64,000 nt of DNA from Alphaproteobacteria bacterium (GTDB lineage Bacteria; Pseudomonadota; Alphaproteobacteria; UBA8366; Aestuariispiraceae): positions 1,550,001-1,614,000 of the forward strand of contig JAWPMN010000001.1 in assembly GCA_033344895.1 (NCBI GenBank), in the 5' to 3' direction. The position numbers and the translations under genes are program-made. Positions 1-64,000 of this stretch are shown piece after piece; within the stretch, counting starts at the first letter, position 1, and each line of letters starts with the position of its first letter. The notes below the pieces were generated by a model. It saw only the letters and a program-made list of their open reading frames with translations. It made no database searches and had not been told where the DNA came from.

Positions 1-1090
1 TTTCGCCCAGGCCTGCGGTGCGCCGGAAGTCGTTCTGCTGCGGGCGGAAAAGAGCGGCGGTCAGCAGACCGTGCCCGCCCGCTGGCTGGAGCGGCTAGCC
101 ACCTTGACCGAACGGCTGGGCCTGGATGTCCACCTGCCGAAGAACAACGGGCACTCCACCGCGCGTCTGGTCTGGCAGCGCATGCTGGATCGGCGCGACC
201 GCCTGCCGGCCCTGACCCGTCCGGCCCCGACACCCCCGGTGGACACGCGGCCCGACCGGCTGTCGGCGACCCGCATCGAAGTGCTGATGCGCGACCCCTA
301 TTCGATCTATGCCCAGTATGTCCTGGGCCTCAGCGCCCTGGACCCGCTGGAAGCCGATCTGGGCGCAGCGGACAAGGGGACCATCATCCATCAGGCGCTG
401 GACGCCTTCACCCGCGCCCATCCCGACGCCCTGCCGCCCGACGCGGCGGATCGCCTCCTGCAATTCGGGGAAGAGGCCTTCGGCAGCCAGGTCCTGGCCA
501 ACCCGGCGGTGAAGGCCTTCTGGTGGCCGCGTTTCGTCCGCATCGCGCACTGGTTCCTGGCCCAGGAAGCGGCGCGCCGGACCCGCTTGACGGCCAGCCA
601 TACCGAAATCAAGGGCAAGATGACCATTCCCACGCCGCGCGGGGGCTTCACCCTGTCGGCGGAGGCGGATCGGATCGACCGGTTCCGCGACGGCGGTTAT
701 GCCATTCTGGATTACAAGACGGGTTTCGTTCCGACCAAGCGGGCGGTGGCCGAGTTAACCGCGCCGCAATTGCCGCTGGAAGCCGCAATTCTGAAGGCCG
801 GCGGATTTCCGGGCGTGCCGCCGGGCCCGGTGGTTGAACTGGCCTATTGGAAGCTGAGCGGCGGCGATCCACCGGGCAGCATCCAGACTGACGGCAAGCT
901 GGACGCCGACGCCCTGGCCGATACGGTGGCGGAAAGGCTGACTGCCCTGATTCAGGCCTATGAGGTGGAGACGACGCCCTATCCTGCGGTCCCACGGGCG
1001 GAGCTGGCACCACGTTTCAACGACTATGCCCATCTGGCCCGGATCAAGGAATGGTCGCTGGGCACGGAAGGTGGGGAGGGCGACGCGTGA
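1..1090 (+). CDS. addB: AddB, double-strand break repair nuclease subunit (5' end outside window)
   Basis: The reading frame is already open at base 2, so only the last 362 or so residues are present. AddB pairs with AddA in the helicase-nuclease that resects DNA double-strand breaks for RecA, replacing RecBCD in alphaproteobacteria. This part is the C-terminal PD-(D/E)XK nuclease domain: a GTIIHQALDAF helix, then EADRID, then ILDYKTG with the catalytic D-Y-K, then a QLPLEAAIL segment as in RecB-family nucleases. Where Bacillus AddB has iron-sulphur cysteines flanking the nuclease, the stretch seen here (YSIYAQYVLGL) has none, and no Cys occurs after residue 6 of the visible part. The stop overlaps the addA GTG by 3 bases, so the two are probably translationally coupled. 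Confidence 0.93.
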   Translation, partial: FAQACGAPEVVLLRAEKSGGQQTVPARWLERLATLTERLGLDVHLPKNNGHSTARLVWQRMLDRRDRLPALTRPAPTPPVDTRPDRLSATRIEVLMRDPYSIYAQYVLGLSALDPLEADLGAADKGTIIHQALDAFTRAHPDALPPDAADRLLQFGEEAFGSQVLANPAVKAFWWPRFVRIAHWFLAQEAARRTRLTASHTEIKGKMTIPTPRGGFTLSAEADRIDRFRDGGYAILDYKTGFVPTKRAVAELTAPQLPLEAAILKAGGFPGVPPGPVVELAYWKLSGGDPPGSIQTDGKLDADALADTVAERLTALIQAYEVETTPYPAVPRAELAPRFNDYAHLARIKEWSLGTEGGEGDA

Positions 1091-4000
1091 CCGGGCGCAC
1101 CACACAGAAGCCCGACCCGGACCTGATCCAGCGCCGGGCTGCGGACCCGAAGGCCAGCGTCTGGGTCGCCGCCAGCGCGGGCAGCGGCAAGACCAAGGTC
1201 CTGACGGACCGCGTTCTGGCGTTGCTGGTCGATGGGGCGAAGCCGGACGGCCTGCTGTGCGTGACCTTCACCAAGGCCGCGGCCTCCGAAATGGCCAACC
1301 GCATTCACCGCAGACTGTCGCAATGGACGCGGCTGAGCGATGCGGAGCTTGAGACCGCGATCCGGCGGCTGGACGGCGGTTCCGTCACGGCGGAGAAGAT
1401 GAACAGGGCCCGTCGCCTCTTCGCCCAGGTGCTGGATCTTCCCGGCGGGCTGCGTATCCGCACCATTCATTCCTTCTGCCAGTCGGTCCTGGGCCGATTT
1501 CCCCTGGAAGCCCGGGTCGCCCCCAATTTCGAGGCCATGGATGAAAGGCAGGCGGCGGAGGCCATGGACCTGGCACAGGAGACGGTTCTGCGCGCCGCGC
1601 TGGCCGGCGGCGTCCTGGGCGAGGCGCTGGAACGGGTGACCGCCCGGGCAATTGAAAGCGGCTTTTCCGACCTGATGGCAGAGATGTCGCGGCGCCGCGG
1701 CTGGCTGTCGGAGGCGCTGCGCCGTCACGGCGGGCTGGAGGGCACGATTGCCGCCCTCTACGATGCGCTGCAGGCCGAACCGGGTCTCGACGAGGCAACC
1801 ATCATCGCGAAGGCCTGCGCCGCCGATGCCCCGGATGAAATGGGCCTGCGCTTGGCGGCGGAGGCGCTGCGGAATTTCGGCGGCAAGGGCAATCAGGACC
1901 GCTGGCCGGTCATCGAGGCCTGGCTGAACGGCGGGCCGGAAACCCGCATTGCCACCTTCGACCGCTATTTCGGCGTCTTCATCACGAAGGAGGGCACGCC
2001 GAACAGCAAGATCGTGGTCAAGAAGATCACGGAGAACAGCCCGGCCAGCATCGATGTGATCGGTGTCGAGCAGCAGCGGCTGATGGCCGTCGATGCCCGA
2101 CTCCGGCGACAGGGCACCGCCCGGGCCAGCGAGGCGTTGCTGCGGCTGGGCGCGGCGGTCCTGAAGGCCTATGAGGACTTCAAGCGCGCCACGGCACGGC
2201 TTGACTATGACGATCTGATTCAGAAGACCAGCGCCCTGTTGACCCGCGATACCGTGCCCTGGGTCCTGTTCAAGCTGGATGGCGGCCTGTCCCATTTGCT
2301 GATCGACGAGGCGCAGGATACGAGTGCCGATCAACGCCGGATCGTCGATGCCCTGATCGGGGAGTTCTTTTCCGGCGCCGGCGGCAGCGCGGAGCAGCGG
2401 ACCCTGTTCGTCGTCGGCGACGCCAAGCAGTCGATCTACAGTTTTCAGGGCGCCGATCCCGAAGGATATCGCGCCTGGCGGGACAGTCTGTCCCGGTCCG
2501 CGATGGCCGGCGGCACGGACATCCGTCCGGTCCCGATGGAAGTCTCCTTCCGCTCGGTTCAGGCCGTCCTCGACGCGGTCGACAGGACCTTTGCCGAACC
2601 GCCCGCGAGCGATGGCGTGGTCACACCGGAAGAGGCGCCGCTGCGCCATTATGCCTTCGCCCGGAAGGCAGGGCTGCGCGGCCGGGTCGAGGTCTGGAGT
2701 CCGACGGCACCGGGCGATGCGGTGGACCCGGACCCTTTCGCCCCCCCGGACGCGGCGCTGACCGGCGGTACGGATGCGACACAGATTCTCGCCGCGGGCC
2801 TGGCCACAACAGTGCGGGGCTGGCTTGACCGGGGCGAGTTGCTGGAATCGGAAGGCCGCCCGATCCGCGCCGGGGACATCCTGTTTCTCGTGCAACGGCG
2901 CACCGAGTTGATCGATGCCCTGGTACGGGAGTTGAAACGGCTCGACATTCCGGTGGCCGGGGTCGACCGCATCGCGCTGACAGAGCAGATCGCGGTCATG
3001 GATCTTCTTGCCCTGGCCCGGGCGCTGCTGCTGCCGCAGGACGACCTGACCCTGGCCTGTGTCCTGAAATCGCCCTTTGTCGGATTCGACGATGACGATC
3101 TGTTCCGGATTGCCCGGGACCGGGGCGGAAACAGCCTGTGGCAGCAACTCAGCAGGATGCGGCTGGACGATCCGCGACTGACCGCGGCTGCAGACTGGTT
3201 CGACGGATTGCTGCAGGCCACGGATCGACTGCCGCCCTATGAGCTGTTTCAGCGGGCCCTTCTGTCCCCCTGTCCGGGACCGGGCAGGATGGCAGCCGCC
3301 GGCGACACCTATACCGGCCGTCAGGCCCTGGTCGCCCGGCTGGGTGCGGAGGTCGAGGACCCGCTGGAGGAGTTCCTCAGCCTCGCCCTGGACCATGACG
3401 TGAAACGGACACCGACGCTGGAAGGGTTCCTGTCCTGGTTCGCCCGCGGCAATACCGAGTTGAAGCGCGACCTGGAAACCGAGGCGCGGGATGAAATCCG
3501 CATCATGACGGTGCATGGCGCCAAGGGGCTGCAGGCGCCGATCGTGATCCTGCCCGACGCCCTGACCAAGAGCGGCGCCCGCAGTGCCCCGCTGCGCTGG
3601 CTGCAGCGCGAAGCGGGCGGCGCCCTGCCGATCTGGACACCGTCCGGCCGCTATGAGGATGCCGTGGCCGCCGAGCTGAAACAGGCTGAGAAGGACGCCG
3701 CGGAGCGGGAGTATCGACGGCTGCTCTATGTCGCCATGACCCGGGCGGAATCGCGCCTGATCGTCACCGGCCGCCTGGCCCGTCGAAAACCGTCGGAAGG
3801 CAACTGGCTCGACCTGGTAAAAGGCGGCCTTGAGAAGCTGCCCGGCACCCGCACCGAAACCCTGACACCGGTCCCGGAATGGCAGGCAGAGGCGCTGATC
3901 TACGAAACCGGGGATCCGGCCGCAGCAGCAGAAGCCGACCGCCCCGCCGCCGCCGGTGCCGTGACGGCCCCGGCCTGGCTGACATCCCCACCGCCGACAG

Positions 4001-4599
4001 AGCCCAGCCCGCCGCGGCCGCTGGCACCCAGCCGGCCGGGGAATACAGATCCGCCCGTGCGCTCACCGCTGGACGATGCCGATCCCCTGCGGTTCAAGCG
4101 GGGCACCCTGGTGCACCGTCTGCTGCAGACGCTGCCGGATCTGGCGATGGAGAAACGACACGATGCGGCGGCCCGCTTCCTGGCGATGCCCGCCCATGAC
4201 CTGACGGCCGATCAGCAGGCACAGCTGCGCGACGAGACCTTCGGCGTTCTGGAGCATCCCGGGTTTGCCGCCCTGTTCGGCCCCGACAGCCGGGCGGAGG
4301 TCCCACTGGCCGGCCTGATCGAGCAGTCCGGCGAATCGAAAGGACCCTTCGCCGTCTCCGGGCAGGTCGACCGGCTTTTGATCCGGGGGCATGAGATCCT
4401 TGTCCTCGACTATAAGACACTGCGACCGGCCCCATCCGACCCGGAGCGCGTGCCCCCGGCCTATCTGGCCCAAATGGCCGGATACCGGGCGATTCTGCGC
4501 CAGATATATCCGGATCGACCGATCCGTTGCGCCCTGGTATTTACGGAAACGCCACGTCTTGTGCCGCTGCCGGACACACTGTTGGACAGCCACGCTTGA
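1087..4599 (+). CDS. addA: AddA, ATP-dependent helicase/nuclease subunit
   Basis: A protein of 1170 residues, normal for alphaproteobacterial AddA. It is the UvrD-type 3'-5' helicase subunit that also carries a nuclease domain. Visible motifs in order: Walker A GSGKTK at about 32-37, Walker B LLIDEAQDTS near 406, motif III GDAKQSIYSFQGADP near 442, MTVHGAKGLQAPIV (motif V) and YVAMTRAESRLIV (motif VI) in the second half, and a C-terminal RecB-like nuclease core VLDYKT with Asp1108-Tyr-Lys1110. I chose the GTG at 1087, overlapping the addB stop, because a strong GGTGGGGAGG ribosome site lies just before it. An in-frame ATG at 1051 lies deep inside addB and has no such site. Confidence 0.96.
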   Translation: MTGRTTQKPDPDLIQRRAADPKASVWVAASAGSGKTKVLTDRVLALLVDGAKPDGLLCVTFTKAAASEMANRIHRRLSQWTRLSDAELETAIRRLDGGSVTAEKMNRARRLFAQVLDLPGGLRIRTIHSFCQSVLGRFPLEARVAPNFEAMDERQAAEAMDLAQETVLRAALAGGVLGEALERVTARAIESGFSDLMAEMSRRRGWLSEALRRHGGLEGTIAALYDALQAEPGLDEATIIAKACAADAPDEMGLRLAAEALRNFGGKGNQDRWPVIEAWLNGGPETRIATFDRYFGVFITKEGTPNSKIVVKKITENSPASIDVIGVEQQRLMAVDARLRRQGTARASEALLRLGAAVLKAYEDFKRATARLDYDDLIQKTSALLTRDTVPWVLFKLDGGLSHLLIDEAQDTSADQRRIVDALIGEFFSGAGGSAEQRTLFVVGDAKQSIYSFQGADPEGYRAWRDSLSRSAMAGGTDIRPVPMEVSFRSVQAVLDAVDRTFAEPPASDGVVTPEEAPLRHYAFARKAGLRGRVEVWSPTAPGDAVDPDPFAPPDAALTGGTDATQILAAGLATTVRGWLDRGELLESEGRPIRAGDILFLVQRRTELIDALVRELKRLDIPVAGVDRIALTEQIAVMDLLALARALLLPQDDLTLACVLKSPFVGFDDDDLFRIARDRGGNSLWQQLSRMRLDDPRLTAAADWFDGLLQATDRLPPYELFQRALLSPCPGPGRMAAAGDTYTGRQALVARLGAEVEDPLEEFLSLALDHDVKRTPTLEGFLSWFARGNTELKRDLETEARDEIRIMTVHGAKGLQAPIVILPDALTKSGARSAPLRWLQREAGGALPIWTPSGRYEDAVAAELKQAEKDAAEREYRRLLYVAMTRAESRLIVTGRLARRKPSEGNWLDLVKGGLEKLPGTRTETLTPVPEWQAEALIYETGDPAAAAEADRPAAAGAVTAPAWLTSPPPTEPSPPRPLAPSRPGNTDPPVRSPLDDADPLRFKRGTLVHRLLQTLPDLAMEKRHDAAARFLAMPAHDLTADQQAQLRDETFGVLEHPGFAALFGPDSRAEVPLAGLIEQSGESKGPFAVSGQVDRLLIRGHEILVLDYKTLRPAPSDPERVPPAYLAQMAGYRAILRQIYPDRPIRCALVFTETPRLVPLPDTLLDSHA

Positions 4600-4624
4600 T
4601 TCCGAATCCTCCCCTGCCTAGATT
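4596..4624 (+). promoter_or_regulatory. Candidate sigma-70 promoter for trxA
   Basis: TTGATT (4596-4601), a 17-base spacer, then TAGATT (4619-4624). The -35 overlaps the addA stop codon. The predicted start near 4631 leaves a 90-base leader. That leader ends in a small hairpin (ACCGTC/GACGGT, 4692-4706) directly before the AAAGGAG ribosome site. Read by eye. Confidence 0.45.
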
Positions 4625-4721
4625 CGGGTCAGCGATACGGGGCACCCAGGCAATTGGAGCCACCACAACATGACCCGCCGACGGGGTAGACACCGTCCAT
4701 GACGGTCAAAGGAGTTACGCC

Positions 4722-5042
4722 ATGAGCACGGTCAACGTCACCGACGACGAATTTGAAACGAAAGTCCTGCAGGCCGACGGTCCGGTCCTGGTCGACTACT
4801 GGGCCGACTGGTGCGGTCCCTGCAAGGCCATCGCCCCGGCGCTGGACGAGATTTCCGGCTCCATGCAAGGCAAGCTGACGGTTGCCAAGCTGGACATCGA
4901 CAGCAACCCGCTGACCCCGTCGAAATACGGTGTGCGCGGCATTCCGACGCTGATGCTGTTCAAGGACGGTCAGGTCGTCGGCACCAAGGTCGGTGCCGCG
5001 AAGAAGAGCGACCTGGAAAGCTGGCTCAACCAGCACGTCTGA
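4722..5042 (+). CDS. trxA: Thioredoxin 1
   Basis: A thioredoxin of 106 residues, the usual length: a cytoplasmic disulphide reductase recycled by NADPH-thioredoxin reductase. The active site WCGPC is at residues 30-34 and the conserved cis-proline is in GVRGIPT at Pro75, followed by [15 protein letters not shown] at 4708-4714 is a strong ribosome site for this ATG. The addB-addA-trxA order is a conserved alphaproteobacterial arrangement. Here trxA appears to have its own promoter and a strong terminator, so it can be expressed separately from the helicase genes. Confidence 0.97.
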
Positions 5043-5067
5043 TCGCAGACGGGCATCCTGCCAAAGC

Positions 5068-5100
5068 AAAACCCCCGCCTGGTGCGGGGGTTTTCTTTTA
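5068..5100. terminator. Two-way intrinsic terminator between trxA and rbfA
   Basis: ACCCCCGC (5071-5078) and GCGGGGGT (5084-5091) form a perfect 8-bp stem with a 5-base loop. A T-rich run (TTTTCTTTT) follows on the plus strand, and TTTTGCTTTG follows on the minus strand. It lies between convergent trxA and rbfA and can serve both. Confidence 0.9.
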
Positions 5101-5134
5101 CCCGGTGCCGGAATGCCGGCGCCTGGGAAGGAAA

Positions 5135-5590
5135 TCAGTCGTCGCGGGCCGACTGGGCCGGGTCGTCGCCCCGCCCCCCCTGCGGATCGTCCTCATCCGG
5201 ATCATTCGCCGCACCGGGCTTCAGATCCCGCACGACTTCCGGGCGCCGCAGCAGATTATCGATCCGGTTGGCCTCATCGAAGGATTCGTCGGCCATGAAC
5301 CGCAGACCCGGCGTGTATTTCAGGCGCACCTCCCGGGCCACCTGGCCGCGCAGGAAGGCCCCCGCGCGCTTCAGGGCGGAGATCACCTCGCCGACATTCT
5401 GACCGCCGAGCGGCAGGACATAGGCCGTTGCCGTCTTCAGATCCGGCGAGCAGCGTACCTCGGATACCGTGATCGGCACATTGGTCAGCGCCGGGTCACG
5501 CAGCTCACCCCGGGCCAGAATACGCGACAGCGCGTGTCGGATCTGTTCCCCGACACGCAACTGACGCTGTGATGGTTCTCTGTCACTCAA
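5135..5590 (-). CDS. rbfA: Ribosome-binding factor A
   Basis: RbfA, 151 residues, a KH-fold protein that binds the immature 30S subunit and helps 16S rRNA 5'-end maturation. The start reads SQRQLRVGEQIRHALSRIL, followed by the family segments VPITVSEVRCSPDLKTATAYVLPLG and a KYTPGLRFMADESFDEANRI-like C-terminal core. A charged DPDEDDPQGGRGDD tail extends past the domain, as is common in alphaproteobacteria. It is the last gene of the rimP-nusA-ylxR-infB-rbfA run. truB, its usual neighbour, is not downstream but 54 kb away. Confidence 0.96.
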   Translation of the reverse strand: MSDREPSQRQLRVGEQIRHALSRILARGELRDPALTNVPITVSEVRCSPDLKTATAYVLPLGGQNVGEVISALKRAGAFLRGQVAREVRLKYTPGLRFMADESFDEANRIDNLLRRPEVVRDLKPGAANDPDEDDPQGGRGDDPAQSARDD

Positions 5591-5624
5591 ACCCGGACTC
5601 CCTCGCCGTGGTCCGGATCGGCGA

Positions 5625-8195
5625 TTACAGCTCGCGCTTCACCGACTGTACGTCGAAACACTCGACCACGTCGCCGACCTTGATGTCGTCGTAGTTTTCG
5701 AAGGCCATGCCGCATTCGTAGCCCTGCTTGACCTCACGAACATCGTCCTTGAAGCGCTTGAGCTGTTTCAGCGAGCCCTCGTAGATCACCGTATCGTCGC
5801 GCAGCAGGCGCACCTTGGCGCCGCGGCGGACTTCGCCGTCGGTGATCATGCAGCCTGCGACCTTGCCGACCTTGGTGATCGCGAAGACATCGCGGATCTC
5901 GGCATAGCCCAGGAATTCCTCGCGCTCTTCCGGCGCCAGCATCCCCGACAGGACCGCCTTCATGTCGTCGATCAGGTCATAGATGATGGAGTAGTACCGG
6001 ATATCGACCCCGTCGCGGCGCGCATGGTCGCGGGCCTGCGGGTTTGCGCGGACGTTAAAGCCCAGGATCACCCCGCCCGTCGACGATGCCAGCGTCACGT
6101 CGGATTCGGTGATCCCGCCGACAGCACCGTGCAGGACGCGGACCTTCACCTCGTCGGTGGCCAGTTTGTCCAGCGCCGCGATGATCGCCTCCAGCGAGCC
6201 CTGGACGTCGGTCTTGACGACGACCGGAAGCTGCTCCGCCTCGCCGGCCTTGACCTTCTCGAACATCTGCTCGAGCGTCCCGCGTCCGGCAATGGTGAAC
6301 TGCGCCTCGCGCGCCTTGCGCTGACGGTAGTCGGCGATTTCGCGGGCCTTGGATTCATCGCTCAGCACGACGAATTCGTCGCCGGCCTGCGGCGTGCCCT
6401 GCAGTCCCAGCACCTCGACCGGAACGGACGGACCGGCCTGTTCGACCGGGCGGCCCTTGTCGTCCAGCAGCGCACGGACACGGCCCCATTCCTGACCGGC
6501 GACGAAGATGTCGCCGACCTTCAGGGTGCCGCTCTGCACCAGCACGGTCGCGACGGAACCGCGGCCCTTTTCCAGCTTGGCCTCGACCACCGCACCGCGG
6601 GCCGGCGCCTCGGGCACGGCCTTCAGTTCCAGCATTTCGGCCTGCAGCAGGATCGCCTCTTCCAGCGCGTCCAGGTTCAGGCGCTTCAGCGCCGACACTT
6701 CGATGCAGATCACGTCGCCGCCCATGTCTTCCGGCACCAGTTCGTGCTCCAGAAGCTGCGTCTTGGCACGGTTCGGGTCGGCGCCTTCCTTGTCGACCTT
6801 GTTGACTGCCACGATGATCGGCACTTCCGCCGCCTTGGCGTGGTTGATCGCCTCCACCGTCTGCGGCTGGATACCGTCATCGGCCGCGATGACCAGGACG
6901 ACAATGTCGGTCACCTGGGCGCCGCGCTGACGCATGGAGGTGAACGCCGCGTGGCCGGGCGTGTCGAGGAAGGTGATCGTGTCACCGGAATTCATGGTGA
7001 CCTGATAGGCACCGATATGCTGGGTGATGCCGCCGGCCTCGCCCGCCGCGACATCGGTCGCGCGCAGCGCATCCAGCAGCGAGGTCTTGCCGTGGTCGAC
7101 ATGGCCCATGACCGTGACGACCGGCGCGCGCGGCACGCCCTCGCCTTCCGGCTCCTCCGGCTTGATCAGTACGTCTTCGACATCGGCTTCCGACACACGC
7201 TTCACCCGGTGGCCGAATTCCTCGGCGACCAGTTCGGCGGTATCCGCGTCGATCGCCTGGTTCACGGCGGCCATGACGCCCATCTTCATCAGGGCCTTGA
7301 TGACATCGGGGGCCCGTTCGGCCATACGGTTGGCCAGATCACCGACGGTAATGGCTTCCGGAATCGTAACTTCGCGCACTACTTTCTCCCCGCGCGACAG
7401 ACGTTCGCGGTTCTGCTGTTTTTCACGCTCGCGCGCCCGGCGCAGCGCGGCCATGGAACGACCGCGGCTTTCACCGTCATCGTCTTCCAGGGCCTGGGAA
7501 ATGGTCAGTTTGCCCTGACGGCGGCGCGGCTCGCCCCGCAGGCGCATCGTGCCCTTGTTCTTCTTGTCCTTCTCCGCGGCGGCGGCGGCCGCGGCGGCGT
7601 CCGCCTCGGTCTTGGCCTTTGCGCGGGCCGCGGCATCCGGCTTCTCGGACGGCGGCAGAGGCACATCCTCGGCTGCAGGCGCTTCCGGCTCCGGCGCCGC
7701 AGCGGGCTTCACCTCGGAGGCTTCGGCTTCGGCGGCCTGCTTTTCGGCCTCTTCGGCCTTGCGACGGGCTTCCTCTTCCTCGGCGAGACGGCGCGCCTCT
7801 TCCTCTTCGGCCTTGCGGCGACGGGCTTCCTCGGCCCGGCGCTCGGCTTCCTCAGCCTCGATCTTGCGGCGCTCCTCCTCCTTCGCGGCCCCTTCCAGGG
7901 CGCGCAGGCGGGCCTGGCGTTCGGTTTCGGACAAGCCGTCCAGCGGGTTTTCCGCGACCAGCTTGTTGCCTTCCTGGGCCGGCCGGCGCGCGGCGCCGCC
8001 CTTGACGGCCTTCATATCGCCGCCGTCGGTCCGTTCGAAGGAACGCCGGCTCTTCGTTTCGACGATCACGGTCTTGGAACGGCCATGGCTGAAGCTCTGG
8101 CGCACCTGTCCGCTTTCGACCGTCTTCGACAGGCTCAGCTTGCCCGGTTTCCCGAGTGAAAGCTTGCCGCCGCTCTTAGAAGTTCCTTCGCTCAT
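5625..8195 (-). CDS. infB: Translation initiation factor IF-2
   Basis: IF-2, 856 residues, the GTPase that brings initiator fMet-tRNA to the 30S subunit. The N-terminus ([24 protein letters not shown]) and a long Ala/Glu/Arg-rich helical linker (about residues 75-215) are typical of alphaproteobacteria. An IF2_N domain follows ([20 protein letters not shown]). The G domain carries GHVDHGKT at 364-371, DTPGH at 411-415 and NKVDK near 464. The C-terminal domains end with [24 protein letters not shown]. The ATG overlaps the ylxR stop by 4 bases (ATGA), indicating coupled translation. Confidence 0.98.
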
Positions 8196-8866
8196 CCGTC
8201 GTCCTTTCCGACTGGCCGACCCATGCCGGCCGCCGTCTCTCTAAAACCTTTCAACCGCCCTGCCTCCGTCAGGAAGCGGCGGCTCAGTCCGCCCGGCGCC
8301 AGCGCCGCATGCACGGCCGTCTCCCGGCCGAAGGCCTCGCCCAGCTCCGCGGCATCCAGGACCGCGACAACCGGCACGGCATCACGGGCCAGGGCCGCCA
8401 GCTTCGACCGGCCGTCCTCGGCGCCATCGCGGGCCTGAAGCAGGACCGCAGCGCCGGGATCGCCCTTCAGGGCCGCGCGGGTCTTTTCGAACCCGCAGAC
8501 CGCCTCTCCGGCGCGTCGCGCCAGGGAAACCGTCTCGATACAGCGCCGCGTCAGCAGCTCGGCGACCCGGTCGATCAGGTCCGGCGGTGCCGTGACCGCC
8601 GCGCGCGCCGCACGGGCAAACAGTTTCCGGTCCAGCGCCGTCTTAATGCTTCGTGCATCGGCGCTCAACCACATTCCACGTCCCGGCAGCTTTGCCGCCA
8701 AGTCCGGGACCACCACACCGTCGGGGCCCAGCACGAAGCGGATCAGCTCTTCCCGGGACCGTCGCTCCCCGGTGGCGAGGCAGCGGCGAACCGGTTCCCG
8801 ACCGGCCGATGCCGTTCCCTCGTCGGTCGCGAGCTCCGGCAGGGCCGGCTCTTCCGGTTCCGCCAT
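8192..8866 (-). CDS. ylxR: YlxR (DUF448) protein fused to an L7Ae-like RNA-binding domain
   Basis: A protein of 224 residues. The first half is a YlxR/DUF448 nucleic-acid-binding domain: RRCLATGE at 27-34 and PGRGMWL near 61. The second half (about 105-205) has the ribosomal L7Ae/YlxQ-like pattern [19 protein letters not shown], then [20 protein letters not shown]. In Bacillus these are the separate genes ylxR and ylxQ, placed as here between nusA and infB; the fused form is usual in alphaproteobacteria. The role is presumably RNA binding linked to ribosome assembly or transcription, but it is not settled for this group. It sits between nusA (25 bases upstream) and infB (4-base overlap). Confidence 0.92.
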
Positions 8867-8891
8867 CGCGCAGCTACCCCACTGAATCCGT

Positions 8892-10493
8892 TCAGGCCGT
8901 GCCTTCCGCCTCTTCCTCGTCGGCGTCCGCTTCGGCCGCCATCATGGCGTCCAGCTCTTCCTGCGTGATCCAGCCGGCCACGACGCGGGCATTCATGACC
9001 ATCTGCGTCGCGTCTTCCTCGCTCAGATCGTCGCCGCGCAGAATGCCGTCATTCGGATCGGTCAGTTCATCGGCCGCAAGACCGGCGAAGTCGTCGACCG
9101 TGCAGATTTCGTTTTCACCCAGCTTGATCAACTGCTTGTTGGTGAAGCCGGTGAACTCGGCCAGCGCATCCTCGACACCCAGTTCCTTGCGCTTCTCGTC
9201 GAGCAGGCGGTTCTGTTCGTCCAGATGGCTGTTGGCACGCTCGGACAGGGCTTCCGCCACATCCTCGTCGAAGCCTTCGATCGCCGCCAGTTCATCGGTC
9301 GGGACATAGGCGACTTCCTCGACCGAGGTGAAGCCTTCCGTCACCAGAAGCTGGGCGATCATGTCGTCGACATCCAGCGCTTCCATGAACAGTTCGGAGC
9401 GTTCGACGAATTCTCGCTGACGCTTCTCGGATTCCTGCTCCTCGGTCATGATGTCGATGTTCCAGCCGGTCAGCATCGACGCCAGGCGAACATTCTGCCC
9501 GCGGCGGCCGATGGCCAGAGACAACTGTTCGTCCGGCACCACGACTTCGATCGTGTTGGTATCGGGGTCCATGACGACCTTGGTCACCTCGGCCGGCGCC
9601 AGGGCGTTCACCACGAAGGCCGCGTCCTCGTCCCGCCAGGAGATAATGTCGATCTTCTCCCCCTGCAACTCGGCGACCACGGCCTGGACGCGGCTGCCGC
9701 GCATGCCGACGCAGGCGCCGACCGGATCGATCGACCCGTCATTGGACAGCACGGCGATCTTGGCGCGGCTGCCCGGGTCGCGGGCGACCTTCTTGATCTC
9801 GATGATGCCGTCATAGATTTCCGGCACTTCCTGGGCAAACAGCATGGCCATGAATTCCGGCCGGGTACGCGACAGGAAGATCTGCGGCCCCTTCGGCTCG
9901 CGGCGCACATCGTAGATGAAGGCGCGCACGCGGTCGCCCCGCTTGAAATGTTCGCGCGGAATGATCTCGTCGCGGCGCAGCACGGCTTCGGCGCGGCCCA
10001 GATCGACGGTGACGTTGCCGTATTCCACCCGCTTGACCAGACCGTTCACGATCTCGCCGGCGCGGTCCTTGTATTCCTCATACTGGCGCTCGCGCTCGGC
10101 CTCACGGACCTTCTGGACGATGACCTGCTTGGCGGTCTGAGCGGCGATGCGTCCGAAATCGATCGGCGGTAGGCGGTCGACCAGGAAGTCGCCGACGACG
10201 GCGTCCGGCTTCTTGCGGCGTGCACGCTCCACGGTGACCTGTTTGACCTCGTCCTCCAGGTCGTCCGCCTCGACGACTTCGATATAGCGGGCCAGGACGA
10301 TCTCACCGGTCTTGCGGTCGATCGACGCCCGGATATCGTGCTCCATGCCGTATTTGGAGCGGCCGGCCTTCTGGATGGCCTGCTCCATCGCCTCCAGCAC
10401 GAGCTCGCGCTCGATCCCCTTCTCGCGTGCGACAGCGTCCGCCACGGCGAGCATATCGGTACGGGTGATCGTGATGCCTTCCATCGTCTTCAC
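8892..10493 (-). CDS. nusA: Transcription termination/antitermination protein NusA
   Basis: NusA, 533 residues, binds RNA polymerase and nascent RNA and modulates pausing, termination and rRNA antitermination. Domains in order: N-terminal polymerase-binding domain (about 1-130), S1 domain (VNGLVKRVEYGNVTVDLGRAEAVL, about 135-200), and two KH domains (DPVGACVGMRGSRVQAVVAELQGEKIDII and QLSLAIGRRGQNVRLASML). Two C-terminal acidic repeat domains then appear to follow (about 350-520, with DELAAIEGFDEDVAEAL and FTGFTNKQLIKLGENEICTVDDFAGL), and the protein ends in an acidic tail. NusA often autoregulates its own operon, which fits the attenuator-like hairpin upstream of rimP. Confidence 0.97.
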   Translation of the reverse strand: MKTMEGITITRTDMLAVADAVAREKGIERELVLEAMEQAIQKAGRSKYGMEHDIRASIDRKTGEIVLARYIEVVEADDLEDEVKQVTVERARRKKPDAVVGDFLVDRLPPIDFGRIAAQTAKQVIVQKVREAERERQYEEYKDRAGEIVNGLVKRVEYGNVTVDLGRAEAVLRRDEIIPREHFKRGDRVRAFIYDVRREPKGPQIFLSRTRPEFMAMLFAQEVPEIYDGIIEIKKVARDPGSRAKIAVLSNDGSIDPVGACVGMRGSRVQAVVAELQGEKIDIISWRDEDAAFVVNALAPAEVTKVVMDPDTNTIEVVVPDEQLSLAIGRRGQNVRLASMLTGWNIDIMTEEQESEKRQREFVERSELFMEALDVDDMIAQLLVTEGFTSVEEVAYVPTDELAAIEGFDEDVAEALSERANSHLDEQNRLLDEKRKELGVEDALAEFTGFTNKQLIKLGENEICTVDDFAGLAADELTDPNDGILRGDDLSEEDATQMVMNARVVAGWITQEELDAMMAAEADADEEEAEGTA

Positions 10494-10540
10494 GTCCTTA
10501 TGACTATCAGTCCGTCAATCAGTAATGCGTCCGGCGCGGA

Positions 10541-11062
10541 TCAGACCGCAGACCCTTCCGCCGTTCCTTCCGAGTCGTCCGCCGCGGCGCGGCTCGCCTC
10601 GATCAATGCATCCGTCAGAACCAGCTTCGCATCCCGGATCGCCTCGAAAGGGATCTGGAATTCGGCCGTATCGGTCTCTATCGACACCGCATTGCCGTCG
10701 ATACCGCCCAGGATTCCCCGGAACCGGCGCCTGCCGTCCATCAACTGTTCCAGCTCGATCTTCACTTCGAAACCGGCAAAACGCTCGAAATCCCGCGGAC
10801 GGGTCAGAGGCCGGTCGATGCCGGGAGAGCTGACTTCCAGGCTGTAAGCGCGCTCAATCGGGTCCTCGACATCGAGGATGGCCGAAACGGCGCGGCTGAT
10901 ATCCGCACAATCATCTACCGTGATGGGCTTTTCGTCCAGCCGATCCGCCATGATCTGCAGCGTGACCCGCTCTTTGCCCATCAGACGGATGCGCACCACC
11001 CCGAAGCCCATGTCTTCGAGTGCGGGTCCGATCATATCCGCGATGCGCTTTTCAATCGCCAT
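10541..11062 (-). CDS. rimP: Ribosome maturation factor RimP
   Basis: RimP, 173 residues from the chosen ATG, needed for 30S maturation. Family segments are IGPALEDMGFGVVRIRL, DDCADISRAVSAILDVEDPI and the signature YSLEVSSPGIDRPLTRPRDFERFAG. A longer reading from GTG 11098 is possible, but the extra codons run through a terminator-like hairpin at 11082-11107. The ATG at 11062 is therefore the likelier start and matches where the family usually begins. It heads the rimP-nusA-ylxR-infB-rbfA operon. Confidence 0.94.
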   Translation of the reverse strand: MAIEKRIADMIGPALEDMGFGVVRIRLMGKERVTLQIMADRLDEKPITVDDCADISRAVSAILDVEDPIERAYSLEVSSPGIDRPLTRPRDFERFAGFEVKIELEQLMDGRRRFRGILGGIDGNAVSIETDTAEFQIPFEAIRDAKLVLTDALIEASRAAADDSEGTAEGSAV

Positions 11063-11081
11063 TCGGCCGTCCGTTGCCAAC

Positions 11082-11107
11082 AAAAAAGGGCGGGCCACGG
11101 CCCACCC
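11082..11107 (-). terminator. Terminator-like hairpin in the rimP leader (candidate attenuator)
   Basis: Read on the minus strand, GGGTGGGC (11107-11100) pairs with GCCCGCCC (11095-11088), 8 pairs with one G-T, around a 4-base loop. TTTTTT (11087-11082) follows. It lies between the candidate promoter at 11159-11187 and the rimP ATG, so it would stop transcription before the operon unless relieved. It could also simply end the upstream metK-trmB transcript. Confidence 0.75.
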
Positions 11108-11158
11108 CCATCCATCGCTCCCATAGAATGAGGCGATACAATGAAAGTTACGGTGCGC

Positions 11159-11187
11159 TTAATACGCCAAACCGCCCGGCAATTCAA
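11159..11187 (-). promoter_or_regulatory. Candidate sigma-70 promoter for the rimP-nusA-infB operon
   Basis: Minus strand TTGAAT (11187-11182), a 17-base spacer, then TATTAA (11164-11159). It lies just past the trmB stop and about 95 bases before the rimP ATG. The leader would contain the hairpin at 11082-11107. Confidence 0.5.
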
Positions 11188-11199
11188 GACCCGCCCGGC

Positions 11200-11889
11200 T
11201 CAGACGCGACGGAACCTCAGGTAGGAGGGACGGCCGGCCAGCGCCTTGGTCTCGTAGCGCGTCGGGATGTGGTCGTCCCAGCGTTCGCGCCAGTCTTTCG
11301 GGCCGGCGGCCAGCCAGTCGAAGGCATCGTGGCGCCCGACCTGATACAGCATCCAGTCCAGATAGTCCGGATGGTCGGTCGCACAGCGCAACTCCGCCCC
11401 CGGGCGCAGCAGCCGGGCGAGACGCGGCAGGTTTTCCGGGCCGACGAAACGGCGCAGGCGATGGCGCTTCTTGGGCCAGGGGTCGGGAAACAGGATATAG
11501 GCCCGGCCGAGACAGCCGTCGGGCAGGGCATCCAGCAGCAGCCGTGCATCGTCGGCCAGAACCTTCACATTGCGCAGACCCGCCGCGTCGGCATCCCGCA
11601 CCACCTTGGCGACGCCGTTGATGAAGGGCTCGCATCCCAGAAATCCGATATCGGGATGCCGTTCCGCCTGGGAAACCAGATGCTCGCCGGAGCCGAAGCC
11701 GACTTCCAGCCAGAGGTCCCGGATCGCGCCGTCGAACAGCGCCGTCGGGTCGGCCGGCAGCGCCCCCGGATCGACCGCAAAGGCCGGCAGCCGGTCGTCC
11801 AGAATCCGCTGCTGTGTCGGGTTGAGCGCACGCCCCTTGCGGCGGCCGAAGAATTTCGGACGGCTGGAATCGGGCCTGTCTTGGGTCAT
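11200..11889 (-). CDS. trmB: tRNA (guanine-N7-)-methyltransferase
   Basis: TrmB, 229 residues, uses S-adenosylmethionine to make m7G46 in tRNA variable loops. The SAM-binding motif is WLEVGFGSGEHLVSQA. Further family segments are FLGCEPFINGVAKV, the substrate-binding stretch RAYILFPDPWPKKRHRLRRFV, and a TRYETKAL motif near the end. It lies directly downstream of metK, which makes its methyl donor. A 9-bp hairpin lies in the 46-base gap between them. No strong ribosome site is visible before the ATG. Confidence 0.96.
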   Translation of the reverse strand: MTQDRPDSSRPKFFGRRKGRALNPTQQRILDDRLPAFAVDPGALPADPTALFDGAIRDLWLEVGFGSGEHLVSQAERHPDIGFLGCEPFINGVAKVVRDADAAGLRNVKVLADDARLLLDALPDGCLGRAYILFPDPWPKKRHRLRRFVGPENLPRLARLLRPGAELRCATDHPDYLDWMLYQVGRHDAFDWLAAGPKDWRERWDDHIPTRYETKALAGRPSYLRFRRV

Positions 11890-11900
11890 GACCGCTCGGT

Positions 11901-11923
11901 CCGGCCCGGTATAGCCGGGCCGG
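11901..11923. other. Perfect hairpin between metK and trmB
   Basis: CCGGCCCGG (11901-11909) and CCGGGCCGG (11915-11923) form a 9-bp stem with a TATAG loop. There is no T-run on either side, so it is not a clear intrinsic terminator. It may be an mRNA stabiliser or processing site, or may lower trmB translation. Confidence 0.55.
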
Positions 11924-11935
11924 CCTCCCTTCGGA

Positions 11936-13120
11936 TCAGGTCAGGGCAGCTTTCAGCGCCTCGACCAGGTCGGTGCGTTCCCAGCTGAAATGACCTTCGG
12001 CGGTCGGCTCGCGACCGAAATGCCCATAGGCCGCGCTCGGGGCGTAGATCGGCTTGCTGAGACCGAGATGCTCTCGGATCCCGCGCGGCGACAGGTCCAT
12101 GACCTCGTTCACGGCGGCGACGAGCTTGTCTTCGGCGACACGGCCTGTGCCGTGCGTATCCACCAGCAGCGACAGCGGCTTGGAAACGCCGATCGCATAG
12201 GCGACCTGGATCGTGCATTTGTCGGCCAGATCGGCGGCCACGATGTTCTTGGCGACATAGCGCGCGGCATAGGCGGCGGAACGGTCGACCTTCGTCGGAT
12301 CCTTGCCGGAGAAGGCACCACCGCCATGAGGCGCAGCACCGCCATAGGTGTCGACGATGATCTTGCGCCCGGTCAGGCCGGCATCGCCGTCCGGACCGCC
12401 GATGACGAACCGGCCGGTCGGATTGACATAAAATTCCTCTTCCGGCGGGAACCAGCCCTTCGGCAGGACCTTCTCTACATGCGGTCGCACGATTTCGCGG
12501 ACCTGCGGCTGTTCCAGCCCGTCGTCATGCTGGGTCGAGACCACGACCGAGGTAACGCCGACCGGCTTGCCGTCTTCGTATTTCAGCGTGACCTGGCTCT
12601 TCGAATCCGGGCCAAGGCCGCTCTTCGGGTCGCTGTGGCGGAACGCGGCGAGGCTCTTCAGGATATCATGCGAATACTGGATCGCTGCCGGCATCAGCAC
12701 ATCGGTCTCACGCCGGGCATGGCCGAACATAAGCCCCTGATCGCCCGCGCCCTCGTCCTTGTTGCCGGCCGCGTCGACACCGACCGCAATATCCTGCGAC
12801 TGGGCATGCAGATAAATCTGCACTTCGGCGTTTTCGTAATGGAACCCGTCCTGCGCGTAGCCGATATCCTTCACAGCGGCACGGGCCAGGGCTTCGATCT
12901 TGTCCTTGTTCACTTCGCCATTGTCGACGACGCCCGCCGGGCCCCGCACTTCACCGGCGATCACGATCCGGTTCGTCGTCGTCAGCGTTTCGCACGCGAC
13001 GCGGGCGCCGGGATCGGTAGCCAGAAACAGATCGACGACTTCGTCGGAAATTCGGTCACAGACCTTGTCCGGGTGGCCTTCGGAAACGGATTCACTCGTG
13101 AACAGGAACGAATTGGCCAT
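11936..13120 (-). CDS. metK: S-adenosylmethionine synthetase
   Basis: MetK, 394 residues, makes S-adenosylmethionine from methionine and ATP. Visible signatures are [16 protein letters not shown] (His16 and Asp18 at the ATP site), the hexapeptide-like [27 protein letters not shown], and the glycine-rich [16 protein letters not shown]. An AGGGGG ribosome site lies about 10 bases before the ATG. The 114-base gap to the upstream XRE regulator gene contains a tandem repeat, which suggests control of metK at the DNA or RNA level. metK-trmB, with the regulator upstream, is a conserved alphaproteobacterial arrangement. Confidence 0.98.
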
Positions 13121-13148
13121 ACTGGTTGTCCCCCTAGGGTCATTCTCA

Positions 13149-13199
13149 ATGGTCGGCAGGTCTGCGCCGCGGGCATGTCGTCAGGTTTGCGCCGCGGGC
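13149..13199 (-). repeat. Tandem 25/26-bp repeat in the metK leader
   Basis: Two head-to-tail copies, 13149-13174 and 13175-13199. They share the pattern ATG(G)TCG-CAGGT-TGCGCCGCGGGC, differing at about three positions plus one indel. Read toward metK, each copy is GCCCGCGGCGC followed by A(A/G)ACCTG. They end 29 bases before the metK ATG, between it and the XRE gene. Role unknown: a paired operator or an RNA control element is possible. Confidence 0.8.
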
Positions 13200-13234
13200 G
13201 CAAGGGCGGGCGGTTTGTTACGGGGGTTTTGCCA

Positions 13235-13723
13235 CTACGTCAATAGTGCGCCGTCCCGGCGCCTCGTTCCGAACGGCGCGGCAGCCATTGCCCGGCAAAG
13301 TTCCAGCATGCAGCCCCGCATCCGGGGATCCTTGATCCGGTAATAGGCCCGAATCAGATCGGCGATTTCCCGGCGCGGTGCCACAGCGGCGGGCGGCGGG
13401 TCCGCCTGCGGTGCGGAGCCTTCAGCCTCCCCGGAATCCGGGCCGGGATCCTGAAGCCCGTCGAAGAAATAGCCGATCGGGACTTCCAGGCGCCGCGAAA
13501 GATCGAACAGCCGGGCCGCCCCGATTCGGTTCGCGCCGCGTTCATATTTCTGTATCTGCTGGAAGGTCAGACCCAGCGAGGCGGCCAGTCGTTCCTGGCT
13601 GAGCCCCAGCAGCATGCGCCTCTGACGAAGGCGTCGGCCGACATGACAATCGACCGCAAACCGCCGGTCGGCCAGGGGGTCGTCGCCCCCCGCGCCCCCC
13701 GCCGTTTCAGCATGATCCGTCAT
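13235..13723 (-). CDS. XRE-family helix-turn-helix transcriptional regulator
   Basis: A protein of 162 residues with one clear HTH_3 domain: VGRRLRQRRMLLGLSQERLAASLGLTFQQIQKYERGANRIGAARLFDLSRRLEVPIGYFFDG (about 29-89). A Pro/Ala-rich linker and a short C-terminal region (EIADLIRAYYRIKDPRMRGCMLELCRAMA) follow. This type of regulator, ending each HTH with a YFFDG-like motif, lies between lnt and metK in many alphaproteobacteria. Its target here is not known; the repeat directly downstream in the metK leader is an obvious candidate. Confidence 0.88.
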   Translation of the reverse strand: MTDHAETAGGAGGDDPLADRRFAVDCHVGRRLRQRRMLLGLSQERLAASLGLTFQQIQKYERGANRIGAARLFDLSRRLEVPIGYFFDGLQDPGPDSGEAEGSAPQADPPPAAVAPRREIADLIRAYYRIKDPRMRGCMLELCRAMAAAPFGTRRRDGALLT

Positions 13724-13884
13724 GGCATCGTGTTCTTCCGTTCGGCCGGGCCTGCCATCCGAACCGACCCTCCCCTGTAACCATTCCGCGAAAATCGTCG
13801 GTACGCAGCGAACGGTTATCGTGAATTCTTCCAGCTGTGCAATTGGTACCCTCGGTGCGCCGTCCGGTCAACGTTTCCGGCTTT

Positions 13885-15477
13885 TCAAACCGATCGCCGA
13901 CCTACAACCAGACCCGTTGCCGCAAGCGCGAGAATCATAACCAGTGGTAGAGTCATGCCGAGCTTCGAGAACAGGGTCGGCGGCTCAGCCGGCGGCAGGC
14001 GAAAATCCAGCACCCCGCGTGTCTCCAGCGGAATGCGGCCGATCTCCCGCCCGAAAGCATCGAAGGCGATCGACACGCCGGTATTGGCCGGACGAACCAG
14101 CGGCAACCCCTCCTCGACGGCCCGCAACCGGGCATGCTGCAGATGCTGATACGGGCCCGCGGTGCGACCATACCAGGCGTCGTTGGTGGCATTCAGCAGC
14201 CATTCCGGGCGGTCCGCGGGATCGGTCACCGCGCCGGGAAAGATCACCTCATAGCAGACCAGCGGCGAAAGGGGCGGCAGGCCCGGCAGCCGGATCGTTC
14301 GCGGGCCCGGGCCCGGGGAATAGTCGAGTGCCCCGGAGGCAACCCCGCCGAACGGCAGGTATCGGCCCAGCGGCACATATTCGCCGAAGGGCACCAGATG
14401 GGCCTTGTCGTAGGTTGCGACCACGCTGGCGTGATGATCCACTGCGACGATCGAATTGTGCAGTGCCTCCGGCTGTTTTGTCCGACGCGGCGCGCCGGTG
14501 ATCAGATAACCACCCTCCGGCACGGCATAGCGCGCCATCGCAGCGCGATAATCGTCGCTGTTCTCGACCAGGAAGGCTGCGGCTGTCTCCGGCCATAGAA
14601 TCGTACGGACCCAGTCGGGACGGTCCGCGACGCTATCCGTCAGGTGCATTTGCAGATTCCGCTCCCGGAAGGTGCTGCGCCATTTCTCGCGTTGCGGGAT
14701 ATTTGCCTGAACCATCCGGATGCCGGGTCGGGCCGGATCGGCCTGCTGTGCGACCGGGTCCGGCGCACCGGCCAGACGGACGGCACCGCCGGCATAGACC
14801 ATCGCCGGAATCAACAATGCGGCGGCAAGGCCGGCTGCCGCCATCCGACCGCCATTCGCGGCCAACGCCGGCAGCGCACCGGACAAAAGCACCATTAGGC
14901 CGAGGCCGTAGAGCCCGACCAGCGCCGCCGCCTGGCTGAGCGGTTCCGTCCCGGACCAGAGGTATCCGAAAGTGTTCCAGGGAAATCCGGTCAGGAGCAG
15001 CCCGCGCAGGATGTCCGCACCGCCCAGTGCCGCCACGGTCAGCAGGATTCTGGCAACGCGCCGCTGCGGCCCGGGCCCCAGAAGCAGATGCGGCACCAGA
15101 AGCGCCAACCCGCCATAGATCGCCATCGCGCCCGGCAGGCCGATCAGCGCAAAGGGTATCATCCAGGCAAAACTGGCGGAGAAGACCAGCAGCGCGTTGG
15201 AAATCCAGTACCAGCCAACAAAGAAATAGCCGAACAGGAACCACCAGCCGGTCCCGAACGCCGCCTTCCGGCTGTGCGCGCCCTCCAGCATCCAGATCAG
15301 CGCAGGCAGGGTCAGAAAAGCGACCGGCCAGGCATCGACCGGCGGCAGGCCGAGCACGGTCAGAGCACCCAGTCCGAACAGCACGCCACGGCGCTGCCAG
15401 GGACCGAGCGCGGCCAACCGGCCCGGCAGGGCTGTCACAAACGGCGCGGCACCTCCGGCGGAGAGGCGATCGGTCAT
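13885..15477 (-). CDS. lnt: Apolipoprotein N-acyltransferase
   Basis: Lnt, 530 residues, an inner-membrane enzyme that adds the third acyl chain to the N-terminal Cys of lipoproteins. About six hydrophobic segments fill the first 225 residues, followed by a periplasmic nitrilase-like domain. The catalytic triad is complete: Glu297 in WPETAAAF, Lys358 in YDKAHLVPFGEYVP, and Cys408 in VCYEVIFP. A final membrane segment (LVMILALAATGLVVG) ends the protein. The gene lies 39 bases after corC and probably shares its transcript. The 161-base gap after it probably holds the promoter for the XRE gene. Confidence 0.96.
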   Translation of the reverse strand: MTDRLSAGGAAPFVTALPGRLAALGPWQRRGVLFGLGALTVLGLPPVDAWPVAFLTLPALIWMLEGAHSRKAAFGTGWWFLFGYFFVGWYWISNALLVFSASFAWMIPFALIGLPGAMAIYGGLALLVPHLLLGPGPQRRVARILLTVAALGGADILRGLLLTGFPWNTFGYLWSGTEPLSQAAALVGLYGLGLMVLLSGALPALAANGGRMAAAGLAAALLIPAMVYAGGAVRLAGAPDPVAQQADPARPGIRMVQANIPQREKWRSTFRERNLQMHLTDSVADRPDWVRTILWPETAAAFLVENSDDYRAAMARYAVPEGGYLITGAPRRTKQPEALHNSIVAVDHHASVVATYDKAHLVPFGEYVPLGRYLPFGGVASGALDYSPGPGPRTIRLPGLPPLSPLVCYEVIFPGAVTDPADRPEWLLNATNDAWYGRTAGPYQHLQHARLRAVEEGLPLVRPANTGVSIAFDAFGREIGRIPLETRGVLDFRLPPAEPPTLFSKLGMTLPLVMILALAATGLVVGRRSV

Positions 15478-15516
15478 GTCAGGCTTCCTTCCGGGATAAC
15501 AGCGGGGCGCGAAGCC

Positions 15517-16473
15517 CTATTCCGCCGCCTTGGCAGGGCTGGGAGGGGCCGGATCGTTCGCTGCGCCCGGCGGGCGATAGCGCAGCCGGATGCGCTTGAT
15601 GCGCCGCGGATCCGCTTCCAGCACCTCGAATTCCAGGCCGGAGGATTCATGCGGTATCAGTTCGCCCCGTATCGGAACCCGCCCGGCCAGGGTAAAGACC
15701 AGACCTCCGATCGTGTCGATATCCTCTTCCCGCTCTTCCTCGGTCAGGATCGGGCCGATACGTTCCTCCAGGTCCTCGATGTCCAGGCGCGCATCCGCGA
15801 TCCACGTGCCGTCCGGCTTGCGTTCGATCTTCGGGCCGCGGTCGATATCGTGCTCGTCCTCGATTTCGCCGACGATCTCCTCCACCAGGTCCTCGATCGT
15901 CACAAGGCCGTCAATGCCGCCATACTCGTCGACCACCAGCGCCATGTGCAGGCGGTTCATGCGCATCTGCAGCAGAAGATCCAGGACCCGCATGGACGGC
16001 GCCACAAACAGCACCTTGCGCATGACCTTGCGGATCGAGAAATTCTCGCGTGGTTCCGTCGTCGCGGCCAGCACATCCTTGATGTGGACCATGCCCAGCA
16101 CGTCATCCAGGCTTTCGCGATGGACCGGGTACCGGGAATGCGGCTGGCGCGACATGATCGCGACCAGATCGTCCAGGCTGGTGTCGACCGGGACGGACAC
16201 GATGTCCGCACGCGGCACCATCACGTCATAGGCCGTTTCCTCGCCAACATTCAGAATGTTGTCGATCAGGGCCCGTTCATCGGGATCAATGGGTGTGTCG
16301 CGATCGTCGTGCTGCTCCAGCAGCTCCTCGAAACTGTCGCGCAGCTGGGAATCCCCGTTTCGGCCGAGCAGCGCGCGTAAAAATCCACGCAAGCCGCCCG
16401 GCTTCCTAGAACTGGGTTCTCCCGCGCCGGGTTCGGCCGAGCCGCTGTCGCTCGTTGAAGTCTGGTCCGCCAT
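15517..16473 (-). CDS. corC: CBS-domain CorC/HlyC-type protein
   Basis: CorC (YbeX), 318 residues. Two CBS domains (about 70-195: ADIVSVPVDTSLDDLVAIMSRQPHSRYPVHRE and LVVDEYGGIDGLVTIEDLVEEIVGEIEDEHD) precede a C-terminal CorC_HlyC domain ending FEVLEADPRRIKRIRL. No membrane segment is present, so this is the soluble form. In enterobacteria the protein affects Mg/Co efflux, and recent work links YbeX to ribosome metabolism. The neighbours ybeY upstream and lnt downstream recreate the miaB-phoH-ybeY-ybeX-lnt cluster. Confidence 0.95.
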   Translation of the reverse strand: MADQTSTSDSGSAEPGAGEPSSRKPGGLRGFLRALLGRNGDSQLRDSFEELLEQHDDRDTPIDPDERALIDNILNVGEETAYDVMVPRADIVSVPVDTSLDDLVAIMSRQPHSRYPVHRESLDDVLGMVHIKDVLAATTEPRENFSIRKVMRKVLFVAPSMRVLDLLLQMRMNRLHMALVVDEYGGIDGLVTIEDLVEEIVGEIEDEHDIDRGPKIERKPDGTWIADARLDIEDLEERIGPILTEEEREEDIDTIGGLVFTLAGRVPIRGELIPHESSGLEFEVLEADPRRIKRIRLRYRPPGAANDPAPPSPAKAAE

Positions 16474-16494
16474 GGTCCTCTCGAAAAATCGTCT

Positions 16495-16983
16495 CTAAAC
16501 CGCTTCCGGCTTCTCTAGATAGGGATTCCCGATCCCCATTTCCGCCAGTATTTCCACTTCCAGCGCCTCCATCTCCTCCGCCTCGTCCGAGTCGATATGG
16601 TCGTAGCCGAGAAGATGCAAAACGCCGTGCACCGTCAGATGCGTCAGATGATCGTTGAAACTCTTGTCGCCCTCCACGGCCTCCCGTGCACAGGTTTCCC
16701 GCGCCAGCACGACATCGCCCAGGATCAGGGGCTGACCCGGCATCGGATCCTCACCGGCTTCGAAGGACAAGACGTTGGTCGGCTTGTCCTGCCCGCGGTA
16801 GTCCCGGTTCAGCTCCCGCACCTTGCCATCGTCCGCCAGAGCCACCGACAGTTCCAGCGGCCCGTCCGGGCCGGCCGCTTTCAGGGCCGCCTGTGCGGCA
16901 AGGCGCACCACGCCTTCGTCCGCATCGGACCAGTCGCCGGTCAGAACGGACACCGCGATATCCCAGTCGGCGGGGTCGCTCAT
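16495..16983 (-). CDS. ybeY: Endoribonuclease / rRNA maturation factor YbeY
   Basis: YbeY, 162 residues, a metal-dependent endoribonuclease active in 16S rRNA 3'-end processing and 70S quality control. The zinc-binding signature is complete: His119, His123 and His129 in HGVLHLLGYDH. The family segments ELNRDYRGQDKPTNVLSFE and ILGDVVLARE precede it. The start overlaps the phoH stop by 4 bases, and corC begins 21 bases after its stop. Confidence 0.97.
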   Translation of the reverse strand: MSDPADWDIAVSVLTGDWSDADEGVVRLAAQAALKAAGPDGPLELSVALADDGKVRELNRDYRGQDKPTNVLSFEAGEDPMPGQPLILGDVVLARETCAREAVEGDKSFNDHLTHLTVHGVLHLLGYDHIDSDEAEEMEALEVEILAEMGIGNPYLEKPEAV

Positions 16984-17972
16984 CGCTTCGTTTCGCCCGA
17001 CTTGGCCGCATCGCGGGCATCATAGGCCTGAACGATGCGCGCGACCAGCGGATGACGAACCACGTCCGACGCGTCGAACCGTATCATCTCGATGCCCTTC
17101 ACGTCGGACAGTGTATGAACCGCCTCCGCGAGGCCGGAGATCTGGCCCGGCGGCAGATCGATCTGCGACAGGTCACCGGTAATGACCATGCGGCTGTTCT
17201 CGCCCAGACGGGTCAGGAACATCTTCATCTGCATCGCCGTCGTGTTCTGCGCCTCGTCCAGCAGCACGAAGGCGTTCTTCAGTGTCCGACCACGCATGAA
17301 GGCCAGCGGTGCGACTTCGATATCGCCGTTTTCGAGCTTCCGCGACACCTGATCCGCGGGCAGCGTGTCATACAGCGCGTCATAGATCGGCCTCAGATAG
17401 GGATCGACCTTCTCCTTCATGTCGCCGGGCAGGAAGCCCAACCGCTCGCCTGCCTCGACCGCCGGCCGGGACAGGATGATGCGCTCGACCTGACCGGCCA
17501 GATACATCGACACCGCCATGCAGACGGCCAGATAGGTCTTGCCGGTACCGGCAGGACCCAGACCGAAGACCAGGTCGTGGCCGTAGATCGCGTCGATATA
17601 GGCCGCCTGGGTCGGGGTGCGCGGCGCGATCTGGCGCCGACGGGTGCGGATAACCGGCTCCTGCTCACCGAACAGGTCCGTCGGCTGACCGGCCATGCGC
17701 AGGGCGGCATCGACATCGGCATCCTCGATGCGCTCACCGCCCTTGAGTCGCGAATAGAGGCGTTTCAGCCCGGCCTCGGCCAGGTCGACCGAATCCTTCG
17801 GCCCGGTCAGGGCGATCTGGTTGCCGCGATTGATCAGGGAGATCCCCAGCTGTGTCTCGATCCGGACAAGGTTCTTGTCGTGCTCGCCGAACAGTTCCGG
17901 CAGTAGGCGGTTGTCGTCGAAGTCGATGACGCGGGGCTCGACGGCCACGTCGCCTTGCGGGATCGAGTTCAA
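16980..17972 (-). CDS. phoH: PhoH-family ATPase (PhoL)
   Basis: A PhoH-like P-loop ATPase, 330 residues. The Walker A motif GPAGTGKT is at 139-146, with [23 protein letters not shown] before it. [23 protein letters not shown] supplies Walker B, and [12 protein letters not shown] follows. The N-terminal KH-like segment resembles other PhoH/YbeZ proteins. YbeZ works with YbeY in ribosome maturation, consistent with the 4-base overlaps with miaB upstream and ybeY downstream. Confidence 0.95.
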
Positions 17973-19360
17973 GCGCAGGCCCTTTCTTCGGGGGTGAGAG
18001 CGGCGATCCGACCGAACAGGCTGTAGGACCGCAGGGAATCGATATCGCAGTCGACGATCCGGCCGATCAGATCGGTCGGGCCGTCGATATGAACCGGCTG
18101 CAGATACGGAGAGCGGCCGACCAGCTGCCCCGGATACCGGCCGGTCTTCTCGATCAGGACCGGCAGCCGCTTGCCGACGCAGCCATGGTTGAACGCTTCC
18201 TGCTGCGCCTCCAGCAACTGGTTCAGCGCCGCCAGCCGATGGGACTTCACCTCCTCGGGCACGGCATCGGCCATGCCGGAGGCCGGTGTGCCGGGACGCG
18301 GCGAATACTTGAACGAGAAGGAGGAGGCGAATCCGATATCCGTCACCAGTTTCAGCGTCTCCGCAAATTCCGCATCCGTCTCACCCGGAAAGCCGACGAT
18401 GAAGTCGGAGCTGAGCGCCAGATCCGGCCGACCGGCGCGCAGCCGGTCAACGATGCGGCGGAAATCGTCGGCGGTGTGCTTCCGGTTCATGGCCGCCAGA
18501 ATCCGGTCCGAACCGCTTTGCACCGGCAGATGCAGATAGGGCATCAGCGCCGGCAGGTCAGCATGGGCCGCGATCAGTTCGTCATCCATGTCGCGCGGAT
18601 GGCTGGTGGTATAGCGGATGCGATCCAGGCCGGGAATGTCGGCAAGCGCCCGGGTCAGCCGGCCTAGGCTCCATTCCTTCCCGTCGGCCCCGATGCCGTG
18701 ATAGGCGTTCACATTCTGACCCAGCAGCGTGACCTCGCGCACGCCCTGCGCCACCATGCCTTCGGCTTCGCGCAGGATTGCCGCGACCGGGCGTGATTGT
18801 TCCGCGCCCCGCGTATAGGGCACCACACAGAATGTGCAGAACTTGTCGCAGCCTTCCTGGACCGTCAGGAAGGCCGTCACCCCCGCCGCCTGCCGCTCCT
18901 CGGGCAGGTGATCGAACTTGTCCTCCGTCGGGAAGTCGGTCTCGATCTGGCGCGCACCCGCCTCGCGGTCGGCACGGGCTATCAACTCCGGCAGCCGGTG
19001 ATAGGTCTGCGGCCCGAAAACCATGTCCACCTGCGGCGCCCGGTTGAGGATTTCCTCGCCTTCCGCCTGGGCGACGCACCCGGCAACGGCCAGCATCATC
19101 CGGCCGCCGGTCTCGGATTTGCGGCCCTGCGCCTCACGCAGACGGCCCAGTTCGGAATAAACCTTCTCCGATGCCTTCTCCCGGATATGGCAGGTATTCA
19201 GAATGACGAGGTCCGCCCCTTCGGCCTCGGACGTCATCTCGAAACCCAGCGGACGCAGCGTCTCCAGCATGCGTTCGGAATCGTAGACATTCATCTGGCA
19301 GCCATAGGTCTTGATATGGACCTTGCGGGCGTTGCTGTCGGTGGTCTGTGTCATCGGCAC
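17969..19360 (-). CDS. miaB: tRNA-2-methylthio-N6-dimethylallyladenosine synthase
   Basis: MiaB, 463 residues, a radical-SAM methylthiotransferase that modifies A37 of tRNAs reading UNN codons. The N-terminal MTTase domain has cysteines in [20 protein letters not shown] and AGCVAQAEG for the auxiliary 4Fe-4S cluster. The radical-SAM cluster is [15 protein letters not shown]. The C-terminal TRAM domain is near [27 protein letters not shown]. It heads the miaB-phoH-ybeY-corC-lnt run. Confidence 0.97.
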
Positions 19361-19666
19361 TCTCGTCCTGCCAGGGGCAGAGTTTTAGCGGGCGGAAATT
19401 CGCGGTTGCGCGCCTGATAGGGCACGGGGCCGCCCTCCGTCAATGCCGCAGAAAATGCCGGCCCGGCCTGTCCCGTGCGGAATTCGCCCGCACCGCCGTG
19501 CCGAACACGGGTCATGCGGCGGTCGTCCCGACGACCGCCGGCAGCGAATGCCGGATTGCCGATAAGCGAATCGAAGAAGGGTGTGCGCTGCGCTGCATAC
19601 CGCCTGTTCTTGCCGATCACGACCGTTCAGGTCATGCCCGGAGTCTAGCCCAACCCTGATTCGACT
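19361..19666. other. 306-base intergenic region upstream of miaB
   Basis: No convincing gene is seen; short open frames here lack ribosome sites and family resemblance. It holds a perfect 9-bp hairpin with a CCCG loop, GGCGGTCGT (19518-19526) and ACGACCGCC (19531-19539), with no T-run. The miaB promoter must lie here, but I could not place it. The same region receives the end of the olsA transcript. Confidence 0.5.
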
Positions 19667-20590
19667 TCAAGGATCGACCGGCAGCGCCGACCGGGTTTCG
19701 ACCGGCGTCGGACGCCCCCGTAGGGCGGATTCGACGCCCTTGGCACAGGCCGCTTGCGTACGGACTGCAAGCCCCTTGCGACCGCCGGATTCCGACAGAC
19801 GGACGGGCTCATGAAAGACCACGTCGATCCCCAGCGTCCCGAGCCCGAGCCAGTCGATCAGATGCGGCGCCAGATCCATATCGCCAAACCAGGTGAAGTA
19901 GGGGCGGAAAGCCCGTCCCATCGGCATTCCATCCAGCCGTGAATAGGCAATCGACACCGGCTGGACCTCGATCTCGCCGGTGTCGGGAAACTCGATCGAC
20001 GCCGCCTGGAACAGCGTCGACTTGAACGGCAGCACGCGGCCGCCATCGGTGCTGGTCCCCTCCGGGAACAGGACGAGGCAGCCGCCCTGCTCCAGCCGCT
20101 TTTTCATTTCGCCGAGATGATGCGCCGCCTTGCGCGGGTCGCGTTCGATGAAGATCGTGCGCTGCTGGACCGCCATCCATCCGAATATCGGCCAGTGCCG
20201 GACTTCGGCCTTCGACACGAAGGAGCAGGGCAGCAGCGCCCCCAGCGTTATGATGTCCAGATAGGACGCGTGATTGGCCACGACCATCACCGGCCGGTCC
20301 CGCACCGGCGTGCCCGTAACGGTCACGTCGATCCCGGCCAGCCGCAACACGTTGCGGTGCCATTTCATGGTGGTGGCCGGGGACATGCCCCTGGTGCCGA
20401 ACGCGCTGCGCAGGTTCAGGCAGGTCATCCAGACCGTCCAGAGCGCAATCCCCGTCGCCCGGAGCCAGCCCAGCAGGCGGGACGGTTTCAGCGAGCCTTC
20501 AAGCGCCGGGAACCAGCCGGGCCGGCGTTCCGCCGGCGGCGGGACCGTGACGCCCGCCGGGATTCCGTTGCCGGGGTCAGCCGCGCTCAT
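19667..20590 (-). CDS. olsA: Lyso-ornithine lipid / 1-acylglycerol-3-phosphate acyltransferase
   Basis: A PlsC-type acyltransferase, 307 residues. It has a membrane segment (LLGWLRATGIALWTVWMTCL), the catalytic NHASYLD (NHX4D box), and the FPEGTSTDG substrate-binding motif. Placed directly after an OlsB-like gene, it most likely esterifies lyso-ornithine lipid to ornithine lipid (OlsA). A general PlsC role cannot be excluded from sequence alone. I start at ATG 20590, with GAAGGAAG about 8 bases before it; a GTG at 20620 would lengthen the overlap with olsB to 44 bases. Confidence 0.8.
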   Translation of the reverse strand: MSAADPGNGIPAGVTVPPPAERRPGWFPALEGSLKPSRLLGWLRATGIALWTVWMTCLNLRSAFGTRGMSPATTMKWHRNVLRLAGIDVTVTGTPVRDRPVMVVANHASYLDIITLGALLPCSFVSKAEVRHWPIFGWMAVQQRTIFIERDPRKAAHHLGEMKKRLEQGGCLVLFPEGTSTDGGRVLPFKSTLFQAASIEFPDTGEIEVQPVSIAYSRLDGMPMGRAFRPYFTWFGDMDLAPHLIDWLGLGTLGIDVVFHEPVRLSESGGRKGLAVRTQAACAKGVESALRGRPTPVETRSALPVDP

Positions 20591-21425
20591 CTCCGCTTCC
20601 TTCGGCACCGCTTCCTTCACCGGCCTTGCGGGAATAGTGCTTGTAATAGCGACCGGTCACATTGTGGGTTTCAACCACGATGCAAACATCCGTCGTATCG
20701 AATTGCGGATCGATCACCGCCCCGTCACCGACATATCCGCCCAGACGCAGATAGCCCTTGATCAGCGGCGGGACCGCGGCCAGACCCTGGCGCCGGTCGA
20801 TCTGGTCCGCCGGGAGGCGGTTCATCTCCACATGGCGCTCGGCCAGCGCAACCGGGCGCTTTTCCGGCGGCGCCAGATGATTGTGATAGAGGTAGCTGAG
20901 CGGCAGGGCCAGCGCATCGGGATCCGTGCCGGGGATGCTGGCGCAACCGAACATCAGATCGATGTCGTAATGAAAAACGTAGGCTGCGATGCCGCGCCAC
21001 AGCAACTCCATGACATGGCGCGTGCGGTAAGCCTCGTCGACGCAGGATCGACCCAGTTCCAGGATCTCGCCCGGCTGCCCGGTAAGGGCGGAGATGTCAT
21101 ACTCATCCACCGTATAGAACTGGCCGTGGCGGGCGGCGGCCTCCCGGCGTGTCAGGCGGTACGTTCCGACAACCGATTCCGGCCCATCGCCGAGATCGCG
21201 ATCCACGACGAGAAGATGGTCGGCCACCGCATCGAACGCGTCGAAATCGCGCTTGCGCGCCGCCATTTCCTCGGTCGGCTTGGCCGTCATTTCCTCGTAG
21301 AACACGCGATAGCGCAGTGCCTGCGACGCGTCGATGAAGCCTGGATCGCCTTCGGCCAGGCGGATTCCGAGATTGTTGCTGGTCAGCTGAGCCAGCGATG
21401 CATTCAGGGTACCGGGTGCGCTCAC
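20577..21425 (-). CDS. olsB: L-ornithine N-alpha-acyltransferase (OlsB-like)
   Basis: A GNAT-fold protein of 282 residues matching the OlsB/hemolysin-like acyltransferase pattern: ASQALRYRVFYEEM near the start, RRDFDAFDAVADHLLVVD, VVGTYRLTRREAA, and EILELGRSCVDEAYRTRHVMELLWRGIAAYV, ending with VPPLIKGYLRLGGYVGDGAVIDPQFDTTDVCIVV. It would transfer a 3-hydroxyacyl chain from ACP to ornithine, giving lyso-ornithine lipid. The GTG start overlaps the fur stop (GTGA), and its 3' end overlaps olsA by 14 bases, making one coupled operon. Confidence 0.85.
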   Translation of the reverse strand: MSAPGTLNASLAQLTSNNLGIRLAEGDPGFIDASQALRYRVFYEEMTAKPTEEMAARKRDFDAFDAVADHLLVVDRDLGDGPESVVGTYRLTRREAAARHGQFYTVDEYDISALTGQPGEILELGRSCVDEAYRTRHVMELLWRGIAAYVFHYDIDLMFGCASIPGTDPDALALPLSYLYHNHLAPPEKRPVALAERHVEMNRLPADQIDRRQGLAAVPPLIKGYLRLGGYVGDGAVIDPQFDTTDVCIVVETHNVTGRYYKHYSRKAGEGSGAEGSGDERG

Positions 21426-21868
21426 GTTTTGGCTTTCTTGTCCTTACGGTCCAGCCGCACACCGAACAGCTCCAGCCGGTGGTCGACCAGCCTGTATCCC
21501 AGAGATCGCGCGACGTCCTCCTGAAGCTTTTCGATCGCCTCGTTATGGAATTCGATCACGTCGCCGGAATCGATATCGATCAGATGATCGTGATGTTCGT
21601 CCGAGACTTCCTCGTAGCGGGCGCGACCATCGCCGAAATCGTGCCGGGTCAGGATCTCCGCCTCTTCCAGCAGGCGCACGGTCCGATAGACCGTCGCGAT
21701 GCTGATCCGGGTATCCACTTCGGTCGCGCGCTGGTGCAATTGCTCGACGTCCGGATGGTCGACGCTTTCCGACAGAACACGGGCGATGACGCGCCGCTGC
21801 TCCGTCATCTTCAGGCCCTTTTCAGCGCAAAGTTTTTCAATGCGCTGTGGATCGCTTCCGTCAGCCAT
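21422..21868 (-). CDS. fur: Fur-family metal-responsive regulator
   Basis: A Fur-family regulator, 148 residues. The winged-helix part (CAEKGLKMTEQRRVIARVL, ISIATVYRTVRLLEEAEILTRHDFGDGRARYE) leads into the metal-binding HHDHLIDIDSGDVIEFHNEAIEKLQ. The CxxC zinc pair of E. coli Fur (normally in the dimerisation domain) is absent: the site reads DIDSG. That is usual for alphaproteobacterial Fur/Mur, so iron or manganese sensing is possible. ATG 21868, with AGGGGG before it, is preferred to a longer frame from 21967. It heads a translationally coupled operon with olsB and olsA. Confidence 0.92.
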   Translation of the reverse strand: MADGSDPQRIEKLCAEKGLKMTEQRRVIARVLSESVDHPDVEQLHQRATEVDTRISIATVYRTVRLLEEAEILTRHDFGDGRARYEEVSDEHHDHLIDIDSGDVIEFHNEAIEKLQEDVARSLGYRLVDHRLELFGVRLDRKDKKAKT

Positions 21869-21902
21869 GGCGCCCCCTGCCGTCTCGGATTTGAGTTGGT
21901 CT

Positions 21903-21931
21903 ACACTAACGGCAGGCGTGCCACGGATCAA
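21903..21931 (-). promoter_or_regulatory. Candidate promoter of the fur-olsBA operon
   Basis: Minus strand TTGATC (21931-21926), 17-base spacer, TAGTGT (21908-21903), 35 bases before the fur ATG. The -35 is good and the -10 is weak. Read by eye. Confidence 0.35.
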
Positions 21932-22042
21932 ACGTCTTGGAGCCGTCGCACGCCAGCGTTGCGTCACACGCCAAGCGACGGCATGCCGACCCGCCGGGGC
22001 CCGGCAATCCGCCGCTTACGCGTGACCGATCGATCCTGCCGC

Positions 22043-22468
22043 TTACTTGGATTTCCGGCTGCGTCGACCGAGCCCGATATCCTTCGCCAGCTTCGAGCGC
22101 TGCTTGGCATAGTTCGGGGCGACCATCGGATAGTCGGCCGGCAGACCCCAGCGCTCGCGATACTCTTCCGGCGTCATGTCGTAAGCCGTCTTCAGATGCC
22201 GCTTCAGCATCTTCAACTTCTTGCCGTCTTCCAGACAGATCAGATAGTCCGGATGCACCGACTTCTTGATCGAAACGGCGGGGATCGGCTTGTCGGCTTC
22301 CGGCTCCGGCGCTTTTCCGACCTGCTCCAGCGTGCGGTAGACCTGCTCGATCAGGCCCGACAGCTCGGAGGACGGGACGGAATTGTTGGAGACATGGGCA
22401 GCCACGATGTCGGAGGTCAGCTGCAGCAATTCCGAAGAGCTGATATCCGTTTCATTTGATTCCGCCAT
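22043..22468 (-). CDS. mucR: MucR/Ros-family transcriptional regulator
   Basis: A MucR-type regulator, 141 residues, a zinc-finger H-NS-like protein that binds AT-rich DNA and controls exopolysaccharide, motility and cell-cycle genes in alphaproteobacteria. Family segments are LLQLTSDIVAAHVSNNSVPSSELSGLIEQVY, then IPAVSIKKSVHPDYLICLEDGKKLKMLKRHLKTAYDMTPEEYRERWGLPADYPMVAPNYA. The finger keeps one Cys and the two His in CLEDGKKLKMLKRHLKTAYD. ATG 22468 has AAAGG about 8 bases upstream and is preferred to 22483. The long AT-rich leader fits autoregulation. Confidence 0.95.
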   Translation of the reverse strand: MAESNETDISSSELLQLTSDIVAAHVSNNSVPSSELSGLIEQVYRTLEQVGKAPEPEADKPIPAVSIKKSVHPDYLICLEDGKKLKMLKRHLKTAYDMTPEEYRERWGLPADYPMVAPNYAKQRSKLAKDIGLGRRSRKSK

Positions 22469-22708
22469 TTTGCGACCTTTCATTCAATGCAGGTTCACGC
22501 AAACACCTAAGATGCGAACCCTATATTTGTAACCGGCGACGTTTTTATTTCCCGCCTGACATCCATCAAGAAAGGGCAGTACTTCACTCGAAGCCTTTTT
22601 GAAGGACCTAAGGGACTTAGCAAGAAATGGTTAGTTGCCGCAAGAAAAGATTTGTCGCACCTAAACTAGTTTCAAGCCTCAGTTACGAAAACTTGTAGAT
22701 GGGGTATT
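22469..22708. promoter_or_regulatory. AT-rich regulatory region upstream of mucR
   Basis: About 240 bases of clearly lower GC than the flanks, with no gene. It contains a perfect 10-bp palindrome AAACTAGTTT (22663-22672), a CTAAG-GGA-CTTAG repeat (22608-22620) and several A/T runs (near 22540 and 22595). MucR proteins bind AT-rich stretches, so autoregulation here is likely. No clean -35/-10 pair was found. Confidence 0.45.
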
Positions 22709-23194
22709 CTAGGACGTATGAAGTAGAAGTTTCTGCAATACCAATGCATCGGCGAAGCTTCCATCCGCACGGCGATAGTAATTCTTGCGGCGGCCGACTT
22801 CGGTAAATCCCAGACCGCGATACAGATGCATGGCGGCCGGGTTGTCGGTGCCGACCTCCAGGAAGACCTTGGCGGCGCCTTCCGAAGCCATTCTTTTCAT
22901 GCCCACATCGAGCAGCTGTGACGCGACACCGGCCCGGCGGCATTCCGGTGCAACGCCGATGGACAGCACCTCCGCCTCGTCGGCAATGACACGGGCCAAC
23001 AGAAAGCCGACCGGCAGCGGGTCGCCGTTGTCCGGATCGTCGATGCGAAGCGCCACGCATCCCCATGTTCCGAAAGCCGCCATCAGTTCGCGAACCGACG
23101 GCTCGGGCCAGGGGTCGTCGAAAGACCGGGCATAAAGGGCGGCAATGACCCGGAACGCCTCCGTCCCGACCGAACGGACCTGAATCGCGGTCAT
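22709..23194 (-). CDS. rimI: Ribosomal-protein-alanine N-acetyltransferase (RimI-like)
   Basis: A GNAT acetyltransferase, 161 residues. The acetyl-CoA site is VAPECRRAGVASQLLDVGMKR, and the C-terminal part NPAAMHLYRGLGFTEVGRRKNYYRRADGSFADALVLQKLL matches RimI, which acetylates the N-terminus of ribosomal protein S18 and possibly other proteins. The 4-base overlap with tsaB is the classic tsaB-rimI pair. Confidence 0.92.
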   Translation of the reverse strand: MTAIQVRSVGTEAFRVIAALYARSFDDPWPEPSVRELMAAFGTWGCVALRIDDPDNGDPLPVGFLLARVIADEAEVLSIGVAPECRRAGVASQLLDVGMKRMASEGAAKVFLEVGTDNPAAMHLYRGLGFTEVGRRKNYYRRADGSFADALVLQKLLLHTS

Positions 23195-23919
23195 GCGCCT
23201 GCGGGGCGCCGGGCCCGATCACGGGATGGCGCCGAGACATCCGGCGCACGGAGGTACAACGGCACGGCCGGCGCCGGCCGCCCCTCCGACAGCATGCGCG
23301 CCGCCAGCACAGCGACCCGGGCGGGATCCGGATAGGCGGACACGGCGGCGACACGACCGGCTCCCATGGTGGCGACCGCCTGCTCGGCCAGATCGCCGGC
23401 AACGATCAGATGGTCCGCCTGCGCATCCGCGCCGGACGGGCCCTTCGTGTCAGACAGACCCAGGGCATCCGGCAGGGCCGCCAGACCGCCGGAAAGCGCC
23501 ACCGGTCCGTCGCCTTGCCACCCCGATTCCGACGCCCTGAAAATCTCGATAAAGGGGTCCGGCCGACGGCTGTCCAGGACGACGACCAGCGTCGATGCCG
23601 GTGCGACAGGTACCAGCGCGGCAAGCGCCTCCGTCACACTGACCCCGATTACCGGGCAGCCTGCAGCCCGCCCAATGCCCTGGGCGGCGGCAATACCGAT
23701 CCGGACGCCGGTGAAGGCTCCCGGCCCGACGGTCACCCCGATCGCGTCGAGTGCTTCGGCGCTTCGGCCAGCGGTCTCCAGCACCTCCTGCATCATCGGC
23801 ACGATGCGCTCCGCCTGCCCCCGCCGCATGATCTCCTGGCAGGTCGCCAGGGTGGCATCGCCTTCCGTCACGGCGGCGGAACAGGCGGATCCAGCACAAT
23901 CCAGACCCAGTATCAGCAT
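23191..23919 (-). CDS. tsaB: tRNA threonylcarbamoyladenosine biosynthesis protein TsaB
   Basis: TsaB, 242 residues, an ASKHA-fold partner of TsaD in making t6A37 of ANN-decoding tRNAs. The N-terminal MLILGLDCAGSACSAAV, then RIVPMMQEVLETAG and VTVGPGAFTGVRIGIAAAQGIGRAAGCPVIGVSVTEALA are diagnostic. It lacks the metal-binding HxxxH of TsaD, as expected. It is translated with rimI. Confidence 0.95.
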   Translation of the reverse strand: MLILGLDCAGSACSAAVTEGDATLATCQEIMRRGQAERIVPMMQEVLETAGRSAEALDAIGVTVGPGAFTGVRIGIAAAQGIGRAAGCPVIGVSVTEALAALVPVAPASTLVVVLDSRRPDPFIEIFRASESGWQGDGPVALSGGLAALPDALGLSDTKGPSGADAQADHLIVAGDLAEQAVATMGAGRVAAVSAYPDPARVAVLAARMLSEGRPAPAVPLYLRAPDVSAPSRDRARRPAGA

Positions 23920-24091
23920 GGCGGCAAGGCCCCGAAAATCACGGTATGGCAGATCGCGCGACCCTGCCCCGCATGACGCGCCAAGGCAAGTGCAATGCCC
24001 GCAAAATGCCGGAGATTCGGATTGTTAACAGCGGGTCAGCATGGTTAATTTTCGCCCTTCCGGACAGGGTTTGCAATCTCAGGAGGCACGG

Positions 24092-25189
24092 ATGGCGTTT
24101 GGGAAGATTTGCGCATCGACACTGCGCCGTGGGCTTGCGGCGGCGATGCTGGCCGCGGGACTTGCCGGCCCGGCTCTGGCGCAGAATGCGCAGCCGGCCC
24201 CTGCACCGGACGGCCAGACGGATGCCCGCACCGCCGCCGTTGTCCTGATGTATCATCGCTTCGGCGAGAGCGAACATCCCAGCACCAGCGTCAACATGGA
24301 TCAGTTCGAGGCGCATGTCGCCGAACTGACCAATGGGGATTTCAACGTTGTGCCCCTGACCGAGATCGTCGACGCCCTGAGGGCCGGCCGCGCATTGCCG
24401 GACCGGACCGTCGCGATCACCATCGATGACGCCTATTCTTCGGTGTTCGAGCGCGCCTGGCCGATCCTGCAGCGCGAGAAGCTGCCCTTCACGCTTTTCG
24501 TCGCGACAGAGCCCGTGGATCGCGGCATTCCCGGCTACATGTCCTGGGATCAGATCCGGCAGTTGCACGATGCCGGTGTGACGATCGGCAGCCAGGCGGT
24601 GACGCATCCGCACATGCCGACGCAATCGACGGCACGTAACCGGTTGGAGCTGGCGGATTCGGCGAAGCGCATTGCCGACCAGATCGGCGCGACGCCGACG
24701 CTGTTCGCCTATCCCTACGGCGAAACCAGCGCCGAGATCATGCAACTGACCGCGGAAGCAGGTTATCAGGCGGCGTTTGGGCAGCATTCCGGCGTCGCGA
24801 ACACGACCAGCGACCGCTATTATCTGCCGCGCTTTCCGATCAATGTGAATTATGGCGGGATCGACCGCTTCCGCCGGCTCATCAACACCCGCCCGCTCTG
24901 GGTGTCGAGCCTGACCCCGAAGGATCCGCTGCTGCCCGCCGACGGGCCCGGCAATCCGCCCGCCTTCGGGTTTTCAGTGAACGGCGACTCTGCGGATCTG
25001 GGAACGCTGAACTGCTATCATTCCGATACGAGCCGGATCACTCAGTTCGAACGGCTGGGCAACCGGATCGAAGTGCGTTTCGACGCCCCCTTCGCGGCGG
25101 GCCGCACGCGGATCAACTGCACCATGCCGACCCGGGACGGGCGGTGGCGCTGGTTCGGCATGCAGTATTACGTCGCCCCGCCCAACTGA
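24092..25189 (+). CDS. Exported NodB-fold (polysaccharide deacetylase) protein
   Basis: A protein of 365 residues with a signal peptide ending ALAQ (about 1-30). The NodB domain shows YHRF, VAITIDD (Asp112-Asp113), and FAYPYGETS as motif 4. The metal-binding HxxxH motif reads GSQAVTHPH: Gln168 replaces the first His, while His172 is present. This may be a family-wide variant, but it weakens the case for classic zinc-dependent deacetylation. The C-terminal 100 residues have a beta-rich WRWFGMQYYV end of unknown role. ATG 24092 has AGGAGG six bases before it and is preferred to the ATG at 24041. Confidence 0.85.
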   Translation: MAFGKICASTLRRGLAAAMLAAGLAGPALAQNAQPAPAPDGQTDARTAAVVLMYHRFGESEHPSTSVNMDQFEAHVAELTNGDFNVVPLTEIVDALRAGRALPDRTVAITIDDAYSSVFERAWPILQREKLPFTLFVATEPVDRGIPGYMSWDQIRQLHDAGVTIGSQAVTHPHMPTQSTARNRLELADSAKRIADQIGATPTLFAYPYGETSAEIMQLTAEAGYQAAFGQHSGVANTTSDRYYLPRFPINVNYGGIDRFRRLINTRPLWVSSLTPKDPLLPADGPGNPPAFGFSVNGDSADLGTLNCYHSDTSRITQFERLGNRIEVRFDAPFAAGRTRINCTMPTRDGRWRWFGMQYYVAPPN

Positions 25190-25234
25190 CGTATCGGCGA
25201 ATCCGAGCCCGCAACGGCAGGAAAGGACCGGCCG

Positions 25235-26335
25235 TCAGGCGCGCGCGTCGCGCAGCCTGGCCCGGTCGAACGGACGCAGCTTGTTTGTGGAAATCATGCT
25301 GCGCACGAAGTCGATATATTCGCGCCCTTTCTCCGAATAGGATTCCAGCCCGTCGGCCAGGGTCATGCCGTTGATACCGGCCCCCTGGCGCCGCAGATTG
25401 GCGCGGATATCCCGGAAATCGCGATAGGCGCGATGCGTGTTCAGATTCTTGATATAGGCCATCACCGCCTGAAGCGGCGTGTCGAAGGCGCGAATCTTGT
25501 GCGTCATGCCTTCGACGCGCTGTTCCGGGACGATCCCGTCGGCATCGTCCCCCCAGACCCATTGGCCGAACAGCGCATTGCCCTCGCGGGCGAAGCGCGA
25601 CGTGCCCCAGCCACTCTCGATGGCCGCCTGGGCCAGGGCGAGCGACGGCGGGACCACATCGACCCGGCGCATCAGGATGTCCCAATCGCCTTCCTCGACG
25701 CGATACATCTCGAACTGCTCGGCCAGCCAGTCGCTGTCCTCGGCGCTCAGGGTCGCGCCCGATTCCTCCAGTTCGCGCAGTTCCGCGATCCGCGACCGGT
25801 CGGCCTCAAGCCGCTCATTGGCAATCAGCACCAGCGGCAGCACCATCTTGAAGAAGACGGCCTTGCGGCGCGGAATGTCCTGGATTTCCTCAAGGTCGGC
25901 CGGCACGGATTCCGCGACGAGGCGCGGCACGTCGCTGACCCGCGCCCGGATGTCCGACAGCCGATAATCCAGCGCGTCGAATTCTTCCTCCAGCGATGCC
26001 ACACTGAAGGACGGCACCGGCGCTGCGGAGACGTCCCGGGCGGGCAGTTCCGGTACCGGCACGCTGATTTCGGCCGGAGTCGACGCGTTGACCGGCGAGG
26101 GGGGCGGACTCAGATCCGTCGGCAACAGCGAAACCGGAATGCGCGGCGCGGCCGGCACCTCGATGGAGGCGCGGTCCTGGCGCAGCGTGTCAGTCAGGGA
26201 TTGCGGCGTCTGCAGTATGGAGACGGCCAGCACGGCGCCAACCCCGGCGGCGAAACCGAGGCCGAACAGCGGCAGCCATCGCTCATTGCGCCCAAGTTGA
26301 GGCGTCATGCCGCCCATCATTGTAGCGTCAGTCAT
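25235..26335 (-). CDS. Membrane-anchored Bax-like glucosaminidase
   Basis: A protein of 366 residues with one N-terminal membrane anchor (LPLFGLGFAAGVGAVLAVSIL, about 21-41), a Pro/Ser-rich linker and a C-terminal glucosaminidase domain (PF01832-like). The catalytic glutamate is Glu240 in SLALAQAAIESGWGTSRFAREGNALFGQW, and the domain includes IRAFDTPLQAVMAYIKNLNTHRAY and YIDFVRSMI. It resembles the Bax protein of enterobacteria and would cut periplasmic peptidoglycan. It lies convergent to the NodB-fold gene (45 bases apart), but no functional link is shown. Confidence 0.88.
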   Translation of the reverse strand: MTDATMMGGMTPQLGRNERWLPLFGLGFAAGVGAVLAVSILQTPQSLTDTLRQDRASIEVPAAPRIPVSLLPTDLSPPPSPVNASTPAEISVPVPELPARDVSAAPVPSFSVASLEEEFDALDYRLSDIRARVSDVPRLVAESVPADLEEIQDIPRRKAVFFKMVLPLVLIANERLEADRSRIAELRELEESGATLSAEDSDWLAEQFEMYRVEEGDWDILMRRVDVVPPSLALAQAAIESGWGTSRFAREGNALFGQWVWGDDADGIVPEQRVEGMTHKIRAFDTPLQAVMAYIKNLNTHRAYRDFRDIRANLRRQGAGINGMTLADGLESYSEKGREYIDFVRSMISTNKLRPFDRARLRDARA

Positions 26336-26444
26336 CTATCTACCCGATCCTCTTTCCACGCTGCAGACCCCTGCAGCAAACACAAACGTCCCCCCGGGGC
26401 AAAAGCCGCCGAGGTCGGGTGCCAGGGTATGTGGTACCGAGTTG

Positions 26445-26479
26445 GACCGGGTCGTCCCGTTTCTTCGGGCATCCCGGTC
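26445..26479. other. Nested inverted repeat downstream of the Nfu gene
   Basis: GACCGGG (26445-26451) pairs with CCCGGTC (26473-26479). Inside it, CCCG (26456-26459) pairs with CGGG (26466-26469) round a TTTCTT loop. There is no T-run. A second hairpin, GCTGCAG-ACCC-CTGCAGC, is at 26360-26377. Both lie in the 182-base gap between the Nfu gene and the glucosaminidase gene. Confidence 0.5.
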
Positions 26480-26517
26480 CGGTCTGTGCTCCTGATCGGA
26501 TCCGCTTTCCGCCGCCT

Positions 26518-27099
26518 TTAGGCGGTGGCGCGGACCTCCGTCACTTCGGGGATGTAATGCCGCAGCATGTTTTCGATCCCCATCTTCAACGTGGCGGTAG
26601 AGCTGGGGCAGCCTGCACAGGCCCCCCGCATGGTCAAAAACACCACGCCTTGCTTGAAGCCGTGGAAAACAATGTCGCCCCCGTCCTGCGCCACCGCCGG
26701 GCGCACACGGGTTTCCAGCAACTCACGAATCTGGCCCACGACGGCCTCGTCTTCCGGATCGTACTGGGTGCCGGCCTCGGCGGACGCCTGCGCGACCCCC
26801 TCGCCGGACCCGGCCAGTACCGGACGGCCCGCCGTGAAGTGTTGCATGATGACGCCCAGAATGGACGGTTTCAGCACGTACCATTCGCGGTCGTCGGCCT
26901 TGCTGACGGAAATGAAATCCTGACCCAGAAAGACCGCGGTCACGCCCTCGATCTCGAACAGGGCGTCCGCCAGAGGCGACACGCCTTCCGCGGAAGCGGC
27001 GTCCGGAAAATCGATCGGGTCCGCCCCGTCCAGAACCGCGCGCCCCGGCAGAAACTTCAGGGTGGCCGGGTTCGGCGTCTGTTCGGTCTGAATAAACAT
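26518..27099 (-). CDS. NifU-domain iron-sulphur carrier (Nfu type)
   Basis: A protein of 193 residues with an Nfu N-terminal domain (MFIQTEQTPNPATLKFLPGR, DFISVSKADDREWYVLKPSILGVIMQHF) and a C-terminal NifU domain whose CxxC, Cys161 and Cys164 in RGACAGCPSS, holds a transferable 4Fe-4S cluster. This Nfu_N-NifU layout is that of mitochondrial NFU1 and alphaproteobacterial homologues, which deliver clusters to enzymes such as lipoate synthase and aconitase. Its neighbours give no further hint. Confidence 0.94.
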   Translation of the reverse strand: MFIQTEQTPNPATLKFLPGRAVLDGADPIDFPDAASAEGVSPLADALFEIEGVTAVFLGQDFISVSKADDREWYVLKPSILGVIMQHFTAGRPVLAGSGEGVAQASAEAGTQYDPEDEAVVGQIRELLETRVRPAVAQDGGDIVFHGFKQGVVFLTMRGACAGCPSSTATLKMGIENMLRHYIPEVTEVRATA

Positions 27100-27208
27100 C
27101 GCGTCCTCACCAAATCCATAGGGGCCGGCAACGCGCGCGGCGCGCGCCCGACGGGGGATAAATGGCCTTTGAAGCCGTCAGGTCAACCCCAAAGCCTGGA
27201 ACCCATCC

Positions 27209-27697
27209 TCAAGTAAGTTGTTCCACCTGTTCCACGGACAGCGATCCCGGCACGATGGTCAGCGGCACCCGCATGCGCGATCCGCCCTGTTTCATCATGT
27301 AGCTGATGATCGGGCCCGGACCTTCGCTGTCCGTGCTCGCGGCCAGAACCACGATCGAGATCGACGGATCTTCGTCGAGCAGGGCCAGCAGCTCCTCGCC
27401 GCGCTTGCCCTCCCGAACCAGCAGGATCGGGATCGAACCCGAAATCTCCTGCGCCCGCGTGGACAGGTCGCTCAGCCGCGCCTCCGCTTCCTCTCGGCGT
27501 TCCTGCTGGATCAGCTCGCCCACGCCCAGCCAATGGTGGAACTCGGCCGGCTCCTGAACATAGAGAAGGGCGACACGCCCCCCGGTGTTCTTGGCCCTGA
27601 GGCAGGCGAAACGGAGGGCGACCTCCATTTCCTCGCTGTCGTCCACGACGACCAGAAAGACGCGTTGTCTACTCTCGTCCTCCGCGCTTGTCGTCAT
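27209..27697 (-). CDS. Universal stress protein (UspA family)
   Basis: A single UspA-type domain, 162 residues: VFLVVVDDSEEMEVALRFACLRAKNTGGRVALLYVQEP at the start, GKRGEELLALLDEDPSISIVVLAAST in the middle, and GGSRMRVPLTIVPGSL at the end. The canonical ATP-binding GxxGxxxxxxxxxGS is not clear; the region reads GPGPIISYMMKQGGSR, so ATP binding is uncertain. ATG 27697 with AGGGGAT before it is preferred to 27742. Confidence 0.85.
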   Translation of the reverse strand: MTTSAEDESRQRVFLVVVDDSEEMEVALRFACLRAKNTGGRVALLYVQEPAEFHHWLGVGELIQQERREEAEARLSDLSTRAQEISGSIPILLVREGKRGEELLALLDEDPSISIVVLAASTDSEGPGPIISYMMKQGGSRMRVPLTIVPGSLSVEQVEQLT

Positions 27698-27797
27698 TTG
27701 ATCCCCTGTGCGCGTTATCGTTATGGCCGGGCAGTCTATCATTCCCGCCCGGCCGGATGTAAGCGATTTCGCGGCAGCATTGGCCTAGACGGAAGGA

Positions 27798-29147
27798 TCA
27801 GCTGTTGCGGCGCAGAATTCGGCCCGCGAGATAGAGCGATCCACAAATCAGCAGGCGCGCCGGATCGGAGTCGCCGGCCAGCCGCTCTACCGCGGCAGGG
27901 ATGTCGGCCGCGGCGTGAACATTCTGAATGCCCGCCGCCTGCGCCATTTCGGCCAGCACCGGCGCCGGGAAGGCATTTTCCTCCCCGGGAATCGCCACTG
28001 ACTGGAATGCGGCAAGATACGGGGCGAGCGGTCGCAGGAAGTCCGTCGCGGCCTTGCTGTTCATCATCCCGCAAATCGCGTGGACCGGACGCGGCGCGCC
28101 GAAATCGCGACGATCCTCCGACGCCCAGCGGGCCAGCTCATCGGCCAGAATCGTTCCCGCCGCGGCATTATGTCCGCCATCCAGCGTTATCGACCAGCCC
28201 GGCAGTGCTTCGGCAATCGGCCCGCGGCTCAGGGTCTGCAGCCGCGCCTGCCATTCAATGCGGCCGAGCCCGTCGCGCAATGCCGATTCCGGCAGATCGA
28301 AACCCTGATCCCGCAGCACCAGCGCCGCCGCAACCGACGTCGCCGTGTTGAGCAGTTGATGGCGACCTTTCAGGTTCGGCGCGGGCAGGGAACCGCTCCA
28401 GGCGGCACTGTCGAACCAGATTCCGCCCTCCGCATCCGGCTGTGCCGTCCATTCCAGACCGAACCGGGCCAGCGGTGCCCCGACCGATTGGGCATAATCG
28501 GTGACCACGGACAGCGCCTCATCGGTCTGCGGTCCGATGACGGATGGGGTGCCTGCCTTCTGGATATGCGCCTTCTCCGTGGCAATCTGCCGCAGGGTGT
28601 CGCCCAGAAACTGTACATGATCGATGGATATCGGCGTGATGACCGTCGCCGCCGGCCGGTCGACCATATTGGTCGAATCCAGTCGCCCACCGAGACCGGT
28701 CTCCAGCAGCAGCAGATCGGCCGGGTTGTCGGCGAAGGCCTTGAAGGCCGCGCAGGTCGTGATCTCGAAAAAGGTGATCGGGCGGTTCTCGTTCACGGTC
28801 TCGCAGTATTCGAGCAGCTCCGTGAGCGCGGCCTCGTCGATCAGGTCCCCGGCCAGCCGGATGCGCTCATGGAAACGGGCCAGATGCGGCGAGGTATAGA
28901 CATGCACGCGGTAGCCGGCGGCCTCCGCAATGGCGCGCAGCGCGGCTATGGTGGATCCTTTGCCATTGGTCCCGGCGACATGGACCACCGGCGGCAGCCT
29001 GTCCTGCGGCCGGCCGAGCCGCTCCAGCAGGTCCCGGGTTCTGCCCAGGGACAGGTCGATGACCTTGGGGTGCAGGCGCATCAGGCGGGCGAGCACTTCA
29101 TCGCTCGCCAGCTCCGGCGCGTCGAGGGTGAAGGGGGCGGCGGTCAT
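27798..29147 (-). CDS. folC: Dihydrofolate synthase / folylpolyglutamate synthase
   Basis: FolC, 449 residues, adds glutamate to dihydropteroate and to folates. The ATP-binding P-loop GTNGKGS is at 59-65 in VVHVAGTNGKGSTIAALRAI. YTSPHLARFHERIRL, ETGLGGRLDSTN and PISIDHVQFLGDTLRQIATEKA (Mur-ligase family signatures) follow, with LDGGHNAAAG in the C-terminal half. It lies after accD, as in many alphaproteobacteria (trpBA-accD-folC). Confidence 0.96.
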   Translation of the reverse strand: MTAAPFTLDAPELASDEVLARLMRLHPKVIDLSLGRTRDLLERLGRPQDRLPPVVHVAGTNGKGSTIAALRAIAEAAGYRVHVYTSPHLARFHERIRLAGDLIDEAALTELLEYCETVNENRPITFFEITTCAAFKAFADNPADLLLLETGLGGRLDSTNMVDRPAATVITPISIDHVQFLGDTLRQIATEKAHIQKAGTPSVIGPQTDEALSVVTDYAQSVGAPLARFGLEWTAQPDAEGGIWFDSAAWSGSLPAPNLKGRHQLLNTATSVAAALVLRDQGFDLPESALRDGLGRIEWQARLQTLSRGPIAEALPGWSITLDGGHNAAAGTILADELARWASEDRRDFGAPRPVHAICGMMNSKAATDFLRPLAPYLAAFQSVAIPGEENAFPAPVLAEMAQAAGIQNVHAAADIPAAVERLAGDSDPARLLICGSLYLAGRILRRNS

Positions 29148-29189
29148 GGGGTGTCCGGCGCGGCGGCCAACTCCGTCAGGAGGATGAGG

Positions 29190-30149
29190 TCAGGCGGACT
29201 TTCCGTCGCTGCTTTCGGCGCCGGCCGCCGGCTTCGGAATGGCCAGATCACCGTCGTCGCCGTCGGTGTCCTCAACGGACGACCTGGTATCGGCGCGGTT
29301 CCGGCCATCCATCAGCAGGCCGATCAGATTGGCCAGCGTCTCACGTTGTTTCGCACGCGGAACGATCAGATCGATCATGCCGTGGTCCAACAGGTATTCC
29401 GCGGTCTGGAAGCCTTCGGGCAGGGTTTCGCGCACCGTCTGTTCGATGACATCGCGTCCGGCAAAACCGATCCGTGTGCCCGGTTCGGCAATATGGATAT
29501 CGCCCAGCATCGCGAAGCTGGCGGAAACACCGCCCGTGGTCGGGTCGGTCAGCAGCACGATATAGGGCAGACCGGCTTCCTTGACCTCCTCGACGGCAAT
29601 CGTCGTGCGCGGCAGCTGCATCAGCGACAGGAAGCCTTCCTGCATGCGCGCGCCGCCGGAGGACGGAATGGCGATCAGCGGGGCCTGCTGCATGACGGCG
29701 AGGCGCGCGGCGGTCAGGAAGCCTTCACCGACCGCCATGCCCATGGACCCGCCCATGAAATCAAAGTTGAACGCCGCGACGACGACCGGACGACCCTCGA
29801 CCTTGCCGTGCGCGACGGTGATCGCCTCGCCGGTTTCGGATTTGGCCTGGGCCTCTTTCAGGCGGTCGGTGTAGCGCTTCTTGTCCCGGAACTTCAGCGG
29901 ATCGATCTTGACCCGGGGCAGCTCGACCTTGGTATAGGCGCCGTCATCGAAAAGATGCTGCAGCCGCTTTTCCAGCGGCAGCCGCAGATGATGGCCGCAG
30001 TGCTGACAGACATGGACATGGGTTTCCAGGTCGCGGTGAAAGATCATCTGCCCGCAACTCTGGCACTTGTGCCAAAGATTGTCCGGAACATCGGTCTCGC
30101 CGACCAGCGCCTTGATCTTGGGTTTGACCCAGTTCGTCAGCCAGTTCAT
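29190..30149 (-). CDS. accD: Acetyl-CoA carboxylase, carboxyltransferase subunit beta
   Basis: AccD, 319 residues, transfers CO2 from carboxybiotin to acetyl-CoA with AccA. The N-terminal zinc finger is intact: Cys29-x2-Cys32 and Cys48-x2-Cys51. The crotonase-like core shows MGGSMGMAVGEGF, PSSGGARMQEG, and LTDPTTGGVSASFAMLGDIHIAEPGTRIGFAGRDVIEQTV. A Ser/Asp-rich tail of about 40 residues follows the catalytic domain. It begins 12 bases after the trpA stop. Confidence 0.98.
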   Translation of the reverse strand: MNWLTNWVKPKIKALVGETDVPDNLWHKCQSCGQMIFHRDLETHVHVCQHCGHHLRLPLEKRLQHLFDDGAYTKVELPRVKIDPLKFRDKKRYTDRLKEAQAKSETGEAITVAHGKVEGRPVVVAAFNFDFMGGSMGMAVGEGFLTAARLAVMQQAPLIAIPSSGGARMQEGFLSLMQLPRTTIAVEEVKEAGLPYIVLLTDPTTGGVSASFAMLGDIHIAEPGTRIGFAGRDVIEQTVRETLPEGFQTAEYLLDHGMIDLIVPRAKQRETLANLIGLLMDGRNRADTRSSVEDTDGDDGDLAIPKPAAGAESSDGKSA

Positions 30150-30161
30150 GCAAATTTCCCC

Positions 30162-31010
30162 TTAACCGCGTACACCCTGGGCCAGGGCGGCGACATAGTC
30201 CAGCACCGCCTTGGCACATCCCGGCAACGGCGCGCCTTCCGCATCCAGATTGGTGCGCACCTTGTCGACGATGGCGGAACCGACAACCGCCGCATCGGCG
30301 GCCTGCGCGATCTCACCCGCCTGTTGCGGCGTCTTGATGCCGAAACCGACGACGATCGGCAGATCGGTATGACGACGAATTCGCGTCACCGCGCCGCGCA
30401 CCGGGTCGGCCTGGATTTCCTTCGTGCCGGTGATGCCCAGAATGGAGATGTAATAGACAAAGCCGGACGTGTTCTGCAGCACCGTCGGCAGGCGTTTGTC
30501 ATCGGTGGTCGGCGTCGCCAGGCGAATGAAATTCACCCCGGCCTTCACTGCCGGAATGCACAGTTCCGCGTCTTCCTCCGGCGGCAGATCGACCACGATC
30601 AGGCCGTCGACGCCCGCATCCTTCACATCGGCAAGGAAGCGGTCGACACCGTAGGAATAGATCGGGTTGTAATACCCCATCAGCACCAGCGGCGTGTCCG
30701 GATGGGCGGCGCGGAATTCGCGCGCCATCGCCAGGGTCTTCACCATGGTCTGGCCCGCCTTCAGCGCCCGCAGGCCGGCCGCCTGGATCGCCGGACCGTC
30801 GGCCATCGGATCCGTGAAGGGCATCCCGATCTCGACGATATCGGCGCCCGCCGCCGGCAGACCCAGCAGAATTTCCCGCCCGACCTCGTAGTTCGGATCG
30901 CCGGCCGTGACATAGGTTACAAGACCGCCCCGGCCTTCCTGTTTCAGCGCCGCAAACTTTGCGGCAATCCGGCCGGAATCCGGCGTAATCGACACCGCCG
31001 CCTCGCTCAC
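30162..31010 (-). CDS. trpA: Tryptophan synthase alpha subunit
   Basis: TrpA, 282 residues, cleaves indole-3-glycerol phosphate and channels indole to TrpB. Catalytic Glu60 and Asp71 lie in [21 protein letters not shown]. Phosphate-binding segments near [11 protein letters not shown] and VGSAIVDKV are present. The start overlaps trpB by 4 bases. Confidence 0.98.
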
Positions 31011-32218
31011 AGTTCAACCCCCAGTATATTGGCCACGGTGGCGACGTCCTTGTCGCCCCGACCGCACAGATTCATCACGATGATATGGTCCTTGGGCAGC
31101 GTCGGCGCGATCTTGGTGACATGCGCCAGGGCGTGCGACGGCTCGAGCGCCGGAATGATGCCCTCGGTCCGGCACAGCAGCTGGAACGCCTCGACGGCGT
31201 CCGCATCGGTCGCGGATACGTAATTCACGCGGCCGGTATCCTTCAGCCAGGAATGTTCAGGACCGATGCCCGGATAGTCCAGCCCGGCCGAGATCGAATA
31301 CGGCTCCACGACCTGGCCATCCTCGTCCTGGATCAGATACATGCGGTTGCCGTGCAGGACACCCGGCCGGCCGCCGGTCAGCGACGCAGCATGTTCGCCC
31401 GTCTCGATCCCGTGGCCCGCCGCCTCGACGCCGACGATGTTCACGCCCTCGTCATCCAGGAAGGGATGGAACAGGCCCATCGCGTTGGACCCACCGCCGA
31501 TGCAGGCGACCAGCGTGTCCGGCAGGCGCCCTTCGGCCTCCAGCATCTGTTCCTTCGTCTCGTTGCCGATCACCGACTGGAAGTCGCGTACCATGGCCGG
31601 ATAGGGATGCGGCCCGGCGACGGTCCCGATGATGTAGAAAGTGTTCTCGACATTGGCGACCCAGTCGCGCATCGCCTCGTTCAGCGCGTCCTTCAACGTC
31701 TTGGAGCCGCTTTCCACCGCCTCGACCTCGGCGCCCAGAAGCTTCATGCGAAAGACGTTCGGCGCCTGACGCGCGACATCGACCGAGCCCATATAGACCT
31801 TGCACGGCATGTCGAACAACGCACAGGCCGTGGCGGTCGCAACGCCGTGCTGACCGGCACCGGTCTCGGCGATGATCCGCGTCTTGCCCATGCGGCGCGC
31901 CAGCAGGATCTGGCCCATCACATTGTTGATCTTGTGGCTGCCGGTGTGGTTCAGCTCATCGCGCTTGAAATAGATTTTCGCGCCGCCCAGACGCTCGGTC
32001 AGGCGCTTGGCGAAATACAGCGGGCTGGGCCGGCCGACATAGTGCTTCGCATAATAGTCGATTTCCGCCTGATAGGACGGGTCGGCCTTGGCGTCCTCAT
32101 AGGCCTGCTGCACGTCCAGGATCAGCGGCATCAGCGTTTCCGCGACAAATCGGCCGCCATAGATGCCGAAACGTCCGGCTTCGTCCGGCCCGGTGCGATA
32201 GGAATTGAGCTGTTTCAT
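31007..32218 (-). CDS. trpB: Tryptophan synthase beta subunit
   Basis: TrpB, 403 residues, PLP-dependent condensation of indole and serine. The PLP lysine is Lys96 in [33 protein letters not shown] and the phosphate-binding GGGSNAMG follow. trpF, which commonly precedes trpB in related genomes, is absent. A probable promoter lies 81 bases upstream, so trpBA-accD-folC looks like an independent operon. Confidence 0.98.
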
Positions 32219-32298
32219 TGATGAAAACCTCGGCTATCCGTGATCCCCCCACGGATTCCGCAGCCCCGCCGCGGAGATTCTTCAGACTTCAAAGCGGG

Positions 32299-32327
32299 GT
32301 TCTAGACCAGCGTCCGGGGTGTGTCCA
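32299..32327 (-). promoter_or_regulatory. Candidate sigma-70 promoter for trpBA-accD-folC
   Basis: Minus strand TGGACA (32327-32322), 17-base spacer, TAGAAC (32304-32299). The leader of about 75 bases contains a 7-bp hairpin (32236-32256) close to the trpB start, and no tryptophan-rich leader peptide. Confidence 0.5.
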
Positions 32328-32361
32328 TATGGCTGCGTCGCGGCGGCGGGTTCCGCCCTGA

Positions 32362-33612
32362 TTACGGAAAATCGGCCCGGGCGGTGACGGTCGACAGATC
32401 GAAGCCGGAATCCAGCGCCCGCAACTCCACATCCAGCCCGTTCTGCGCCAGGCCTTCCTCCGCCGACTGGAAGGGGAAGACGACGACCAGCGTATTGCCG
32501 CTGGATTGGCTTCGATCGATCTGGCCCCGGTTGGTGGAACCGTCGATCAGTTCCTCGCCGACCTTCACGCGCAAGGCCCCGCCCTCGATGGCCGACAGCG
32601 CATCGGTGAAGCCAAGCGAGTTCACGCCCTCGACATGCAGACGGATCTGGGAGAAGGCGGTGCCGGATTCTGTATAGAACCGGTAATCCCGGATGGCCTC
32701 GGCACCACCGACGCCTTCGGATCGTTCCTCGACGGCCGCGGTGGAATTGACGGCGATGGTGCGATAGGCGCCGCGCCCCTCGAAGGTCAGATCACCCTCC
32801 GGATCGCGCAGTTCCACGATGGACAGATAGTCCAGCGACCCGATGCCGCCGGTCGCGGCCGATATGCGGATGTCCGACAGCTGCGCCGCCGTGAAGACCG
32901 ACCCGTTGGCAATGGGGGTTCCGACGCCGTCGAACAGCCCGGCCTCGGCCGTGCCGCCCAGTTCGCTGCGGATCGACACGGTGTAATGGGTTGCGGTGGC
33001 GCTCTGGTTGCCGATCAGCAGGTCGGACAGCCGCACCTCATCCCCTGCGGCGACGGATACGCCCTTCACAAAGGCGCTGGACAGCGCGCCCTCGCGCGCC
33101 ACACCGGACAGCGTGTCGCCGAAAACGACGCCTTCCGACGGCCGTCTCGTGAAATCGAGGAATTTGGGAACGGCCACCGGTTCCGCCGCGGTGTCTTCCA
33201 GCAGCCCCGCCTGTTCCGCTGCCGATATGAGCTGTGCCAGCAGGGAATTCTGCAGCGTCGTTTCCGCCGGGTTGCGAATGTCGGGATTGTCGTTGCGGAT
33301 CGCCTCGGACAGCGTTTCCTGGACCCGCAGAAATCCGGCGCGGGTGTCCTGCAGGCGGCTTTCGAAGCTGGCTGTCAGCGATGCCAGGATCAGGAAATTG
33401 TCCAGCGCAAGCTGCAGCGGGCGCGACTGAATGCCCGCGGTGTCCGACGTGAAGCCGCTGAAGGTCCTGTCGCCGATCTGATTGAGGACGTTGAAACCCG
33501 CCGGTTCCACAACCGTGGACTGGATGGCCCGCACGAGCGGGTCCGACCGCTGAAACGGCGTGAAGGCCAGTGTCGTGAACACACTGCCCGGATCGAAAAC
33601 GGTTACAGCCAC
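32362..33612 (-). CDS. Protein of unknown function
   Basis: A predicted protein of 416 residues that I do not recognise. There is no signal peptide or membrane segment. Residues 1-150 look helical (QTRAGFLRVQETLSEAIRND-like amphipathic stretches, NSLLAQLISAAEQAGLLED). Residues 150-416 are rich in Gly, Ser, Thr and alternating hydrophobics, suggesting beta structure (HYTVSIRSELGG, DYLSIVELRDPEGDLTFEGRGAYRTIAV, YTESGTAFSQIRLHVEGV). No cysteine is visible. The codon use matches its neighbours, and the lack of gaps supports a real gene. It sits between trpB and an M24 gene; the 231-base gap before it probably holds its promoter. Confidence 0.72.
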   Translation of the reverse strand: MAVTVFDPGSVFTTLAFTPFQRSDPLVRAIQSTVVEPAGFNVLNQIGDRTFSGFTSDTAGIQSRPLQLALDNFLILASLTASFESRLQDTRAGFLRVQETLSEAIRNDNPDIRNPAETTLQNSLLAQLISAAEQAGLLEDTAAEPVAVPKFLDFTRRPSEGVVFGDTLSGVAREGALSSAFVKGVSVAAGDEVRLSDLLIGNQSATATHYTVSIRSELGGTAEAGLFDGVGTPIANGSVFTAAQLSDIRISAATGGIGSLDYLSIVELRDPEGDLTFEGRGAYRTIAVNSTAAVEERSEGVGGAEAIRDYRFYTESGTAFSQIRLHVEGVNSLGFTDALSAIEGGALRVKVGEELIDGSTNRGQIDRSQSSGNTLVVVFPFQSAEEGLAQNGLDVELRALDSGFDLSTVTARADFP

Positions 33613-33843
33613 GGTTTACCGCCGCCCCTAATGGCGACCGGCGATTCTACCGGTCGGGAGCCGACATTCTGTCGCGGTGTGCGTCGGGTCCGCTCACAGA
33701 AGACCCGGCACCCCTCTCTCCAAAGGCACCGGGTCGAGCGCCCGCGCGGAGCTTCTCTCTCCAATTCAAAAAATAGCGCAATTCCGGGCGCTTGGCGACT
33801 CAGTTATGCGTTCGCGCGCATGCCTTTACCCGCATACCGCATC

Positions 33844-35067
33844 TCAGGCATAGGTGTCCTCCAGCGGATAATCGGACAGCAGGATCGGCCCGTCAGCGGT
33901 GATCCAGACCGGCTGCTCCAGCTTCACACCTTCGGCCCCACCGACCTCTCCGACATAACTTTCCAGACAAACGATCATGTCTTCCTCGAACCTGCCGTCA
34001 TAGGCACCCCAATCGGCATCCTCCTTGTACCAGATCAGGGGATACTCGACCGCCAGGCCGCAGCCATGGGCGACATCGGCATACCGGTTGGCAAGGTAGG
34101 GTTCCGGCAGCTGAAAGGCCATGTCGGAATACTCAAGAAAGGCCAGCCCGGGGCGGAGCAGGGCGGTGTTGTGTTCGATCTGACGGCGGGACAGATCGTA
34201 GAGCCGCCGCTGATCGTCGCTGGGGCGTGTCTCACCCACGGTCCAGCTGCGTGAGATGTCGGTGTAAAAGCCGTGCGGGCCGATCAGATCGGTGTCGAAG
34301 CTGAGCAGATCGCCCTCCCGCATGACCCTGTCCGCGGTCTCCTGGAACCAAGGATTGGTGCGCGGCCCGGAGGTCAGCAGACGCGTTTCCGGATATTCGC
34401 CGCCGCGATCGACGATGCCGCGCAACAGGTGTCCCAGCGCCTGCTGCTCCGTCATGCCGGGCTCAAGGGCAGCGCGCATATCGCCGACGGCAGCCTCGCA
34501 GGCTTCCAGTGACCGCTTGAAGGCGCGGATTTCCTCCCGCGACTTGATGGATCTGGCATGTTCCATCGCGCCCTTGCCGTCGGCGCAGTCAACACCCGCC
34601 GCGTCCAGTGCGCGAACCAGGGGCAGGTCCGCCCGATCCAGGGCCAGCCGGCCGGTCCCGGTCTGGTGCAGCAGATCGGCGATCTCCCGCGCCCAGCGGT
34701 TGGCAAACTCCGCGCCGCGCGGACCGACGATCATGTAATCGAACGACAGGGCCGGGCGGATCTCGTCGATCGTCTCGAGCCCGGCATTCAGATGTCGCGA
34801 AGACCCCAGTTCGAACAGCACCACCGGGCCGGATGCCGGGATGAAGGCATAGCGACACAGCGCGTGCATGGTCCAGACCTGCATGTTCCGGGCACCGGTT
34901 GCGTACCGGATGTTGATTGGATCCCACAGGACGATGCCGGCCAGGTCGCGCGCGGCCAGCGCCGCCCGCACGCGGTTCAGGCGATAGGCACGGATCGCCG
35001 CCTCGTCGATTGCGGCCGGGTCGGCCAGCAGGGCATGTGGATCGGTATCCGGCAGTTTGAGCATCAC
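33844..35067 (-). CDS. M24 (creatinase/aminopeptidase P-fold) protein related to DMSP lyase DddP
   Basis: A protein of 407 residues. The N-terminal creatinase-like domain contains VLWDPINIRYATGARNMQVW. The C-terminal pita-bread domain has the complete M24 metal set: Asp258 and Asp260 (SFDTDLIG), Asp270 (YTDISRSW), His334 (HGCGL), Glu369 (CLESYVGEVGG) and Glu384 (KLEQPVW). These segments, and ETRLLTSGPRTNPWFQE, closely resemble DddP DMSP lyases as I remember them. The Asp proposed as catalytic base in DddP (six residues after the His) is Val340 here, so lyase activity is doubtful. Xaa-Pro peptidase is the alternative. Confidence 0.8.
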   Translation of the reverse strand: MMLKLPDTDPHALLADPAAIDEAAIRAYRLNRVRAALAARDLAGIVLWDPINIRYATGARNMQVWTMHALCRYAFIPASGPVVLFELGSSRHLNAGLETIDEIRPALSFDYMIVGPRGAEFANRWAREIADLLHQTGTGRLALDRADLPLVRALDAAGVDCADGKGAMEHARSIKSREEIRAFKRSLEACEAAVGDMRAALEPGMTEQQALGHLLRGIVDRGGEYPETRLLTSGPRTNPWFQETADRVMREGDLLSFDTDLIGPHGFYTDISRSWTVGETRPSDDQRRLYDLSRRQIEHNTALLRPGLAFLEYSDMAFQLPEPYLANRYADVAHGCGLAVEYPLIWYKEDADWGAYDGRFEEDMIVCLESYVGEVGGAEGVKLEQPVWITADGPILLSDYPLEDTYA

Positions 35068-35096
35068 AGTTTCCCCGGTAGGACGCGGAGCATGGC

Positions 35097-35124
35097 TTGC
35101 CGCATGCGTTTCCTACGCTAAAGT
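35097..35124 (+). promoter_or_regulatory. Candidate promoter for cysK
   Basis: TTGCCG (35097-35102), 16-base spacer, TAAAGT (35119-35124), in the 110-base divergent gap between the M24 gene and cysK. Read by eye. Confidence 0.4.
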
Positions 35125-35177
35125 CGGGCCCGCAAAACGACAATCGTCCCCAGGATGGATCAAGGGTGGAATACGAC

Positions 35178-36134
35178 ATGACGACCGGTGAGTTCCGCGG
35201 CAAAGTCTATGACAGCATTCTCGACACGATCGGCGCGACGCCGCTGGTCCGGCTGTCGCGCCTGACCGCCGCGCACGGGGTCGAGGCGGAAATCCTGGGC
35301 AAGCTAGAATACTTCAACCCGCTGTCCAGCGTGAAGGACCGTATCGGCTATGCCATGATCCAGTCGCTGGAAGAGCAGGGCGTCGCGACGCCGGGCAAAA
35401 CCGTGCTGGTCGAACCGACCTCCGGCAATACCGGGATCGCCTTGGCCTTTGTCGCCGCAGCCAAGGGCTACCGCCTGATCCTGACGATGCCGGAAAGCAT
35501 GTCGCTGGAACGGCGCCGCATGTTGAAGCTGCTGGGGGCGGAGATCGACCTGACCCCGGCCGAACTGGGCATGAAGGGCGCGATCGCCCGGGCGGAGGAA
35601 CTGATCGAAACCCTGCCCGATGCGGTCATTCCGCAGCAATTCGCGCATCCGGCCAATCCGCAGATCCACCGCACCACCACGGCGGAGGAAATCTGGCGGG
35701 ATACCGGCGGAAAGATCGACGTGCTGGTCGCGGGCGTCGGCACGGGCGGCACGGTCACCGGCGTCGGCGAAATCCTGAAGCAGCGCAACCCGGATATCCG
35801 CATCGTCGCGGTCGAGCCGGAAGACAGCCCCGTGATTTCCGGGGGCAAGCCCGGCCCGCACAAGATTCAGGGCATCGGCGCGGGCTTCATCCCGGACAAT
35901 CTGAACACCGAGGTGATCGACGAGGTGCTTCGTATCGCAAACGAAACGGCTTTCGCGACGGCGCGGGAAGCAGCGAAGCTGGAAGGGGTCGCCTGCGGGA
36001 TTTCGTCCGGCGCGGCCCTGGCGGCTTCCCTGGAAATCGCGGAGCGCAAGGACATGCAGGGCAAAACCATTGTCACCGTCCTGGCCAGCTTCGCCGAACG
36101 CTACCTGTCGACCAGCCTGTTCGACGGGCTCTGA
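35178..36134 (+). CDS. cysK: Cysteine synthase (O-acetylserine sulfhydrylase)
   Basis: CysK, 318 residues, PLP enzyme making cysteine from O-acetylserine and sulphide. The PLP lysine is Lys53 in NPLSSVKDRIGYAMI. The substrate loop PTSGNTGIALAF and the phosphate-binding GVGTGGTVTGVGE are present, as is the SSGAALAA motif near the end. ATG 35178 follows AGGGTGGA; an upstream ATG at 35097 sits on the promoter. It is divergent from the DddP-like gene. Confidence 0.96.
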   Translation: MTTGEFRGKVYDSILDTIGATPLVRLSRLTAAHGVEAEILGKLEYFNPLSSVKDRIGYAMIQSLEEQGVATPGKTVLVEPTSGNTGIALAFVAAAKGYRLILTMPESMSLERRRMLKLLGAEIDLTPAELGMKGAIARAEELIETLPDAVIPQQFAHPANPQIHRTTTAEEIWRDTGGKIDVLVAGVGTGGTVTGVGEILKQRNPDIRIVAVEPEDSPVISGGKPGPHKIQGIGAGFIPDNLNTEVIDEVLRIANETAFATAREAAKLEGVACGISSGAALAASLEIAERKDMQGKTIVTVLASFAERYLSTSLFDGL

Positions 36135-36243
36135 ACTGGCGGCAATCGAGCGGCCGCGACCGCAGGTACCTCTATAGGCCCGGCATGGTGCCGGGATGAC
36201 AGAAGGCCCCGTTTGCATCGGAACACGGCTTACAGGATCGACC

Positions 36244-36999
36244 ATGGACGAACTCGACGACGAACGCCTGGAACGCTACGCCCGCCATGTCATCCTCGAC
36301 GAGGTCGGGGAGGAGGGTCAGCTTAAGCTGCTGTCGTCGCGCGTTCTCGTGGTCGGCGCCGGCGGGTTGGGTGCGCCCGTGCTGATGTATCTGGCCGCCG
36401 CCGGGATCGGCACCCTGGGTATCGTCGATCATGATGTGGTCGACCTGTCCAATCTGCAGCGGCAGATCATCCACTCCACCGAGGAAATCGGTCAGCCCAA
36501 GGTGCGCAGCGCGGCCGAACGGATCGATCTGCTGAACCCCGATGTCGAGGTCATCGAGCACCGCATGCGCCTGGGTCCGAACAATGCCGAAGAACTGTTC
36601 GCGGATTACGATCTGATCGTCGACGGCAGCGACAATTTCGCCGCGCGCTATCTATCCAGCGACACCGCCTTCAAGCTGAAGAAGCCCCTGGTCAGCGCCG
36701 CCCTGGTTCGGTTCGAGGGCCAGTTGACGACGTTCAAGGCCTATGAGACCGGCCCGTGCTATCGCTGCCTCTTTCCCGAACCGCCGGACCCGGATCTGGT
36801 GCCGCGCTGCGACACGGTCGGCATCTTTGGCGCCGTCGCCGGCGTGATGGGCAGCCTGCAGGCGACGGAAGTGCTGAAGGAACTGCTCGGTCTCGGCAGT
36901 TCCATGGCCGGTCACCTGCTGCTGTTCGACGCGCTGGACCAGACTTTCCGCAAGATCGCGGTGCCGAAGGACCCCAACTGTTCGGTCTGCGGGGGCTGA
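36244..36999 (+). CDS. moeB: E1-like adenylyltransferase (MoeB/ThiF family)
   Basis: A protein of 251 residues. The ATP site GAGGLG is at 38-43, with RYARHVILDEVGEEGQLKLLSSRVLVVGAGGLG before it. Both zinc pairs are present: Cys172/Cys175 (CYRC) and Cys246/Cys249 (CSVC). The catalytic-type Cys189 is in VPRCDTVGIFG. It would adenylate the C-terminus of MoaD or ThiS, activating sulphur transfer for molybdopterin or thiamine. There is no rhodanese domain, and the neighbours do not decide between MoeB and ThiF. ATG 36244 is preferred over GTG/ATG codons further up. Confidence 0.9.
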   Translation: MDELDDERLERYARHVILDEVGEEGQLKLLSSRVLVVGAGGLGAPVLMYLAAAGIGTLGIVDHDVVDLSNLQRQIIHSTEEIGQPKVRSAAERIDLLNPDVEVIEHRMRLGPNNAEELFADYDLIVDGSDNFAARYLSSDTAFKLKKPLVSAALVRFEGQLTTFKAYETGPCYRCLFPEPPDPDLVPRCDTVGIFGAVAGVMGSLQATEVLKELLGLGSSMAGHLLLFDALDQTFRKIAVPKDPNCSVCGG

Positions 37000-37027
37000 G
37001 AAGGCTCCTCTCACCGCCTTAACTCTC

Positions 37028-37109
37028 GTCACCCCGGCGAAAGCCGGGGTCCAGGGAATTGGGCACGATCCTGCATGCACCTCTGGATTCCGGCTTCCGC
37101 CGGAATGAC
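37028..37109. repeat. Inverted pair of 27-bp palindromic elements (REPIN-like)
   Basis: Element 1 (37028-37054) begins GTCACCCCGGCGAAAGCCGG; element 2 (37083-37109), read on the other strand, begins GTCATTCCGGCGGAAGCCGG. Each ends in (G/A)(G/A)TCCAG and is itself a hairpin. Together they form an inverted pair with 28 bases between. Such sequences (translating to VIPAxAGIQ on one strand) are abundant short repeats in alphaproteobacteria. Confidence 0.85.
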
Positions 37110-37305
37110 TTGAATGGTGCCTAAAGAACTTGAACGCAGAGGCTCGCAGAGTTCGCGGAGACATCCAGAGTCGCCTTCGAGTTTTTTGCTTTCCATCTTC
37201 GCCGCCACTTCGCAAAGGCAGGGGTACTGGCGCAATGTGATTCAGTCTTGCCACCTAATTCTGGTAAATCTGAATCGGCTCGCTCGACTTGTGATAGGTT
37301 GATTT
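37110..37305. other. Non-coding stretch before the lower-GC membrane gene
   Basis: No gene seen. At 37135-37160 there are three imperfect units of about 10 bases (CGCAGAGGCT, CGCAGAGTT, CGCGGAG). From about 37180 on, base composition falls, matching the gene that follows. No clear promoter was placed. Confidence 0.45.
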
Positions 37306-37815
37306 ATGCAACTTACGTCCAAACACACCTTGATCATCGCCGCATCTTTACATGCTGGGTTCAATGTTAGTTTAGTGCCTTTATCGATAGCCATGCTGGC
37401 CGAGGAAGCTGCCCTGTTCGACCTCAACCAAGTGCTTTGGGACACATACGCCAGTTTACCCAGCTGGATGTTCTTTTTCGTAATTTCGGGTTTTCTAATA
37501 TTAATGCCTGTCCATTTTGCCGCCATCCGACAATTTTCCCGACGGTCTGCGCAATTTCTGACTTACCTGAATTCTGTTCGGCGACGGGGCCTGTGGTGGC
37601 TCATGATGCTATCGAGCGTGGCTTTTGCCTTGCTCGCCTTCAAAGTATTCGATCCGATGTTCCCTGCCGGGCAGTTCGCGCTTTACGGCACGATTGCCTG
37701 GCCGTGGATATGGATGACCATTTGCCTTTTGGACATCTATGCAGCGGCAAGGTGCCCTAATCCCGGTGCGGCTTCTCGCGGTATTCCGCGGACTGCATCT
37801 CCATCAGGCGGCTGA
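37306..37815 (+). CDS. Small integral membrane protein of unknown function
   Basis: A protein of 169 residues with four hydrophobic stretches: about 8-34 ([24 protein letters not shown]), 52-74 ([23 protein letters not shown]), 95-113 ([18 protein letters not shown]) and 124-147 ([24 protein letters not shown]). I do not recognise the family. GC content is visibly lower than in the rest of the window, suggesting transfer. The last 20 residues overlap the 3' end of zapE on the other strand by 59 bases and look non-native (Gly/Ser/Pro-rich), so the gene may have lost its original stop. No good ribosome site is seen. Confidence 0.6.
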
Positions 37816-38884
37816 CGGCGCGTTCGAATTCGAAGGCGTGGGTGCCTTCGCGATAGAGGTCGTTCGGGGCGGCATCGGCGGCCATGATCAGGTTGCAATG
37901 GCGTTCGTAGAGCGCGTCGATCAGGGTCATGAAGCGTTTCGCCTCGTTGCGCCGGTCCTCGCTGAGGCGCGGGACGCCGTCCAGGATCACCGTGTGATAG
38001 CGCCTGGCGAGGGTCAGATAATCCTCCGCGCCCAGCGGCTTGCCGCACAGATCGTCGAACATGACCTGGCAGACGCCGCGCGCCGCCTTCGGAACGGGCA
38101 CGGTCCGGCCTTTCACAGTCAAACTGTCGGCTTCGGCCACCGCGCCCTCGGTCAGATCGTCGAAGGCCCTGGCCAGCTGGCGGCTGGCAGCGGGGCCCAG
38201 CGGGGCATGGTAGGTCTTGATCGATTTCAGCCTGATCAGCCGGTAATCGGTCGGCGAATCCAGATGCAGGATGTCCAACTTCTTTTTCATCAGCGCGATG
38301 AAGGGCACAAACTGTTCGCGCTGCAGACCGTCCTTGTAGAGGTCGTCCGGCGGCCAGTTGGAGGTCGCGACAACCACGACCCCATGATCGAACAGGGCGG
38401 CGAACAGGCGGCCCAGGATCATCGCATCGGCGATGTCGGTGACGTGAAATTCATCGAAGCACAGAAGCCAGGTCTCATCGGCGATCCGCTCCGCGATCTT
38501 GGGCAGAGGGTCGGTTTCCTTGGTCTTGCGCGTTTTCTGCGCCTGACGCCAGGCATGGATGTCGCCATGGACCTCGATCATGAATTCGTGGAAATGGACC
38601 CGGCGCTTGCGTTCGACCGGCGCGTTCTCGAAGAACAGATCCATCAGCATGGATTTGCCGCGCCCGACCCCGCCATAAAGGTAGAGGCCCTGCGGCGGGT
38701 CTTCACGGCGCCGGGCCAGGCCCAGTTTCGCCTTCCAGCCGCCGGCACCGTCCTGCGGCTGGTACTTGGTCAGGGCGGCATGGAGCCCCTGCAGCTTCTC
38801 GGCTGCCAGGGCCTGCATCGAATCGGCGTTGAGGGCTCCGTCACGCACCATGGCGCGATAGCGGATAAGCGGACCTTCGGACAT
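37757..38884 (-). CDS. zapE: Cell division protein ZapE (AFG1-like ATPase)
   Basis: ZapE, 375 residues, an AFG1/LACE1-type AAA ATPase acting on the FtsZ ring and, in mitochondria, on membrane-protein turnover. The Walker A motif GGVGRGKS is at 71-78 in [42 protein letters not shown] (Walker B) and [20 protein letters not shown] follow. The C-terminal part has [39 protein letters not shown]. Full length. Confidence 0.96.
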
Positions 38885-38926
38885 GAAACCTGCGTCCCGC
38901 CCCGGGGCCGTTGCCGCCGCGACGGA

Positions 38927-39607
38927 TCAGAAGTTGAACTGGATCGACAGGACCAGATCGTGGGAGGTGAAGGGCGAGCCGTCAATGCTCTCCCCGCCGG
39001 ACATGGTGCCGGTATCGAACCCGCCCAGATACGAGAAACGGTAGGACGCGCCCAGATCCAGCACCTGCGTCAGGCGATAATCGAATCCCGCCGCCGCGGC
39101 CAGGGCCAGATTGTCGTCGTCATTTTCCGTCGTCGTGACCGTGCCGTTGTTCAGATTGGTGCGGTCGACGCTGGAGGTGTTGCGGGCCAGCCCGCCATAC
39201 GCGGCCAGGAAAGGCGTCCAGCGGCTGTCATTCCGAAACTCGTAGCCCAGGCCCAGCAGAGCCGTGGTCGAGGACAGGTTGTTTTCGTACCCGACGCTGT
39301 TGGCATTGTCGCGCAGATCGACATCGACACGCACCCGGTGCAGCACTTCGACCTCGACCCGCAGCGGCGTGTCGCCCAGCCGCCAGCCCAGCGCCGCGCC
39401 GCCCCCGGCCGCCGGATCGGCGGTGTTGCGTTCGGACAGGGTGCCGGTTCCCTTGCCGCTGATGTCGCCCGGATCGGAATAGCCGCCGAAGCCGCGAATG
39501 GCGAAATACAGCCCCTCGTCGCGGGCCTGTGCCGGACCGGCGACAAGCCCTGCCGCGAGCGTGCCGACCAGCGCCACGGCGCCCAGAATTCGAACCGAAA
39601 CCGACAT
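38927..39607 (-). CDS. Outer-membrane beta-barrel protein
   Basis: A protein of 226 residues with a signal peptide (VRILGAVALVGTLAAGLVAGPAQA, cut after AQA near 28). The rest alternates hydrophobic and polar residues in about eight strands (GLYFAIRGFGGYSD, AALGWRLGDTPLRVEVEVLHR, TALLGLGYEFRND, TPFLAAYGGLARN, AAAAGFDYRLTQVLDLGASYRFSYLG) and ends HDLVLSIQFNF, with the terminal aromatic needed for Bam insertion. It resembles the OmpA-like/OMP_b-brl group of surface antigens. Function unknown. Confidence 0.85.
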   Translation of the reverse strand: MSVSVRILGAVALVGTLAAGLVAGPAQARDEGLYFAIRGFGGYSDPGDISGKGTGTLSERNTADPAAGGGAALGWRLGDTPLRVEVEVLHRVRVDVDLRDNANSVGYENNLSSTTALLGLGYEFRNDSRWTPFLAAYGGLARNTSSVDRTNLNNGTVTTTENDDDNLALAAAAGFDYRLTQVLDLGASYRFSYLGGFDTGTMSGGESIDGSPFTSHDLVLSIQFNF

Positions 39608-39715
39608 TGATCCCCCGATGCTGCCTTCTGCAACCGCTCGCGCCCGGAAACGCGCCCAAAGGTTATGCCGTCAAATGCCTGTGAATAAAAGTGTATTTCG
39701 GCAACAGGTGCGACC

Positions 39716-40468
39716 TTATCGACCGCCGCTGACCGGCAGGACAGTCCCGGTGACATAGCGCGATTCCTCGGAGAGCAGCCACAGAACGGCCTCCGCGACC
39801 TCTTCGGCGGTGCCGCCGCGTCCCATGGGCACCATGGATTGCAGGCGTTCGACCCGGTCCGGTGCGCCTGCGCTGGCATGGATGTCGGTCTCGATCAGAC
39901 CCGGCGCCACGGCATTGACCCGGATGCCGTTCTGCGCGACTTCCTTCGCCAGGCCCACGGTCATGGTGCTGACCGCGCCCTTGCTGGCCGCGTAATGCAC
40001 GAATTCATTGGGCGAGCCCAGCCAGGCGGCGACGGAGGACAGCAGCACGATTCCACCGCCGGGACCGCCAAATTCCGTGGACATGCGTCGGATCGCTTCC
40101 CGCGCGGTCAGCAGGGCGCCGACGACGTTCAAATCCGTCACCGCCTGTATTTCGGCGGCGCTCATATCGGCGACACGGCGGATCTTGCCGGTGATCCCGG
40201 CATTGACGACCACATGCGCCGGCGGCGCGCCGAACCGGCCTTCCGCCGAGACAAACAGATGCACCACGCCATCTTCGGTCGCCATGTCCGCCTTCACGGC
40301 CAGAACCTGCCGCCCGGAGGCCTCGATCTCCTGCGACAGGGCGGCGGCGGCCGCATCGTCGCCACGATACGAGAAAGCGATGTCATAGCCTTTCGCCGCC
40401 AGCATTCGACAACAGGCGGCACCGATGCCACGGGATCCCCCGGTGACGATGGCATAGGAAGCGGTCAT
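39716..40468 (-). CDS. Short-chain dehydrogenase/reductase
   Basis: A classical SDR, 250 residues. The NAD(P) site is TGGSRGIG (9-16), followed by VVNAGITG. The catalytic set is Ser145, Tyr159 and Lys163 (YAASKGAV). IRVNAVAPGLIETDIH and a C-terminal YVTGTVLPVSGGR complete the FabG-like pattern. It may act on sugars or 3-oxoacyl groups; the substrate cannot be told. It stands alone, 264 bases after the SAF-oxidoreductase gene. Confidence 0.9.
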   Translation of the reverse strand: MTASYAIVTGGSRGIGAACCRMLAAKGYDIAFSYRGDDAAAAALSQEIEASGRQVLAVKADMATEDGVVHLFVSAEGRFGAPPAHVVVNAGITGKIRRVADMSAAEIQAVTDLNVVGALLTAREAIRRMSTEFGGPGGGIVLLSSVAAWLGSPNEFVHYAASKGAVSTMTVGLAKEVAQNGIRVNAVAPGLIETDIHASAGAPDRVERLQSMVPMGRGGTAEEVAEAVLWLLSEESRYVTGTVLPVSGGR

Positions 40469-40561
40469 GCGGATTTCCTTCCGGTTGAGGCGCGGGCGGG
40501 GCTACTAGACCGTCTTCGCCCCCTGGCCGCAAGAACCCATGCCGCGATTGCCCCGCTCCCA

Positions 40562-40630
40562 TTCCTGCCGCAGCGGAAACCGCCGCGGACCCGGCACTTG
40601 GCCTAGGATCAGGACCTGTGCCGGAATGAC
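40562..40630. repeat. Degenerate copy of the 27-bp palindromic pair
   Basis: The right end reads GTGCCGGAATGAC (40618-40630), matching the outer end of element 2 at 37083-37109. The left part (CCTGCCGCAGCGGAAACCGC, from about 40565) is a decayed stem. It lies in the 264-base gap before the SDR gene. Confidence 0.35.
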
Positions 40631-40732
40631 GCCAAGGGACCAATCGATGCGAACCCGCGATCCGGAAACCCGTGGAGATGCCTTTGCACCCCTCGCGTCT
40701 TCTCCGCGCCCGCCGCTTTCACTCAAATGGTC

Positions 40733-42073
40733 CTACCCGCCGAAAGCCGCCTCCATTTCCCGCCGGAATCGGTAGGTCGGATCGGTTTCGTCGACGGCGA
40801 CATCCTCCCAGGTCAGGACCTGATCCGGCGCCACCGATTTGCGCAGGGTGATGCCGTGGGCAAGGCCGATGGGTAGGGCGCCCTCGGCGCGGGACGCCGA
40901 AGCCGGCATCAGCTTGCCATAGACCGTATAGCCGCCCTCGCCATCCAGCGTGTCGCCCTGCTTCAGGCTGCGCTTGGCCACGGCGACGGCATCGCCGGAC
41001 CAGGCACGCGGCGCACCGGTGGGTTCTCCGCGCAGGGCGGCGCTGGCAACGGACATGCCGAGCTCCAGCCCGATCAGGTGATAGGGCTTGTACATTGCCG
41101 AATAGCGGCCGGTCGGGTCGGTCAGCAGACCGTATTCGGAGAAGCAGCGCGCGACATAGTCGCTTGGGGCTTCAAAGGTCGCATAGACGCCCCAGCGCAG
41201 GTCGCGGAAGACAGGTCGTCCATCCCGTTCGACACTGGAGACCACCTCGACCGTGCCCTTGCGCGTCAGATGCCCGCCGGTTTCACGCGGCGACAGGACG
41301 CGGGGCAGGTCATCGACGCCGCAGGGCGGGAATTCCAGCCCGTGGTCCTGCGGGACCAGATCGCAGGCATTCGAAACCGCCGCCATTTCGATGGCGGATT
41401 TCGTGCCGTCCAGGAAGCTGTTGAACATCTGCGGATTCATGCCGCCGGCGGCCGCCTGTTCCGGTGTCAGGCCATAATGGGTCCAGACATCGTCCGGCGT
41501 CACATGGTGATAGGCCGGCAGATACTTCGTGCCCTTGCCGGCGCAGATCACGTCCAGGCCGACAGCGCGGGCCCAATCGACCATTTCCGCGATCAGGGCC
41601 GGCTGATCGCCATAGGCCAGGCTGTAGACCAACCCTGCCGCCTCCGCTTTTCGGGCCAGCAGCGGCCCGGCCAGCACGTCGGCCTCGACATTGACCATGA
41701 CGAGATGACGGCCGTTCTCGATGCCCTTCAAAGCGTGGCGAATGCCCGCCGCGGGGCTGCCCGTCGCGTCGATCAGGACTTCCAGCCCATCCGCCTCGAT
41801 CAGGGCGTCGGCATCCTCCGTGATCCAGGTCGTCCCGTCCTTCAGCGCCGACGCTGCGTCGCGGGCGGCATAACGTTCCTCCGGCCAACCGATGCGCTGC
41901 AGCGACGCCTTGGCGCGCGCGGCGCTCAGATCCGCGATGCCCAGCACGTGATAGCCAGTGTGGTGACCGGCCTGGCTGAGGAACATGGCGCCGAACTTGC
42001 CCGCACCGATGATACCGACGCGCACCGGGTTGCCCTCCGCCGCGCGACGGCGAAGCTTGCTGTCCAGATTCAT
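40733..42073 (-). CDS. NAD(P)-dependent oxidoreductase with SAF domain
   Basis: A protein of 446 residues. The N-terminal Rossmann fold has VGIIGAGKFGAMFLSQ (Gly23-x-Gly25-xx-Gly28), as in homoserine-dehydrogenase-like enzymes, with IDATGSPAAGIRHAL and EADVLAGPLL further on. The C-terminal part has a SAF-type segment (GLAHGITLRKSVAPDQVLTWEDVAVDE, about 400-430). The substrate is not known. It starts 6 bases after the EctD-like dioxygenase stop, so the two probably act in one pathway. Confidence 0.85.
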   Translation of the reverse strand: MNLDSKLRRRAAEGNPVRVGIIGAGKFGAMFLSQAGHHTGYHVLGIADLSAARAKASLQRIGWPEERYAARDAASALKDGTTWITEDADALIEADGLEVLIDATGSPAAGIRHALKGIENGRHLVMVNVEADVLAGPLLARKAEAAGLVYSLAYGDQPALIAEMVDWARAVGLDVICAGKGTKYLPAYHHVTPDDVWTHYGLTPEQAAAGGMNPQMFNSFLDGTKSAIEMAAVSNACDLVPQDHGLEFPPCGVDDLPRVLSPRETGGHLTRKGTVEVVSSVERDGRPVFRDLRWGVYATFEAPSDYVARCFSEYGLLTDPTGRYSAMYKPYHLIGLELGMSVASAALRGEPTGAPRAWSGDAVAVAKRSLKQGDTLDGEGGYTVYGKLMPASASRAEGALPIGLAHGITLRKSVAPDQVLTWEDVAVDETDPTYRFRREMEAAFGG

Positions 42074-42079
42074 GCTGTC

Positions 42080-42883
42080 CTACTCCGCCGCCTGGGCCTG
42101 GCGCGCAGCCACCAATTCGTCGAGGCAATCATCGGCCAGCGGCTCGATCGGTGTGAAGTCGCGATGGGCGATCCATTCCTTGCGTTCGAACTTGGTGATG
42201 TGGTTGGAGACCGCGCAAAGGCTCAGATAGACGATGGTTCGGTCGAACGGGCTGATATTGGGCGGGCTGGCATGAACCAGATTGCCGTGGAACATCACGA
42301 CCGACCCGGCCGGCCCGACCGGCGCTTCGCAGCCGCCCTCCTTGGCCAGTCGCGACACCGTCTCGCGGTCCAGGGTCCACAGCGGATAGGAGGTCGTTTC
42401 CAGATCGTGCCCGGCCTCCAGCACGCCGGCCTGGTGGCTCTTTGGAATGAACAGCAACGGGCCGTTGGCGGGGGTCACGTCCTCCAGGAACAGCGCGATG
42501 TTGAAGGCGCGCGGTTCCGGCATGCCGTCGTCGCGCTGCCAGGTGCCGTAATCCTGGTGCCATTGCCAGACATCGCCGTCGAAGGCGGCCTTCGCGTTGA
42601 TCTTGTACTGATGCATGTAGACCTGTTCCTCCAGGATCTGCATGACCGGCTCGATCAGGCGCGGATGGGACCCCAGACGGCGATGTGCCTCGTTATAGGT
42701 ATGGGCTGCAAATGCGGTGCGGGCGACACCGGAGGATTCGCGCCAGACCTCCTCCCGGTCGGACGCATAGATCTTGCGCGCCTCATCCAGCAGCAGCGCC
42801 GCCTCGTCTCGGCTGAACAGGCCGGGCAGAAAGGCGAACCCCTCTTCCCGGAACGCGGTCAGGTCCTTGTCGTTCAGTTTCAT
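42080..42883 (-). CDS. Phytanoyl-CoA dioxygenase-family enzyme, EctD-like
   Basis: A 2-oxoglutarate/Fe(II) dioxygenase, 267 residues. The iron site is His109-x-Asp111 (QWHQDYGTW) with His204 in FHGNLVHASPPN; Arg215 (FDRTIVY) fits 2-oxoglutarate binding. The layout and the segments GMPEPRAFNIALFLEDVTPANGPLLFIPKSH resemble ectoine hydroxylase EctD, but the EctD signature WHSDFETWHxEDGMP reads WHQDYGTWQRDDGMP, and the protein is about 30 residues shorter. It is therefore a related enzyme of unknown substrate, in an operon with gntR (20 bases upstream) and the SAF oxidoreductase. Confidence 0.85.
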   Translation of the reverse strand: MKLNDKDLTAFREEGFAFLPGLFSRDEAALLLDEARKIYASDREEVWRESSGVARTAFAAHTYNEAHRRLGSHPRLIEPVMQILEEQVYMHQYKINAKAAFDGDVWQWHQDYGTWQRDDGMPEPRAFNIALFLEDVTPANGPLLFIPKSHQAGVLEAGHDLETTSYPLWTLDRETVSRLAKEGGCEAPVGPAGSVVMFHGNLVHASPPNISPFDRTIVYLSLCAVSNHITKFERKEWIAHRDFTPIEPLADDCLDELVAARQAQAAE

Positions 42884-42902
42884 CGGGGTTCCTCCGTCTA
42901 TG

Positions 42903-43619
42903 TCACCCGGCGACCGATCCGAAGCGGATGGTCCCGGTGTCTTTTGTGTTCTCTCCGGTCTCCGCCGGTTCCGTCATCCAGCGGATCAGCTGTTCCGCCG
43001 CGCCCTGCGCGTGGTCTTCCGCCCGCTGTCGGGCCAGCGCGGCGTCGCCGTCACGGATGGCCGCAGCGATGCCGGCATGTTCCTGCCATACCGACGCCCG
43101 TGCGGCGCGCTTTTCCAGAACCGCGTGCATGACCCGGCGGATATGCCGCCAGACCGCCGCCGACGCTTCCGGCAGCAGCGGATTGTCCGACAGCGCGTAA
43201 ATCTTCTGATGAAAGGCGATATCCGCATCGACCAGCGCCGAGATGTCCCCGGCCGCCAGCGCAAGGCGTCCCGCCTCCTCTTCCGCATTCAGGGCCGCGT
43301 GGCGGATGTCGGCCGGGCGAGCGGCGGCGAGACCGGCGGCCAGCCCGTCCAGGGCGGCGCGGACGTCATAGACATGGCGAACCAGGGCAGCATCGACCGG
43401 GGCGACCTTGTAGCCGCGCCGGCCGGCCGGCTCGATCAACCCGTCCCGACGCAGCATGCCCAGCGCCTGGATGATCGGCTGGCGCGACACATTCAGTTCC
43501 TCCGCCAGTCTTTCCTGACGAAGCGGGGTCCCGGGCGGCAGGCTGCCGGTCACCATGGCGTCCACCAGGCGGGCATGGACCTCCTCGGCAAGGCTGGTGC
43601 GATCGGTCAGGGGCTGCAT
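42903..43619 (-). CDS. GntR-family regulator (FCD subfamily)
   Basis: A regulator of 238 residues. The N-terminal winged helix shows LAEEVHARLVDAMVTGSLPPGTPLRQERLAEELNVSRQPIIQALGMLRRDGLIE. The C-terminal FCD domain contains HVYDVRAALDGLAAGLAA, DADIAFHQKIYALSDNPLL and AAIRDGDAALARQRAEDH, residues that bind metal and acid ligands in this family. I use ATG 43619. A longer frame from 43679 would pass through the operator at 43647-43663. It leads the operon with the dioxygenase and oxidoreductase and is probably autoregulated. Confidence 0.92.
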   Translation of the reverse strand: MQPLTDRTSLAEEVHARLVDAMVTGSLPPGTPLRQERLAEELNVSRQPIIQALGMLRRDGLIEPAGRRGYKVAPVDAALVRHVYDVRAALDGLAAGLAAARPADIRHAALNAEEEAGRLALAAGDISALVDADIAFHQKIYALSDNPLLPEASAAVWRHIRRVMHAVLEKRAARASVWQEHAGIAAAIRDGDAALARQRAEDHAQGAAEQLIRWMTEPAETGENTKDTGTIRFGSVAG

Positions 43620-43646
43620 GCGCCGGAACTCCTCAAGTTCGTTGAT

Positions 43647-43663
43647 TTGTATTCTGTATACAA
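43647..43663. promoter_or_regulatory. Palindromic operator before the GntR gene
   Basis: TTGTAT-TCTGT-ATACAA, perfect 6-bp arms about a 5-base centre, 28 bases before the gntR ATG. This is the usual shape of FCD-GntR sites (GT and AC spaced in a TTGTATACAA-like core). It most likely mediates autoregulation. Confidence 0.7.
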
Positions 43664-43707
43664 AACTGTTCGGACGCAAGTCCCTCTGTTGGGAACGAAC
43701 GGCCTGT

Positions 43708-45498
43708 TCAGGGGAAAAGCGGCCAGAACAGCGGGATGACCAGCGTCGCGACAGCCCAGAGCAGCAGGTTCAGCGGCAGCCCGACCTTGACGAAATCGGT
43801 GAAGCGATAGCCGCCGGCATTGTAGACGAAAGTATTGGTCTGATAGCCGATCGGCGTCATGAAGCTGGCGCTGGCGGCGAACATGACCGCGACGACGAAG
43901 GGGCGGGGATCGGCGCCCATGGATTGGGCGAGTCCAATGGCGAGCGGGGTGACCAGGATTGCGACCGCATTGTTGCTCATCGCTTCGGTCAGAAGGGACG
44001 TGAACAGATAGAGCAGGGACAGGGTCGCCACCGCCCCCAGCCCGGCGGTCAGCCATAGCAGCCCGTCGATCAGCAACGCGGCCGTGCCGGATTTTTCCAT
44101 CGCCAGGCCGATCGCCAGCATGGCGAAGATCAGCATCAGGATGTTCCAGTGAATGGCGCCATAGGCCTCTTCCGTGTCGAGGCAGCCCAGTGCGATCACC
44201 GCCGTCGCGGCAATCAGCGCCAGCGCCGCGATCGGCAGCACGTCAAAGGCTGCCAGCGCCATGACCGATGCCGTTGCGGCAATGGCGATCGGCGCCTTGC
44301 GGCGGCGCATCGGCTTCTCGGCGGGTTCGACCAGATTGACCAGATCCTGGTTATCGAACAGCCGCCGCAGCCCTTCGGCCGGACCTTCCAGCAACAGGGT
44401 GTCGCCCATGCGCAGATGGATGCTGTCGAACTGCGCGGCCAATCTTTCGCCGCGGCGATGGACCGCCAGGATGTAGATGCCATAGAGGCGGCGCAGGCCG
44501 AGATCGGAAACCCGGCGCCCTTTGAGCCGTGACAAGGGCCCGACAATACCTTCCATGACCGCCGTCTCGCGGGTCCCGATCGGTTCGATGGCATGGGTCT
44601 CGGCATCGCCGAATGCGACGTCGCCGGCCTCTCGCAAGGCCAGCATGTCGGCAATCCCGCTGCGCAGCACGATCCGGTCACCGGCCTGCAATATCTGATC
44701 ACCGAGGGACCGGCGGAAGGAAATCTCGCCCCGGATCAGGTCGACCACGCGGAACCCGCGTGACTGGCTGAAACCCGCCTCGGCGACCCGCTTGCCGATC
44801 AGCGGTGAGCCAAGCGGCACCAGGACCTCGGACAGGAAGCGGCGGTCGGCAGGCTTCGGCAGCAGCGTCACCAGAGACTCCCGATCCGGCAACAGCAGGC
44901 GTCCGAACAGCGCCAGATAGATCAGGCCCGCCGCGGCCATCACGGCACCGGCCAGGGTGATCTCGAACATGCCGAACGGCGCCATGCCGTGCTGCTGGGC
45001 GACGCCATCGACCAGAATGTTCGTGGATGTTCCGATCAGCGTCGTCGTCCCGCCCAGAATCGCGGCATAGGACAGCGGGATCAGCAGCCGCGACGGCTTG
45101 GCGCCGATCGATTGCGTCAGGGCAAGCAGGACCGGTGTCAGAATGACCACCACGGGCGTGTTGTTCATGAATGCCGAGGCGGCTGCCGCCGTCAGCAGCA
45201 TGATCACGACCGCCAGAGCCGGAGACCCGCCCGCCCGTTCAGAGACCAGGCGGCCCATCGTATCGACGACCCCGGTCCGCTGCAGTGCCGCGCTGAGCAC
45301 GAACATGGCGGCAATGGTGATCGGCGCGCTATTGCCGAAGACGCGCAGGAAGTCGTCCGTCGTCAGAATTCCTGTCGCCAGCAATCCGCCGACACCGCAC
45401 AGGGCGACGATTTCCGGGGCCATGCGTTCACGCACGAAGCCGAAGAACACGATCACCACAAGGATCAGCACGAAGCCGATTTCAAAACTGTGCCACAT
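43708..45498 (-). CDS. SLC13-type transporter with two TrkA-C domains
   Basis: A permease of 596 residues in the divalent anion:Na+ symporter (DASS)/ArsB-like group. About six N-terminal membrane segments include the SAFMNNTPVVVILTPV signature. A central soluble block (about 215-385) holds two RCK_C/TrkA-C regulatory domains (LGDQILQAGDRIVLRSG, IHLRMGDTLLLEGPAEGLRRL). A second membrane half contains EAMSNNAVAILVTPLAIGLAQ, and its last segment is LNLLLWAVATLVIPLFW. The substrate may be sulphate or dicarboxylates. It lies 88 bases before gntR and may supply that operon's substrate. Confidence 0.88.
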   Translation of the reverse strand: MWHSFEIGFVLILVVIVFFGFVRERMAPEIVALCGVGGLLATGILTTDDFLRVFGNSAPITIAAMFVLSAALQRTGVVDTMGRLVSERAGGSPALAVVIMLLTAAAASAFMNNTPVVVILTPVLLALTQSIGAKPSRLLIPLSYAAILGGTTTLIGTSTNILVDGVAQQHGMAPFGMFEITLAGAVMAAAGLIYLALFGRLLLPDRESLVTLLPKPADRRFLSEVLVPLGSPLIGKRVAEAGFSQSRGFRVVDLIRGEISFRRSLGDQILQAGDRIVLRSGIADMLALREAGDVAFGDAETHAIEPIGTRETAVMEGIVGPLSRLKGRRVSDLGLRRLYGIYILAVHRRGERLAAQFDSIHLRMGDTLLLEGPAEGLRRLFDNQDLVNLVEPAEKPMRRRKAPIAIAATASVMALAAFDVLPIAALALIAATAVIALGCLDTEEAYGAIHWNILMLIFAMLAIGLAMEKSGTAALLIDGLLWLTAGLGAVATLSLLYLFTSLLTEAMSNNAVAILVTPLAIGLAQSMGADPRPFVVAVMFAASASFMTPIGYQTNTFVYNAGGYRFTDFVKVGLPLNLLLWAVATLVIPLFWPLFP

Positions 45499-45702
45499 CG
45501 TCCCAACTTCCCGTTTCGCCGCCGGGCCCGGAGCACGGTCTCAGGCCACCATGCATAGCCGATCCCGCGTCCACCCGGAACTGGGATTATAGCGCCCCTT
45601 CCCACATCGCGCAGAAGGCGCGCATCGATTGATCCGCGTCAAAGCCGTCGGGATCCGGCGCCGGTACGATGGTGGCACCACTGACTGCGGGAAGGATGCG
45701 CC

Positions 45703-46590
45703 GTGACGCACCGGACGGATCGGATCGATCCCCCCATCGACGACAGCCTGGCGGGGTTTCCCCATGCGGAACGGATCCGCAAGGTATCGACGGCAGCCCC
45801 CTTTCGCTGGCTGCTGGCCGGATGGCAGGATTTCCGGCGGGCGCGGACGCTCGCGCTGCTGTACGGCATCCTGTTCGCCGGGATCAGTCTTGTGATCACG
45901 GTCGGCCTGGCACTCCTGGAGCAAAGCTACCTGATTGCACCGATGTGGGGCGGGTTCTTCATTGTTGGCCCGGCCCTGACCATCGGCATGTATCAGGTCA
46001 GCCGCAAGTTGGAGCGGGGGGCGACGCCATCCGTCGCCGCCACCCTGATGGCCTGGCGGCGCAACGGCTATCACGTCATGACGGCGGGCGCGATCCTGAT
46101 GCTGTTCATGATGATCTGGGTGCGCATCGCCGTCATCGTCTTCGCCCTGACCTTTCCCTATGTCAGCCTGACCTTCCGCGCCATGGTCGAACAGGCCCTG
46201 TTCACGCCCGAAGGCTGGGGGTTCCTGGCGCTCGGCACGGCAATCGGCGGGATCTTCGCCGCCTTTGCCTTCACCGCCGGCGCGATTTCACTGCCCGCCA
46301 TGCTGGACCGGCGGATCGACATCTTTTCCGCTGTGACCCTGAGCGCCGTCGCCGTTTTTCGGAATCCGCGCCCGATGATGATCTGGGCGGCGGTAATCGT
46401 GACGGTAATCGCCGCCGGGCTGGCGACCTTCTACATCGGGCTGATCGTCGCCCTGCCGCTGATCGGATTTGCCAGCTGGCATGCCTATCGCGACCTCTAT
46501 GTCAGCAACCCGAAGCCGCCCCGCGCATCTGCGAAGCAGGGCCCGGATCCGCGCGACAAATGGCACGGAGAAACCGCCGATCGCTTGTAA
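45703..46590 (+). CDS. DUF2189 integral membrane protein
   Basis: A protein of 295 residues with the DUF2189 signature RKVSTAAPFRWLLAGWQDFRRARTLALLYGILFAG near the start, then about five more membrane segments, including YLIAPMWGGFFIVGPALTIGMYQVSR. It ends IGFASWHAYRDLYV and a short charged tail. Function unknown; proteins of this family are sometimes linked to cytochrome oxidase or fatty-acid gene clusters. GTG 45703 has GAAGGAT before it. Two genes follow on the same strand. Confidence 0.85.
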   Translation: MTHRTDRIDPPIDDSLAGFPHAERIRKVSTAAPFRWLLAGWQDFRRARTLALLYGILFAGISLVITVGLALLEQSYLIAPMWGGFFIVGPALTIGMYQVSRKLERGATPSVAATLMAWRRNGYHVMTAGAILMLFMMIWVRIAVIVFALTFPYVSLTFRAMVEQALFTPEGWGFLALGTAIGGIFAAFAFTAGAISLPAMLDRRIDIFSAVTLSAVAVFRNPRPMMIWAAVIVTVIAAGLATFYIGLIVALPLIGFASWHAYRDLYVSNPKPPRASAKQGPDPRDKWHGETADRL

Positions 46591-46677
46591 ATCCGGCCCG
46601 TGATCGCTAGATAGCCCCAGAAATGGAGGGGATTCCGTCTGGTCGAAGTCCCGAACGAAAACAAGGTCGGTGCCCGG

Positions 46678-47424
46678 ATGATCAGTGCATTCGTCAAAGC
46701 GATCGAACAACTGCCGGATTCCCGCTTCCGCAATGTCGTCCTGATCGGCATTCTGGGCGCCGTCGGCACTTTGATCGTCCTGTTTGCCGGGGCGAAATGG
46801 GCGCTGAACCAGGTTCCCTGGACGGAACTGTGGCTGATCGGCCCGGTTTTCGAATGGATGGGCAGCTATGCCGACGAGGTCGGTCTCGTCTCCTTCATCA
46901 TCGGTGCGGGCGGCCTGACCTGGATGCTGTTTCCGGTCGCCGCGGTGGCGGTCATCAGCCTGTTCCTGGATTCGATCTGCGAAGCGGTTGAGCAGCGCCA
47001 TTACCCGCACCGCGCCAATCCGCGCAGCCAGCCGCTGCTGGAGGCGATTTTCGGTGCCATCAAGTTCCTGGCCATCACCATCGCACTGAACCTGGCGGCG
47101 CTGCCGGTCTATCTGCTGTTGATCTGGTTCCTCGGAACCGGCGCCTTCCTGTTCCTGATCGTCAACGGCTATCTGGTCAGCCGCGAATTCTTCGAACTGG
47201 TCGCCGCGCGCCGCATGGCGCCGGGCCCGGCGAAACGGCTGCGGCGCGCGCACCGGCTGCGCCTGATCCTGTTCGGCATGCTGTCGGTCTTTCTGATGTC
47301 GGTTCCCCTGGTCAATCTGGTCGCGCCGGTCCTGGCGGCGGCGGCCATGGTGCATTTCTACGAAAAACTGCCCCGCCGCGACGAATTCGAGGCGATGGAA
47401 GGCCCGTCGGCGGGCCGCGGATGA
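46678..47424 (+). CDS. EI24/CysZ-family membrane protein
   Basis: A protein of 248 residues with about five membrane segments and the EI24/CysZ pattern: VAAVAVISLFLDSICEAVEQRHYP, LLEAIFGAIKFLAITIALNLAALPVYLL, NGYLVSREFFELVAARRM and LILFGMLSVFLMSVPLVNLVAPVLAAAAMVHFY. CysZ members transport sulphate, but the alphaproteobacterial branch is uncharacterised. The 3' end overlaps the lipoprotein gene by 4 bases. Confidence 0.82.
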   Translation: MISAFVKAIEQLPDSRFRNVVLIGILGAVGTLIVLFAGAKWALNQVPWTELWLIGPVFEWMGSYADEVGLVSFIIGAGGLTWMLFPVAAVAVISLFLDSICEAVEQRHYPHRANPRSQPLLEAIFGAIKFLAITIALNLAALPVYLLLIWFLGTGAFLFLIVNGYLVSREFFELVAARRMAPGPAKRLRRAHRLRLILFGMLSVFLMSVPLVNLVAPVLAAAAMVHFYEKLPRRDEFEAMEGPSAGRG

Positions 47425-47888
47425 GATCCCGAATGACACGCAGCCCGATCGCGCTTGCCGCAGCATCCGTTCTGGCCCTGACCACCCTGACCGGGTGCCA
47501 GGCCCTGGACGGCGTCATGGCCGGCGATAACCCAGCCCCGGCCCAGACCGGCAGCGCCGTGACGAAACCGGCCCCGACAGCCCCTGGAACGACGGTGGCC
47601 CGTGCGGATCCGGCAGCCCCGCCCGTCAATGACGACCCTATGCAGTTCATGGGGTTGCGGGGCGAAGCCGTTGCGGCGCGGCTGGGCGAACCCGACCTTA
47701 TTCGCCGCGATACCGGGGTGGAAGTCCGCCAGTTCCGAGGCAGCGCCTGCATTCTGGACCTGTTTCTGTATCCGGCCGGGGGCACCCTGGCGGTCAAGCA
47801 TGTCGAGCTGCGCGGCCCGAGCCTGGACAACGAGGCCCGGCGCGCCTGCCTGGCCGAGATGATCCGCGAAAGGACGCTGGCCGGTTAG
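47421..47888 (+). CDS. Small lipoprotein of unknown function
   Basis: A precursor of 155 residues with a lipoprotein signal peptide; the lipobox LTGC ends at about Cys26. A Pro/Ala-rich linker leads to a conserved C-terminal region (MQFMGLRGEAVAARLGEPDLIRRDTGVEVRQFRGSACILDLFLYP, about 74-118) that resembles the SmpA/BamE-like fold seen in other alphaproteobacterial lipoproteins. It overlaps the EI24 gene by 4 bases (ATGA). Confidence 0.8.
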   Translation: MRSRMTRSPIALAAASVLALTTLTGCQALDGVMAGDNPAPAQTGSAVTKPAPTAPGTTVARADPAAPPVNDDPMQFMGLRGEAVAARLGEPDLIRRDTGVEVRQFRGSACILDLFLYPAGGTLAVKHVELRGPSLDNEARRACLAEMIRERTLAG

Positions 47889-48028
47889 GGGCCGGTCGAA
47901 GTCTTTCGGCGGCAGGAAACCAAATCTTTACCCTTCAACCCTAAAACACCCGGGACCTTTCCGGATCGACCGCGGCGCGGCGACCCGGGCAGGGACCTGA
48001 CGAAGACCACGCGAAAGGGCCTGTCCCG

Positions 48029-49915
48029 GTGACGGATCCGGAAATCATCTGGCTGGGCGCCTTACCGCCCCTGGCGACGGCATGGGCCGGTGCTGCAGGG
48101 CTGGGTTACCTGATGCTGCTGCCGGGGGCGCTGCGGGCCATCCGCTACTGGGCTCCGGGTTTCGTCCTGATGGGTATCGGGTTCGCGGCTGAACGGGCGG
48201 CACCGGTGCTGCCCCTGGACCCGGCGGCGGCCGGCGCGATGCCCCCCGTGGGTATCGGTCTGATCTGTGTTTCACTGTTCCTGATCGGCATGGGTCTGAT
48301 GGACCATCTCGGCGCGCGCGTGTCGCGCCGCAATACCGTCCTGGGCACCGCCATCCTGATCGGGGTCACCATACCGGCCGCGATATCGCCGGAATTTGCG
48401 ACAACCCTGGTACCGGCGCTGCATGTTGCCGCCGCCGGGATTGCGCTGGGTCTGGCCGCCTATTGTTTCGTCCAGCGCCGGCAGCAGCACGACGGCCAGG
48501 GCCGGGGCCTGCGGTTCCTGGTCGGCGCCTTCCTGGTCGCGGCGGTCGAACCGGCCCTGGCGCTGATCCCGGGAGCGCTAACCCATGGTGGCGCGGCGGA
48601 TACCACCCTGCTGGTTCTCTGCGCGGCGGCCCTCGCCGTCGGCCTTTCGATCGTCGCCCTTCGGGGCCAGCAGATCCGTGCATCGGAATCGGAACGGCGC
48701 CTGCGCTGGACGGAGGAACGGTTCGAACTGGCCCTGCGCGGCGCCAGCGACGGGGTCTGGGACTGGAACCTGCAAAACGATGAAGTGCTGCTGACCCGTC
48801 GCCTGCTGGAAATCTGCACCGACGGCGCCCGCCGCCATGTCTACGACCCGCGCGAGATCACGGACTTCATCCACCCCGGCGACCGGGACGGTTATCTGAA
48901 GGGCATGGCAGACGTCCTGCACGGTGAGACCGATACGTTCCATCACGAATTCCGCCTGATGCCGCCGGCAGAGGCACCGGACCGCATCACCTGGGTTCTG
49001 AGCCGCGGCGTGGCGGTCCGGAACGAAGAAGGGCGGGTTCTGCGCATGGCCGGTACCGTCACGGACATTACCGAGCGCAAGCAGTTCGAACGCCAGTTGA
49101 TCGACGCCAAGGAAGAGGCAGAGCTGGCCAGTCGCACGAAGTCGGAGTTTCTGGCCAATATGAGCCACGAGCTGCGCACCCCGCTGAATGCGATTATCGG
49201 CTTCTCAGACATGATGAAGCAGGAGGTTTTCGGCCCGATCGGCAATGCGCGCTACGTCGAATACACCGCAACGGTCAACATGGCCGGCCGCCACCTGCTG
49301 CAGCTGCTGAGCGACATCATCGACATGGCGAAGATCGAATCCGGCCAGACGCGGCTGGAGGATACGCTGTGCGACGTCCAGGAGATCGTGGATGGCTGCG
49401 TCCAGCTGGTGGCCGGCCGGATCCAGGAGGAGAAGCAGACCCTCGATCTGCAGGTCGCGGAGAATCTGCCCTGGCTGCGCGGCGATGCGATCCGCATCAA
49501 GCAGATCCTGCTGAACCTGTTGACCAATGCCAGCAAGTTCACCCCGGAGGGCGGCAGGATCACGCTGCTTGCCGATACGACCCCGGACGGGCGCTGCCGT
49601 TTTTCGGTGATCGATACCGGGATCGGCATTGCCAAGAAGGACATTCCCAAGGCGCTCAGCCGGTTCGGCCGCCTCGGGTCGCCCTATGTCCGCAGCCGCG
49701 ACGGCATGGGGCTGGGGCTTGCCCTGGTCCAGATCTTCGCTGAATTGCACAATGCGGAATTCGACCTGGCCAGCACGGAAGGGAAGGGCACGACGGTGAC
49801 CGTGGTCTTTCCGCAGGACCGGACGGTGCCGCGAGAAGGAACGGAAACCGCCGCCGTCTCGACCCGGGAGGTCTTCCCGGCGAAACGGGCGGCGGCGCGT
49901 TCCGTCGCGTCCTGA
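48029..49915 (+). CDS. Membrane sensor histidine kinase with PAS domain
   Basis: A hybrid-less kinase of 628 residues. About seven membrane segments (10-220) form the sensor. A PAS/PAC domain (about 235-350) has RGASDGVWDWNLQNDEVLLTRRLLEI and RMAGTVTDITERKQFERQL. HisKA follows, with phosphorylated His380 in FLANMSHELRTPLNAIIGFSDMMKQEVFGPIGN, then HATPase with NLLTNASKFTPEGG (N box), DTGIGIAKKD and DGMGLGLAL. No receiver domain is included and no response-regulator gene is adjacent, so this is an orphan kinase; a DivJ/PleC-like phosphorelay is possible. Start GTG 48029. Confidence 0.9.
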   Translation: MTDPEIIWLGALPPLATAWAGAAGLGYLMLLPGALRAIRYWAPGFVLMGIGFAAERAAPVLPLDPAAAGAMPPVGIGLICVSLFLIGMGLMDHLGARVSRRNTVLGTAILIGVTIPAAISPEFATTLVPALHVAAAGIALGLAAYCFVQRRQQHDGQGRGLRFLVGAFLVAAVEPALALIPGALTHGGAADTTLLVLCAAALAVGLSIVALRGQQIRASESERRLRWTEERFELALRGASDGVWDWNLQNDEVLLTRRLLEICTDGARRHVYDPREITDFIHPGDRDGYLKGMADVLHGETDTFHHEFRLMPPAEAPDRITWVLSRGVAVRNEEGRVLRMAGTVTDITERKQFERQLIDAKEEAELASRTKSEFLANMSHELRTPLNAIIGFSDMMKQEVFGPIGNARYVEYTATVNMAGRHLLQLLSDIIDMAKIESGQTRLEDTLCDVQEIVDGCVQLVAGRIQEEKQTLDLQVAENLPWLRGDAIRIKQILLNLLTNASKFTPEGGRITLLADTTPDGRCRFSVIDTGIGIAKKDIPKALSRFGRLGSPYVRSRDGMGLGLALVQIFAELHNAEFDLASTEGKGTTVTVVFPQDRTVPREGTETAAVSTREVFPAKRAAARSVAS

Positions 49916-49922
49916 GGCTGGA

Positions 49923-50363
49923 TCAGGAGCTCTTTGCCTTTTCGATCGACTGCGCCAGCGTTTCGGCTTCCTCGCAGCCGCTCGGGCACAGTGTTTCCAG
50001 CTTCTGCAGCTGCGCTTCGGCTGAGGCGACATCGCCCTGCATCAGGTACCATTCGCCGATATATTCATGGGCGCCCTTGTGGCTCGGATTGATCGCCAGG
50101 GCCCGTTCATAGGCGTCCCAGGCGTTGTCCGCATCGCCCGAATTCCGGTAGCTGAAGCCCAGCATGTTCCAGGCATCGGCATTGTCCGGCGATTCCTTCA
50201 CGACCTTCTTCAGGATGTCGATGGCCGCGTCATAATCGCCGTCCATCGCCTTTTCATAGCCCATGTCATAGGTCGCATCGTCATCGCTGCTGCCAAAGCC
50301 CATGGCAAAGGCCGAGGCCGGGATGAATGCCGCCAGCAGGACGGCTGCGAGCGTTTTCTTCAT
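49923..50363 (-). CDS. Exported TPR protein
   Basis: A protein of 146 residues with a signal peptide (KKTLAAVLLAAFIPASAFA, cut near 20). Two or three TPR units follow: YDMGYEKAMDGDYDAAIDILKKVVKESPDNADAW, NMLGFSYRNSGDADNAWDAYERALAINPSHKGAHEYIGEWYL and DVASAEAQLQKLETLCPSGCEE. It is probably a periplasmic assembly or scaffold protein. It converges on the histidine kinase with only 7 bases between. Confidence 0.85.
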   Translation of the reverse strand: MKKTLAAVLLAAFIPASAFAMGFGSSDDDATYDMGYEKAMDGDYDAAIDILKKVVKESPDNADAWNMLGFSYRNSGDADNAWDAYERALAINPSHKGAHEYIGEWYLMQGDVASAEAQLQKLETLCPSGCEEAETLAQSIEKAKSS

Positions 50364-50450
50364 GCGTCAGGTCTCCTCGTCATACTTGGCACTTTCCCGC
50401 ATGAGACGGGACCGCCGATCCTGCCCTCTTCGATTTGAAGTTCGCGCAAG

Positions 50451-50481
50451 ACTATACGCGAAAAATAGTGAGGCCGATCAA
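50451..50481 (-). promoter_or_regulatory. Candidate promoter of the exported TPR gene
   Basis: Minus strand TTGATC (50481-50476), 19-base spacer, TATAGT (50456-50451), about 88 bases before the ATG. The -10 is good; the spacer is long. Confidence 0.4.
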
Positions 50482-50522
50482 ATCGCAAATCCCGATTGTC
50501 CGCAATTCCAATCAACTTCGCG

Positions 50523-52082
50523 TCAATTGCCTGTCAGGTCGCCCGGCCCGGTGCGCGGCGGGGCGGCGACTCCAGCCTCCGAACCCTCTTCGCGCCCCGC
50601 CTCGTCGACCGCGGCCGGGTCCACGCCACCTTCACGGATCGCAATCAGACGGCGGGCGATATGGTCGAACACGTCGCGCCAGGAACCGCCGGGCGGCCGG
50701 CGCAGGCATTCCATCGTCGGATACCAGGCACTCTGCGTTGCATGCCAGCCGAATCGCCAGTCGCCGCCTTCCGGCAGAACGGTCCAGCAGGGCCGCGCAA
50801 GCGCCCCGGCCAGATGGGCGATTGCGGTATCCGCCGTGACGACCAGCGCGCATTCCTGCAGCACCACCGCGGTATCGATGAAGGCGGCGTCGCCCTCGTC
50901 CATCTCATCCGTCGGGTCGTAGACCGGGAAGGGAACGGCGTCGATCTGTTGCCGTCCCTCGCCCTTCTGCAGGCTGATCAAACGCACGCCGGGCACCGCC
51001 GCCAGCGGGGCGAAATCAGCCAGCGGGATTTCCCGCTTGCGCTGCTCGAACAGCGGTTCGCCACCCTGCCAGGCGATGGCGATCTTCGGGCCCGGCCCCA
51101 ATCGCTCGCGCCAGGGCGCGAACAGGCTGGGGTCCGGACGCAGATAGGGCACCTCATCCGGGATCGTGTCGGCATCGATTTTCAGCAGACGCGGCAGCGA
51201 CAGTAGCGGTGCCCAGCAATCCGCCTTGGGCAGCGGGTCGCCTTCGGGGATCACCTCATGGACACGATGACTGGCGCGCAGGATCGGGACCAGCGCCGGC
51301 GGTGCCTCGAAGATCACGCGGCCGCCCTCGATCCCGGCGGCCAACCGGAAGAATTGCAGGCTCTCGCTCATCCCCTGTTCGGCCCGGACCAGCAGCGTTC
51401 TGCCCTCCAGCGGATCGCCGGTCCAGGGCGGCAGGCCGGGATTGAGGGAAGGCAGCAGCCCGGTTTTCCAGCGCCAGTCATATTCGCGGAACCCTTCTGC
51501 GATCTCACCATTGCACAGCATCGCGATCGCCCGCTGAACCCGCGCCGCCGGCATGTCCCCCTTGGCCGCGATCTGCACGGCGCGGTCCAGTGTCTCCCGG
51601 GCCAGGGCGATATCGCCCGATTGGCGCTGCATCCGGCCCAGCGCCGTCAGGGCCGCCGCGGTCGGCCGGCGGGAGGCGGCAGCAGTTTCCAGGGCGGCGC
51701 GGGCGAGGCCGCCATGCCCCTGTCGTTCGCGCAGACGGGCCAGAACGGTCATCGGGCGGCCGTCATCGGGCGCCAGGGCATGGGCCTTCTCCGCCAGGTC
51801 GACGGCATCGTCCAGCCGGCTCCAGTCCTCAAGCGTTTCGGAGAGCGCAACCAGCAGATCGACGGATTGCGGATGACGTTCGATGCCGGTGCGCAGCACC
51901 GCTTCGGATTCCGCAACCCGCCCGAGGCGTCGCAGGGCGACCCCCAAACCGTGCAGGGCCGGACCGTAATCCGGCTGGGCCAGCAGGACCGCACGGAAGG
52001 CGACCACGGCATCCTCCAGCCGATGCCGGTCCGCCGCCGCAATGGCGGTCCTGAAGAGCTGCTGCAACGCGGCGTCGGTCAT
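50523..52082 (-). CDS. TPR protein with glycosyltransferase-9-like C-terminal domain
   Basis: A protein of 519 residues. Residues 10-215 are TPR-type repeats (ALHGLGVALRRLGRVAESEAVLRTGIERHPQSVD and three or four similar units). The C-terminal half (about 230-490) resembles the heptosyltransferase/GT9 fold in tetratricopeptide glycosyltransferases: ALVVTADTAIAHLAGALARPCWTVLPEGGDWRFGW. A donor-binding DTAIAHLAGAL motif is seen; the acceptor is unknown. It may glycosylate an envelope or flagellar component. Confidence 0.82.
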   Translation of the reverse strand: MTDAALQQLFRTAIAAADRHRLEDAVVAFRAVLLAQPDYGPALHGLGVALRRLGRVAESEAVLRTGIERHPQSVDLLVALSETLEDWSRLDDAVDLAEKAHALAPDDGRPMTVLARLRERQGHGGLARAALETAAASRRPTAAALTALGRMQRQSGDIALARETLDRAVQIAAKGDMPAARVQRAIAMLCNGEIAEGFREYDWRWKTGLLPSLNPGLPPWTGDPLEGRTLLVRAEQGMSESLQFFRLAAGIEGGRVIFEAPPALVPILRASHRVHEVIPEGDPLPKADCWAPLLSLPRLLKIDADTIPDEVPYLRPDPSLFAPWRERLGPGPKIAIAWQGGEPLFEQRKREIPLADFAPLAAVPGVRLISLQKGEGRQQIDAVPFPVYDPTDEMDEGDAAFIDTAVVLQECALVVTADTAIAHLAGALARPCWTVLPEGGDWRFGWHATQSAWYPTMECLRRPPGGSWRDVFDHIARRLIAIREGGVDPAAVDEAGREEGSEAGVAAPPRTGPGDLTGN

Positions 52083-52172
52083 CTGCCGGGGGTCACCTGA
52101 ATCCTTGCAAATCCCCCTATTGGTAATCCACGCCGCGCCTCAGGAGAAGACCCGCCGTCAATAGACGTGCCT

Positions 52173-52772
52173 TTAGTCCGGAACTGCGGCGGCATCCGGC
52201 GCGATCACCGCGAAGCGATCCGACAGGGCGGTCAGCGCCGCATCGTGCAGATCGCGGGCCGCCAGCACGCCGCCCTTCGGCTTCGGCAGATCGCGGGTGG
52301 CGCAGGCGCTGTCAACCACCGTCGTGAAGTAACCGTGATCCAGTGCAGAACGCGTCGTGGCACTGACGCACATATGCGTCATGAACCCCACAACGACCAG
52401 CGTCTTGCGGTTGGTGGTGGACAGGGCATCCTGCAGATTGGTGCCCGCGAAGCTGTTCGGCAGACCCTTCTCGACGATTGTCTCGCCTTCCCGCGGGGCC
52501 AGTTCAGCCATGATCTGGCCGCCTGGCCCATCGGGATCGAAAGCGCCACCCGGCTTGCCGACATGCCTGACATGGATGACGGGGGTCCCCAGCGCCCGGG
52601 CGCGGGCCAGCAGAGCCGCGGCCTCCTGCACCGCCGCATCGACGCCGGTCAGCGGCAGAAACCCGCTGCGGTATTCTTCCTGACAGTCGATCAGCACCAG
52701 GGCGGACAGCGACAGAGCCGCCGGATTGAGGTCGGCGCCAGCCATCTGCAGCAGCGTCTTGGGATCGGACAT
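52173..52772 (-). CDS. Isochorismatase-family cysteine hydrolase
   Basis: A protein of 199 residues with the family triad Asp29 (LIDCQEEY), Lys102 (VEKGLPNSF) and Cys135 (THMCVSA). The cis-peptide motif GFMTHMCVSATTRSALDHGY is typical. Substrates in this family include amides such as nicotinamide and carbamoylsarcosine; the present one is not clear. It lies 35 bases after the MBL gene's start-proximal neighbour on the same strand, so the two may be cotranscribed. Confidence 0.9.
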   Translation of the reverse strand: MSDPKTLLQMAGADLNPAALSLSALVLIDCQEEYRSGFLPLTGVDAAVQEAAALLARARALGTPVIHVRHVGKPGGAFDPDGPGGQIMAELAPREGETIVEKGLPNSFAGTNLQDALSTTNRKTLVVVGFMTHMCVSATTRSALDHGYFTTVVDSACATRDLPKPKGGVLAARDLHDAALTALSDRFAVIAPDAAAVPD

Positions 52773-52806
52773 GAACGGGTTTCCTTCTGTTTTATTCGGA
52801 TCGATG

Positions 52807-53703
52807 TCAGGGCAGGGCGTAACGGGATCGCAGGGTCGGTTCCGCCGTATCGCAGGTCACCCGGCCCTCCGCCGTCATCTGAACCAGATGGGCCAGAACC
52901 GACCGCGCCGCGGCGGCGTGCAGCTTTTCCGGCACGTCCCGATACATGGCGGGCACCATCCGGGCGATTACGTCGTATCCCTCGGCGATGCAGGTCAGGA
53001 TCTGGTCCTCCCGATCGCGGCGATGGGCGATGAAGTCCCGCACATGTCGCTGCGGATCGCGGATCGGATTGCCGTGGGTCGGATAATAGACGGCATCGTC
53101 GCGGGTCAGCAGCTTTTCCAGGGAATGCAGATAGGCCGCCATGTCCCCATCGGGCGGCGAGATCACGCTGGTCGACCAGCCCATGACATGATCGCCACTG
53201 AACAGCGCCTTTTCCGCCGGATAGGCGAAACAGAGATGGTTCGAGGTATGGCCGGGGGTAAGCACCGCCTCCACCGACCAGCCGGTCCCGTCGATCCTGT
53301 GGCCGTCCGTCGTGACGATATCCGGCACGAAGTCCCGATCGGCGCCTTCCTCCACCATCTGCCCGTCCCGGTCGCCGCCATGGGGACCGTATCCATAGGT
53401 CGGGGCACCGGTCTCGGCCTTGAGCTCCCGGGCGAGAGGGGAGTGGTCCAGATGGGTGTGGGTGATCAGGATCGCCTCCACCGTCTCCCCCGCCAGCGCC
53501 GCCCGCAGGGCCGCCAGATGACCGGGGTGGCGCGGACCGGGGTCGATTACCGCCACGTGGCCGCGGCCCAGGATATAGGTTCCGGTGCCATAAAAGGTGA
53601 AGGCGCTGGGATTTTCGGCGACAATGCGCCGGACGGTCGGCGTCAGGGACACCGCCTCGCCGTAATGCGGGTCGAACTGCCGGTCAAAAACGGGGGAAGG
53701 CAT
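52807..53703 (-). CDS. Metallo-beta-lactamase-fold hydrolase
   Basis: A protein of 298 residues with the binuclear zinc motif THTHLDH (His82, His84, Asp86, His87). Further ligands are in LTPGHTSNHLCF and FSGDHVMGW, and a C-terminal helical part ends with YRDVPEKLHAAAARSVLAHLVQMTAEGRV. This layout is that of the LACTB2/glyoxalase-II-like group, which includes RNases and thioester hydrolases. The substrate is not known. Confidence 0.88.
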   Translation of the reverse strand: MPSPVFDRQFDPHYGEAVSLTPTVRRIVAENPSAFTFYGTGTYILGRGHVAVIDPGPRHPGHLAALRAALAGETVEAILITHTHLDHSPLARELKAETGAPTYGYGPHGGDRDGQMVEEGADRDFVPDIVTTDGHRIDGTGWSVEAVLTPGHTSNHLCFAYPAEKALFSGDHVMGWSTSVISPPDGDMAAYLHSLEKLLTRDDAVYYPTHGNPIRDPQRHVRDFIAHRRDREDQILTCIAEGYDVIARMVPAMYRDVPEKLHAAAARSVLAHLVQMTAEGRVTCDTAEPTLRSRYALP

Positions 53704-53745
53704 GCGATTTCCGTCTTGGTGAACAGGGAGGCGGGCAGGCCCGGC

Positions 53746-53774
53746 CTTGAGGTTCCGGCCCTAGGAAATTATAT
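53746..53774 (+). promoter_or_regulatory. Candidate heat-shock (RpoH) promoter of htpG
   Basis: CTTGAG (53746-53751), 17-base spacer, TTATAT (53769-53774), followed by CGCG. This matches the alphaproteobacterial sigma-32 pattern (CTTGAA, about 17 bases, CYTATNT). It is 48 bases before the ATG. Confidence 0.5.
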
Positions 53775-53821
53775 CGCGCGGAGAAATTCCAACATTCGAT
53801 TCGGGGAAAAGGACCTACGCC

Positions 53822-55732
53822 ATGGCAAACAAGACCAAGGACAATGCTGCCAAGACCGCCGGTGCCGAGACGATGGGCTTCCAGGCGGAAGTCGGACGGC
53901 TGCTCGATATCGTCGCGAATGCGCTCTATTCCGAGCGGGAGATTTTCCTGCGCGAGCTCATCTCCAACGCCGCCGACGCCTGTGACAAACTGCGCTATCT
54001 GGCCATCGAAACCCCGGCCCTGACAGACGGCGACGCGGACTTCAATATCCGTTTGCGCGCCGACAAGGAGGCCGGGACCCTGACGATTGCCGATAACGGT
54101 GTCGGGATGAGCCGCGAGGAGCTGATCGAGAATCTGGGCACCATCGCCCGCTCCGGCAGCGCGGCCTTCGTCGACAATCTGACCGGCGACAAGAAGAAGG
54201 ATGTCAGCCTGATCGGGCAGTTCGGTGTCGGCTTCTATTCCGGCTACATGGTGTCGACCGAAATGTCGGTACTGTCGAAGCGGGCGGGCGAGGCCGAGGC
54301 CTGGCGCTGGACCTCCGACGGCCGCACCGGCTTTACCATCGAACCGGCGGAGAAGGCCGGCCGCGGGACCGAGATCACGCTGACGCTGAAGGACGATGCG
54401 AAGGAGTTTCTGGAAACCGAAACCCTGCGCCGCATCGTGAAGACCTATTCGGACCATATTCCCTTCCCGATCGAACTGGACGACCCGTCGAAGGAAGCCG
54501 ATGAGGCCGAGCGCCTGAACGAGGCTTCGGCCCTGTGGACGCGGCCGAAATCGGAAATCGACGATCAGCAATATGCCGAATTCTACCGTCACGTCTCTCA
54601 CGGTTTCGACGATCCGTGGCTGACCCTGCATTTCAAGGCGGAGGGCATGATCGAGTATTCCGGCCTGGTCTTCGTGCCGACCGACCGGCCCTTCGACCTG
54701 TTCCACCCGGAGCGGATGTCGAAGCTGAAACTCTACGTCAAACGCGTCTTCATCACCGAGGAATGCGAGGATCTGCTGCCATCCTGGCTGCGCTTCCTGC
54801 GCGGTGTGGTGGACAGTGAGGATTTGCCGCTGAATGTCAGCCGCGAGATGCTGCAGAACAACCCGGTCGTCTCCAAGATCCGCGCCGGGCTGGTCAAGCG
54901 CGTGCTGGGGGAACTGGAGAAGAAGGCCGAGAAGGAACCCGAGTCCTACGCGGAATTCTGGGATCGTTTCGGCCTCGTCATGAAAGAGGGGCTGTATGAA
55001 GGCACTGCTGACAAGGAGCAGCTGCTGAAACTCTGCCGCTTCAAGTCGTCGAAGCGAGACGGCCTGATTTCGCTGGCCCAGTATGTCGAGGAGATGAAGG
55101 AGGGTCAGGACACGATCTACTACATTTCCGGCGACAATATCGACACGCTGAAGAAGAGCCCGCAGCTGGAAGGCTTCGACGCCAAGGGGGTCGAAGTGCT
55201 GCTGATGGCCGATCCGGTCGATGAGTTCTGGCTGCCGATGATCGGCGAGTTCGACGGCAAGCCGTTCAAGTCCGTGACCCGTGGCGGGGCCGATCTGTCC
55301 AAGATCAAGAAGGACGCGGCCAAGGACGAGGAAGACAAGACCGAAGAGGCGGAAAGCGTCGTCGACGGGCTGGTCATCGCCCTGAAACTGGCGCTGGGCG
55401 AGCAGGTGAAGGATGTCCGCGCATCGGACCGCCTGACCAGCAGTGCCGTCTGTCTTGTGGCCGACGACAACGCAATGGACATGCATCTGGAGCGGCTGCT
55501 GAAGCAGCATAACCGCCTGGAGGAAAGCAGCCCGCGTATCCTGGAAATCAACCCGAAGCACGCCCTGATCGCCGCCCTGAACGCGAAGGCCGGCCCCGAC
55601 GGCAAGGGCGACCTGGGCGCCGCCCCGACCCTGCTGCTGGATCAGGCCCGGATCATGGAAGGCGAAACCCTGCCCGACCCGGCCGACTTCGCCCGCAAGA
55701 TGGCCGACGTCATGGCGAAGGCCTTCGGATAG
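53822..55732 (+). CDS. htpG: Chaperone HtpG (Hsp90)
   Basis: HtpG, 636 residues, the cytosolic bacterial Hsp90. The N-terminal GHKL ATPase has ELISNAADACDKLRY, DNGVGMSREEL and IGQFGVGFYSGYMV. The middle domain includes NVSREMLQNNPVVSKIR, and the C-terminal dimerisation domain follows to NPKHALIAAL. A charged DEEDKTEEAESV stretch connects the middle and C-terminal domains. AAAGGA precedes the ATG. Confidence 0.97.
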   Translation: MANKTKDNAAKTAGAETMGFQAEVGRLLDIVANALYSEREIFLRELISNAADACDKLRYLAIETPALTDGDADFNIRLRADKEAGTLTIADNGVGMSREELIENLGTIARSGSAAFVDNLTGDKKKDVSLIGQFGVGFYSGYMVSTEMSVLSKRAGEAEAWRWTSDGRTGFTIEPAEKAGRGTEITLTLKDDAKEFLETETLRRIVKTYSDHIPFPIELDDPSKEADEAERLNEASALWTRPKSEIDDQQYAEFYRHVSHGFDDPWLTLHFKAEGMIEYSGLVFVPTDRPFDLFHPERMSKLKLYVKRVFITEECEDLLPSWLRFLRGVVDSEDLPLNVSREMLQNNPVVSKIRAGLVKRVLGELEKKAEKEPESYAEFWDRFGLVMKEGLYEGTADKEQLLKLCRFKSSKRDGLISLAQYVEEMKEGQDTIYYISGDNIDTLKKSPQLEGFDAKGVEVLLMADPVDEFWLPMIGEFDGKPFKSVTRGGADLSKIKKDAAKDEEDKTEEAESVVDGLVIALKLALGEQVKDVRASDRLTSSAVCLVADDNAMDMHLERLLKQHNRLEESSPRILEINPKHALIAALNAKAGPDGKGDLGAAPTLLLDQARIMEGETLPDPADFARKMADVMAKAFG

Positions 55733-55749
55733 ACCCTCAAGTCAGGGAG

Positions 55750-55832
55750 GTTCCCGCAATCGCAGGAACGCGATCAATGTCGCGTCGTGCTCCTGCGAAA
55801 GCAGGAGCCTTCCCGACACGGCGCCTAGGCGC
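55750..55832. repeat. Inverted-pair palindromic repeat, copy 1 (upstream of the GIY-YIG gene)
   Basis: Element A (55750-55769, GTTCCCGCAATCGCAGGAAC, one mismatch in the stem) and element B (55789-55808, GCTCCTGCGAAAGCAGGAGC) face each other, starts 39 bases apart. The tail CTTCCCGACACGG leads into a perfect 12-bp palindrome, GCGCCTAGGCGC, at 55821-55832. Confidence 0.85.
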
Positions 55833-55856
55833 GAGTAACGCATGATTATCGCCGAG

Positions 55857-55915
55857 GTTCCTGCTTCCGCAGGAACATGGAGGCTGCTGCATCGTGCTCC
55901 TGCGAAGGCAGGAGC
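55857..55915. repeat. Inverted-pair palindromic repeat, copy 2 (directly before the GIY-YIG gene)
   Basis: Element A (55857-55876, GTTCCTGCTTCCGCAGGAAC) and element B (55896-55915, GCTCCTGCGAAGGCAGGAGC), again with starts 39 bases apart. It ends 20 bases before the GIY-YIG ATG. Confidence 0.88.
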
Positions 55916-55935
55916 CTTCGTGGTATCTTCTACCC

Positions 55936-56220
55936 ATGGTCGCACACGTCTACATCCTGGCATCGAAGAAAGACGGTGCCCTGTATATCGGCGTGACGAC
56001 ACAGCTCGCCCAGCGCATGGAGCAACATGCGGCCGGTGTCATTGGCCATACCGCCCGATACAACATTCGCCATCTCGTCCATCTGGAAGAGTTTGAGAAT
56101 CTGCAGGATGCCCGCGAAAGGGAATGGCGGCTCAAGAAATGGAAGCGGGCGTGGAAGGTGGAGTTGATCGAGGCCGGCAACCCAGATTGGCGTGACCTGC
56201 GATCTGAGATCCGCGCTTAA
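55936..56220 (+). CDS. Single-domain GIY-YIG nuclease
   Basis: A small nuclease of 94 residues: HVYILASKKDGALYIGVTTQLAQRMEQH carries the GIY-YIG pair (Tyr6-Ile-Leu and Tyr17-Ile-Gly), Arg27, and AREREWRLKKWKRAW with the conserved Glu (61 or 63). This is the stand-alone family of about 90-100 residues found in many copies in alphaproteobacteria; its biological role is not known to me. No ribosome site precedes ATG 55936. The gene is 20 bases after repeat copy 2 and 9 bases before copy 3, so it and the repeats look like one unit. Confidence 0.9.
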   Translation: MVAHVYILASKKDGALYIGVTTQLAQRMEQHAAGVIGHTARYNIRHLVHLEEFENLQDAREREWRLKKWKRAWKVELIEAGNPDWRDLRSEIRA

Positions 56221-56229
56221 GGCAGGAAG

Positions 56230-56288
56230 GTTCCAGCTTTCGCAGGAACACGGTAGTGGCTTTGGCGCGCTCCTGTGGAAGCAGGAGC
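56230..56288. repeat. Inverted-pair palindromic repeat, copy 3 (directly after the GIY-YIG gene)
   Basis: Element A (56230-56249, GTTCCAGCTTTCGCAGGAAC) and element B (56269-56288, GCTCCTGTGGAAGCAGGAGC), starts 39 bases apart. The tail CTTCTCGACACCGGCGCTAG resembles that of copy 1. Confidence 0.87.
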
Positions 56289-56318
56289 CTTCTCGACACC
56301 GGCGCTAGCCGCATACAA

Positions 56319-56348
56319 AAACCCCCGGCCCATCGGACCGGGGGTTTT
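56319..56348. terminator. Intrinsic terminator for pnp (two-way)
   Basis: ACCCCCGG (56321-56328) pairs with CCGGGGGT (56338-56345) round a 9-base loop. TTTTTG follows on the minus strand and TTTTC on the plus strand. It ends pnp and any transcript from htpG or the GIY-YIG gene. Confidence 0.9.
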
Positions 56349-56369
56349 CGCTAATCCATGGCCGAAGCC

Positions 56370-58565
56370 TCAGTCGCGGTCGCGACGCGGACGGCGCGGG
56401 CGGCGGTCGCCGCCGCCTTCACGGTCTTCGCGCGGGGCGCGTTCCGGCTTTTCGAGCGTATGCTCGATATCCTCACCGGATTCCTGATCGACGCAGCGCA
56501 TCGACAGGCGGACCTTGCCGCGTTCGTCCATGCCGAGGCACTTCACCCAGACTTCGTCGCCTTCATTGGCAACGTCGGTAACCTGGGCGGTGCGGCCGAC
56601 CTGAAGCTCGGAGATGTGCACCAGACCGTCGCGGCCCGGCATGAAGTTCACGAAGGCGCCGAAGTCCATGACCTTGACGACCTTGCCGCGATAGACCTTC
56701 CCCGGCTCCGGCTCGGCGACGATCGACTGAATCCAGTCGACGGCCTTCTGACCGGCTTCGGCATCGACCGACGCGACCTTGATCGTGCCGTCGTCTTCGA
56801 TGTCGACCTTGGCACCGGTGACTTCGCAGATCTCACGGATGACCTTGCCGCCGGTCCCGATGACTTCGCGGATCTTGTCCTTGTTGATCTGGAAGGTGAC
56901 GATGCGCGGGGCGTTCTGGGACACGCCTTCGCGGCCCGCGGTGATCGCCTTCGCCATTTCGCCGAGGATGTGCAGACGGCCCTGCTTCGCCTGGGCGATG
57001 GCCGTGCGCATGATGTCTTCGGTGATGGACGTGATCTTGATGTCCATCTGCAGCGAGGTGATGCCTTCCTCGGTCCCGGCGACCTTGAAGTCCATGTCGC
57101 CCAGGTGATCTTCGTCACCCAGGATGTCCGACAGGACCGCAACGCCGTCGTCTTCCTTGATCAGGCCCATGGCGATGCCGGCGCAGGGCTTCGGCAGCGG
57201 GACGCCCGCATCCATCAGCGACATCGACGTGCCGCAGACGGTGGCCATGGAGGAGGACCCGTTGGATTCGGTGATCTCGGAGACCACGCGGATCGTGTAG
57301 GGGAAGTCTTCCTTGGACGGCATGATCGGGTTCAGCGCGCGCCAGGCCAGCTTGCCATGGCCGATTTCGCGGCGGCCCGGGGGACCCATGCGGCCCGCTT
57401 CACCGACCGAGTAGGGCGGGAAGTTGTAGTGCAGCATGAAGTGCTGACGGGATTCGCCGTCCAGCGCGTCGATGATCTGCTCGTCCTGACCGGTGCCCAG
57501 CGTGGTGACGACCAGCGCCTGGGTTTCACCACGGGTGAACAGGGCCGAACCATGGGCGCGCGGCAGGATGCCGACTTCGCCGACGATCGGGCGGACCTGA
57601 TCGGTCTTGCGGCCGTCGATGCGTTCGCCGGTCTTCAGGATGTTGCCGCGAACGACGTCCTTTTCCAGGTCCTTGAACAGCTTTGCCGCCAGCGCGACGT
57701 CCAGCTCTTCTTCCTCGATCTTCGCCAGGGCCTCGGCCTTGGCGGCGGCGACCGCTTCGACACGGTCCTGCTTCTTCTGGATCGAATAGGCGGCACGCAG
57801 CGGATCCATCGCGATTTCGCGCAAACGGGCATCGACCGCGGCAATGTTCGGATCCGGCGCCGGCAGTTCGAAGGGCTCCTTCGCCGCCGATTCCGCCAGG
57901 TCGATGATCAGATCGATCACCGGCTGGATTTCGCGATGCGCGAACATGACGGCTTCCAGCATGGTTTCTTCCGACAGCTCCTGGGCTTCGGATTCGACCA
58001 TCAGGACGCCTTCCTGGGTGCCGGCAACGACGAGATCCAGGCTGCTGTCTTCCTTGACCTGGGTCATGGTCGGGTTGGCGACCAGCTCACCGTCGATATA
58101 GCCGATGCGGATGCCGCCGATCGGACCCATGAACGGCGCGCCGGAGATCGTCAGCGCCGCGGAGGCGCCGACCATGGCGACCATGTCCGGATCGTTTTCC
58201 AGATCGTGGCTCAGCACCGTGCAGACGACCTGAACCTCGTTCTTGAAGCCCGGCACGAACAGCGGGCGGATCGGGCGATCGATGAGGCGCGAGGTCAGCG
58301 TTTCCTTTTCCGACGGACGGGCTTCGCGCTTGAAGAAGCCGCCCGGGATCTTGCCGGCCGCATAGGTCTTTTCCTGATAGTGGACCGACAGCGGGAAGAA
58401 GTCCTGGCCGGGCTTTTCCGCCTTGGCGAAGGTCACGGCGCACAGAACGGAGGTCTCGCCATAGGTGGCGAGCACCGCGCCGTCGGCCTGGCGGGCGATC
58501 TTGCCCGTTTCCAGCGTCAGGGTGCGGCCGCACCATTCCATCGATTTCTTGTGGATTTCAAACAT
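56370..58565 (-). CDS. pnp: Polyribonucleotide nucleotidyltransferase
   Basis: PNPase, 731 residues, 3'-5' phosphorolytic RNase and part of the degradosome. Two RNase PH-like cores are seen: [32 protein letters not shown] at the start, and [30 protein letters not shown] with [12 protein letters not shown] in the second. A KH domain ([32 protein letters not shown]) and an S1 domain ([33 protein letters not shown]) follow, with an Arg/Asp-rich tail. It comes after rpsO, with a terminator-like hairpin between. Confidence 0.98.
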
Positions 58566-58888
58566 GTGGAAAAGTTTTCCTTCTCTTTCCAGTCACATAC
58601 GACGATGCCGGGCCCTTGCCCGGTATCGCTCGGCGGAACATCCTGGAATGCATCGAATGCCATAGCGGAACCCGGGCACCCACGACGTCCTGGCCCGGAT
58701 CGGTCTAGCGCGGATCGTCGGACTCGACCGTCCGGATCCTGGTATCGCTGTCCCGCTCTTCGATGATCCCCTTTCGGCATTCCGCCTGGGATGGGTTTCG
58801 TGTCGTATCCGGCTCGGCCAGCCCGGGCGAAAACCCAAAACGAGTTAGGGCGCGGACCCTGTCGGAGCCGCGCCCTAGCCGAAATCTC
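58566..58888. other. rpsO-pnp intergenic region (323 bases)
   Basis: No gene seen. At its rpsO end it contains the terminator at 58831-58877 (separate entry). The remaining 265 bases hold GC-rich stretches and the pnp leader. In E. coli this region carries the pnp promoter and an RNase III site for autoregulation; no clear promoter was placed here. Confidence 0.5.
58831..58877 (-). terminator. Terminator between rpsO and pnp
   Basis: On the minus strand, TAGGGCGCGG (58877-58868) pairs with CCGCGCCCTA (58855-58846), a perfect 10-bp stem with a 12-base loop. It is followed by TTTTGGGTTTT (58841-58831). The T-run is interrupted, so some read-through into pnp is likely. Confidence 0.75.
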
Positions 58889-59158
58889 TTAGCGGCGGAT
58901 ACCCAGCCGGCCAATGATGTCCTTGTACCGCTGCTCGTTCTTCTTCTTGACGTAGTCCAGAAGACGGCGGCGCTTACCGACCATGATCAGCAATCCGCGG
59001 CGGGAGTGGAAGTCCTTCTTATGGGTCTTCAGGTGTTCGGTCAGGTTGTTGATCCGTTCGGTCAGAACCGCGACCTGCACTTCGGGCGAACCGGTGTCGC
59101 CTTCCTTGGCCTGAAATTCACCGATAAGTTCGGTCTTCTTTTCCTGCGTAATCGACAT
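58889..59158 (-). CDS. rpsO: 30S ribosomal protein S15
   Basis: S15, 89 residues, the usual length. [69 protein letters not shown] and [13 protein letters not shown] match the family throughout. ATG 59158 is used; a longer frame from 59179 adds seven residues not found in S15. AAGGAATGAG is a plausible ribosome site. It lies between truB and pnp, their normal order. Confidence 0.99.
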
Positions 59159-59204
59159 CGTGTACTCATTCCTTCTCACGGTATCTGGTTCGATCGATCC
59201 CTAG

Positions 59205-60131
59205 TCAGCGGTTCAGCACGCGCACGGGGCGAATTTCGCCTTTTCCGTATCGGGCCAGCGCCACGGCCTCTTCGCCGCAGAACGCCACGACCTCATCCCC
59301 GTCCTTCAGGTCGGCGATGCGCGCCAAGTCCACCTTTCGGAGAAGCGGGACCGGCTGCCCATTTCTCAGGCGGACCGTCTCCACTTCGCTCAAGACCATC
59401 GCCGGGATACCGTCCAGCGCGGCCTCAATCGCGAGCAGGCCCCGCGATTGGCCGGGCTTATGCCCGATCTCTGCCAGTGCATCAAGCGAAATTGCTTGGT
59501 TTTCCGCGAAGGGACCGACCCTCGTCCGCCGCAGGGCGGTCAGGCTGCCGACCGTCCCCACAGCCTGTGCCAGATCGCGGCCCAGGGACCGGATATAGGT
59601 GCCCTTGCCGCAATCGACCTCAAACACGCCATGATCGGCATCGGGACGGTCGATCAGGCGCAGCGCATCGATGCGCACGCGGCGTGGCTGCATTTCGACC
59701 GTCTCGCCGGCCCGCACCCGGTCATAGGCCCGCTTTCCGCCCATCTTGATGGCCGAATAGGCCGGTGGAATCTGATCGATTTCGCCCAGAAAACCGGACA
59801 GGGCCGCCTCGATCGCCGCGTCGTCGGGACGAGCATCGGAGGTCGCCACCGTTTCGCCTTCCGGATCCAGCGTTTCCGTTTCCACACCGAAACGAAGGGT
59901 GAAGCGGTAGGACTTGGCCCCGTCCATCACGTATTGCACGGTCTTTGTCGCCTCGCCCAACGCGATCGGCAGCAGCCCGGTCGCGAACGGGTCCAGCGTC
60001 CCGCCATGGCCCGCCTTCCGGGCGTTCAGCGTGCGGCGCACCGCCGATACGGCATCGGTCGACCCCATGCCTTCCGGCTTGTCCAGCACGACCCAGCCGT
60101 GGACCGGGTCTCCCTTCTTGCGCTTCGCCAT
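59205..60131 (-). CDS. truB: tRNA pseudouridine(55) synthase
   Basis: TruB, 308 residues, makes Psi55 in the T-loop of tRNAs. The N-terminal WVVLDKPEGMGSTDAVSAVRR and HGGTLDPFATGLLPIALGEATKTVQYV hold the catalytic Asp in GTLDPFA. IPPAYSAIKMGGKRAYDRVRAGE, FEVDCGKGTYIRSLGRDLA and a C-terminal PUA-like domain follow. ATG 60131 has AAAGGA before it; an in-frame start at 60197 is less likely. It is divergent from the amine oxidase gene (144 bases). Confidence 0.97.
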   Translation of the reverse strand: MAKRKKGDPVHGWVVLDKPEGMGSTDAVSAVRRTLNARKAGHGGTLDPFATGLLPIALGEATKTVQYVMDGAKSYRFTLRFGVETETLDPEGETVATSDARPDDAAIEAALSGFLGEIDQIPPAYSAIKMGGKRAYDRVRAGETVEMQPRRVRIDALRLIDRPDADHGVFEVDCGKGTYIRSLGRDLAQAVGTVGSLTALRRTRVGPFAENQAISLDALAEIGHKPGQSRGLLAIEAALDGIPAMVLSEVETVRLRNGQPVPLLRKVDLARIADLKDGDEVVAFCGEEAVALARYGKGEIRPVRVLNR

Positions 60132-60275
60132 TGCTCGTCCTTTCACAGGGCCGGCTTTCGCAGGGCCGGGCGCTAGGTATCCGCCCGGGCCATGCAATGC
60201 AATGGATGTTTCGCTTTGGCCGCGGCGGTTTCCGGCCTAGTCTGGCGCATTGATACACGCAAGGGGGAATGGGAC

Positions 60276-61658
60276 ATGGCGCAACAGCGATACGATCGCC
60301 GGTTTTTTCTGAAGGCGGCGCTGTTCGCGTCGGGGGCGTTGGCAGCGACACCCATGGGCCGGGCAAGGGCCCAGACGCTGGCCGGCAAGACGGTCATCGT
60401 CGTCGGGGCCGGCGTCGCCGGGCTCGGCGCCGCGCGGGCGCTGAAGAACCAGGGCGCGACGGTGATCGTGCTGGAAGCGAAGGACAAGATCGGGGGCCGG
60501 TTGTCCACCGACTGGGCGCTGGGAGACGACGCACCGTTCGAAGTCGGTGCCGGCTGGATCCACGGCCCGTCCGACGAAAACCCGGCGAAACAGCTGACCG
60601 ACGCCGTAGGCAGCACGTATTTCGTCACCGATGACGACAACCTGACGGTTTTCTCGGCCGACGGCACCGAATGGGACGACGAAGAGGTCGAGGAAGTAGC
60701 CGAGGAGTGGGCCGAAGCGATTTGGAAGGTCGACAGCGAGTTGGAATACAATGATCGCCGCAGCCTGCGCGACGCGATCCGAGACCTCTACCCGTCCGCG
60801 CTGAACGAGCCCGGGGTGCTCTGGGCGCTCTCCGCCTTCACCGAATTCTCGAAAGGCGCGCCGATCGAAGATCTGTCCGCCGTCTACCACGACGATGACG
60901 AGGTTTATGACGGGGCCGACGTCGTGGTCGCGAACGGATACGATTCTCTGCTGGCGCCCTTGGCCGAGGGGCTGGATATCCGCACCGGCACGCCGGTCGA
61001 ATGGATCTGGTACGACGAAGGTGAAGGCGTCGAGGTCGGTTTCGGGGATGAGAAGATCGAAGGCGACTACGTGATCTGCAGCGTCCCGCTCGGCGTTCTG
61101 AAGAAGGGCGCCATCGAATTCGAACCGGCGCTGCCCAGCGACGTACAAAGCGATATCGACGGGCTGGGCTTCGGTTCCGTCACCAAGCTGGCCCTTAAGT
61201 TCGAACGGCCTTTCTGGGATATCGAGACCCAGTATTTCGGCATCATCACGGAAGAGAAAGGGCGCTGGAACTACTGGCTGAACTACCGGACCTTCAGTAA
61301 GGAGAACGTCCTGCTGGGCCTCAGCGTCGGGGCCTATGCGCCGGTCGCCGACGCGATGACCGACGAACAGATGAAAGCGGACGGGCTGGAGGTGCTGCGC
61401 GGCGTCTGGGGCGATGCGGTGGCCGAGCCGACCCAGATGCTCGCCACCCATTGGTCCCTGGACCCGTATGCCCTGGGCGCCTACGCCTATCCCCGTCCCG
61501 GCGGCCGGCCGAGCCAGTTCAACGATCTGCAGGACCCGATCGAGGACCGGCTCTTCCTCTGCGGCGAGCACACCACCTTCGAATATGCCGGCACCATTCA
61601 CGGCGCCTATATGAGCGGCCTGCGCGCGGCAGAAGCGGTGATCGACGAGGCGGGTTGA
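60276..61658 (+). CDS. Tat-exported FAD-dependent amine oxidase
   Basis: A protein of 460 residues. The N-terminus has a twin-arginine signal, RRFFLK at 8-13, and a hydrophobic stretch (AALFASGALAATPMGRARAQ). The FAD site VIVVGAGVAGLGAARALKNQGATVIVLEAKDKIGGRL (Gly44-x-Gly46-xx-Gly49) follows. The C-terminal FAD segment CGEHTTFEYAGTIHGAYMSGLRAAEAVI is typical of polyamine/monoamine oxidases. The substrate is probably a polyamine or other amine, oxidised in the periplasm. AAGGGGG precedes ATG 60276. Confidence 0.9.
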   Translation: MAQQRYDRRFFLKAALFASGALAATPMGRARAQTLAGKTVIVVGAGVAGLGAARALKNQGATVIVLEAKDKIGGRLSTDWALGDDAPFEVGAGWIHGPSDENPAKQLTDAVGSTYFVTDDDNLTVFSADGTEWDDEEVEEVAEEWAEAIWKVDSELEYNDRRSLRDAIRDLYPSALNEPGVLWALSAFTEFSKGAPIEDLSAVYHDDDEVYDGADVVVANGYDSLLAPLAEGLDIRTGTPVEWIWYDEGEGVEVGFGDEKIEGDYVICSVPLGVLKKGAIEFEPALPSDVQSDIDGLGFGSVTKLALKFERPFWDIETQYFGIITEEKGRWNYWLNYRTFSKENVLLGLSVGAYAPVADAMTDEQMKADGLEVLRGVWGDAVAEPTQMLATHWSLDPYALGAYAYPRPGGRPSQFNDLQDPIEDRLFLCGEHTTFEYAGTIHGAYMSGLRAAEAVIDEAG

Positions 61659-61685
61659 GGTCCAACCGGCACGTTGGCCCGCGAG

Positions 61686-61756
61686 GTTCCTGCTTTCGCA
61701 GGAACTCGGTCAGTGAGGCGGCACGATACAGGGCGTGCTCCTGCGAAAGCAGGAGA
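61686..61756. repeat. Inverted-pair palindromic repeat, copy 4 (without a nuclease gene)
   Basis: Element A (61686-61705, GTTCCTGCTTTCGCAGGAAC) and element B (61737-61756, GCTCCTGCGAAAGCAGGAGA), starts 51 bases apart instead of 39. It lies between the convergent amine oxidase and ask genes. It is the same family as copies 1-3 near the GIY-YIG gene. Confidence 0.85.
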
Positions 61757-61779
61757 CTTGTTGACCCTTCATCCGCCGG

Positions 61780-63270
61780 TCACGCCGCCGCCTTCTCCTC
61801 GCGGCCGGTCTGAGCCTCCACCAGGCCCTCATGCAGGGCCTGGATCGTCGCGTCATGGTCCGACTGGTCGACGATGACCTGCAGGTCGACCTTGCGCATC
61901 ATGTCGTTGAAGCCGATCGGCTCGATCCCCGCCTTTTCCAGGGCGGAGAGGGCACGCAGCGCGAGGCCGGGCACCTTGAGATCGCGGCCGATGGCGGTGA
62001 CCAGCGACACGGTTCGGGTCGACAGGCGTGCGGTCGGGAATTCGGCCGCCAGATCCCGTTCCACGCGACGCAGCGCCTTGGGCGAAGCGGCCAGGAAATG
62101 GGTGATCGTGTTGGCGTTCGAACTCTTGGCGACGATATAGACCTTGTGCCGCTTCAGGCTGTTCAGGATGGCGGCGTCATAGCCCTTCACCCCGACCATG
62201 TCCGGCTCATAGAACTCGAAGGCATAAACCGTCTTGCGGCCGGCGACGATTTCCACGCCGGGATCGGTCTTCGGATGGTCGTCACGAATGACGGCACCCG
62301 GGTCGTCCGGCTCGAACGTGTTCTTCACACGCAGCGGAATGCCGTTCTGACGAAGCCCTTTCGCGGCGCTGGGATGGATCGCCTCCATGCCGATATTGGA
62401 CAACTGGTCCGCCACGTCATAGCTGGTCTCACGGATGGCCCGCACCTTGTCCTGACCGACCAGTTTCGGATCCGCCGAGGACAGGTGAAATTCCTTGTGG
62501 ATTACGGCTTCCTTGGCCCGCGTCCGCACGGCGATGCGCGACATGGTGACCTCGGTATAGCCGCGGTCATAGGATCGGACGAGGGATTCCGCGCAGCGGC
62601 AATAGCCGGTCACGATGGGCAGTTCGCGGCTGACATCGACGGTGTCGAACGCTTCGTCGATGGCTTCGTCGAAACCGGGAAGTTCGTCCTCGCGGCGCCA
62701 GCCGGTCAGGTCGACGAACCGGGCCTGAACCCCGTTCTCGCGCAGCAGCAGGGCCGTATTGTGGGCGGAATGGGCCTCGCCCAGTGACGCCAGCATCTCG
62801 CGCACCGTCATCAGGTGATCGCGCAGCTGGAAATGCCCGGAAGCGCAGAGCCGCTGCAGATCGATCAGGCAGTCCCGCACCCCGTCGACCCGTTCTTTGA
62901 CGAAGGAATCGGCCAGCCGGCGCGCCGGCGATGTCCCGAAGATCTCTTCATTGATCTCCAGCATCTTGCCCCGGGCCGCGCCCAGGGAATCGCCCCAGGC
63001 CCAATCGCTGTCGCTGTCCGCATAGAGCGCATAGACGCCGGACTCCCCGGTCTTCTTGTGCTCCAGCAGCGCGTCCGTGATGCCGGAATAGGCCGAAACG
63101 ACGACGATCCGGTTGTAGAGCGCGTCGCCTTTCCGGTTGCCGATCAGCACGTTGGACATGACCGCATCGGTCTGCCGGATGGAGGTTCCGCCCAGCTTTT
63201 CCACAGTGTGGTTGCCGGGCCGACGTTCGGGCTGATTGTCCTGGTCGCGATTGGGCATGGGATTTTCCAT
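61780..63270 (-). CDS. ask: Aspartate kinase, ectoine-pathway type
   Basis: A kinase of 496 residues of the Ask_Ect type. HTVEKLGGTSIRQTDAVMSNVL (Lys25) carries the kinase core, and IVVVSAYSGITDALLEHKK, TVREMLASLGEAHSAHNTALLL and YTEVTMSRIA follow. Two C-terminal ACT-like domains hold KVYIVAKSSNANTITHFLA and VSLVTAIGRDLKVPGLALRALSALEKAGIEPIGFNDMMRKVDLQVIVDQ. Such kinases supply aspartate phosphate for ectoine without feedback inhibition. It is the last gene after ectC (36 bases). The choice between ATG 63270 and 63258 is uncertain. Confidence 0.93.
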   Translation of the reverse strand: MENPMPNRDQDNQPERRPGNHTVEKLGGTSIRQTDAVMSNVLIGNRKGDALYNRIVVVSAYSGITDALLEHKKTGESGVYALYADSDSDWAWGDSLGAARGKMLEINEEIFGTSPARRLADSFVKERVDGVRDCLIDLQRLCASGHFQLRDHLMTVREMLASLGEAHSAHNTALLLRENGVQARFVDLTGWRREDELPGFDEAIDEAFDTVDVSRELPIVTGYCRCAESLVRSYDRGYTEVTMSRIAVRTRAKEAVIHKEFHLSSADPKLVGQDKVRAIRETSYDVADQLSNIGMEAIHPSAAKGLRQNGIPLRVKNTFEPDDPGAVIRDDHPKTDPGVEIVAGRKTVYAFEFYEPDMVGVKGYDAAILNSLKRHKVYIVAKSSNANTITHFLAASPKALRRVERDLAAEFPTARLSTRTVSLVTAIGRDLKVPGLALRALSALEKAGIEPIGFNDMMRKVDLQVIVDQSDHDATIQALHEGLVEAQTGREEKAAA

Positions 63271-63306
63271 CGTGTTAACGGTTACTTTGGGGGCCGTCGG
63301 TCGGGC

Positions 63307-63696
63307 TCACGCCGCGTCGGCGGGCGCGTAGGATCCGTCTTCGCGGTGCACTTCCGTGCCGGTCACCGGCGGGTTGAAGCAGCAGGCCAGGACCAGTTCG
63401 GTCTCGGCACGCAGCGTGTGGCGGTCGTGCTTGTCCAGCGCATACATCACACCGGGCTCGATCCGGTGCACTTCGCCGGTCGCCAGATCTTCGATGGAGC
63501 CGGTGCCGGAAACGCAGTACACGCTTTCAAAGTGATGCTTGTACTCGAAGGTATGTTCGCTATCGCCTTCGATGGTCGTGATATGGAAGCTGAACCCCAT
63601 ATTGTCGTCGGCCAGCAGCAGACGGACGCTTTCCCAACGCTGGTCGGCGATGCGTCGGTCGGACGCGCGGGCTTCATGCAGATTGCGGACGATCAT
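63307..63696 (-). CDS. ectC: L-ectoine synthase
   Basis: EctC, 129 residues, a cupin-fold enzyme that closes N-gamma-acetyl-diaminobutyrate to ectoine. [89 protein letters not shown] and the C-terminal [14 protein letters not shown] are diagnostic. It is followed by ask. EctC usually has about 130 residues, so it is complete. Confidence 0.98.
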
Positions 63697-63720
63697 CTGT
63701 GTAATCCTTTCGATATCGTA

Positions 63721-64000
63721 TTATTCGGCGGCCGCCGGAATTTCGCGACCCATGACGGTCTGTACCGCCTCGGCCAGGGTGTTCAGGCCCACCTCGAACT
63801 GATCCATGGGGATGGTCAGCGGCGCCAGGATCTTCACCACCTCGTCATGGGCGCCCGACGTTTCGATGATCAGGCCGTTCTCGAAGCAGTGCTTGCAGAT
63901 CGCCGACGCCCGATCACCGGTCTCGACGTCGATGCCGCGGAACATGCCGCGCCCGCGCAGGCCCCAGCCAAAGGGCTCGGCGATGGCGGTCAGGCGGCTT
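63721..64000 (-). CDS. ectB: Diaminobutyrate-2-oxoglutarate transaminase (C-terminal part; continues beyond window)
   Basis: The frame is open at the right edge; only the last 93 or so residues are here. They read FGWGLRGRGMFRGIDVETGDRASAICKHCFENGLIIETSGAHDEVVKILAPLTIPMDQFEVGLNTLAEAVQTVM, matching EctB. EctB makes diaminobutyrate from aspartate semialdehyde. It ends 24 bases before ectC. ectA should lie further upstream outside the window. Confidence 0.93.
   Translation of the reverse strand, partial: SRLTAIAEPFGWGLRGRGMFRGIDVETGDRASAICKHCFENGLIIETSGAHDEVVKILAPLTIPMDQFEVGLNTLAEAVQTVMGREIPAAAE

Follow-up and report, generated by a model that had tools for sequence, protein, structure and literature searches.

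A small GIY-YIG nuclease gene bracketed by REP-like hairpin pairs as a probable RAYT-free REPtron-like cassette

Introduction

The window analyzed here, a stretch of 64,000 nucleotides (positions 1550001–1614000) of the 4.64-Mb single-contig genome of an alphaproteobacterium, contains a gene for a small GIY-YIG nuclease that stands between inverted pairs of short palindromes. The initial annotation of the window placed this gene in the position that a RAYT transposase takes among REPINs, and proposed a non-RAYT element that moves or maintains the repeats. The locus raises the question of whether the nuclease and the repeats belong together, and what the nuclease does to the repeats.

REPs have been sorted into the GTAG and CGTC superfamilies, and the accessible part of the 2013 survey by Di Nocera et al. 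(PMC3733652) says that the CGTC class "apparently lack a dedicated transposase". According to that text, the CGTC REPs have a stem of 8–9 bp that nearly always starts with AT, a 4- or 5-nt loop, a CGTC tag, and a CCA tail; they form dimers in opposite orientation and are mostly alphaproteobacterial, and the dRS3 element of Neisseria is their CGTC-1. This part of the survey reports no tyrosine transposase gene with flanking CGTC REPs and suggests that the enzyme may have disappeared or that the class relies on transposases of a broad spectrum; the word "nuclease" occurs there once, inside a reference title.

Results

A GIY-YIG gene enclosed by three hairpin pairs

The nuclease gene and the hairpins of the window are as follows.

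55750..55769, no strand assigned: REP-like hairpin, first of pair 1; loop AATC, which belongs to neither orientation class
55789..55808, plus strand: REP-like hairpin, second of pair 1; loop GAAA, CGT before and CTTC after
55857..55876, minus strand: REP-like hairpin, first of pair 2; loop TTCC
55896..55915, plus strand: REP-like hairpin, second of pair 2, directly upstream of the nuclease gene; loop GAAG
55936..56220, plus strand: GIY-YIG nuclease gene, 94 aa; PF01541 match with E 1.1e-15; 51% identity to the Neisseria gonorrhoeae homologue
56230..56249, minus strand: REP-like hairpin, first of pair 3, directly downstream of the nuclease gene; loop TTTC
56269..56288, plus strand: REP-like hairpin, second of pair 3; loop GGAA
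61686..61705 and 61737..61756, no strand assigned: dispersed hairpin pair of the same kind, starts 51 bp apart, intergenic

The sequence bears out the three hairpin pairs described around the 94-residue gene: in all 3 pairs the hairpin starts are exactly 39 bp apart, pair 2 ends 20 bases before the ATG (55936), pair 3 begins 9 bases after the stop codon (which ends at 56220), and the tail CTTCYCGACAC...GGCGC is found in copies 1 and 3. An alternative GTG start at 55894 would lengthen the gene by 14 aa and overlap a hairpin. Three hairpins have one altered arm base each, namely the hairpins that open pairs 1 and 3 (GTTCCCGC and GTTCCAGC) and the last hairpin (GCTCCTGT); the only ground for calling the hairpin at 55750–55769 minus is its analogy with pairs 2 and 3. 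When up to 3 mismatches are allowed, GTTCCTGCNNNNGCAGGAAC has 9 matches in the window (one of which, at 40561, looks unrelated) versus 0.40 expected, and 0 of 100 shuffles reached 9. When folded as single-stranded DNA, 2 of the 3 pairs at the gene outscored each of 200 shuffles, whichever strand was folded, and the remaining pair was equalled by 2 of 200 shuffles on the plus strand and by 0 on the minus strand.

The pair at 61686–61756, a fourth pair that is missing from the initial annotation, lies between two ORFs that resemble an amine oxidase and an aspartokinase (named by eye from their translations). Between the cassette and pnp, a GC-rich inverted repeat with a terminal T-run (56318–56348) is a candidate ordinary terminator, distinct from the REP hairpins.

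The gene product is a small single-domain GIY-YIG protein of 94 residues, homologous to the Neisseria protein (47 of 93 aligned positions identical to the gonococcal homologue), and its Pfam match clearly predicts the GIY-YIG fold. Profile comparison matched the solved structures of the UPF0213 proteins 1zg2 and 1ywl and of UvrC (1yd6). In an alignment of 18 relatives, the invariant positions include Y6, G14, Y17, G19, R27, H31, E63, and N82 of the window protein, among which are presumably the catalytic GIY-YIG residues. At E 0.001 the genome has no other match to the family of this nuclease; an NCBIfam search with it gave nothing above the cut-off, and a PADLOC search gave weak partial matches only. 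The hairpins had sub-threshold Rfam matches only, the best of those to the pairs being miRNA families, which we took as chance.

The repeat family in the window's genome

Exact sites of GYTCCTGC-N4-GCAGGARC number 57 in the genome. When up to 2 mismatches are allowed, 110 matches per strand are found, where the reversed control pattern gives 59, and background may thus account for about half of the matches at this tolerance. This control applies to single hairpins at up to 2 mismatches; for the hairpin pair, the reversed pattern gave 0 matches. The 57 exact sites and 15 accepted one-mismatch sites (among the matches listed) make 72 sites in 33 clusters, 14 of which are single and the others pairs or more; 4 of the 19 one-mismatch sites (8951, 1042998, 1651272, and 2466560, among the matches listed) were judged unrelated and left out. 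The genome thus carries dispersed REPs in inverted pairs, as REPIN/RAYT systems do, and many genomic copies, as does an Ssn-type cognate repeat (described below).

Among 39 neighbor spacings in the genome, 55 bp occurred 15 times, 51 bp 9 times, and 39 bp 3 times; the 39-bp spacing is not general, all 3 cases being those at the nuclease locus. An array of 17 hairpins (2652965–2653832) with alternating spacings of 55 and 51 bp holds 16 of the 24 spacings of these two lengths and resembles a BIME in this alternation. It lies outside the window and contains no nuclease gene of this family.

For 25 of the 57 sites the context was counted. Read with the GNAA-type loop on top, CGT preceded the stem at 16 of the 25, CTTC followed it at 16, and both were present at 10; the stem starts with GC or GT. 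The repeats avoid ORFs: 12 of the 25 sites lie in a mechanical ORF versus 914 of 1000 random positions, the clustered sites not being independent. From the adjacency we infer that this repeat is the cognate of the window nuclease. A search for the Y1/RAYT transposase (PF01797, E 0.001) gave no match in the window's genome, and as a control the same search was positive in 5 of 14 named genomes. The gene flanked by the REPs is the GIY-YIG gene.

The arrangement in other genomes

Nuclease genes of this family are paired with hairpins well beyond the window. Hairpins with arms of at least 8 and loops of 4–5 were counted around the best 80 of at least 580 loci in GTDB genomes, of which 4 with flanks below 200 bp were dropped. 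In this wide set, hairpins stand within 200 bp on both sides at 37 of 76 loci, versus 7 of 891 control ORFs, and versus 5 of the 237 control ORFs that have gaps on both sides (Fisher 1.6e-21). At least one side carries a hairpin at 52 of the 76 loci, versus 161 of 891 and 51 of 237 controls. Of 424 hairpins in 1.27 Mb, 133 lie inside a nuclease gene or within 250 bp of one, where approximately 5% were expected. Within the best 80, no recurrent neighbor gene family occurred within 4 kb (mechanical ORFs) at more than 5 of the 80 loci.

In the window's order the nuclease family (E 1e-10) is found in 13 of 43 genomes. Hairpins within 200 bp flank 20 of 22 loci on at least one side and 12 of 22 on both, beside 5 of 10 and 0 of 10 for the few control ORFs available. 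The architecture is shared in the order and the stems vary between genomes; one genome (G002) has three nucleases with three distinct stems.

Among the matches listed, an oriented motif hairpin lies within 300 bp at 73 of 102 nuclease loci. A nuclease usually found away from the repeats, which the initial annotation had named as counting against its proposal, is therefore not what the loci show. No recognized motif hairpin lies within 300 bp at the other 29 of these 102 listed loci, which include a five-member Bradyrhizobium clade (L055, L056, L059, L060, and L075) whose nucleases lack the tagged hairpins. In 4 of the 5 clade members a GCAGCACTTCGTGCTGC palindrome lies 20 bp downstream of the nuclease instead; this branch is perhaps domesticated, or GCAGCACTTCGTGCTGC is perhaps another cognate site. 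A GTC tag with a YCCA-type tail is present on at least one hairpin at 58 of the 102 loci (among the matches listed), and the tagged and tailed loci from named records span 12 named phyla, many of these records being metagenome bins, whose assignment can err.

The arrangement also occurs on plasmid records: of 6 examined among 26, hairpins flank the gene on both sides in 5 and on one side in Photobacterium; further plasmid records entered only the comparisons of filled and empty sites. Of the 17 contigs examined among 18 classed as viral (IMG/VR, L144–L160), hairpins flank the gene on both sides in 13 and on one side in 3, and 1 has no flanking hairpin; these contigs may be prophage or host fragments.

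Consensus and orientation of the flanking hairpins

A consensus was derived from hairpins chosen by stem and loop alone, with loops fitting neither class left out. The even class reads CGTC-ATTCCCGC-GNAR-GCGGGAAT-CCA and the odd class GTC-AT..-CTTGA-..AT-CCA, so that the bases outside the stem are conserved on both sides, CGTC before and CCA after. In a lenient test on the wide (best 80 of at least 580) and order sets, 168 of 187 hairpins carried the GTC tag and 118 of 187 both tag and tail.

The hairpins that bracket the gene have a preferred orientation. Among the matches listed, the nearest oriented hairpin is plus in 52 of 63 cases upstream and minus in 43 of 58 downstream, counts that leave out 17 upstream and 20 downstream hairpins of unclear orientation. 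The order in the window (55896 plus, gene, 56230 minus) is this general orientation; an exception is Azospirillum lipoferum, in which the inner hairpins are reversed.

The window repeat, with an 8-bp stem and a 4-nt GNAA-type loop, falls within the 8–9-bp stem and 4–5-nt loop of the CGTC REPs. It lacks their tag (CGTC, TGTC, or CCTC), CCA tail, and AT stem start, which most of the nuclease-flanking repeats possess, and it is therefore a diverged relative, not a strict CGTC-REP member. Because the same arrangement is found in relatives of many phyla, the GIY-YIG family is likely the partner of the CGTC-REP superfamily.

Clustering of loop class and co-occurrence of nuclease and repeat

Loop class (4-nt or 5-nt) clusters on the nuclease tree. 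On the tree of 102 nucleases (among the matches listed), which has few columns, weak support, and some rows that are close copies, it required 12 changes versus 20.8 for shuffled labels, and 0 of 300 shuffles were as low; 73 loci were labeled, 7 of which have both classes nearby and were labeled by the nearest hairpin. For 19 loci of the window's order, 1 change was required versus 6.6 (0 of 300 as low). No clustering was seen when the 23 named alphaproteobacterial loci were taken alone (7 changes versus 6.8; 225 of 300 as low).

Repeat copy number is associated with the nuclease, and the equal numbers in genomes with and without it that the initial annotation had set down as contrary evidence were not found. 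In the order, the median number of repeats net of control is 22 in the 13 genomes with nuclease versus 5.5 in the 30 without (p 6.5e-5, with no phylogeny correction). In the class (144 genomes with completeness of at least 90%, including the window's genome, G000, and its congener G010), at least 10 net copies of the 4-nt-loop pattern were found in 14 of 46 genomes with nuclease versus 5 of 98 without (p 7.6e-5, with no phylogeny correction), or 14 of 45 versus 4 of 97 with G000 and G010 removed. In these comparisons, "with nuclease" means at least 100 bits (order, giving the same 13 genomes as E 1e-10) or E 1e-25 (class), "without" may include weaker GIY-YIG matches, and the count patterns miss many stems.

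Several genomes are rich in repeats without a full nuclease: 6 of 30 in the order (at least 15 net copies), namely G010 (90), G038 (37), G017 (25), G006, G001, and G007, and 5 of 98 in the class (at least 10 net copies), namely G010, G076 (92), G083, G121, and G169. G010, of the same genus as the window's genome, has 90 net copies, mostly of the 5-nt-loop class, and no nuclease match at E 0.001; it is a natural case of repeats without the enzyme. The Y1 protein (PF01797) is absent from 15 of 22 other repeat-rich genomes and present in 7.

Gain, loss, and duplication of the cassette

The initial annotation proposed a comparison of filled and empty loci after htpG. The sequence after htpG differs between relatives, so no clean empty site is given there, but two other lineages provide the comparison. 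(i) Between sufB and sufC of Azospirillum lipoferum 4B, a 617-bp gap contains one hairpin pair, the nuclease, and a second hairpin pair as a unit, and five relatives examined (90–97% identical in the matched parts) have no unit, with gaps of 91, 87, 129, and 55 bp in the four that are annotated. (ii) A hairpin-bounded unit is present in Shinella WSC3-e and HZN7 and absent from H4-D48 and S. oryzae; its order (minus, plus, gene, minus, plus) is that of the four hairpins nearest the window's gene. At the diverged filled/empty boundaries of Azospirillum and Shinella, no target-site duplication was readable.

In another genome (G015) the unit is in tandem duplicate, with 340 of 450 bases identical in register. 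Nuclease copies broken by stops are present in G015, G019, G020, and G024. Beside htpG, a nuclease match is lacking in all 13 other genomes of the window's family, and the coordinates place the nuclease genes of G000, G002, G009, and G011 at different positions relative to htpG; the genes do not share one allelic target, as those of a free-standing homing endonuclease would.

The Neisseria homologue and dRS3

dRS3 is a 20-bp ATTCCC-N8-GGGAAT palindrome with hundreds of copies (PMC3898611; dRS3/NIME also in PMC2267715). The accessible part of the PMC3898611 review links it to a filamentous-phage integrase, and "giy" occurs 0 times in that text. Two gonococcal records deposited as plasmids carry a nuclease homologue; in the one record examined, the gene encodes a protein of 94 residues and is flanked by dRS3 upstream and downstream, within a 4.3-kb stretch that contains 16 dRS3 copies.

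We take this gonococcal homologue to be the protein named Ssn. A group of site-specific single-stranded GIY-YIG nucleases of Neisseria and other bacteria, called Ssn, was reportedly described in Nature Communications in 2025; the Neisseria Ssn is said to bind a repeated sequence with hundreds of copies and to modulate transformation, and its homologues reportedly each have their own cognate sequence. The Ssn report suggests that part of the nuclease–repeat finding is already in print. The present analysis tested cassette gain and loss, the orientation of the hairpins, their co-occurrence with the nuclease, and a connection with CGTC REPs. Among the titles and abstract openings listed, which mostly leave out the subscription literature and fall short of proving an absence, none links GIY-YIG genes to REPs, CGTC repeats, or dRS3.

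Discussion

The locus is probably a REPtron-like cassette in which a small GIY-YIG endonuclease replaces the RAYT and is surrounded by copies of its cognate palindromic repeat, and the nuclease is most likely one of the Ssn kind that cuts its own repeats, within a RAYT-free REPtron. On the first point the initial annotation holds: the nuclease stands in the place of the RAYT, a Y1 protein is absent from this genome and from most of the other repeat-rich genomes, and the units recur across phyla. That the nuclease may move or maintain the repeats, as it also proposed, is a weaker suggestion; repeats are abundant in some genomes without a full nuclease.

In the mechanism that we propose, the nuclease would recognize the repeat as a single-stranded DNA hairpin by its stem, its loop of the GNAA type, and the conserved bases that adjoin the stem, and would nick it at that place. 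Recognition and cutting of a single-stranded hairpin are suggested by the anatomy of the repeats together with what is reported of the Neisseria Ssn. Whole hairpin–nuclease–hairpin units would be gained or lost as cassettes, and diverged hairpin copies, often as inverted pairs, would be scattered over the genome. That the cutting itself drives the spread of the repeats is a weaker suggestion. A wider proposal, which we put forward tentatively as possible rather than probable, is that the GIY-YIG family comprises the dedicated mobilizing enzymes of the CGTC-type REPs, a second, RAYT-independent REPtron lineage in at least 12 named phyla, in which cassettes and hairpin pairs would be copied by nicking of the single-stranded hairpin at the tag and nuclease and hairpin would co-diverge.

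The nuclease may instead act as a gatekeeper and not as a mover: it would cut incoming or exposed single-stranded DNA at its repeat, the repeats would multiply by recombination and horizontal transfer, and the cassette would be carried along. The gonococcal homologue within its dRS3 array and the several genomes that keep repeats without a full nuclease are consistent with this explanation, which also parallels the Neisseria Ssn in its reported modulation of transformation. However, gatekeeping alone leaves unexplained the preferred orientation of the bracketing hairpins, the presence or absence of the unit between sufB and sufC and in Shinella, and the tandem duplication of a whole unit, and we consider it somewhat unlikely.

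That the hairpins are ordinary terminators or mRNA stabilizers flanking a small gene by chance is very unlikely. According to the accessible text of PMC3733652, transcription of REPs is often plausible and they function as RNA elements, and the avoidance of ORFs by the window's repeats would fit such a function, but no T-run adjoins the window's hairpins, a separate inverted repeat supplies one, and hairpins on both sides are rare beside other genes (5 of 237 control ORFs). Terminators in particular are ruled out by the conserved bases outside the stem and by the presence of hairpins both upstream and downstream of the gene.

GIY-YIG is a homing-endonuclease fold, and the patchy presence of the gene (13 of 43 genomes of the order) would also suit a free-standing homing endonuclease that spreads by cutting alleles without it, the hairpins marking the insertion sites. 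Homing, however, targets one allele, whereas the nuclease genes occupy different places across the genomes of the family and dozens of repeats hold no gene, which makes this explanation very improbable. Finally, the spread of the repeats by a Y1 transposase with the GIY-YIG gene as cargo, despite the REPIN-like inverted pairs and BIME-like alternation and a Y1 protein in 7 of 22 repeat-rich genomes, is scarcely credible, being largely refuted as the driver in the window's genome by the lack of a PF01797 match there, with PF01797 absent also from 15 of the 22 and no tyrosine transposase gene flanked by CGTC REPs in the accessible part of the 2013 survey (PMC3733652).

Small GIY-YIG nucleases sit between CGTC-type REPs from the Alphaproteobacteria to Neisseria and several candidate phyla. 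In its accessible part, the 2013 survey (PMC3733652) left the enzyme of the CGTC class open, and the present data point to one family. Were the nuclease to mobilize the repeats, REP systems would have two origins, each with an enzyme unrelated to the other; were it only to police them, the repeats would serve single-strand restriction as a target system.

The element has several known counterparts. Like the window nuclease, Ssn is reportedly a small GIY-YIG protein with a recognition sequence in many copies. As far as the accessible texts describe them, the dRS3/NIME elements of Neisseria belong to the same class as the repeats that flank many GIY-YIG genes elsewhere, and the consensus of the CGTC-REP superfamily matches that derived here around the GIY-YIG genes; the window repeat differs from this consensus in having CGT, a stem that starts with G and C or T instead of A and T, and CTTC in place of CCA. 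The REPIN–RAYT/REPtron systems of pseudomonads and enterobacteria share with the present one the inverted REP pairs, the BIME-like arrays, and an enzyme gene bracketed by REPs. By contrast, the enzyme there is of the HUH/Y1 type and the tag is GTAG, whereas here the enzyme is a GIY-YIG nuclease, with neither a GTAG tag nor a Y1 protein.
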